IMG/VR virus record: IMGVR_UViG_3300007516_000105
Span: 1-27,707 of that record
Source of the DNA: a virus
Length of the DNA: 27,707 nucleotides
Reading direction: 5' to 3' (one strand)
Numbering within the stretch: the first letter of the stretch is position 1; every line of letters begins with the position of its first letter. The translations under genes were made by a program, and so were the position numbers. Shown in pieces: positions 1 to 27,707 of this stretch. The notes beneath the pieces were generated by a model that worked only from the letters and a program-made list of their open reading frames with translations, did not search any database and was not told the DNA's origin.

Positions 1-2
1 AG

Positions 3-266
3 ATGATTAAAAAACTACCGCAGGTGATTGTGCCGGATACTGTTTACAAAGACGCGGAAAGGTATCGCTGGTTAAAAAGGAATACAGGAGAGCAGCCCAC
101 GCCAAACAGTAACCGCGGTGAGTACTCTGAAAATAAGTGTATGCACGCTTTCCCTATGTTGATTTCATGGGCTGATTTCTGCGGGCAAATATCTCTTGAT
201 TTTGCCATTGATACTAAGATCGAGCGTGAAGCCCTTCTATCCACGCAGGACACAAACAATGATTAA
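3..266 (+). CDS. Small conserved phage protein (DAERYRWL-type)
   Basis: This is an 87-residue protein of unknown function. It contains the segment DAERYRWLKR near residues 17-26 and an acidic, aliphatic end (SLDFAIDTKI). The layout 'DAERYRWLR ... LDAAIDAA' is familiar from short early-region proteins of many phages, but no activity is known to me. The ATG lies 3 bases from the window edge, so no ribosome binding site can be seen and the true start may be further upstream. Its stop overlaps the start of the next gene by 8 bases, so the two are probably translated together. No membrane segment or catalytic motif is visible. Confidence 0.65.
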   Translation: MIKKLPQVIVPDTVYKDAERYRWLKRNTGEQPTPNSNRGEYSENKCMHAFPMLISWADFCGQISLDFAIDTKIEREALLSTQDTNND

Positions 267-612
267 AAAGATAATCCTGCTAATAGCGCTGACACTGCCA
301 CTAACCGCTCATGCGGCTAGCGAGTATGAGGGGATATGGAAAACGCCCGATGGCGTATATCTATCCATCCATCAGGCAGCCAACGAGATAGTGTTAGTGC
401 TCTTAAACACTGACAGATGGGAGGCGATGACTGGCTACGTTGTAGGCCCGCAAGCGGTGGTTAATACGGTCTACGGAGGCGGGCACGTCCAGTTTCTTTT
501 ATACCCGACGACCGATGGCGGATTAAAAATAAAACAGGTTATGTGCGCGGTTTTAGCGCATGGGTACGTCTGTCCTGCACTGGACGGCGTTGTTATTAAA
601 AAGATATTTTGA
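259..612 (+). CDS. Small secreted or periplasmic protein with signal peptide
   Basis: This is a 117-residue protein. I place the start at the ATG at 259 and not at the upstream in-frame ATG at 196. From 259 it begins with a textbook signal peptide: MIKK, a hydrophobic core (IILLIALTLPL) and an A-H-A/A cleavage site after about residue 19. The longer start would bury this signal inside the protein. The mature part is about 98 residues, begins with SEYEGIWKTPDG, and has only one or two cysteines. It starts inside the stop of the preceding gene. I do not recognise the family. Export to the periplasm is inferred from the signal peptide alone. A role at the envelope, for example in superinfection exclusion, is possible but unsupported. 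Confidence 0.65.
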   Translation: MIKKIILLIALTLPLTAHAASEYEGIWKTPDGVYLSIHQAANEIVLVLLNTDRWEAMTGYVVGPQAVVNTVYGGGHVQFLLYPTTDGGLKIKQVMCAVLAHGYVCPALDGVVIKKIF

Positions 613-619
613 GGCTTGG

Positions 620-958
620 ATGATGGATATTGAAGAGTGGATTGAGGCGTACGAAGATTGCGTCCTTGTTAATCGACAAGGCGGCGACGACCCGACATTT
701 GTGCTATATGCCAGCGACCTACGCGACCTACTAAAAAACCACGTGATTGTAGAAAGGTCTAAATTGGAGGAGCTTGAAGGAGTTGCTATAAAGGCAGCGG
801 CCTATCTATCACAAGCCGCTGAAGATGTTTGCGATTGGGGCGCTTATGCTAGTGAGTATTTTCAGGACAAGCACGGACTTAGGGACGATATAAAACTTTA
901 TGAGCAGCGCGCAGAAGAATTCGAAGCCATGCTCCAAGCCAATGAGGAATCAAAATGA
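620..958 (+). CDS. Hypothetical acidic early protein
   Basis: This is an acidic protein of about 112 residues and unknown function. Tandem ATGs at 620 and 623 follow a GAGG at 611-614, so either could be the start. An in-frame ATG at 560 would overlap the previous gene by about 50 bases and is less likely. The sequence reads as mostly helical, with a central ERSKLEELEG segment and a conserved-looking patch around EDVCDWGAYASEYFQDKHGL. Proteins with a 'WG.YA.EYF' patch are common among uncharacterised small phage genes. The stop overlaps the next start in an ATGA arrangement, which suggests translational coupling. Confidence 0.65.
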   Translation: MMDIEEWIEAYEDCVLVNRQGGDDPTFVLYASDLRDLLKNHVIVERSKLEELEGVAIKAAAYLSQAAEDVCDWGAYASEYFQDKHGLRDDIKLYEQRAEEFEAMLQANEESK

Positions 959-1224
959 AATACTTAGTCAAGACAACGAACAGGGCAGCACTTGAAGCTA
1001 CTACAGGGATTGAGAAAGTAGGCAAAGCAACTGCTCTACCAGAATTCCTGCTAGTGACGAGCGTTCTTTCAGCAAGCAGTATTCGCAAGATCGAAGGTGT
1101 CACGATGGTCGAGGAGGACGGTCAGGCTACAGTCGAGGACATGCCCATAGGCCAGCAGGTTAATCAAGCGGCACCGCCTCAATGGGCGCTAGGCTGGATA
1201 AGCAATAGCGGGGAATACTGGTAA
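955..1224 (+). CDS. Subtilisin propeptide-like (inhibitor I9-like) protein, probably a truncated S8 protease
   Basis: This 89-residue protein resembles the propeptide that precedes subtilisin-family (S8) proteases. It starts with a hydrophobic strand (KYLVKTT). It then has a helix-rich middle and a segment ending in IRKIEGVTMVEED, close to the I9-type propeptide ending 'L..L..V..VEED'. It closes with APPQWALGWIS, which looks like the 'PPWGLDRIS' found at the entry to S8 catalytic domains. The gene then stops within a few codons. The catalytic Asp, His and Ser motifs are absent here and I do not see them downstream. The remainder may be a decayed protease or a free-standing protease inhibitor. 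The resemblance is by eye and needs a profile search. The start is supported by GAGGA a few bases upstream and by the ATGA overlap with the previous gene. Confidence 0.5.
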   Translation: MKYLVKTTNRAALEATTGIEKVGKATALPEFLLVTSVLSASSIRKIEGVTMVEEDGQATVEDMPIGQQVNQAAPPQWALGWISNSGEYW

Positions 1225-1327
1225 CTCGTGGCAAATGCTAGCTTGTGTTGACAGGCTTGTTGAGCTTGGCGAGATACGAGAACTAACAAAAGATACGGCA
1301 GGGCAGTTTCGCGTATTTGTGGAATAG
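1202..1327 (+). pseudogene. Possible remnant of a small phage gene (C-terminal part)
   Basis: A short reading frame without a good start runs from 1202 to a TAG at 1325-1327. It ends in VDRLVELGEIREL and QFRVFVE, a tail typical of small conserved phage proteins. Only one internal ATG (1235) is available and would give about 30 residues. The frame overlaps the end of the propeptide-like gene in a different frame. The layout is what a deletion would leave after joining the front of one gene to the back of another. It may instead be a genuine 30-residue gene. There is no clear ribosome binding site before 1235. Confidence 0.3.
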
Positions 1328-1347
1328 TCCGCCACAGGAGCAACAAA

Positions 1348-1584
1348 TTGAAAGTCACCGCGTTCCCACTGTATAAGCTAAAAGATATACCCGAGGCGCT
1401 GCGCACAGTGGCGAACAAGATCGAGTATGATGGGCTTAGTGCTACACGCTGCGTGCTCATCATAGAGGGGGAGGATGCCCTCAGTTACAGGGCTTTTGGA
1501 CAAGAGCCTTTCTCAGTAGCCCACGCGGTGGGACTGTGTACTATAATGGCACGGCGCATAGCCGACGGAGATAGCGATGAGTAA
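1348..1584 (+). CDS. Small conserved phage protein, TTG start
   Basis: This is a 78-residue protein of unknown function. The start is a TTG at 1348, chosen because a strong CAGGAG (1335-1340) sits 7 bases upstream and because the sequence VTAFPLYKLKDIPEALRTVANKIEYDG begins cleanly there. The pattern 'DIPEALR..A..IE' followed by a beta-strand segment (CVLIIEG) and an 'FG' turn is seen in many uncharacterised proteobacterial phage proteins. The C-terminus overlaps the next ATG (1577) by 8 bases. No catalytic motif is visible. Confidence 0.7.
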   Translation: MKVTAFPLYKLKDIPEALRTVANKIEYDGLSATRCVLIIEGEDALSYRAFGQEPFSVAHAVGLCTIMARRIADGDSDE

Positions 1585-2017
1585 ACCCCAATGCTATGGG
1601 CGCTTCCAATACGGCCCCCTTGCTGCAGAGCGCGACTGTTTTGAATGTGCGTTTATAAATTCATGTACCAAAAAAGCAACAGAGGCGAAGATGGCAATAG
1701 GCACAACAGAGAACACAGCAGTACACATCCCCGAGGTTGTAATGCACCCGCTATACCCCGTCTTTAGAGCTGCCATAGAGCAAGCGATGTATGGCAAGGG
1801 GGAGCGGCATGGTGGAGCAGTGACGCCGTTCCTAGAGCAGCCGTGGACCCACTATGCCAAGATGCACGGGCGGGGTTTCCTAACGGGGCAAGCAGCGAAG
1901 AAGTTAGAGGAGGCGGCAAGCCTGCGCACCGGGGAAGCGTTTAAACAGGAAATGCTCGGGGCGATCGTGTATGCTGCAATGGCAATACTGCAAGAAACCA
2001 ACCCACCCCAAGACTAG
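1577..2017 (+). CDS. Cys-cluster protein with conserved C-terminal helical domain
   Basis: This is a 146-residue, two-part protein. Residues 1-33 carry four cysteines (C6, C21, C24, C30; spacing C-x14-C-x2-C-x5-C), probably a zinc- or iron-binding knuckle. Residues 55-140 are helical and contain ERHGG, TPFLEQPW, HGRGFLTGQAAKKLEEA and a final EMLGAIVYAAMAIL. The second half resembles an uncharacterised domain seen in phage early genes. Its layout faintly recalls the all-alpha NTP pyrophosphatase group, but the acidic E..E and E..D metal motifs are not clear, so I do not assign that activity. It starts inside the end of the previous gene (ATG overlapping GAGTAA). Confidence 0.65.
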   Translation: MSKPQCYGRFQYGPLAAERDCFECAFINSCTKKATEAKMAIGTTENTAVHIPEVVMHPLYPVFRAAIEQAMYGKGERHGGAVTPFLEQPWTHYAKMHGRGFLTGQAAKKLEEAASLRTGEAFKQEMLGAIVYAAMAILQETNPPQD

Positions 2018-2030
2018 GAGTTAGAACCCT

Positions 2031-2183
2031 ATGAACGACGCAATCGAAAGTGCAATAAAAAAGTTAGCTACGGCTGCAGAAGACGCGCACGACTCTGCAG
2101 ATGCAATGCGGTTTGCCCAAGCTGCGCTTAGCTTAGCGCATGTAAGGGAGTCTATTAACCACCGCAGTCGCACTACGCAGTAA
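2031..2183 (+). CDS. Small Ala-rich helical protein (50 residues)
   Basis: This is a 50-residue reading frame from the ATG at 2031 to the TAA at 2181-2183. An AGGAG at 2016-2020 gives a normal spacing of about 10 bases. The product is almost all helix, with a long Ala-rich stretch (KLATAAEDAHDSADAMRF) and the segment QAALSLAHVRESI. Such short helical proteins are common in phage early operons. Its function is unknown. It is the last gene before the 2184-2315 regulatory gap. Confidence 0.6.
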   Translation: MNDAIESAIKKLATAAEDAHDSADAMRFAQAALSLAHVRESINHRSRTTQ

Positions 2184-2250
2184 CCCCCGCAGGGCAACGG
2201 TAGAAGTCCTTTAAGGATTGGGAGTAACCCGGTCGAAGAGGCCAACAATT

Positions 2251-2310
2251 AAGCTAGACATTGTCCACTACCTACGATAAGCTGATTCTCCGGTGATATA
2301 AACCAAGGAG
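2251..2310 (+). promoter_or_regulatory. Possible promoter and strong ribosome binding site before the DNA polymerase gene
   Basis: The 132-base gap 2184-2315 contains GACATTGTC (2257-2265), an inverted repeat (GACA-T-TGTC). The same nine bases begin the strong promoter at 7922. A TAGACA at 2255 could serve as a -35, with TAAGCT at 2278 as a poor -10 after 17 bases. An AACCAAGGAGA leader (2301-2311) gives an excellent ribosome binding site five bases before the polymerase ATG. A short dyad (TCCTT-T-AAGGA) lies at 2207-2217. The shared nonamer is seen directly. The promoter function is inferred and weak. Confidence 0.35.
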
Positions 2311-2315
2311 ACAGC

Positions 2316-4154
2316 ATGCAGCTAATAACGATAGACTTTGAAACGTACTACTCTAAAACTTACTCCCTTAGTAAGCGCGAGGTAACCACAGAACAGTACA
2401 TCCGGGACAAGCAGTTTGAGACCATCGGCGTCTCAGTCCAAGTGGGTGCGGGTTCCCCGCAGTGGTTCTCTGGCACTAAAGCGGCCACCAAGAAATTCCT
2501 CGACCAATTCAACTGGGCTGACGCCGCAGTAGTAGCCCACAATGCTATGTTCGACATGGCGATTCTCTCTTGGCACTACGACATACACCCCAAGAAAATT
2601 ATCGACACCCTCAGCATGGCACGTGCACTCCACCTGCAAAATGAAGTGGGGGGCAGTCTCGCTGCACTCGCGGAGCACTTCGGCCTAGGCAAGAAAGGCA
2701 CCGAGGTAATTGCCGCCATGGGCATGCGTCGGCTCGACTTCACCCCCGAAGAACTCGCTGCGTACGGCGGATACTGTGATAACGACGTAACCCTCGCCTA
2801 CAAACTATTTAAGATTCTCGCCAAGGGCTTCCCCATGCTAGAGCTGGACTTAATAGACCTCACTATAAAGATGTTCTCGGAGCCAAAAATAATCGTAGAC
2901 ACCGAGCTACTGGTTAAGCACTTGGCCAATGTGAAGCACAAGAAAGAACGCCTACTATCCCAAGCGCTCGTCACCAAAGAAGATTTAATGAGCAACGAGA
3001 AGTTCGCCAACCTGCTCATAATGTGCAACGTGGTACCCCCTACAAAAATCAGCCCTACGACTAAACTAGAAACCCACGCCTTCGCCAAGACTGACGAGGG
3101 GCTTAAGGCGTTGCTAGAGCATGAGAACCCCCTAGTGCAAACCTTAGTGGCTGCAAGACTCGGTGTTAAGTCCACGCTGGAAGAAACCCGCACGCAGCGC
3201 TTCATAGACATAGGTAACCGAGGTGCCCTGCCGGTGCCATTAAAGTACTACGCGGCACATACGGGTCGGTGGGGGGGAACCGATCTTTTAAATCTTCAAA
3301 ATGTTCCACGCGGCTCCGTATTGAAGAAGGCAATGAAAGCGCCTATAGGCACAGTGTTTTTAGACTGCGACCTTTCGCAAATCGAATGTCGTACGCTTGC
3401 ATGGTGGGCGGGGCAGGATGATCTAGTGGCGGCGTTTGATCGCGGGGACGACGTGTATAAAATCATGGCCTCCCGCATATACGGCATACCTGAATCAGAG
3501 GTAGATAAAGGCGCAAGATTTGTAGGAAAATCGACAATTCTGGGCGCCGGATACGGCATGGGTGCCAAGCGGTTTATGATTCAGCTTGCTGGTTTTGGCG
3601 TAGTCTTAGCGCTAGAGGAGTGCCAGCGTATTATCGACGTGTACCGCAGCACCTACCCGCGTATCCCCGAGCTTTGGAAGCAAGCGCAGCGCGCACTGAT
3701 CGCAATGATGCACGACAACACGGCCCCACTGGGTCTGGATGGCATAGTGGTAGTAGAGGGTAGCAACGGCATCCGCCTGCCCAACGGCCTGTATGCTAAG
3801 TATCCGGGGCTGCGCATCGAAATTAACCAAGACGACGGTGACAAAGAAATCGTGTATGACAGTTACAAAGGTAAGACGAAGGTTGCCACCAAACTATATG
3901 GGGCAAAGTTAATTGAAAACCTCTGCCAGAGCCTTGCACGTATTATAGTAGGTGAACAAATAGTGAGGGTATCCAAGAAGTACCCAGTCGTTATGACGGT
4001 GCACGACGCCATAGGGAGTTTAGTCCCTGAGAACGAGGCGGCTACTGGGCTAGAGTTCGTGGAGATGTGCATGCGTATGCGCCCCGCGTGGGCCCCGGAC
4101 CTACCCTTAAACTGTGAAGGCGGCACTGGCGCATCCTACGGGGAGTGTGCGTAA
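2316..4154 (+). CDS. Family A DNA polymerase with 3'-5' exonuclease domain
   Basis: This is the replicative polymerase of the phage, about 612 residues. The N-terminal proofreading domain has Exo I (D7-x-E9 in TIDFETYYS), Exo II (AHNAMFD near 74-80) and Exo III (Y-C-D-N-D near 153-157). The polymerase domain has TGRWGG near 315, motif A DCDLSQIECR near 349, motif B R-FVG-K-STIL-GAGYG near 400-413, and motif C VHDAI near 561. All catalytic aspartates are present. There is no 5'-3' exonuclease domain, as in T7-type enzymes. Two substitutions stand out. The residue equivalent to E. coli Phe762 is leucine (K-STI-L in motif B). The usual Glu after the motif C Asp is alanine (HDA). The start is fixed by AAGGAG at 2305-2310. 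It heads the replication module with the helicase and primase downstream. Confidence 0.95.
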   Translation: MQLITIDFETYYSKTYSLSKREVTTEQYIRDKQFETIGVSVQVGAGSPQWFSGTKAATKKFLDQFNWADAAVVAHNAMFDMAILSWHYDIHPKKIIDTLSMARALHLQNEVGGSLAALAEHFGLGKKGTEVIAAMGMRRLDFTPEELAAYGGYCDNDVTLAYKLFKILAKGFPMLELDLIDLTIKMFSEPKIIVDTELLVKHLANVKHKKERLLSQALVTKEDLMSNEKFANLLIMCNVVPPTKISPTTKLETHAFAKTDEGLKALLEHENPLVQTLVAARLGVKSTLEETRTQRFIDIGNRGALPVPLKYYAAHTGRWGGTDLLNLQNVPRGSVLKKAMKAPIGTVFLDCDLSQIECRTLAWWAGQDDLVAAFDRGDDVYKIMASRIYGIPESEVDKGARFVGKSTILGAGYGMGAKRFMIQLAGFGVVLALEECQRIIDVYRSTYPRIPELWKQAQRALIAMMHDNTAPLGLDGIVVVEGSNGIRLPNGLYAKYPGLRIEINQDDGDKEIVYDSYKGKTKVATKLYGAKLIENLCQSLARIIVGEQIVRVSKKYPVVMTVHDAIGSLVPENEAATGLEFVEMCMRMRPAWAPDLPLNCEGGTGASYGECA

Positions 4155-4340
4155 TCGTATCTATATGGCTAAGGGGAGAGAGGCCATTAAATATATCCTC
4201 CTCTGTGTGTGGCGGGGTCTTTTTTGGCGCTACTCCGATTGTGCCTTTGTTTCCGCTTCGTGCGCTCACCGGAGAAACCACGCTACGGTTAGCCCCCCGT
4301 TCGACGGCGGGGGCACCCAAATTCCAAGGAGAACAACAAG
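4155..4340 (+). promoter_or_regulatory. Structured leader between the polymerase gene and the next gene
   Basis: This 186-base gap has no convincing gene. A strong hairpin lies at 4292-4314: GCCCCC plus CGT pairs with ACG plus GGGGGC around a TCG loop, with a two-base bulge. It ends 11 bases before the AAGGAG (4326-4331) of the next gene and is not followed by a T-run, so it is not a classical terminator. A T-run at 4220-4225 follows GGCGGGGTC but has no matching upstream arm. The overlapping frames here look like noise. A regulatory leader controlling translation of the 4341 gene is possible. Confidence 0.35.
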
Positions 4341-4556
4341 ATGAATACCGATAAGCACTATGCAGATTTACTCGTACCAAAGAAGCCTAGAGTCACCAGC
4401 GCAGACGTAGAGACAAAAATACAACGCTTCATCAATAGTGGAGGGAAAATAGACGTAATCCCAACAGGCGTGTCGGGTGTAGGCGATCGCAATAACCTAG
4501 AGCTGTACGACTCAGCCCGTAAGAAAGCGCTTGCAAGTCGTATGGAGGCAAAATGA
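4341..4556 (+). CDS. Small conserved phage protein (GGKI..IPTGVSGV type)
   Basis: This is a 71-residue protein of unknown function. AAGGAG at 4326-4331 precedes the ATG by 9 bases. The middle holds VETKIQRFINSGGKIDVIPTGVSGVG, with the 'F...GGKI.VIPTGVSGV' stretch that recurs in uncharacterised phage replication-region proteins. The C-terminal part is basic and helical (SARKKALASRMEAK). A nucleic-acid-binding role would fit the charge and the position, but it is only an inference. The stop overlaps the next ATG by four bases (ATGA), which suggests coupling to the exonuclease gene. Confidence 0.65.
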   Translation: MNTDKHYADLLVPKKPRVTSADVETKIQRFINSGGKIDVIPTGVSGVGDRNNLELYDSARKKALASRMEAK

Positions 4557-5218
4557 CAGCGTGGTCCTACAGCAGCATCAAGACCTTCGACCAGTGCCCG
4601 AAGAAGTACTACCACCTTAAGGTGGCTAAAGACGTACGTGACGAGGGCAGCACCGCCACAGTATATGGTACTGAGGTTCACACCGCTGCGGAGGAGTTCA
4701 TACGCGATGGCACTCCCGTGCCGAATAAGTTTAGCTTCATGGTCCCTGCACTGGAGGTGCTAAACCGCATACCCGGAAAGAAATACTGCGAGGTAAAGCT
4801 CGGGGTTGCCTACGATGGTGAGCAGTATACTGCTACAGACTTCTTCGGCGCTGATGTGTGGTGGAGAGGTGTAGCCGACCTCGTTATAATCAATGGCCCC
4901 ACTGCGTTTAGTGTGGACTACAAGACCAGCAAGAACGCCAAGTACGCAGACACTAAGCAGCTTGACCTAGTAGCGGGGGGCATCTTTACGAAGTACCCAG
5001 AAGTGCAGAAAATAAAATCCGCGTTGGCGTTTGTAGTAAGCGGAGATGTAGTAAGCAAGGTGCATACTCGAGACTTGAAAGACTCATACATGGCGACGTT
5101 TGCGCCAGAGCTTGACCGTTTGGAAGTAGCAGAGAAGACTAATGTTTGGAACCCTGTGTCAGGCCCACTGTGTGCATACTGCCCGGTGACTTCCTGTGCA
5201 CACAACAGGAGAAGATGA
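4553..5218 (+). CDS. Cas4/RecB-like PD-(D/E)XK exonuclease with Fe-S cluster cysteines
   Basis: This is a 221-residue nuclease of the PD-(D/E)XK superfamily, similar to Cas4 and the RecB/AddB nuclease domain. It is expected to degrade DNA ends in phage recombination or replication. Motifs are visible in order: C15 in FDQCPKKYY, the motif I His (YGTEVH, H43), motif II D109 in GVADLVII, motif III D122-x-K124 in FSVDYKTSK, a Q136 helix (KQLDLVA), and a C-terminal cluster C207-x2-C210-x4-C215. The first and the last three cysteines form the typical 4Fe-4S site. Size and layout match stand-alone phage members. It overlaps the previous gene by ATGA and the next gene starts at its stop. No cas1 or cas2 gene or repeat array is present, so a CRISPR role is not implied. 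Confidence 0.88.
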   Translation: MTAWSYSSIKTFDQCPKKYYHLKVAKDVRDEGSTATVYGTEVHTAAEEFIRDGTPVPNKFSFMVPALEVLNRIPGKKYCEVKLGVAYDGEQYTATDFFGADVWWRGVADLVIINGPTAFSVDYKTSKNAKYADTKQLDLVAGGIFTKYPEVQKIKSALAFVVSGDVVSKVHTRDLKDSYMATFAPELDRLEVAEKTNVWNPVSGPLCAYCPVTSCAHNRRR

Positions 5219-5496
5219 TGCCCTACGTAAACAAACCTCGCCCGTACAAGAAAGAGTATGAACAGTACCAAGGCACTGAGGAGCAGAAGAAGAACCGTGC
5301 AGCCCGCAACGCTGCACGCGCTAAGATGGTGAAAGCTGGACGTGCTAAGAAAGGCGACGGTAAGGATGTTGACCACACCAAGGCCCTCTCTAAAGGAGGT
5401 ACTAACGACACTAGCAACTTGAAGGTGAAGTCTAAATCGGCTAACCGTAGCTTTGCACGCAACAGTGATGGCAGTATGAAAGGGGGCAAGAAGTAG
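5218..5496 (+). CDS. Small HNH endonuclease
   Basis: This is a basic protein of about 92 residues with a compact HNH-type core: DVDHTKALSKGGTNDTSNLKVKSKSANRS. The DH pair, the N of TNDTSNL and the terminal N of ANRS are the expected metal and catalytic positions. The N-terminal half is a highly charged helix (EEQKKNRAARNAARAKMVKAG). Tandem ATGs at 5215 and 5218 both fit. I prefer 5218 because the AGGAG at 5207-5211 is then 6 bases away. It lies directly upstream of the intein-containing helicase gene. It may be a host-take-over or recombination nuclease or a free-standing homing enzyme. Its position and tight spacing suggest a normal member of the operon. Confidence 0.82.
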   Translation: MPYVNKPRPYKKEYEQYQGTEEQKKNRAARNAARAKMVKAGRAKKGDGKDVDHTKALSKGGTNDTSNLKVKSKSANRSFARNSDGSMKGGKK

Positions 5497-5498
5497 CA

Positions 5499-7925
5499 AT
5501 GCGCATTGTAGATAATAAAGCACTCGTAGTTAAAACGAGGCGACCACACATCATCGTCGAGAACATCACTAAATCTGCCGTAGTAGGCAAGACGAACGAC
5601 GTATTCGAGGTGGCTGTGCACTGGGGGATAGATGAGGCGCAGAAACTTACTGCACTTAACATTGGTGGGGTACCTTCACCGATTGGCAAAGACTACAAGT
5701 GGACAGGGAAGTTCACTCCGTTTGACCACCAGCGTGAGACCTCCTCCTTCTTGTCCTTACGTAAACGAGCGTTCTGTTTCTCTGAGGCAGGTACTGGTAA
5801 GACGGCTAGTGTCATCTGGGCGGCCGATTACCTTATGCAGCAGAAACAGGTGAAACGGATTCTGGTGGTGTGCCCCCTTTCCATTATGAAAGCCGCGTGG
5901 CAACAAGACCTATTCAAGTTTGCAATGCACCGCAGCTGTGTAGTGGCCCACGGTACTGCTGAGTCCCGCAAGAAAGCGATCGCCACCGGCGCTGAGTTTG
6001 TAATCATAAACTTCGATGGCGTGGGTGTAGTCGAGAAAGAAATTATTGAAGCTAAGTTTGATATGATTGTCATAGACGAATGCTTTGTGGCGGGCACACT
6101 GGTGGATACCCCGAAAGGCCCTGTGGGGATTGAAACTTTATGCGTAGGTGACGAAGTGTTGACATCTAATGGAGTAGCACCTATAAGAAGGGTTACAAAC
6201 AAACCTGCAACTCACCTAGTGCGTATACGGACTTCTGATGGAAAAGATATTACCTGCACCCCCGAGCACCCCTTCTTCACGGATGCAGGGTGGGTTACTG
6301 CCGAACATACTGAGGGTAGAAGACTTGTATCTTTGGTTGACCTGTGCAATATGCGAGACCCCCTACCACATACACGTCTCCAAATACCAATGGCACCGCA
6401 AGAAGGGTTCCCAAACGGGGCTTGCCTGCTCACGATCTTGCGCTCGGAAGAGGTACCACTTGCTAAATCCGGGGGCCAGCTACTTCAACCGTATCCCGAA
6501 AGAACAGCGGGGGGTTTCCCATGCACCGAAGTCCCCAGAGGCGCGCGCAAAAATATCCCAGACGCTAAAAGCGAAAGGCCCTCGCCCCTCTATACGCGGG
6601 GGCAACGGGACTGGAGTTACCCCGATGGAAGCATTAGTGCAAGAATGCTTAGGTCCACAATGGGTATGGAACTACGCAGTGTCATTGGGGAGCAGGCAGG
6701 TAGGCTATCCTACGAATTACAAACTGGACTTCGCATGGCCCTCCAAGAAGATAGGGTTAGAAGTGGATGGGGGGAGCCACAGTGCGAGGAGCCGACAGGC
6801 CCAAGACCGGAAAAAAGAAGCGAGACTAGCGGAGTTTGGGTGGTCAGTGTTTCGCGTGTCGAATGTGAACGTCCAGTCCCTGTATACAACCTCGAAGTTG
6901 AAGGCACACCTAACTACTTTGTTGGGGGTGGCGCCCTAGTACACAACTGCAATGCTTACAAGAACGCCTCCACTAACCGCTGGAAAATTATGGCTCGTAT
7001 TGCCTACGGGGTTGAGTGGCTATGGTTAATGACGGGCACCCCTGCGGCACAGTCCCCGGTAGACGCCTACGGCCTAGCAAAGTTGGCTGTGCCCCACATG
7101 GTCTCCCCTTACATAGGGCAGTTCAGGGATAAGGTGCTATACAAAGTTTCCCAATTTGTATGGAAGCCCAAGTTCAATGCAGACAAAATAGTGCACGCCG
7201 TACTGCAGCCTGCGATACGCTTCGAGAAGAAGAACTGCCTCGACCTGCCACTAGTGACGCACGTAGACAGGGAAGCCCCGCTTACCCCGCAGCAAATGAA
7301 GTTCTACAAAATACTCAAGAGCAAGATGATGATTGAGGCAGCGGGGGAATCTGTTACCTCAGTTAACGCAGCGGTAAACTTGAACAAGCTCATGCAGGTT
7401 GCCTGTGGGTCGGTATACTCCGACGATGGGGACGTGGTGGAGTTTGACGTAAGCAACCGCTTGAACGCGGTGCTCGAAGTAGTTGAAGAGGCTTCCAACA
7501 AAGTGCTTATCTTCGTACCCTTCACGCACACTATCCACCGATTAAAAGAGTTCCTAGCCAAGCACAAGATCACCTCTGAGATTATCGACGGCAGCGTGTC
7601 GCTAAACACCCGTAGTCAGCACATAGCAGACTTCCAAAACAAGCCCGACCCCAAGGTGCTTATCATCCAGCCACAAGCTGCCTCCCATGGGCTTACACTT
7701 ACTGCAGCAGATACAATCATCTGGTACGCGCCCACACCAAGTGTGGAGACTTACCTGCAAGCAAACGCGCGTATCGACCGCCCCGGCCAGCATAACCCCA
7801 TGACCATCGTGCATATCCACGGCAGCGACATAGAGGAGCACCTCTACAAGATGCTGCGCAGCAATATCGACAACCACAATAAAATAGTTGATCTATACCG
7901 CGAAGTAATGAAAAGTACCCCTTGA
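5499..7925 (+). CDS. SNF2-type DEAD-like helicase precursor containing an intein
   Basis: This gene encodes an 808-residue precursor. Removing residues 195-483 leaves a 519-residue superfamily 2 helicase. Helicase motifs seen are a Q-like entry (FTPFDHQRE near 72-80), Walker A (SEAGTGKT, 95-102), motif Ia (ILVVCPLSIM), Walker B VIDE (191-194), motif III TGTP (about 512-515), motif V (ASHGLTLTAAD) and motif VI (QANARIDRPGQ, near 754). After splicing the Walker B region reads VIDE-CNAYKN, the usual form in phage SNF2-like helicases. The protein is expected to move on or unwind DNA during phage replication or recombination. It begins 3 bases after the HNH gene. The purine-rich AGGGGGC at 5481-5487 is a rather distant ribosome site. 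The stop codon overlaps the -35 of the next promoter. Until the intein splices out, the ATPase site is interrupted and should be inactive. Confidence 0.93.
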   Translation: MRIVDNKALVVKTRRPHIIVENITKSAVVGKTNDVFEVAVHWGIDEAQKLTALNIGGVPSPIGKDYKWTGKFTPFDHQRETSSFLSLRKRAFCFSEAGTGKTASVIWAADYLMQQKQVKRILVVCPLSIMKAAWQQDLFKFAMHRSCVVAHGTAESRKKAIATGAEFVIINFDGVGVVEKEIIEAKFDMIVIDECFVAGTLVDTPKGPVGIETLCVGDEVLTSNGVAPIRRVTNKPATHLVRIRTSDGKDITCTPEHPFFTDAGWVTAEHTEGRRLVSLVDLCNMRDPLPHTRLQIPMAPQEGFPNGACLLTILRSEEVPLAKSGGQLLQPYPERTAGGFPCTEVPRGARKNIPDAKSERPSPLYTRGQRDWSYPDGSISARMLRSTMGMELRSVIGEQAGRLSYELQTGLRMALQEDRVRSGWGEPQCEEPTGPRPEKRSETSGVWVVSVSRVECERPVPVYNLEVEGTPNYFVGGGALVHNCNAYKNASTNRWKIMARIAYGVEWLWLMTGTPAAQSPVDAYGLAKLAVPHMVSPYIGQFRDKVLYKVSQFVWKPKFNADKIVHAVLQPAIRFEKKNCLDLPLVTHVDREAPLTPQQMKFYKILKSKMMIEAAGESVTSVNAAVNLNKLMQVACGSVYSDDGDVVEFDVSNRLNAVLEVVEEASNKVLIFVPFTHTIHRLKEFLAKHKITSEIIDGSVSLNTRSQHIADFQNKPDPKVLIIQPQAASHGLTLTAADTIIWYAPTPSVETYLQANARIDRPGQHNPMTIVHIHGSDIEEHLYKMLRSNIDNHNKIVDLYREVMKSTP
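6081..6947 (+). mobile_element. Intein in the Walker B motif of the helicase
   Basis: A protein-splicing element of 289 residues (precursor residues 195-483) lies between VIDE and CNAYKN. Block A is CFVAGTLVDTPKGP with the N-terminal Cys nucleophile. Block B is ITCTPEHPFF, with the T-x2-H pattern, followed by WVTAEHTEGRRLV. Block F is VPVYNLEVEGTPNYFVGG and block G is ALVHN with penultimate His and terminal Asn, followed by Cys as the +1 extein residue. All splicing residues are present, so it should be active. The Hint parts cover roughly residues 195-282 and 448-483. The 165 residues between them are Pro- and Arg-rich, resemble no intein endonuclease, and are explained by an overlapping endonuclease gene in the +1 frame. 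Active-site insertion is typical of inteins. Confidence 0.93.
6238..6939 (+). CDS. EDxHD (Vsr-like) homing endonuclease, overprinted on the intein in the +1 frame
   Basis: This is a homing endonuclease read one frame off from the helicase-intein gene. Counting from the ATG at 6238 (233 residues), it has a Cys4 zinc finger (C36, C39, C64, C68). A NUMOD3-like DNA-binding segment follows (SPEARAKISQTLKAKG, 99-114). A Vsr-like nuclease domain then shows E131 (TPMEALVQE), D164 (YKLDFAWP), LEVDGGSH with H181, D190 (QDRKKEARLAEFGW) and FRVSN at 205-209. These match the EDxHD family typified by I-Bth0305I and by endonucleases found with fractured split-intein genes. The recognisable protein begins at C36 (base 6343). 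The start is uncertain: ATG 6238, ATG 6283, or TTG 6325, which has GAGGG about 9 bases upstream. Expression could be by internal initiation. The TAG at 6937-6939 lies inside intein block G. Confidence 0.88.
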   Translation: MEKILPAPPSTPSSRMQGGLLPNILRVEDLYLWLTCAICETPYHIHVSKYQWHRKKGSQTGLACSRSCARKRYHLLNPGASYFNRIPKEQRGVSHAPKSPEARAKISQTLKAKGPRPSIRGGNGTGVTPMEALVQECLGPQWVWNYAVSLGSRQVGYPTNYKLDFAWPSKKIGLEVDGGSHSARSRQAQDRKKEARLAEFGWSVFRVSNVNVQSLYTTSKLKAHLTTLLGVAP

Positions 7926-7949
7926 CATTGTCTAGTAGACAGCTATACT
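7922..7949 (+). promoter_or_regulatory. Sigma70-type promoter with an internal operator-like dyad
   Basis: TTGACA (7922-7927) and TATACT (7944-7949) are separated by 16 bases, a near-consensus sigma70 promoter. The -35 overlaps the helicase stop codon. Inside the spacer is a perfect dyad, GTCTA-G-TAGAC (7930-7940), well placed for a repressor that would block RNA polymerase. The overlapping GACATTGTC (7924-7932) recurs at 2257-2265. Transcription would start near 7956 and serve the genes from 8014 onwards (small protein, ssDNA-binding protein, helix-turn-helix protein, primase). Host RNA polymerase use is an inference from the consensus. Confidence 0.7.
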
Positions 7950-7977
7950 GACCCTCCATACACAAAGAAACACCCAT

Positions 7978-7993
7978 CTGAGGCGTGCCTCAG
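7978..7993 (+). promoter_or_regulatory. 16-base palindrome in the leader upstream of the 8014 gene
   Basis: CTGAGGC-GT-GCCTCAG is a perfect inverted repeat with 7-base arms and a 2-base centre. It lies about 22 bases after the expected transcription start and 7 bases before AAGGAG (8001-8006). The very short centre suits a DNA operator for a dimeric regulator better than an RNA hairpin, although a slightly opened hairpin is possible. The small helix-turn-helix protein encoded at 9360 is a candidate binder, by inference only. Confidence 0.5.
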
Positions 7994-8013
7994 TTGAACC
8001 AAGGAGATACACC

Positions 8014-8394
8014 GTGAACACTGAAAAACTAGTGGCTGCGTATATAAATCTACGTGACGCCATAAGCGACCACGACGCAGAGATAAAGGCCCTCAAAGAA
8101 AAGCAACAGCTCATTGCTGACGAACTCCTTGGCCTATGTGCTGAGGAAAACGCTGACAGCATCCGTACCCCGGCGGGCACAGTTTCACGCCGACTCAACT
8201 CCACTTATTGGACGAGTGACTGGGAGGAGATGTACAAGTTCATCGAAAAGCACAACGCCCCCTTCTTACTAGAGAAGCGCATTTCCACGTCGAGCATGCG
8301 TGATTTCCTAGAGCAAAACCCCGACGAGTCCCCAGTGGGGCTGCAAGCCAAACGCAATTACATCATCAGCATCCGCAAACCAACTGCCAAGTAG
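8014..8394 (+). CDS. Conserved phage protein of unknown function (coiled-coil N-terminus)
   Basis: This is a 126-residue protein with a GTG start at 8014, fixed by AAGGAG at 8001-8006 with 7-base spacing. Residues 1-50 are helical and coiled-coil-like (Y.NLRDAISDHDAEIKALKEKQQLI). The C-terminal domain holds IRTPAGTVSRR, a tryptophan pair (YWTSDWEEMYKFI), LLEKRIS and a final PVGLQAKRNYIISIRKP. The pattern 'RTPAGT ... W..... LEKRIS ... P.G......I.VR' recurs in many phage replication regions directly before an ssDNA-binding protein gene, as here. The function is unknown to me. A replication accessory role is inferred from context. It is the first gene after the 7922 promoter. Confidence 0.75.
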   Translation: MNTEKLVAAYINLRDAISDHDAEIKALKEKQQLIADELLGLCAEENADSIRTPAGTVSRRLNSTYWTSDWEEMYKFIEKHNAPFLLEKRISTSSMRDFLEQNPDESPVGLQAKRNYIISIRKPTAK

Positions 8395-8403
8395 GAGAAT
8401 ACT

Positions 8404-9360
8404 ATGGGCACTAATGTAGGAATATTCACAGGCGGTACACAGGTTATAACCTCTGACCGTAGAAAAAGTAAACTGGCTGAATCTTTAGCCTCCTCCGGCA
8501 TGACCGGGCGCCGCATCCAGACCAACACTAATGGTACCTTCAAGCGCCTTGTAAACGGGGAGCAGGTTGGGAACGCTATCCGCGGTGAGCTGAATGTCAT
8601 TATTGTTGGGGCTCTGCCGCAAGTGTCCCGCATACTCTATAAGGCTGAGTATGACCCCGAGGCAGAGGCTACGTTGCCTAACTGCTGGTCGAATCTTGGC
8701 GACAAGCCAGAGCCCGGTGTTGCGCACCCAGAGCATACTAATTGTGCTGAGTGTCCGATGAATATCCCCGGCTCGGGTAAGCAGGGTAAGCGCGCATGCC
8801 GATACCAGCGTCGTATCTCTGTGCTCGTAGAGGGTGATAGTTCCGGTGAGGTGTACCAGTTCAACGTCCCGGCTAAATCGCTGTTCGGTAAAGGCACCGG
8901 CAATGTGCATCCCTTCGAGAGTTACATTAAGTTCTTGCTGGCCAACGGGGAATCCCCTGACAATGTCGTTACCCACACCGAGTACGACCTTAACGCCGAG
9001 ACTATGGAGCTGCAGTTCTCTCCAGTGCGCAATACCACGGACGAGGAGTACGAGCTTGTAGTTGCTGCACAAGAGCGCCCTGAGACTGAGTTGTACACAA
9101 AGATTACTGTAGGGCATACGGATGGGGTAACTAAGAAAGCCCTTGATAAGCCCACAGAGAAGAAGCCAGTGGTACAGCGCTCTGACGAGCCTGACGACGA
9201 GCCCGCACCGGCCAAGAAAGCTGCTAAGCCACCTGTGGACGACACGGACGAGGAAGAGGCTCCAGAGCCAACCAAGCGCCCTAAGAAAGCCGCTGCGGAA
9301 GAAGCAACTGAAACTGATGACCTCGCTTCCGTTCTGGATGCGTGGGGGAGTGACGACTAA
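8404..9360 (+). CDS. Predicted single-stranded DNA-binding protein with acidic tail
   Basis: This is a 318-residue protein. The first 200 residues are rich in beta strands and include a Cys set (LPNCW, HTNCAECPMN, RACRY) that could bind zinc. Residues 235-318 form a disordered Pro-, Lys- and Glu-rich linker ending in DDLASVLDAWGSDD. An acidic tail ending in hydrophobic residues and Asp is the hallmark of phage and bacterial SSB proteins, where it contacts polymerase, helicase or primase. Together with its place between helicase and primase genes, this supports an SSB role similar to T7 gp2.5. The N-terminal fold was not proven by eye. AGGAG at 8394-8398 sets the start. The stop overlaps the next ATG (TAATG). 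Confidence 0.7.
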   Translation: MGTNVGIFTGGTQVITSDRRKSKLAESLASSGMTGRRIQTNTNGTFKRLVNGEQVGNAIRGELNVIIVGALPQVSRILYKAEYDPEAEATLPNCWSNLGDKPEPGVAHPEHTNCAECPMNIPGSGKQGKRACRYQRRISVLVEGDSSGEVYQFNVPAKSLFGKGTGNVHPFESYIKFLLANGESPDNVVTHTEYDLNAETMELQFSPVRNTTDEEYELVVAAQERPETELYTKITVGHTDGVTKKALDKPTEKKPVVQRSDEPDDEPAPAKKAAKPPVDDTDEEEAPEPTKRPKKAAAEEATETDDLASVLDAWGSDD

Positions 9361-9590
9361 TGAACTACGGCTACAGCACAAGTATTGTTTCCGCTAATAA
9401 GGCCGCCTCGGAGGAATCCCTCGGGGTACAGCTCGGGCGCGTCTGCATAGAGCATAAAGTGCCTGTGGCCGTGGTTTCTGACCGACTGTGTGTAAGTAGG
9501 CAGACGGTGTACAACTGGTTTACCGGAATATCTATGCCTAATCAAAGCACGGAACGTCGGGTACTCCAGTTTATAGCCCGGTACAAGTAA
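9360..9590 (+). CDS. Small helix-turn-helix DNA-binding protein
   Basis: This 76-residue protein consists mainly of a Cro/CI-type helix-turn-helix. Residues 22-60 read LGVQLGRVCIEHKVPVAVVS, then DRLCVSRQTVYNWFTGISMP. The turn and recognition helix (VSRQTVYNWFTG) are clear. It is probably a phage transcriptional regulator. The nearby dyads at 7930-7940 and 7978-7993, upstream of its own operon, are candidate sites and would make it autoregulatory. It starts at a TAATG junction with the SSB gene, so it is made together with that protein. No oligomerisation or effector domain is present. Confidence 0.78.
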   Translation: MNYGYSTSIVSANKAASEESLGVQLGRVCIEHKVPVAVVSDRLCVSRQTVYNWFTGISMPNQSTERRVLQFIARYK

Positions 9591-9647
9591 CCCCCTGAAA
9601 CAACAATAACCGAGGAAACTCGGGGGGCACTGCTCCCTCTAAAAACC
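9591..9647 (+). promoter_or_regulatory. Structured leader of the primase gene without a clear ribosome binding site
   Basis: The 57-base gap folds well. CCGAG-GAAA-CTCGG (9610-9623) is a perfect hairpin with a GNRA tetraloop. GGGGGC-ACT-GCTCCC (9623-9628 and 9632-9637) forms a second stem that shares its first G. CCCCC at 9591-9595 could also pair with the G-run. No Shine-Dalgarno sequence is seen in the 10 bases before the ATG at 9648; the bases there are CTCTAAAAACC. The G-run is 20 bases away and likely paired. Confidence 0.4.
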
Positions 9648-12530
9648 ATGGAAAACTTCGACCTCATATCATATGTACAACCGACGGATGGGTGGTTCGT
9701 CGTGATTGGGATTAAAGGTAAGAAAGGGGTTAGGCAGCATATAGGGGCCACCCGTGCCGAAGCCGACACCGCTATAGAAAGATTTACTTCCCAAGGACGG
9801 GATGCCTATTTCGCAGTGGCTAAGTTCAAGTCCAATGCAAACCGCACCAACGCAAACGCAGGCTCCCTGAAAGCGTTCTGGCTCGACATAGACTGTGGTG
9901 CTGATAAGGCCGTGGTTAACGAGAAGACAGGGGTACCTGCGGGTTACGCCACCCAGAGCCTAGGGTTACAGGCACTCAAGAGCTTCTGCCTCACAGCGGG
10001 GCTCCCTAAGCCTACCATCGTCAACTCTGGCCGTGGTCTGCATGTCTACTGGGTGCTAGATGAAGCTATAACCCCAGCCCAGTGGCAACCAGTGGCTGAC
10101 AGGCTACGTGCAGTATGCGTGGCGCAGGCACTCTACGTAGACCCTGCGGTTTTTGAAACGGCGCGCGTCCTGCGTGTACCCGGCACACTGAACTACAAAG
10201 ACACTCCACCTAAGCCAGTCTCCGTTATCACAGTAGCCCCAACACTGTCTCTTGCAGAATTCAAAGAGGTATTAGGCGGCCAAGGTATGGAGCCACTCCC
10301 TACCAAGCCAGTACGTGAGCTGACGGCATTGGGTAAGTCCCTGCTTGGCAACATAGACACTACGTTCAGTAAGATAATGCTGCGCAGCGCTAAGAAGCAT
10401 GGGTGCCAACAACTCCTAGATTGCTACGTGAACCGAGATTCTCTGGCCGAACCACGGTGGTTCAACGCCCTGTCTATTGCCAAGTTCTGCGTGGACAAGA
10501 CTGCAGCCATACACAAAATGTCTGCCGGCCACCCTGACTATAACCCACACGACGTTGAGCATAAGATACGGGGTATAAAAGGCCCTCATTCCTGTGCTGA
10601 GTTTGCTAAGGCTAATCCGGGTGGGTGTGACGGGTGCCCCCATAAGGGCAAGATAACGAGCCCCATAGTGCTAGGTAAGACACTGGCCAAAGCGGAGGAA
10701 CCCCCCGTAGAGGAGGAGCTGTACGACGAGGAGATAGACTTATCGGTTAGCACTTCCACAGGCAAGCACATATACAAGATGCCGCCACCGCCACCTCCCT
10801 TTTTCCGCGGTAAGAACGGAGGTATCTATCTCGACTCTGGGGAGGAGGAAGCGGAACCCGTGCTGGTATACGAGCACGACCTATACGTTGTGAAGCTGAT
10901 GCACGACCCGATAAAAGGCTACGTAGCGGTGCTGCGTGCGCACCTGCCTCAGGATGGGGTAATCGAGTTCGTTATGCCTACTACAACGGTGACTGAGGGC
11001 AGGGAGCTGCGCAGGGAGCTAGCAAGGAGTGGCGTGATCGCCTCAGACGCACGCTACAAACAAATAACCACGTACATCATCCTCTCTATACGAGAGTTGC
11101 AGATAGCATATAAGGCGGAACTCATGAGACTTCAATTTGGTTGGGCAGATAAAGACAGTAAGTTTATTGTGGGGGACAGGGAGATTACCAAGGACGGCAT
11201 ATACCACAGCCCCCCTTCTAGCACGACCAGCACTATGTCGGGGCACTTTAATACGTGCGGGGAGCTAGACCTATGGAAGGAAGTGTTTGCCCTCTATGGC
11301 CGCCCCGGTCTGGAGATACAAGCGTTTGCTGCTTTGTCGGGCTTCGGCGCCCCCCTACTCAAGTTCACTGGGCAAAAAGGGGCAGTGATAAACCTTATAC
11401 ATTCTGGCGCAGGCACAGGTAAAACTACTGCTCTGCGCATGGCTAATAGCATCTTTGGCCACCCGGAATACCTGCTAGGCAACCCCAACGACACCAAGGT
11501 GGGGCGCACGATAAAGCTCGGCATCTTGAACAATATCGTCAACACCATAGACGAGGTGACTAACATGGAGGCGAAGGAAGTCTCCGAGGCACTGTACGAG
11601 TTCTCCCAAGGGCGCGGCAAGGACAAAGCCAAGTCAGATGCCAACCAGCTACGCGAGAACAATACTACGTGGCGCACCATCACCGTGACCAGCTCCAATG
11701 CCTCATTGGTGGAAAAGCTAGGGGTGTTGAAGAGTTCCCCCGACGGTGAGCTCATGCGGCTACTGGAGTTCAAGGTCGGCTACACTGACGTGGGGGTTAT
11801 CTCAACGGAGGAGGGCAAGGCCATGTTCGACCACCAGCTCATGCTTAACTTCGGGCTAGCCGGTGAGGTGTTTGCACAGTGGGTAATAGGCAACCTAGAG
11901 GAAGTAGTCCAGACCGTACTGCGCATCCAGAAGAAGATAGACACTGAGCTGCGTCTAACCCAGAGGGAGCGTAACTGGTCGGCAGTGATGGCAGCCAACA
12001 TCACCGGGGGGCTAATAGCCAAGCGGCTGGGTCTTATTGACTGGGATATGAAGCGTATCCACAATATAGTAGCCCTAAGCATAGCGGAGATGCGCGACAC
12101 GGTAACAGCCCCGGTGAGTGACGCCAGCGCGGTAGTAGGTGACTACATATACCGACACAACCGTAACATGCTGGTAGTGGATAACGGCGTGGACAAGCGC
12201 AGCAACATGCAGAAGTTCCCTATACTAGAGCCCTTCGGTGCCCTCCTCATGCGGTACGAGCCCGACACTAAGTTGCTATTCATTAAGTCCAAGGAGTTTA
12301 AGGACGACTGCGTTAAGAACCAAGTGAACTACCGGGATACAGTGAAGGCACTGACGGCTAGTGGCATGCTGATTGAGGTGGCGAACAAGCGCCTGAGTAA
12401 GGGTTCCAAGATAATAAGCACCGGGGTACACTCACTCGTGCTAGATGGCAGCAACCCGGACTTCATTGACATGGAGCCTATAATAGTAACTGCAGGAGGC
12501 CCGCTCGCTGATGCAGGTGGAGAATCTTAA
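9648..12530 (+). CDS. Primase-helicase: AEP-type primase fused to an ATPase/helicase
   Basis: This 960-residue enzyme should both prime and unwind DNA at the fork. Residues 1-190 form an archaeo-eukaryotic primase-type domain, with FWLDIDCG (D80 and D82, metal ligands), NSGRGLHVYW (126-135, with the motif II His) and ARVLRVPGTLNYKD (172-185). A linker region with HSC, GGCDGCPHKG (about 325-340) may bind zinc. The C-terminal half is an AAA+/SF3-like ATPase of the DUF927 type: Walker A GAGTGKTT near residue 588, Walker B NTIDEV near 630, and a polar strand ITVTSSNAS near 680 (sensor 1). It is the last large gene of the plus-strand unit and follows the SSB and helix-turn-helix genes. The ATG at 9648 agrees with the expected N-terminus, although it lacks a clear ribosome site. 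Confidence 0.88.
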   Translation: MENFDLISYVQPTDGWFVVIGIKGKKGVRQHIGATRAEADTAIERFTSQGRDAYFAVAKFKSNANRTNANAGSLKAFWLDIDCGADKAVVNEKTGVPAGYATQSLGLQALKSFCLTAGLPKPTIVNSGRGLHVYWVLDEAITPAQWQPVADRLRAVCVAQALYVDPAVFETARVLRVPGTLNYKDTPPKPVSVITVAPTLSLAEFKEVLGGQGMEPLPTKPVRELTALGKSLLGNIDTTFSKIMLRSAKKHGCQQLLDCYVNRDSLAEPRWFNALSIAKFCVDKTAAIHKMSAGHPDYNPHDVEHKIRGIKGPHSCAEFAKANPGGCDGCPHKGKITSPIVLGKTLAKAEEPPVEEELYDEEIDLSVSTSTGKHIYKMPPPPPPFFRGKNGGIYLDSGEEEAEPVLVYEHDLYVVKLMHDPIKGYVAVLRAHLPQDGVIEFVMPTTTVTEGRELRRELARSGVIASDARYKQITTYIILSIRELQIAYKAELMRLQFGWADKDSKFIVGDREITKDGIYHSPPSSTTSTMSGHFNTCGELDLWKEVFALYGRPGLEIQAFAALSGFGAPLLKFTGQKGAVINLIHSGAGTGKTTALRMANSIFGHPEYLLGNPNDTKVGRTIKLGILNNIVNTIDEVTNMEAKEVSEALYEFSQGRGKDKAKSDANQLRENNTTWRTITVTSSNASLVEKLGVLKSSPDGELMRLLEFKVGYTDVGVISTEEGKAMFDHQLMLNFGLAGEVFAQWVIGNLEEVVQTVLRIQKKIDTELRLTQRERNWSAVMAANITGGLIAKRLGLIDWDMKRIHNIVALSIAEMRDTVTAPVSDASAVVGDYIYRHNRNMLVVDNGVDKRSNMQKFPILEPFGALLMRYEPDTKLLFIKSKEFKDDCVKNQVNYRDTVKALTASGMLIEVANKRLSKGSKIISTGVHSLVLDGSNPDFIDMEPIIVTAGGPLADAGGES

Positions 12531-12705
12531 TTACGAGATTGACTGGGGCCAGTTCAAAAAAGGCTCGTCGTTCTTCATCCCATGCCTAGACCCCCAAGCC
12601 GCTCGCACCGAGATAGCCCCGGTGCTGAAGCGGCTTAAACTCAAGACGCACAGTAAAGAGTGCATAGAGCAGGGGGTCCGAGGCTTGCGGGTGTGGAGGG
12701 CCTAG
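12511..12705 (+). CDS. Small conserved phage protein (64 residues)
   Basis: This is a 64-residue protein overlapping the primase end by 20 bases. AGGAGG at 12494-12499 gives a strong ribosome site 11 bases before the ATG. The sequence (YEIDWGQFKKGSSFFIPCLD, then VLKRLKLKTH and IEQGVRGLRVWRA) matches a pattern I associate with short uncharacterised phage replication-region proteins. A basic, strand-rich protein of this size could bind nucleic acid, but that is inferred. Its TAG (12703-12705) overlaps the minus-strand stop of the giant virion protein. Confidence 0.7.
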   Translation: MQVENLNYEIDWGQFKKGSSFFIPCLDPQAARTEIAPVLKRLKLKTHSKECIEQGVRGLRVWRA

Positions 12706-15700
12706 CTCTCCGTGAAGTATTTCTCCATTAGCTCCTCAGACATCCCCTTAGTGAAGCGCACGCCGTGAACCATTTCTTTCTCCGCTTGTCTGCGGGCTCT
12801 GTACGAGCGGGTCAGGGTGTCCGGGCCGATCATGCCGGGGTAGCGCTTACGGAACTTCGCTATCTCCTCGCGGGTCTCTTTTAGCAACTCTCTGTCGCCG
12901 TGGGTACGTGCAAGGTCGTAGCGGTTCAGCAGGCGCGTGCGTCGGTCCATGACTTTCTTCTCGTAGCTCTTAGCAGCGGAGCGTCGGGCGTATATAGAGG
13001 ACAGATCAGCAGGTGCAAAGCCAAAGGTCTGAGTGAACAAGTTCCACGCCGTAAAGTCTGTCTTGATCGGGTCACCCTTACTCGTGAGGGCCCCCTCTTG
13101 CATGAAGCGAGCTGACTTGGCCACGTTGCGCGCGAAGCTAGGCATCATGCGCTCTAACCCCTTGCTAACTTCCCCTTGCTCGAAGTCACGGAACGCTTGC
13201 TCCAAACCTAGAGCGTAGCTCCCCACAGGGCCTAAAGTAGCCATGGCAGCGGTGCGCACATACCCATGCTCTGCTATACTTTGAGGGTCGTCTCTCCATA
13301 AAATGTCGTTCGCAATACCTGCACGGCTGGATAGGTCAATACCGAGTATGCGGTTGCCAAGGCCAGTTAAGCCCAGCTCCCCGAAGGTCTCGCGCATAAT
13401 ATCATCTAGGGTCTCTGGCTCGTCATCATCCCCGGCGAGTGCGTTAGCTATTGCATACGATGTAGAGGCCATACCGTAACCGGGCAACCCTTTCGCACCG
13501 AGTATCGCACCCACTAACCCGAGCATGCTTACTAGCTGGCGGCGGGCTTGGCGCTTCACCTGAGGGCTCTCGCCTTTCACAGAGTCCATGCCAGCTTTAA
13601 CTACGATGAATGCACTGTTCCATACGAAAGATTTGAATGTAAATGCCACCCGGCCAAAACTGTTTTGCATGAAGCGCGGGGCCGTAGCCGAAGTGCCTGA
13701 AGTGTGCGCACGCTTTACAGCCTCTATTGCATATTCAACGGCATCTGCCTCACTCATTGCAGCCACGCCACTGCTCGGGTTGCCCTTTATAGCGAGGTCA
13801 TAGGCAGCGATCGCCGTAACTGCTCGGTTGTAGGTTTCCGTGTTCTGGAAGGGCTTGGATAAGAAGTCCATCGTCTTAGTCACGGGGCTGAATATCTTGC
13901 GGGTGTCCCCGTCGCTGCCCTCTAGCACTTCCCGTGCTTGGGTGTGTCTTAGCTGCGCGTTGTCCTCCATAGCTTCAAACAGGCCCTTATACTTACCAGT
14001 GCCCCATGCCTTACCCCAGTCTTTAAGGGCTAATTTGCCTGCGTTGTGCATAGCTGCTGCAGCGGTGTCAAAACCGAAGCGGGCACCGAGGTCTGGGTAC
14101 ACAAGGAACCCAAGGGAGGTCACGTTGATTAGTGCCGTAGAAATGTTGCCTGACATGAATAAGAAATAGCTCAATGCCGTGAGTTTCTGCGGTATGGACT
14201 CGAACGCCGGATTAAGTAGGAACTTCTTCTGGGCCATGATGTTGTCCACGGCTGCCATAAGGGTATTGTCCCCGTTTATGGATTGGTCATCCTTAGACTC
14301 TATTAACCGTACCAATCCTTGTTCTACCGCAGGGGTGTACTTCGAGTTCACGAGCTTGCGTGTCCAGCGGGTCATGAGGGTGCTGTACCCTTGCACGAGA
14401 TTCTGGCTAGCCCCGCGGATATTCTCCGCCTTGTTAAACTGTTGCATGATGGACTGGGCAGGGAACATAGTCAGCCACTGCTCACGCACGATGTCCTGAC
14501 TCTCCTGTGAGGCACCACTCTCTTGCAACTCTTTTAGCACGTTGCCTAATGCCCCGCTCGGTGGGGCGCCAGTGCCGGAGAACACATCCTCAATACGCTC
14601 ACGCAGCTTAGGCTCTGACTTAGAGTCTTTACTGTTAAAAAACTTATCCCGCTCACGCAAGGACTCAAATGCCTGCATTTCGCGCTCACCAGTCTTAGTG
14701 TTGGTGTACTCAACGAAGAAGTCCCCATAGCGCAAGAACGGCACGTAGCCGATAAGCCCTTTCAGGTTATTGAACTCCTTTTCAATCTTAGCGCGGGTGC
14801 TGGCAGACAGCCCCTCGAGGGATTCTAGCTGCTCACGGTATTCATTTAGAGAGGCATCATAGTCTCTGCGCATAATAGAGAACGCATCTTGCACGGACTC
14901 TGGTAGTGCACGGAACTTAGTATGCAGGGGGCTGCGGGCAGTTTTATCGAGCAAGTCCACCTGCGCAATACGGGCATCTTCGGCCAACTTACCTAGGGTC
15001 TCGAAGGCTGCTTTGTGCTTCTGTTGCACTAGGCGTAGGGACTTGTAGGTATCATTCACCTTGGATAAGCGTCGCTCCATCTCGCCTAGACGGCGCTGGA
15101 TAGCCTTGATAATGTCCCCGATCGCCGGGAGTTTCTTCCCGTATAGAGCATTTAAGTTGTCCATGCGCAAGAAGCCAAAGAGCGACTTGAGGGCCGAGCG
15201 CCCCTTTATGTTGGAGACTTCGTTGAGCACCTTCTCTTTTACGTCGCCAAACGTAGGGATATTCTCAACGAGGGGGCCTAGGGTGTTCTTGAAGTCCCCT
15301 TTCCCTAGGTATAACGTATCCCACATAGTGGGTTCTACCCCAGCGGACTTGTCAATCAGGTCACTCATTAACTTGAGGCCCGCATCATAGGCACTCTGCC
15401 CTTTGCGGAAACTGAGAAACTCTGCCACACGGCGTACAAGGGTCTTGAACAGACTCTCACTCTTTGGTGCCTTCAGCGTTTTGAGTAGCGCTTGGAACTC
15501 TGGGTTACTGAGGAACTCTGCGGCAAACTCCTGCAAGTTCTGGCCACCATAGGCACCGTCTATCTGTGGGAACACTGACTCGTACAGCTTGGTGAATGCC
15601 TTAGTAATGGGTAGCTCTGGGTTGTTCAGGGCTTGGGCTACCGCAGCATGCACTATCTCATGGAGGGTGGTGTGCTCATTAAGCCCGTTGGCCTCACTTA

Positions 15701-18700
15701 AAGTGATGGTGTTGGTCACAGGGTCGTACTGCCCGCTGGAACCTTTGCGGGTTTTGCTTACGACGATCTTAGTACGCAAATTCAGGGTGCGTAGCTTTCG
15801 CACTAGCTGGGCTACTGCGCCAGTTTTAGTCTCCGCAAGCAGGGTCAGCAGCTTGTTAATGTTGCCGGACTTAACCGCTTCCCGCATCTCAGGCGTAAAG
15901 TTCTCACCCTTGTAGATGGGGGTGCCTAGGTAGCGAGTGGGGCCTTTCTTAGCCTCTGAACGGGCATCGGCCTCGTTATTTTTCTGGGTAGCCTCAGTAA
16001 CACCCTTATTAAAAGCCTCGTTCTTCTTGACGTTGGCAGCTAGTTTTCTAACCTCGTCCGAATGGGAGACTATTTCCTCTAGTGTTGTACTGTCTTGGTT
16101 TTTAATGACGTAATCAAGACGGGCACGGCCCCGCTTACGCTCTGGGGCGTAGTCGGACTCCAGTTCAAATGATACAGACTTCATTAGGGTGTTGCGGGTA
16201 ACCTCGTCTACCTCCGCCGCGTACTCGAAAAACTTAGCCGGGGTGAGCTTTTCTATTTGGTCCGGGGTCTTCCTAGTAGACTTCTCCGGTTCTTTTACAT
16301 CTACAGTTTCCTTAGCAGGGGCTTCCCGCTGCGCTACCTTGCTAAAAGCCTTCAAAGCAGTATCTGTAGCAACATCTTGCTTAACCTTGACTACAGGGGT
16401 TTCTTCCGTTGCTTTCTTGACCTTAGCTGCAGGTTTAGGGGCTGCTTTAGCCCCCACTTTCTTAGTGGGGGTAGCTTTCTCTTCGGCGGCTTTCGTACGC
16501 GCAGCCTCAAACTCAGGGCGTGCTTGGTACGCTTCTATTTTCTTAATAGTGTTTGGGTTCGCACCCTCCACCTTGCGCCCTTCAAGAGTGTTCCACACCT
16601 GTTCGGCTTGCTCTGGCTTTGATATATCCAACCCCGCCATAGACTCAAACCCTTTCCACGTGTGCCCAATACCTAGTTGATTGGCCAGAGCCAGCTTCGC
16701 AGGTTTGTCAGTTGCGGCAGGGACTACGGTGGCGGTGCTACTATCATAGGCTGGGGTGGGTGTAGGAGCTGTGGCGCCACGCGCTTTATTTTGGGCACGG
16801 GTGACTACCTTGGGTTCTGGTACCAAAGGCATCCCCCCAAAAATGTCCCCCTGTCCAGCTTGGGCGGCCTCGGAGCCAACCACGCCTTCCGCTACATAAG
16901 GAGGAGTACTTAGGTCGAGCTCCCCCTGCACAGGCTTCCTACGAGCCGCTTTTTTCTGTTTCGTAGCCTCTACCCTAGCAAGTCTTGCGGCAACATTCGC
17001 CGCAGCGATCTCAGACTTCTCTCGGGCTTTTACTTCTGCAGAGGGCTGCCCGTTGCCACCAATTAACTCGAAAGGGCTTTTGGGTTTCTGTGCTGCGCGT
17101 ATCGCCCGGCGCTCATTAGCTAATAGGTTGGCTTGGTCTTTCGGATATACTACATACCCGGTATCACGGGCTTCGTTAGCCGCTTGCTGCTTTATCTCGT
17201 CCATGGTGGCACGGTCAGGCTGGCTGACCCGTGCGGGGTCTACACTACTGAACTTATCTAGTGGCTCGCGGCCTGCTCCCCACGTCTTAGACGCAGCGGC
17301 TTTCTCCAACTGCTGGGCACGCTGCAGCGCGTAGCTGTCAGATACGGTGCTCGGGTCAGCATCCTGCTCCATCTCAGTACCAAACATATTACTGAAGATA
17401 GCAGCCATTGTTTTCTTGTCGTCAGGGGTCAGGCTAGCGAGGTTCTCGGCCTTTATTAGGGGCACCTGCTTACCGTCTGGGCCCTTCAGCTTAGTATCCT
17501 TGCCGTAGCGGAACGCAGCTTCACGGCGCCCAAAACTAGGGTCGCCTTCTTCAATGCCTTCTAGGCCGAACTGCCCATTGCTATCAACGAGGACTTGCTC
17601 TTTCTGGGCCTGCTCCTGCTCGAGTGCACTGGCATTCTCAGCCTTCAACGCTGCCTCTGCTTCAGTGGCTTTACGCTCCCTACGTGCAGACAAGCCATCG
17701 CCTACCCCGCCGGCAACACCGAACCCACCACCGGCAATGGCGCCGCGGGTCATGGACTCAAATATACGGTCCCACTCTTTAGCACCAAACACTTCAGGGT
17801 TATCATTTATAAATCGCTCGGCCGCGATGCTAATGCCTTCCTGCATGCCTTCAGTAACGCCCTCAGTAGCAAGCCCTTTGGTCACGTTTGCTACTATGGA
17901 GTTCACAAGGGGGCGCTTCATGCCCGCACGGGTAAGCAGCTTTTCAATGATGCCCGTTTTTACAGGGCCAGTGATCTTACTTGCCAACGCAGCAGGTAGG
18001 ATGGAATCTAGCGCAGCGGAAGCAATACCAAACGTAGCCGCCGCCGCAGGGGCAAACTCACCAGTTTCTTGGTATATGTTCTGGAATATTTCAGGCGCAT
18101 TGAGAGCGTAGGAGCCCACGCCGGCACCAGCCATTTGGCCTGTTGTAGCAGCCTTAGCACCCGCTTTGGCTACGTACTGCGCAGTCGCTTTCGCTGCGAA
18201 GGTCTTGGCAGCCGCTTCAGAGAGCCCGCGCTTTACAACTTCCGCAGCAATCTTCTTCTCCGCCGCGGCGATCGCCATACGGGAAGCCACGCCCCCGGCA
18301 CCCACTGCAGGTATAAGGCTAGGGAGCAAGTTCGCTATCTGCTCACCCATTGTCTCGGTGAGATAGCCAATACCACTACGGGCACCGTCTACATCTTTGC
18401 GGCTGTTGTACATCGCAGGGTTAGAGCGTTGTAAGGCTTCTTCTTTGGCAGCAGCCTCTTCCATCTGGCCAGTGGCATACTCATTGGCACCCACTGCACT
18501 ACCAAGCATAGCAGGTATAACATCAGTGACGGTGGAACCCAAACGAGAAAACCCACGGCTCACGCCACGGGTAAAGGTCTCACCTAGGGTATAGTCGGGG
18601 GTGACCCCCTCTAGCCAGTCACCAGAGGGTTGTTGCGGACCACGTAGCCTAGCAGCTAACTGTGCTAGTTTCGCTGCAGCTTCCATGTCTCCCGCTTGGT

Positions 18701-18743
18701 CAGCATTACGTAGGGCTTCTAGTACCCGTCTTGGGTCACTCAT
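12702..18743 (-). CDS. Giant internal virion (ejection-type) protein with zincin-like HEIVH motif
   Basis: This is a 2013-residue protein, probably packaged and injected with the DNA, similar in role to T7 gp16 or other large polyvalent phage proteins. Residues 1-40 hold a helical Ala-rich start (RRVLEALRNADQAGDMEAAAKLAQLAARL). Residues 90-360 are Gly- and Ala-rich with several hydrophobic stretches. Residues 600-850 are low-complexity Lys- and Pro-rich. A gluzincin-like domain has TLHEIVHAAVAQAL (HEIVH at 1028-1032) with a candidate third ligand in NLQEFAAEFLSNPEF. Residues 1200-1450 are coiled-coil-rich. Residues 1550-1850 include hydrophobic segments (TALSYFLFMSGNISTALINV; LVSMLGLVGAILGAKGLPGYG) that could insert into the host membrane. 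AGGAGTTTTAC before the ATG fixes the start. It is the last gene of the late operon. Confidence 0.8.
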   Translation of the reverse strand: MSDPRRVLEALRNADQAGDMEAAAKLAQLAARLRGPQQPSGDWLEGVTPDYTLGETFTRGVSRGFSRLGSTVTDVIPAMLGSAVGANEYATGQMEEAAAKEEALQRSNPAMYNSRKDVDGARSGIGYLTETMGEQIANLLPSLIPAVGAGGVASRMAIAAAEKKIAAEVVKRGLSEAAAKTFAAKATAQYVAKAGAKAATTGQMAGAGVGSYALNAPEIFQNIYQETGEFAPAAAATFGIASAALDSILPAALASKITGPVKTGIIEKLLTRAGMKRPLVNSIVANVTKGLATEGVTEGMQEGISIAAERFINDNPEVFGAKEWDRIFESMTRGAIAGGGFGVAGGVGDGLSARRERKATEAEAALKAENASALEQEQAQKEQVLVDSNGQFGLEGIEEGDPSFGRREAAFRYGKDTKLKGPDGKQVPLIKAENLASLTPDDKKTMAAIFSNMFGTEMEQDADPSTVSDSYALQRAQQLEKAAASKTWGAGREPLDKFSSVDPARVSQPDRATMDEIKQQAANEARDTGYVVYPKDQANLLANERRAIRAAQKPKSPFELIGGNGQPSAEVKAREKSEIAAANVAARLARVEATKQKKAARRKPVQGELDLSTPPYVAEGVVGSEAAQAGQGDIFGGMPLVPEPKVVTRAQNKARGATAPTPTPAYDSSTATVVPAATDKPAKLALANQLGIGHTWKGFESMAGLDISKPEQAEQVWNTLEGRKVEGANPNTIKKIEAYQARPEFEAARTKAAEEKATPTKKVGAKAAPKPAAKVKKATEETPVVKVKQDVATDTALKAFSKVAQREAPAKETVDVKEPEKSTRKTPDQIEKLTPAKFFEYAAEVDEVTRNTLMKSVSFELESDYAPERKRGRARLDYVIKNQDSTTLEEIVSHSDEVRKLAANVKKNEAFNKGVTEATQKNNEADARSEAKKGPTRYLGTPIYKGENFTPEMREAVKSGNINKLLTLLAETKTGAVAQLVRKLRTLNLRTKIVVSKTRKGSSGQYDPVTNTITLSEANGLNEHTTLHEIVHAAVAQALNNPELPITKAFTKLYESVFPQIDGAYGGQNLQEFAAEFLSNPEFQALLKTLKAPKSESLFKTLVRRVAEFLSFRKGQSAYDAGLKLMSDLIDKSAGVEPTMWDTLYLGKGDFKNTLGPLVENIPTFGDVKEKVLNEVSNIKGRSALKSLFGFLRMDNLNALYGKKLPAIGDIIKAIQRRLGEMERRLSKVNDTYKSLRLVQQKHKAAFETLGKLAEDARIAQVDLLDKTARSPLHTKFRALPESVQDAFSIMRRDYDASLNEYREQLESLEGLSASTRAKIEKEFNNLKGLIGYVPFLRYGDFFVEYTNTKTGEREMQAFESLRERDKFFNSKDSKSEPKLRERIEDVFSGTGAPPSGALGNVLKELQESGASQESQDIVREQWLTMFPAQSIMQQFNKAENIRGASQNLVQGYSTLMTRWTRKLVNSKYTPAVEQGLVRLIESKDDQSINGDNTLMAAVDNIMAQKKFLLNPAFESIPQKLTALSYFLFMSGNISTALINVTSLGFLVYPDLGARFGFDTAAAAMHNAGKLALKDWGKAWGTGKYKGLFEAMEDNAQLRHTQAREVLEGSDGDTRKIFSPVTKTMDFLSKPFQNTETYNRAVTAIAAYDLAIKGNPSSGVAAMSEADAVEYAIEAVKRAHTSGTSATAPRFMQNSFGRVAFTFKSFVWNSAFIVVKAGMDSVKGESPQVKRQARRQLVSMLGLVGAILGAKGLPGYGMASTSYAIANALAGDDDEPETLDDIMRETFGELGLTGLGNRILGIDLSSRAGIANDILWRDDPQSIAEHGYVRTAAMATLGPVGSYALGLEQAFRDFEQGEVSKGLERMMPSFARNVAKSARFMQEGALTSKGDPIKTDFTAWNLFTQTFGFAPADLSSIYARRSAAKSYEKKVMDRRTRLLNRYDLARTHGDRELLKETREEIAKFRKRYPGMIGPDTLTRSYRARRQAEKEMVHGVRFTKGMSEELMEKYFTES

Positions 18744-18759
18744 GTAAAACTCCTACGTA

Positions 18760-20589
18760 TTAAAGGAACGAGTCTATATAGCTGTCTTCTTCGGCACTGT
18801 ATGGGCTACCTTCGGAACTAGATCGCCCATAGGCATTTGCCACCTCAGTAGCACGCTGCTTTAAGAAAGCCATCCGTGCGGCGGCCACTTTCTTATCTAT
18901 CAAGGCCACGTTGTCTGGGTTCTCCAACGCCCTCTTACCGCCCCGCTTAACCATCTCCTCTTCTAGTTTTTGGCGTAGTAGGAGCTCCTCGTTTTCGGAC
19001 CACTTCTGCACTATATCGTCTATCTCACCCGGCTTCAGGCGGAGGTCACCAGTGCGTTCTAGTTCCGCTATGGCCATACGGGTCTGTTCCGTGGCTAGGT
19101 CCGCATCGTAGGTTAAGGCCATCTGCTCACGGGCCACAGTGTTTCGGTCCGCAGATATATCCAGCTCGCGGTTAGCACGAATATCGGCCTTTTCTAACTG
19201 GGCATCCTCTCGCGCCATGGCTTGGTTGCGCTCATTGTTGCGCTGTACGCCTACACCACCGCCGGTCATAGTAGCGCCGAAGTTAGTACCCCCGCTGGCG
19301 CCGGCCCCTAGCAGGAATGAAATCAGCTTATCCATATCCATACCGGGCTTGGCTTCTGGTGCTGGTGCTGCTACAGGCTTGGCTTGGTTTTGCAACCACT
19401 GGCCCGGTGTGGGTTTTGCTGGTTGTAGTGCAGCGATGCCTTCTCTTGGTAGCGGGTTGGGCTGTGGCTGCATGTTAGGTACGCCGGGTACAGTAGGTGC
19501 TGGGGCTAGGTCACGTATCCCACCGCCTAAATCTTCTGGTTTAGTGCCCGGAGTGAAGTAAGGGTTTAGTTTGTCTAAACCCTGTGCGGGCGTAAGGGGT
19601 ATCTCCTCAGGGGAAAGCACCTGCATGCCACCAAGGCCCAAGAACCGACCTGCTGAACCTAGGGCACTAGCTATTTTTTCTCGACGGCTTGGCCCATCTC
19701 TATACGCAGCGAGGGCTTCATTCTCAGCGGGGGCCCCACCTTCTCGCTCAGCAACTACACGCTCTACTAGTGCCGCTAGCTCTTCTTCCCTTGTAGTGGG
19801 CTTATCTGCATCTCGTGCTTCTTGTAAGGCTTTAGCAGTGCGCATGCGAGGACTACCACCGTCAGCAAAAGTAACGATGCCCCCTGAGGCCATATTTGGC
19901 GTAGAGGTGCCCCCAGCCAGATCATCTAGGAAGTTATTCATATCCAGCAGAGCATTAACTTTACTGCTGTTGTTGTCAGCGCCCCCGTCAATTACTTGTT
20001 GCGCAGTGGAGTACTCCTCTTCCGATAGCACCCTTTGCTTTTTAAGTCGGGCTAACTTATTAGCGAGCACCTGAGACAACAGACCGACTTCCTCATAGGC
20101 GGGGGGTTTCCCGAACATTGCCCCCGCAGCCTTCTTCGCGGTGCTCAATACTCCATCGAAAATACCTCCAGAAGCTAGCCCCTCATCACCCCCGTCAGCA
20201 AAAGTAACGATGCCCCCTGAGGCCATACCCTGCATATTCGCAGCAGGGAGAGTAGCAATACCGCCACCGCCGGCTTGTTGGGGCTGTGGCTGTGTGCGTG
20301 CCGCAGCCATGCGCTGGCCCATGATACCTAAGCCGGGAGCCACTTGTTGGGTAACCTCCGCCTTGGTCATGTCGAAAACTTCCTGCTCGCGCTGGTCCTT
20401 TATGGAAGTAGGTTGGGGCTGCATCTGTAGCTGCATATCCCGCATCGCCGCTTCTTTGTCCGACTTCATCTTCTGCAATGCCAGCAGGTCCAGCAAGTCT
20501 TGGCTCTGGGTGTAGCGCTGCATTAGCGCCTGTGGGTTCTGTGCGTATGTTGCCGCGCGGTCCCCTACTAACGAGTCGATGCCGGGCAT
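18760..20589 (-). CDS. Virion-associated protein with repeated MASGGIVTFADGG motif
   Basis: This is a 609-residue, mostly disordered protein. The start (RYTQSQDLLDLLALQKMKSDKEAAMRD) is helical. It is followed by Gln- and Pro-rich stretches and two exact copies of MASGGIVTFADGG (near residues 122 and 233). The C-terminal third (about 450-580) is a long charged coiled coil with many Arg, Glu and Gln. The composition and the place between two other internal-type proteins point to an internal or ejected virion protein. No catalytic motif is seen. The start ATG overlaps the previous stop by one base (TAATG), which implies translational coupling. Confidence 0.65.
   Translation of the reverse strand: MPGIDSLVGDRAATYAQNPQALMQRYTQSQDLLDLLALQKMKSDKEAAMRDMQLQMQPQPTSIKDQREQEVFDMTKAEVTQQVAPGLGIMGQRMAAARTQPQPQQAGGGGIATLPAANMQGMASGGIVTFADGGDEGLASGGIFDGVLSTAKKAAGAMFGKPPAYEEVGLLSQVLANKLARLKKQRVLSEEEYSTAQQVIDGGADNNSSKVNALLDMNNFLDDLAGGTSTPNMASGGIVTFADGGSPRMRTAKALQEARDADKPTTREEELAALVERVVAEREGGAPAENEALAAYRDGPSRREKIASALGSAGRFLGLGGMQVLSPEEIPLTPAQGLDKLNPYFTPGTKPEDLGGGIRDLAPAPTVPGVPNMQPQPNPLPREGIAALQPAKPTPGQWLQNQAKPVAAPAPEAKPGMDMDKLISFLLGAGASGGTNFGATMTGGGVGVQRNNERNQAMAREDAQLEKADIRANRELDISADRNTVAREQMALTYDADLATEQTRMAIAELERTGDLRLKPGEIDDIVQKWSENEELLLRQKLEEEMVKRGGKRALENPDNVALIDKKVAAARMAFLKQRATEVANAYGRSSSEGSPYSAEEDSYIDSFL
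19859..19894. repeat. 36-base direct repeat, copy 1
   Basis: The 36 bases at 19859-19894 are identical to those at 20192-20227. On the minus strand they encode most of MASGGIVTFADGG within the 609-residue virion protein. Identity with no synonymous differences suggests recent duplication or ongoing recombination between the copies. Confidence 0.9.
20192..20227. repeat. 36-base direct repeat, copy 2
   Basis: This is the second copy of the 36-base repeat described at 19859-19894, 333 bases away in the same gene and in the same frame. Recombination between the copies would delete 111 codons without shifting the frame. Confidence 0.9.
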
Positions 20590-21458
20590 TATGGTGTACC
20601 TCCAAAAATCTTACTTAGCCAGTCTGTCCCACCCGGAATGGTATTGAGCACACTCAAGATACCACCCGCCCCACCTAGGAGCTGGTTAAACCCCGTAGGC
20701 TCCGCGTAACTATAACTCTGGGCCTCTAGTGGCAGCCCCTGCAACAAAGACTGTTGGAACTGCACCTGCTTGTAGGGGTAGTCCCGCTCTTCGTTAAACT
20801 GGTTCATATCAGCGGCAATACCCTCGCTCTCGATACCACGCTGGGCATTACCCATGTTCATCTGCTGCTGCAGCGCGGCTAGGCCATACTGGTTATTCTG
20901 CTGGCTAGCATCTAACCCCAAGGCTTGCTCGGTATTAAACTGCCCTGCTCCCGCATTATAGGCTGTGTCATACCCTTTGCCAGTAATATCCGCCACGTTA
21001 CGTAGCATATTACGCTGGTTCTCAGAGTCCATAAGAGCTTGTCTGGAGCCCCCGAACGCACCTGCTTGGGTGAGCCTACTATTGTTCTGCAGACGAGTGA
21101 GCTCCGCTTGGCGCTGGGCTTCTGCTATTTGCGGGTTCAACGACTCCTGCAAGTAGGGGTTCATGTACTTGTCGGCTACACCGGGGTCTGTGAAAGACTG
21201 CTGCGTAAACCCACCCATATCAGTAGGCACGGCCAGCCCAGCAATGCCAGAGAACGCTTGGTTCTGTAGGCCAGAAGCCCCCGCGGTAAGCGGGCCCATG
21301 TAGGCTTGGTAAGGCTGGTTTGACAGCGCCCGCCCTTTGCCCAGCATGTCGGTAACGTATGGCCCCGCCCAGTTAGATAAAGAGGACTCTCGCCCTGTTG
21401 CTAACCCAGCCATTGGGTCTACGTACGCGGGAGTAGTAACTCCTGAAGATTCTGACAT
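20589..21458 (-). CDS. Internal virion / DNA ejection-type protein
   Basis: This is a 289-residue protein rich in Gln, Gly and Ala. The central part, YMNPYLQESLNPQIAEAQRQAELTR then NSRLTQAGAFGGSRQAL (about residues 97-145), is a hallmark stretch of a family of internal virion or DNA-transfer proteins in podoviruses and in marine phage contigs. The rest is helical with Gln- and Asn-rich runs (AALQQQMNMGNAQRGIESEG). It ends in a short hydrophobic, Gly-rich tail (LLGGAGGILSVLNTIPGG) that could touch a membrane. A GAGGTAGGT ribosome site precedes the ATG. The gene begins a few bases after the previous stop. Confidence 0.7.
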   Translation of the reverse strand: MSESSGVTTPAYVDPMAGLATGRESSLSNWAGPYVTDMLGKGRALSNQPYQAYMGPLTAGASGLQNQAFSGIAGLAVPTDMGGFTQQSFTDPGVADKYMNPYLQESLNPQIAEAQRQAELTRLQNNSRLTQAGAFGGSRQALMDSENQRNMLRNVADITGKGYDTAYNAGAGQFNTEQALGLDASQQNNQYGLAALQQQMNMGNAQRGIESEGIAADMNQFNEERDYPYKQVQFQQSLLQGLPLEAQSYSYAEPTGFNQLLGGAGGILSVLNTIPGGTDWLSKIFGGTP

Positions 21459-21460
21459 AC

Positions 21461-22567
21461 CTACCTCGCCTGCGTAAACGCATCGGGGTCAATTTTGCGA
21501 CCCTGTTCTTTGTTGCCAGTACGCGCCGTGCGTATCCGGTCCATCATTTTATACAAGGACTCTGCCCCTGCTTCGGAATTACCGTTGCCTAGATGGCTTA
21601 CTACATCTGCAGGGATAACAAACTCCCCATGGGATAGCGCAGCTTCCTGCTCGCCTTCAATACTCGAGGGAATCTTATCCGCCATCCCGTCCGTGGGTCC
21701 CCCTAAATACCTACCCGCAGCAGGCAGTGAGGCAATGCCCCCCTTAGCGAACCCTTGCAGGTAGTTGTACGCATTATGAGGCATGCTAGCCTGTAGGATG
21801 CTTTTAACGTCCGCGGCGGTTACATTAGGGTCCCCGTACATCTCGGCTAGCTGAGTAGGGCTTATGCCATACCGCTGCGCATACTCTAACAGGGTGCCTT
21901 GTTCTCCTACGGTAATTTCCCCCGCATCTTGGGGAGCCCCAAAAGAATCCGCCCCAGCTGCCACGGGTTGTTTCATATAATTTATGAGGTTCTGGATGTC
22001 CTCTAGGTAATTAGCCCCTAAGTCCACGGCCCCTTTTTGCGAGGTATAAAACTCCACCCCATTTCCTTGTTGGGTTATGGGGGTTTGTCCAACGTAACTA
22101 GGCTGGTACCCTTGAGAATACGGTAGCTCGTACTGAGACCACCCCGCCGGTAACTGCGCAGGCCCTATCTTAGGTACCACTGGTGCTATGGGCGTTGGCG
22201 TAACAGGCGTCACGACCCCAGCACCAGCACCAGACAGTGCCCCTGATAATGCCGCTGTTAGCTGAGCTTGCCACGCTTGGTCGTCTTGCTGGCGTTGTAG
22301 TGCTGCAGCGTTATCTAAGGCAAGCTGCTCTGCAGTCTTACCCATAAACGGGGTGTTCTGGTCTTGTGTAAATGTAGTGTCAGTAAAATACCGGCGCCCC
22401 GCCTCCCCCGGTCTACGGGCTAGGGTTTCTCCTGTAGGAGTCTGGTTAGTACGTGTGAACGCATCTGGCACTACGGAGCGATTTGCCAAGTAGTTGGGGA
22501 TACCCCCTTGGTACCCTACGGGTTTTTGGTCGTTACCAAAGCCGAAAAAGTCTGCTATACCGCTCAT
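21461..22567 (-). CDS. Virion protein with conserved GEFVIPADVVSHLGNG module
   Basis: This is a 368-residue protein. The N-terminus is variable and Gly-, Gln- and Pro-rich (FFGFGNDQKPVGYQGG). The C-terminal 100 residues carry a well-conserved module: FAKGGIASLP, YLGGPTDGMADKIP, ALSHGEFVIPADVVSHLGNG and SLYKMMDRIRTARTG. I recognise this module from structural proteins of many marine phages, where it ends tail or internal proteins, but its biochemical role is unknown to me. The start ATG overlaps the preceding stop by one base (TGATG). It probably belongs with the next two genes to one internal or tail assembly. Confidence 0.7.
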   Translation of the reverse strand: MSGIADFFGFGNDQKPVGYQGGIPNYLANRSVVPDAFTRTNQTPTGETLARRPGEAGRRYFTDTTFTQDQNTPFMGKTAEQLALDNAAALQRQQDDQAWQAQLTAALSGALSGAGAGVVTPVTPTPIAPVVPKIGPAQLPAGWSQYELPYSQGYQPSYVGQTPITQQGNGVEFYTSQKGAVDLGANYLEDIQNLINYMKQPVAAGADSFGAPQDAGEITVGEQGTLLEYAQRYGISPTQLAEMYGDPNVTAADVKSILQASMPHNAYNYLQGFAKGGIASLPAAGRYLGGPTDGMADKIPSSIEGEQEAALSHGEFVIPADVVSHLGNGNSEAGAESLYKMMDRIRTARTGNKEQGRKIDPDAFTQAR

Positions 22568-23988
22568 CAGTACCTACCTCCGTGGAGTATTCTATCCACT
22601 ATGTCAACTATATTACCACTAGGCACTGCGCCACCACCATAGAAGCCTTTTGGCTCCTTTTTTAGCTTTGGGCGTCCACTTAGTAGGCGTTCTATGTTCT
22701 CCTCCATGGATAAGGCGGGGTCGAAGAAAGCATTTATATCCGCAAGGCCCATTTGGTCCGTCGCCCCCATGCGAACCCCTCCCGTACTAGGGAACCCGCT
22801 AGTGCCACCTGCCGCTCCCGGACCAAAAGGCGTCGGTGATACTGGCACTTCGTCCACAGGTGTAACGGGTGTAATAGGCACATCGGGGGTACCCGCAGTC
22901 TCCCACGGTGGGGCTTCTGTGGGGGTGTCCTCATTTGGGTGGCCCCACAGAAAGGGGTTACCTAAGTCGATTGTATCCGGGCCAGTGCTCGTTACAACCG
23001 GTGTGTCGTTATTTACAACCGGTGTGTCATTATTTACAACCGGTGTGTCATTATTTATAACTGGTGTATCGTTATTTACAACTGGGCCCTGTGGGACTTG
23101 GTTCGTAGCTCCGGCAGGCACCTCGTCAATATTTATAGTGTCTGGGTTTCCGCCAGATACATCAATCCCTAGCTGAGACTTAGCAACTGCGTCTTCAATG
23201 ACGTTCTTTAACTCCCCAGAGCCCTCTACTACTACTTTAGCAGCATCGTTTGAAATTCCGGTGGTGTCTGATATTACGCCAGCTATTACGTCAGGTAAGC
23301 TAGAGGTGGCCACCCCGTCGCCTTTAATCTTGCCTAAGATTCCCGCAATAATCTCGTCCACTGCAGCGCTCCCGGAGGTCACACCCCCTATAGTCTGCGT
23401 ACCGGGTACAGTACCTACTGGGATAAAGGGTTGGGTGGGGCCAAAGATCGAGGGGTCATATGACCACACTGAGGATACACCCCCTGTAGCAGGGTTAAGC
23501 ACTACCGCGCCGGGGGCCTTCTTAAACCAATCTATAACTTGCTCCAGCAAACTCCCTGTGGAGTCTCCCCCTGTAGCTGCTGGTGTGGGTGCCGGTGTGG
23601 GTGCCGGTGTAGGGGCGGGCACCGTAGTGGGTGTTGGCACCGGCTGGTTTATCATGTCGTAGTAGTCAGCAATGGCCGCGTCCCGATCGTAACCCCAGAT
23701 ACCCATGAGCTGAGTAATCACATCTTCTTCAGTCGCGTACTCTCCGGGCACGTGGTTAGGGTTTGCGTTTCCTAGGTCAAAGTTGGGCTGCCCTGCACCT
23801 ACCCCTGTGTAGGAGGGGGAGTTGGTTTCAGAGGACGCGCTGCCACTTCCTGCTCCGGGGAGTAAGTCTGCATAGGTAATGCCAGAAGGTAGACCACCAC
23901 CAACTCCGCCTAGCCTCCCGCCCAACCATATAGAATCACTATCCAGTACATAGCTACCTTTGGTGCCGTCAAATTTCTTAATAGTCAT
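22567..23988 (-). CDS. Low-complexity virion protein with heptad NNDTPVV repeats
   Basis: This is a 473-residue protein with strong low complexity. In order it has an N-terminal Gly-rich part, a short helical segment (EDVITQLMGIWGYDRDAAIADYYDMIN), and a Pro- and Thr-rich linker of PAPT repeats. A region of Val- and Ile-rich strands follows, then four near-perfect NNDTPV(V/I) repeats, a Pro-rich linker and a short C-terminal GFYGGGAVPSGNIVDIVDRIL. Such layouts occur in flexible tail-associated proteins of phages. It sits four bases after the gene encoded just upstream. I cannot name a function. Confidence 0.6.
   Translation of the reverse strand: MTIKKFDGTKGSYVLDSDSIWLGGRLGGVGGGLPSGITYADLLPGAGSGSASSETNSPSYTGVGAGQPNFDLGNANPNHVPGEYATEEDVITQLMGIWGYDRDAAIADYYDMINQPVPTPTTVPAPTPAPTPAPTPAATGGDSTGSLLEQVIDWFKKAPGAVVLNPATGGVSSVWSYDPSIFGPTQPFIPVGTVPGTQTIGGVTSGSAAVDEIIAGILGKIKGDGVATSSLPDVIAGVISDTTGISNDAAKVVVEGSGELKNVIEDAVAKSQLGIDVSGGNPDTINIDEVPAGATNQVPQGPVVNNDTPVINNDTPVVNNDTPVVNNDTPVVTSTGPDTIDLGNPFLWGHPNEDTPTEAPPWETAGTPDVPITPVTPVDEVPVSPTPFGPGAAGGTSGFPSTGGVRMGATDQMGLADINAFFDPALSMEENIERLLSGRPKLKKEPKGFYGGGAVPSGNIVDIVDRILHGGRY
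22994..23077. repeat. Four tandem 21-base repeats (NNDTPVV)
   Basis: Four consecutive 21-base units start at 22994, 23015, 23036 and 23057, and a partial fifth follows from 23078. The units share the core of ACAACCGGTGTGTC plus a T-rich end; the fourth copy has a few changes. Each encodes seven residues on the minus strand, so unit gain or loss keeps the frame. Confidence 0.88.
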
Positions 23989-23992
23989 AGGA

Positions 23993-24496
23993 TTACCACT
24001 GTTCTGCCCACTTAAGCACCGCTGTCACGGTTGCGTTGGTTCCCGTTAGGCGTCTAACGCATAGCGTGACAGGCTGTGTGCTTGCCACATAAAGGGTGCT
24101 AGACAGACTGGCTAATCCAGAGCGGTTGCCCCCGGAGCCGCCAGTTCCTACAAGACCGCCATCAATTAACTGCCCACCAGTAATAGCCGTTGCCGGAACT
24201 CTGACACCAATACCCCACTGACATTCACTACCGGGCATATAACGCCCACGTTCCGCCGAGTCAAGCCTTGCTGTGGATGCCGTAGTTGTTCCGCTCTTTA
24301 CAAGGTATTCAGTCCCATCGTTAGTGACTGCGCCTGTATTTGTAACGGCGGTGATGTCTCTTAGCGCTGCTACGCCGTAGTTGGCCTGTAGCTCAAGAAT
24401 AGTAGTCTTGGCCGAGGTCTTTAGCTCACCGAACATGGTCTGGTAACTGGGGTCCAGTTTGGTATCTTTTAGAGGTATAGTTGATATGCCACTCAT
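23993..24496 (-). CDS. Tail-associated structural protein (hypothetical)
   Basis: This is a 167-residue protein. I place the start at the ATG at 24496 (MSGISTIPL), because it overlaps the stop of the previous gene as ATGA. The longer frame to 24742 only shadows that gene. The N-terminal part has a helix (YQTMFGELKTSAKTTILELQANYG). The rest is rich in Thr, Gly and Ser, with beta-strand stretches (VTNTGAVTNDGTEYLVKSGTT, then GIGVRVPATAI), typical of tail-fibre-like or decorating proteins. There is no catalytic motif. Its position among small tail genes supports a structural role, by inference. Confidence 0.6.
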   Translation of the reverse strand: MSGISTIPLKDTKLDPSYQTMFGELKTSAKTTILELQANYGVAALRDITAVTNTGAVTNDGTEYLVKSGTTTASTARLDSAERGRYMPGSECQWGIGVRVPATAITGGQLIDGGLVGTGGSGGNRSGLASLSSTLYVASTQPVTLCVRRLTGTNATVTAVLKWAEQW

Positions 24497-24831
24497 GTTA
24501 TGTCCGCCCCATACAGGGTAAAGGTCAATGCACTGGCCACGCTGGATTGCACCGCCACATTCCCAGTGCTGGTAAAGCCTGCAAGTAAGCTGGTAATAGA
24601 CACAGTCTCCTTGGGTTGGGTCACCACCTGATAAAAAAGAGCCGTGGTCTGGTCGTAAGTTGTGGCATCCTCGTCGTGAAATACACTGAATGAGGCAACT
24701 GCCGCGGAAGTATTGCATATAAACAACGACTTCCCTACCCACGTAGTCGCCGCAGCAGGGGAGTACAGTACCTCGGCCGAGGTGGTAGTGGGTCTAAGCT
24801 GACCCAACTGCTTCTCTTGTATAGTACTCAC
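24493..24831 (-). CDS. Small beta-rich tail-associated protein (hypothetical)
   Basis: This is a 112-residue, beta-rich protein. Segments include LGQLRPTTTSAEVLYSPAA, FICNTSAAVASFSVFHDED and a C-terminal ALTFTLYGADIT. Small jelly-roll-like or Ig-like phage tail proteins read like this (signature 'L...RP....V..YSP'), and such genes often sit near tail fibre genes. The start overlaps the previous stop by four bases (ATGA) and its stop overlaps the next ATG. The function is unknown and the structural role is inferred. Confidence 0.6.
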   Translation of the reverse strand: MSTIQEKQLGQLRPTTTSAEVLYSPAAATTWVGKSLFICNTSAAVASFSVFHDEDATTYDQTTALFYQVVTQPKETVSITSLLAGFTSTGNVAVQSSVASALTFTLYGADIT

Positions 24832-25034
24832 GTCATCACCAGTGTGTATCGGCGGTTAAAGTTTATGTCATTCTCCATCACCAAGCTCTCGGTCTGCAGG
24901 GCTCCCACAGAGGCCACAAGCTGGTTGAAGAACAGGCGTAGCACGTTGTTATGCCTAGCATAGGGAGCATACATATACTCCCGAGGTGGCTCAGGTAACG
25001 CAGGGGCTGCTAAACGCTGAAAGGTATGGCTCAT
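24828..25034 (-). CDS. Small hypothetical late protein (68 residues)
   Basis: This is a 68-residue protein encoded between the large tail protein and the small beta-rich gene. It reads as a short Pro-rich N-terminus (APALPEPPREYMYAPYARHN) and a helix (NNVLRLFFNQLVASVGALQ). A segment of this shape recurs in small phage late genes of unknown function. The ATG overlaps the stop of the upstream gene by one base (TAATG) and the gene ends in an ATGA overlap. No further inference is possible. Confidence 0.6.
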   Translation of the reverse strand: MSHTFQRLAAPALPEPPREYMYAPYARHNNVLRLFFNQLVASVGALQTESLVMENDINFNRRYTLVMT

Positions 25035-26878
25035 TACCGTCTCCCATCAGGGCGCAGGTCTATCCGCGGGGCGCCTAGTTGCCAATTAACACCGAGCTCA
25101 CTGGAGGAGACTTTCATCGCCATCTGCCGGCCACGCACCCGCACAAAAACTTCCCCTGTGAACTCCTCTATAGGGAGTGCCGCAGTAAGGGTGACATCCC
25201 CGCTGTTAACCCCTCCAGTGGAAGTAGGGGATGTATACCCCGACCCAGAGTTTTTAAGGGGGTACAACGTCATGAGGGCAGTAGGGGCGGTAGACTCTGA
25301 CCCGGTAAAGCTCATGTCCGGTAGCACGCGCCAGATAAAGGCAAACTGATGCCCGTCGTCCAAATCAAACTCAGAAGACAATATGTAGGCCGATATAGGC
25401 AGTGTAGTGCTGGTCTCTTTGTCGTCGTTCCCAACCTCATGGTATATAAGGTTGTAGTTGTACCCCGCCGCTATAGGGTTAGAGCGCAGGCTAGTGTCCA
25501 GCCACGCCGTGCGGGCCATGCTGCCGTAGTACCACAGGTTCTCTAGGTAGTGGTACACCACGTAGCTGTCTATGGTGCGGGAGTCCGCGGAGCAGTAGAA
25601 CCACCATATTTCGTGGTAGCCCTCGTTGGTCCCAGCGATGATTTGCGCATACTGCTGCTTGTTCATGTCTCCGAATACGTGTTTACGCAGGTCACAGGGC
25701 AGTGGGGCTACGGTACCATCATATTTGTAGAACTTATCCTTCCCCATCCAAAAGGCAGTGCCTGCAACATACGCGACCGCATTTTGGCTTGCAATTGAGG
25801 TATTGTCTCCAAGTAGCTGCGCACCCCACCCCTCTGGGGCTCCCAAGTATTGCAGGGAGTATAGGGCAGCATCAGTCCATACAAGCACTTCCTGCCTAGC
25901 TTGTGCGGAGGTTACAATTTCAGACCCGCGGGAGAGGCGTAAATCCCCCGCTTGGTTTAGTGGGTCTGGGGTCCACATGGCGATGTTTTCTTGGTCTGCC
26001 CATCGTATGAGCATCGGGTCAAGGACAGTGGAGCCCAGTGGGGTACACCCCATAGCAAAAGTAAACCTGCTTATGTCTGATACGGCCACAGTAAGCACTT
26101 TGGTAGGGACATCAGAGGCACCCGCCAGCGCAGAGACAAGTATGCCTCTCGTACTGACTGTATTAGTAGCATCCCAGTAGTAGAGCGCCCCACCCCGGTG
26201 GTTAAACACGAGGTCCTCCCCGAAGTTAGCTTGGCTCCACAGGCGTATAGTACTTGCTGCCCCACCGCCAAACCCCCACACACCAGAGCCGAAGCGCCCT
26301 GCACCCCAGCCAAGTCCCGGTACAGTAAACGCATACCCTACGTTGATCTGGTACGCTGCGGAGACTGAACCCCCGCCGGTTGCTGTTGAGGTTGCTGCAC
26401 TGGCTGCTTCTATAGTGTAGGTATCCACAGTCAGGACAATAAGCGAGTATTCCCCGGCAATAGTAAGCCCCCCAACGGCCGAGGCCCCGCTGAAAGTAAC
26501 GTAGTCCCCAGTAAAGCACCCATGGGCTACGTCAGTAACAGTGACTACTGTGTTCGTGTCAGTGGTATCAAAAGGGTTTGTGAGCGCCGCAGTACGGCGG
26601 AGGGGGGTGATGTCATAGTACGCACCCCCACGCTCTAGGTAGTACTTGAGGTTGGTGCCCACACTTACGAGGTTCTGATTAGCCAGAGTCACCCAGTTCC
26701 AGAGTGAGCGGCATACCCCCAAATAGGTATCCGCTGAGATACGCTCCCACCCCCCGATCTTCTCAGGGCTGCCTTGGCGGAAGCGAATCTTGTCAGACTC
26801 ATACCAACCACCTTCAGTGGTGTACCGGGTGTTCTCCCGGTTGACGCCGGGGCGTAGCTCTAGCTTCTTTAAGGGCAT
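25034..26878 (-). CDS. Large tail / virion structural protein (RFRQGSPEKIGGW type)
   Basis: This is a 614-residue protein. The start (PLKKLELRPGVNRENTRYTTEGGWYESDKIRFRQG) and the following EKIGGW are typical of a common structural protein of podovirus-like marine phages, placed where other phages have tail tube or stabilising proteins. The body is beta-rich, including repeated strand and turn patterns (DTYTIEAASAATSTATGGG; ALYSLQYLGAPEGWG). I could not match it confidently to T7 gp12 or P22 gp10, so I only call it a tail or virion protein. The ATG overlaps the lysozyme stop by one base (TAATG). Confidence 0.7.
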   Translation of the reverse strand: MPLKKLELRPGVNRENTRYTTEGGWYESDKIRFRQGSPEKIGGWERISADTYLGVCRSLWNWVTLANQNLVSVGTNLKYYLERGGAYYDITPLRRTAALTNPFDTTDTNTVVTVTDVAHGCFTGDYVTFSGASAVGGLTIAGEYSLIVLTVDTYTIEAASAATSTATGGGSVSAAYQINVGYAFTVPGLGWGAGRFGSGVWGFGGGAASTIRLWSQANFGEDLVFNHRGGALYYWDATNTVSTRGILVSALAGASDVPTKVLTVAVSDISRFTFAMGCTPLGSTVLDPMLIRWADQENIAMWTPDPLNQAGDLRLSRGSEIVTSAQARQEVLVWTDAALYSLQYLGAPEGWGAQLLGDNTSIASQNAVAYVAGTAFWMGKDKFYKYDGTVAPLPCDLRKHVFGDMNKQQYAQIIAGTNEGYHEIWWFYCSADSRTIDSYVVYHYLENLWYYGSMARTAWLDTSLRSNPIAAGYNYNLIYHEVGNDDKETSTTLPISAYILSSEFDLDDGHQFAFIWRVLPDMSFTGSESTAPTALMTLYPLKNSGSGYTSPTSTGGVNSGDVTLTAALPIEEFTGEVFVRVRGRQMAMKVSSSELGVNWQLGAPRIDLRPDGRR

Positions 26879-27351
26879 TACTCACCGCCGGGTTGCATTA
26901 GGGCCGCTTCTGCTTCACGGCGTCGGACTAGTCCGGGGAGTATCTTACCCCCGCTTCTTCGCCACTTACGCAGCTCAAGAATGGCTTCGTCCCAGTTAGA
27001 TTCCTCTACTCTCTTTCTTAGCGTGCTTGCTCGATACCGAGAAACACCTAGATTATACGCGAAATCATTCAATGCACCCAAGGCTTTGGGGTTGGTAAAT
27101 AGGTTTGGGGAGGCCCGTAAGACCCCCGCCAAGTAATCGTTGAGCAGTGTGTACTTGAGCCAGCTTAGCGCCGTCGGCTCATCTATCGCAGGGTCGTGCT
27201 CTGTGACCCTCTTACCATCAGGTTTATACACTGTACCATACCCAATAGTCCAGTACCCCGCAGGGCATAAGTATGGCTTAGCCCGGAACCCCTCGAAGTG
27301 TTTGCACAGTTGGGTGGCTATTTGCAGGGCTTCACTTAGAGGTGCGCTCAT
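26878..27351 (-). CDS. Endolysin, T4-type lysozyme (glycoside hydrolase 24)
   Basis: This is a 157-residue muramidase that cuts the glycan chain of peptidoglycan and releases progeny. The GH24 catalytic triad is seen with the exact spacing E20-x8-C29-x5-T35 in HFEGFRAKPYLCPAGYWTIGYGT, with Cys in place of the Asp found in some members. NDFAYNLG (residues 96-103) is the usual second motif. There is no signal peptide or hydrophobic anchor, so export should depend on the holin encoded directly upstream. The weak purine-rich site before the ATG (GGGGGCGGG) and an 11-base gap link it to the holin gene. The lysis genes lie at the upstream side of the late operon. Confidence 0.92.
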   Translation of the reverse strand: MSAPLSEALQIATQLCKHFEGFRAKPYLCPAGYWTIGYGTVYKPDGKRVTEHDPAIDEPTALSWLKYTLLNDYLAGVLRASPNLFTNPKALGALNDFAYNLGVSRYRASTLRKRVEESNWDEAILELRKWRRSGGKILPGLVRRREAEAALMQPGGE

Positions 27352-27362
27352 ACACCCGCCCC

Positions 27363-27707
27363 CTATTGTATTTTCCGATTATCCCGATCAATTGATCTAC
27401 CGACAAACCAAAAGCTCAGTATCATGTTAAGCACAGCCATGTCATCTATGCCCCACAGGGTGGTCATCACAATCTTCCAATCCCCGTTCTGCTGTAGGGC
27501 GATCAGGAACGCTGCCAGTTTGACCATAGCGTAGAGTCCGACAAACAGATAGGTGACCAGTGGGCGCACCAGTGCCGAGATACCTGCTACGAATTTACCC
27601 GCAGCCTTCGCTGTGCTGGACTGCTCTTTGAAGGCATTACCGATGGCATCAAGCTCTGCTACAGTCATCGCAGCTTCAGTCTGGCGCATGGCGATCTCAC
27701 CGCGCAC
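27363..27707 (-). CDS. Holin (gene transfer agent 3TM-like), partial
   Basis: This is a membrane protein that should form the lysis pore and let the endolysin reach the wall. It has a hydrophobic helix VRPLVTYLFVGLYAMVKLAAFLI (about residues 47-69). A second segment is MAVLNMILSFWFVGRSI (90-106). The layout 'RP...Y......D.....I.FWF..R' agrees with the GTA-type 3TM holin family. The frame is open to the window edge and its first codon there is GTG, so the true N-terminus, possibly with further residues, is probably outside the window. It lies just upstream of the lysozyme, as expected in a lysis cassette. Confidence 0.75.
   Translation of the reverse strand: MRGEIAMRQTEAAMTVAELDAIGNAFKEQSSTAKAAGKFVAGISALVRPLVTYLFVGLYAMVKLAAFLIALQQNGDWKIVMTTLWGIDDMAVLNMILSFWFVGRSIDRDNRKIQ

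Follow-up and report, generated by a model that had tools for sequence, protein, structure and literature searches.

A phage helicase intein with a putative homing endonuclease gene overprinted in its +1 reading frame

Bifunctional inteins with LAGLIDADG or HNH endonucleases, such as PI-SceI, consist of Hint halves with an endonuclease between blocks B and F, and are mobile at conserved protein motifs. Dassa et al. (2009) reportedly described fractured genes with split inteins and EDxHD endonucleases, and a 2025 preprint by Gosselin et al. is said to describe actinophage inteins with a 'non-canonical architecture'. A literature search, with Dassa 2009, Gorbalenya 1998 and Gosselin 2025 outside its scope, found no endonuclease overprinted on a continuous intein. 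In the ShiLan element, an endonuclease is hidden out of frame in an in-frame insertion and the host frame is open; the element has no Hint or splicing domain, its HNH endonuclease is in the third frame, and it has no detectable RBS (PMC11855218). I-Bth0305I has been grouped among the group I intron homing endonucleases (PMC3943268).

The window analyzed here is a 27.7 kb virus record (27,707 nucleotides from a metagenomic viral contig), in which a helicase CDS (5499-7925) contains an intein (6081-6947). The data indicate that this is very probably a mobile intein with a homing endonuclease gene overprinted in the +1 frame, rather than fused in frame, with both splicing and cleavage putative. 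The N-extein (5499-6080, plus strand) is a SNF2/DEAD-like phage helicase of the PHROG 62 type that ends in ...MIVIDE, a Walker B motif; the C-extein (6948-7925, plus strand) begins with CNAYKN. Profile searches match the helicase to Pfam SNF2-rel_dom and Helicase_C, and to PHROG 62 at 5e-95. Its flanks form a replication cluster (2316-12530) that includes a family A DNA polymerase, a PD-(D/E)XK nuclease and a DUF927 protein, and a phage lysozyme gene lies on the minus strand at 26878-27351. Directly 5' of the helicase, a small ORF (5146-5496) contains an HNH-like stretch (VDHTKALSKGGTNDTSNL), with no Pfam match at E 0.001. A search for a self-splicing RNA intron gave no Rfam match over 5400-8100, even at E 1.

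In the helicase frame (frame 0), the continuous intein spans 289 residues (6081-6947, plus strand) and has the features of a class 1 Hint domain (Cys/Ser 1, block B TxxH, C-terminal HN, Cys/Ser/Thr +1): C1; block B, TCTPEH (6252-6269); block F (6882-6929); a terminal HN; and C+1. The initial annotation had recognized Hint halves here, and profile searches of the frame-0 product bear this out (Hint_2, 5e-10; Intein_splicing, 3e-9; TIGR01445, 3e-7; TIGR01443, 4e-5; Pfam and NCBIfam), with PDB profile matches also recovered. Structure models were built with AF2 from alignments of 53 nuclease and 38 intein sequences, each without GenBank-derived loci. In the intein model, both Hint halves adopt a Hint fold with pLDDT of about 95, and Foldseek matches the intein to Hint structures (2lwy, E 1e-7, TMt 0.85). 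Between the halves, intein residues of about 86-250 (6336-6830, plus strand) form an open filler that is predicted to be disordered, with residues 93-249 at pLDDT 30-45 save for one short helix. Both halves lie on a single ORF in the window, while they lie on separate ORFs in four relatives. Judged by these motifs and profiles, 6081-6947 is a class-1-type intein that is predicted to splice.

The +1 frame is stop-free from 6220 to 6939 and contains a nuclease ORF of 233 residues (6238-6939, plus strand) that overlaps the C-terminal Hint region. This product matches DUF559 (PF04480) at 3e-7, with 30.6 bits against a curated cut-off of 20.6, and PHROG 503 at 6e-9; it also matches MTES_1575 below the cut-off and, weakly, Vsr. 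Three regions are apparent on the plus strand: a Cys4 zinc finger (CAIC ... CSRSC, 6343-6441), whose Cys columns reach at least 90% conservation among 53 homologues; a helical region (PKSPEARAKISQTLKAKG) with an RGGNG motif (6526-6609); and a catalytic core (6718-6864) made up of YKLD (6718-6729), EVDGGSH (6760-6780), an Asp (6805-6807) and FRVSN (6850-6864). Across the 53 homologues, D135, G149, H152 and D161 are invariant and E146 is at least 90% conserved, while the Glu of the first helix is conserved in alignment A1 but falls below 90% in alignment A7. The Cys4 finger and the D/H/D residues of the initial annotation are recovered; its NUMOD3-like motif, at 6526-6609, has no match to Pfam NUMOD3, and the sequence and conservation of this region suggest that it is probably a DNA-binding linker.

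The nuclease model, which begins at 6325, has a mean pLDDT of 89.9 (53 aligned sequences) and a Vsr-like fold, with I-Bth0305I (3r3p) recovered by Foldseek at probability 1.00, E 9e-3 and TMt 0.58-0.60. A profile comparison with I-Bth0305I gives E 0.003. The His of the nuclease has no His partner in the 3r3p alignment. The E-values of the fold matches are weak, yet they agree with the profile matches, and the endonuclease similarity on which the original proposal depended is present at both levels. Taken together, this supports the assignment of the +1 product as a zinc-finger, EDxHD/DUF559-type endonuclease with putative cleavage activity.

The two frames share bases at 6840-6939 (plus strand), where frame 0 encodes the C-terminal Hint strands and block F and the +1 frame encodes the nuclease end. 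The positions first given for this overlap are exact: 6840-6860 for VVSVSRV in the intein and, as above, 6850-6864 for FRVSN in the nuclease. The third frame is closed by a TAA at 6464, as claimed, but earlier stops exist from 6131 on. A chance of less than 0.0001 had been attached to the open intein frame, which is too strong for a single locus. When the nuclease codons are shuffled synonymously, 4.4 stops are expected in frame 0 of the window core alone, and the probability of none is 0.0025.

Homologous loci were collected from viral contig scans, one genome scan (MAGs) and cultured phage records, giving 203 unique nucleases. Both Hint halves are recognizable in 185; the other 18 records comprise nine free-standing genes and nine without a recognizable Hint half, mostly at a contig end. 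The nuclease lies in the +1 frame relative to the Hint halves in 185/185 loci, and in frame 0 or +2 in none. The halves form one ORF in 180 of these loci, and frame 0 is interrupted between them in five. All loci share the overlap of the nuclease ORF with the C-terminal Hint region, and the nuclease stop codon falls within the intein in 175/179. Among the 180 open loci, C1 is retained in 178 and the last Asn in all, Cys or Ser occupies +1 in all, and Ser replaces the His before the last Asn in 20. The exteins are SNF2-like helicases and clamp loaders, along with one D12 methyltransferase and some that are terminase-like or lack a clear assignment. In one case (L066:2093-6193), an ORF of 1367 residues apparently carries two inteins, of which the overprinted nuclease belongs to one and an in-frame LAGLIDADG_3 domain to the other. 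The overprint is also found in cultured phages, among them the Vibrio phages CP-T1, K391 and 159E43-1b, Pseudomonas phage MR14 and Corynebacterium phage phi673.

At the family level, a chance open frame is rejected. When the codons of each nuclease are shuffled synonymously, a locus is expected to have 8.9 stops in frame 0, and 0.57 loci are expected to be fully open, as compared to 180/185 observed, which upholds the original reading of an overprinted gene on a continuous intein frame. In the open loci, nuclease codons that precede AA, AG or GA end in T in 0/6353 cases, as compared to 37% in other contexts. As the 180 loci were chosen because a single ORF holds both of their Hint halves, the zero counts of stops and of T arise partly by construction; for this reason all 185 two-half loci were counted, and free-standing and fractured homologues, which are natural controls for selection on each frame, were compared. 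In these controls, T-ending codons before AA, AG or GA reach 35% (nine free-standing genes) and 42% (five broken loci). Frame-0 stops number 3-30 in free-standing homologues and 15-35 in four fractured loci, and a single TAG is present in L155. Frequent stops, which had been named as evidence against the proposal, are therefore seen just where the two halves are physically separated or there is no intein, indicating that they are purged only where the intein is read through. The lone TAG (L155:4111) sits in an otherwise overprinted intein and could be an early fracturing step or a sequencing error.

Per-position divergence among 34 close relatives distinguishes the two frames. In the exteins and Hint-N, changes concentrate at frame-0 third positions (about 0.54-0.57). 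In the nuclease core, they instead favor the third positions of the nuclease frame (0.47 versus 0.29 and 0.27), and this frame has a pN/pS of 0.45, as compared to 1.15 for frame 0. The joining stretch had been described as non-protein filler; consistent with this, frame 0 encodes no conserved protein there and simply shadows the nuclease gene. Every codon position evolves slowly in the C-Hint overlap, where divergence at frame-0 third positions falls to 0.28, as compared to 0.56 in Hint-N and the N-extein. As measured by codon divergence, the nuclease is under purifying selection, and neither frame varies freely in the C-Hint overlap. The dual coding is genuine, conserved and under selection, and a function as a mobile intein is strongly implied.

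The production of the nuclease would require a second start within the intein mRNA or a change of frame. A Shine-Dalgarno match of at least five bases accompanies 52/154 nuclease-frame ATGs within 12 codons of the zinc finger, as compared to 43/1106 internal and 2/93 out-of-frame ATGs (family-wide p 2.7e-26, nominal because the loci share ancestry and are not independent), which favors independent initiation inside the intein. In the window, the candidate starts are ATG 6238, a position common to close relatives, and TTG 6325, with GAGG nine bases upstream; its Shine-Dalgarno sequence is either weak or paired with TTG. The GAGG...TTG at codon -37 in close relatives may mirror the Val-Glu-Val of Hint-N, and was for this reason not used as evidence. 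If the nuclease were instead made by +1 ribosomal frameshifting, the product would be an N-extein-Hint-N-nuclease fusion. The +1 ORF does open inside Hint-N in the window family, 2/180 loci have no ATG, GTG or TTG upstream of the finger, and the window start is weak. This route is nonetheless improbable, given the strong enrichment of Shine-Dalgarno sequences just before the finger and the ATG starts, at or near the same place, of free-standing and fractured homologues. Internal initiation is supported across the family, and can be inferred for the window locus.

Three further explanations concern the locus itself. The window is a metagenomic viral contig, in which assembly or sequencing indels might have displaced an ordinary in-frame endonuclease. 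The probability of this is close to nil: the same +1 offset recurs in 185 unique loci, across numerous independent contigs and in cultured phages that were sequenced separately, by which an artefact is refuted, and the conserved ends of intein and nuclease occupy shared bases, so that compensating indels fail as an explanation, as first argued. A gene decaying as a passenger within an intein that needs only an open linker would fit the unconstrained filler, and the homologue search, which needed a recognizable nuclease, under-samples decayed copies; against the nuclease pN/pS, and against the invariant D/G/H/D and conserved finger columns in homologues about 31-61% identical to the window nuclease, decay is very unlikely. 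Finally, the nuclease could act on another target or in another role, with the intein serving as a mere safe harbor, as the nine free-standing homologues might suggest. This is distinctly improbable, as the residues preceding the intein are DE, at Walker B, in 163/180 loci, and the nuclease co-occurs with Walker B inteins across helicases, clamp loaders and other genes.

The insertion site also provides evidence for mobility of the overprinted intein. Eighty helicase alleles lack the intein, and their alignment shows no interruption at this position. Here, the +1 residue is mostly Ala in the empty alleles but Cys in intein-bearing ones, a pattern that fits co-conversion as well as a requirement for a nucleophile at +1. 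On the helicase tree, which includes one distant outlier, the plus row L233, intein presence and absence needs eight changes, at least six of them forced by well-supported branches, and the window helicase groups with intein-less relatives. The empty alleles and patchy distribution support mobility, as read from these alignments. A likely sequence of events would involve: translation of the helicase frame into a precursor, in which the Hint halves fold around the long stop-free linker and splice out to restore the helicase; a second initiation within the intein mRNA, yielding the +1 zinc-finger, Vsr-like EDxHD/DUF559 endonuclease; cleavage by this enzyme of helicase genes that lack the intein, at their Walker B codons GAY GAR; and recombination that would copy the intein along with the Cys+1 codon. 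In one contig (L118:3959-4937), an intein-less DEAD helicase is frameshifted by one base precisely where the intein usually inserts (GATGAA CGGA CACCACGCAGC), and a free-standing nuclease homologue lies directly upstream. The frameshift may be a scar left by repair at the homing site, or else an error in sequencing.

In a tree of 160 nucleases, for which no root was inferred, the four fractured loci (L115, L124, L197, L134) form one clade nested among overprinted loci, and free-standing genes occur at about five places. The C-half ORFs of the fractured loci have ATG codons inside the nuclease gene end. The simplest reading of this topology is that fractured loci were derived from overprinted ones by loss of the open frame. 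A plausible origin for the overprint is a mini-intein that acquired a nuclease gene by insertion while selection kept the intein frame open. More broadly, the balance of evidence leans towards overprinted inteins as a widespread mobile class, with splicing domain and homing endonuclease in different frames, from which split inteins arise when frame 0 is no longer open. The overprint may thereby explain the birth of naturally split inteins, an origin that is testable.

For DNA phages, this is a rare instance of overlapping genes that are long and conserved and whose two products can each be assigned a known fold and an inferable function. In the five cultured-phage records, only the helicase (or host gene) is listed across the intein and no nuclease is annotated; the locus breaks the assumption of in-frame fusion, and annotation therefore overlooks the nuclease. 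With this double-coded design in at least 180 phage loci, intein search practice must change. The family is also a source of many compact splicing domains and of new candidate site-specific nucleases.

The window locus has both similarities to and differences from each of the described systems. It shares the Hint halves, the endonuclease position and the conserved insertion motifs of in-frame bifunctional inteins, but its endonuclease lies in +1, overlaps Hint-C, and is in frame in 0/185 loci; five other phage inteins (L381-L385, in methylases, portal, polymerase and others) have no overprinted nuclease, and their endonuclease region, where there is one, is LAGLIDADG-like and in frame. The fractured genes share the nuclease type between two Hint halves and the setting in phage replication genes, but the window intein is one continuous ORF. 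I-Bth0305I (EDxHD, 3r3p) and the DUF559 endonuclease-like 3hrl resemble the window nuclease in catalytic fold and, in part, in active-site motif; I-Bth0305I differs in its group I intron context (PMC3943268) and in its low sequence similarity. ShiLan is the nearest published out-of-frame endonuclease, likewise hidden in another frame with the host frame kept open. In contrast to ShiLan, the window has a true intein with a Hint domain, its nuclease is of the EDxHD/DUF559 type rather than HNH and lies in +1, and its family shows Shine-Dalgarno enrichment.
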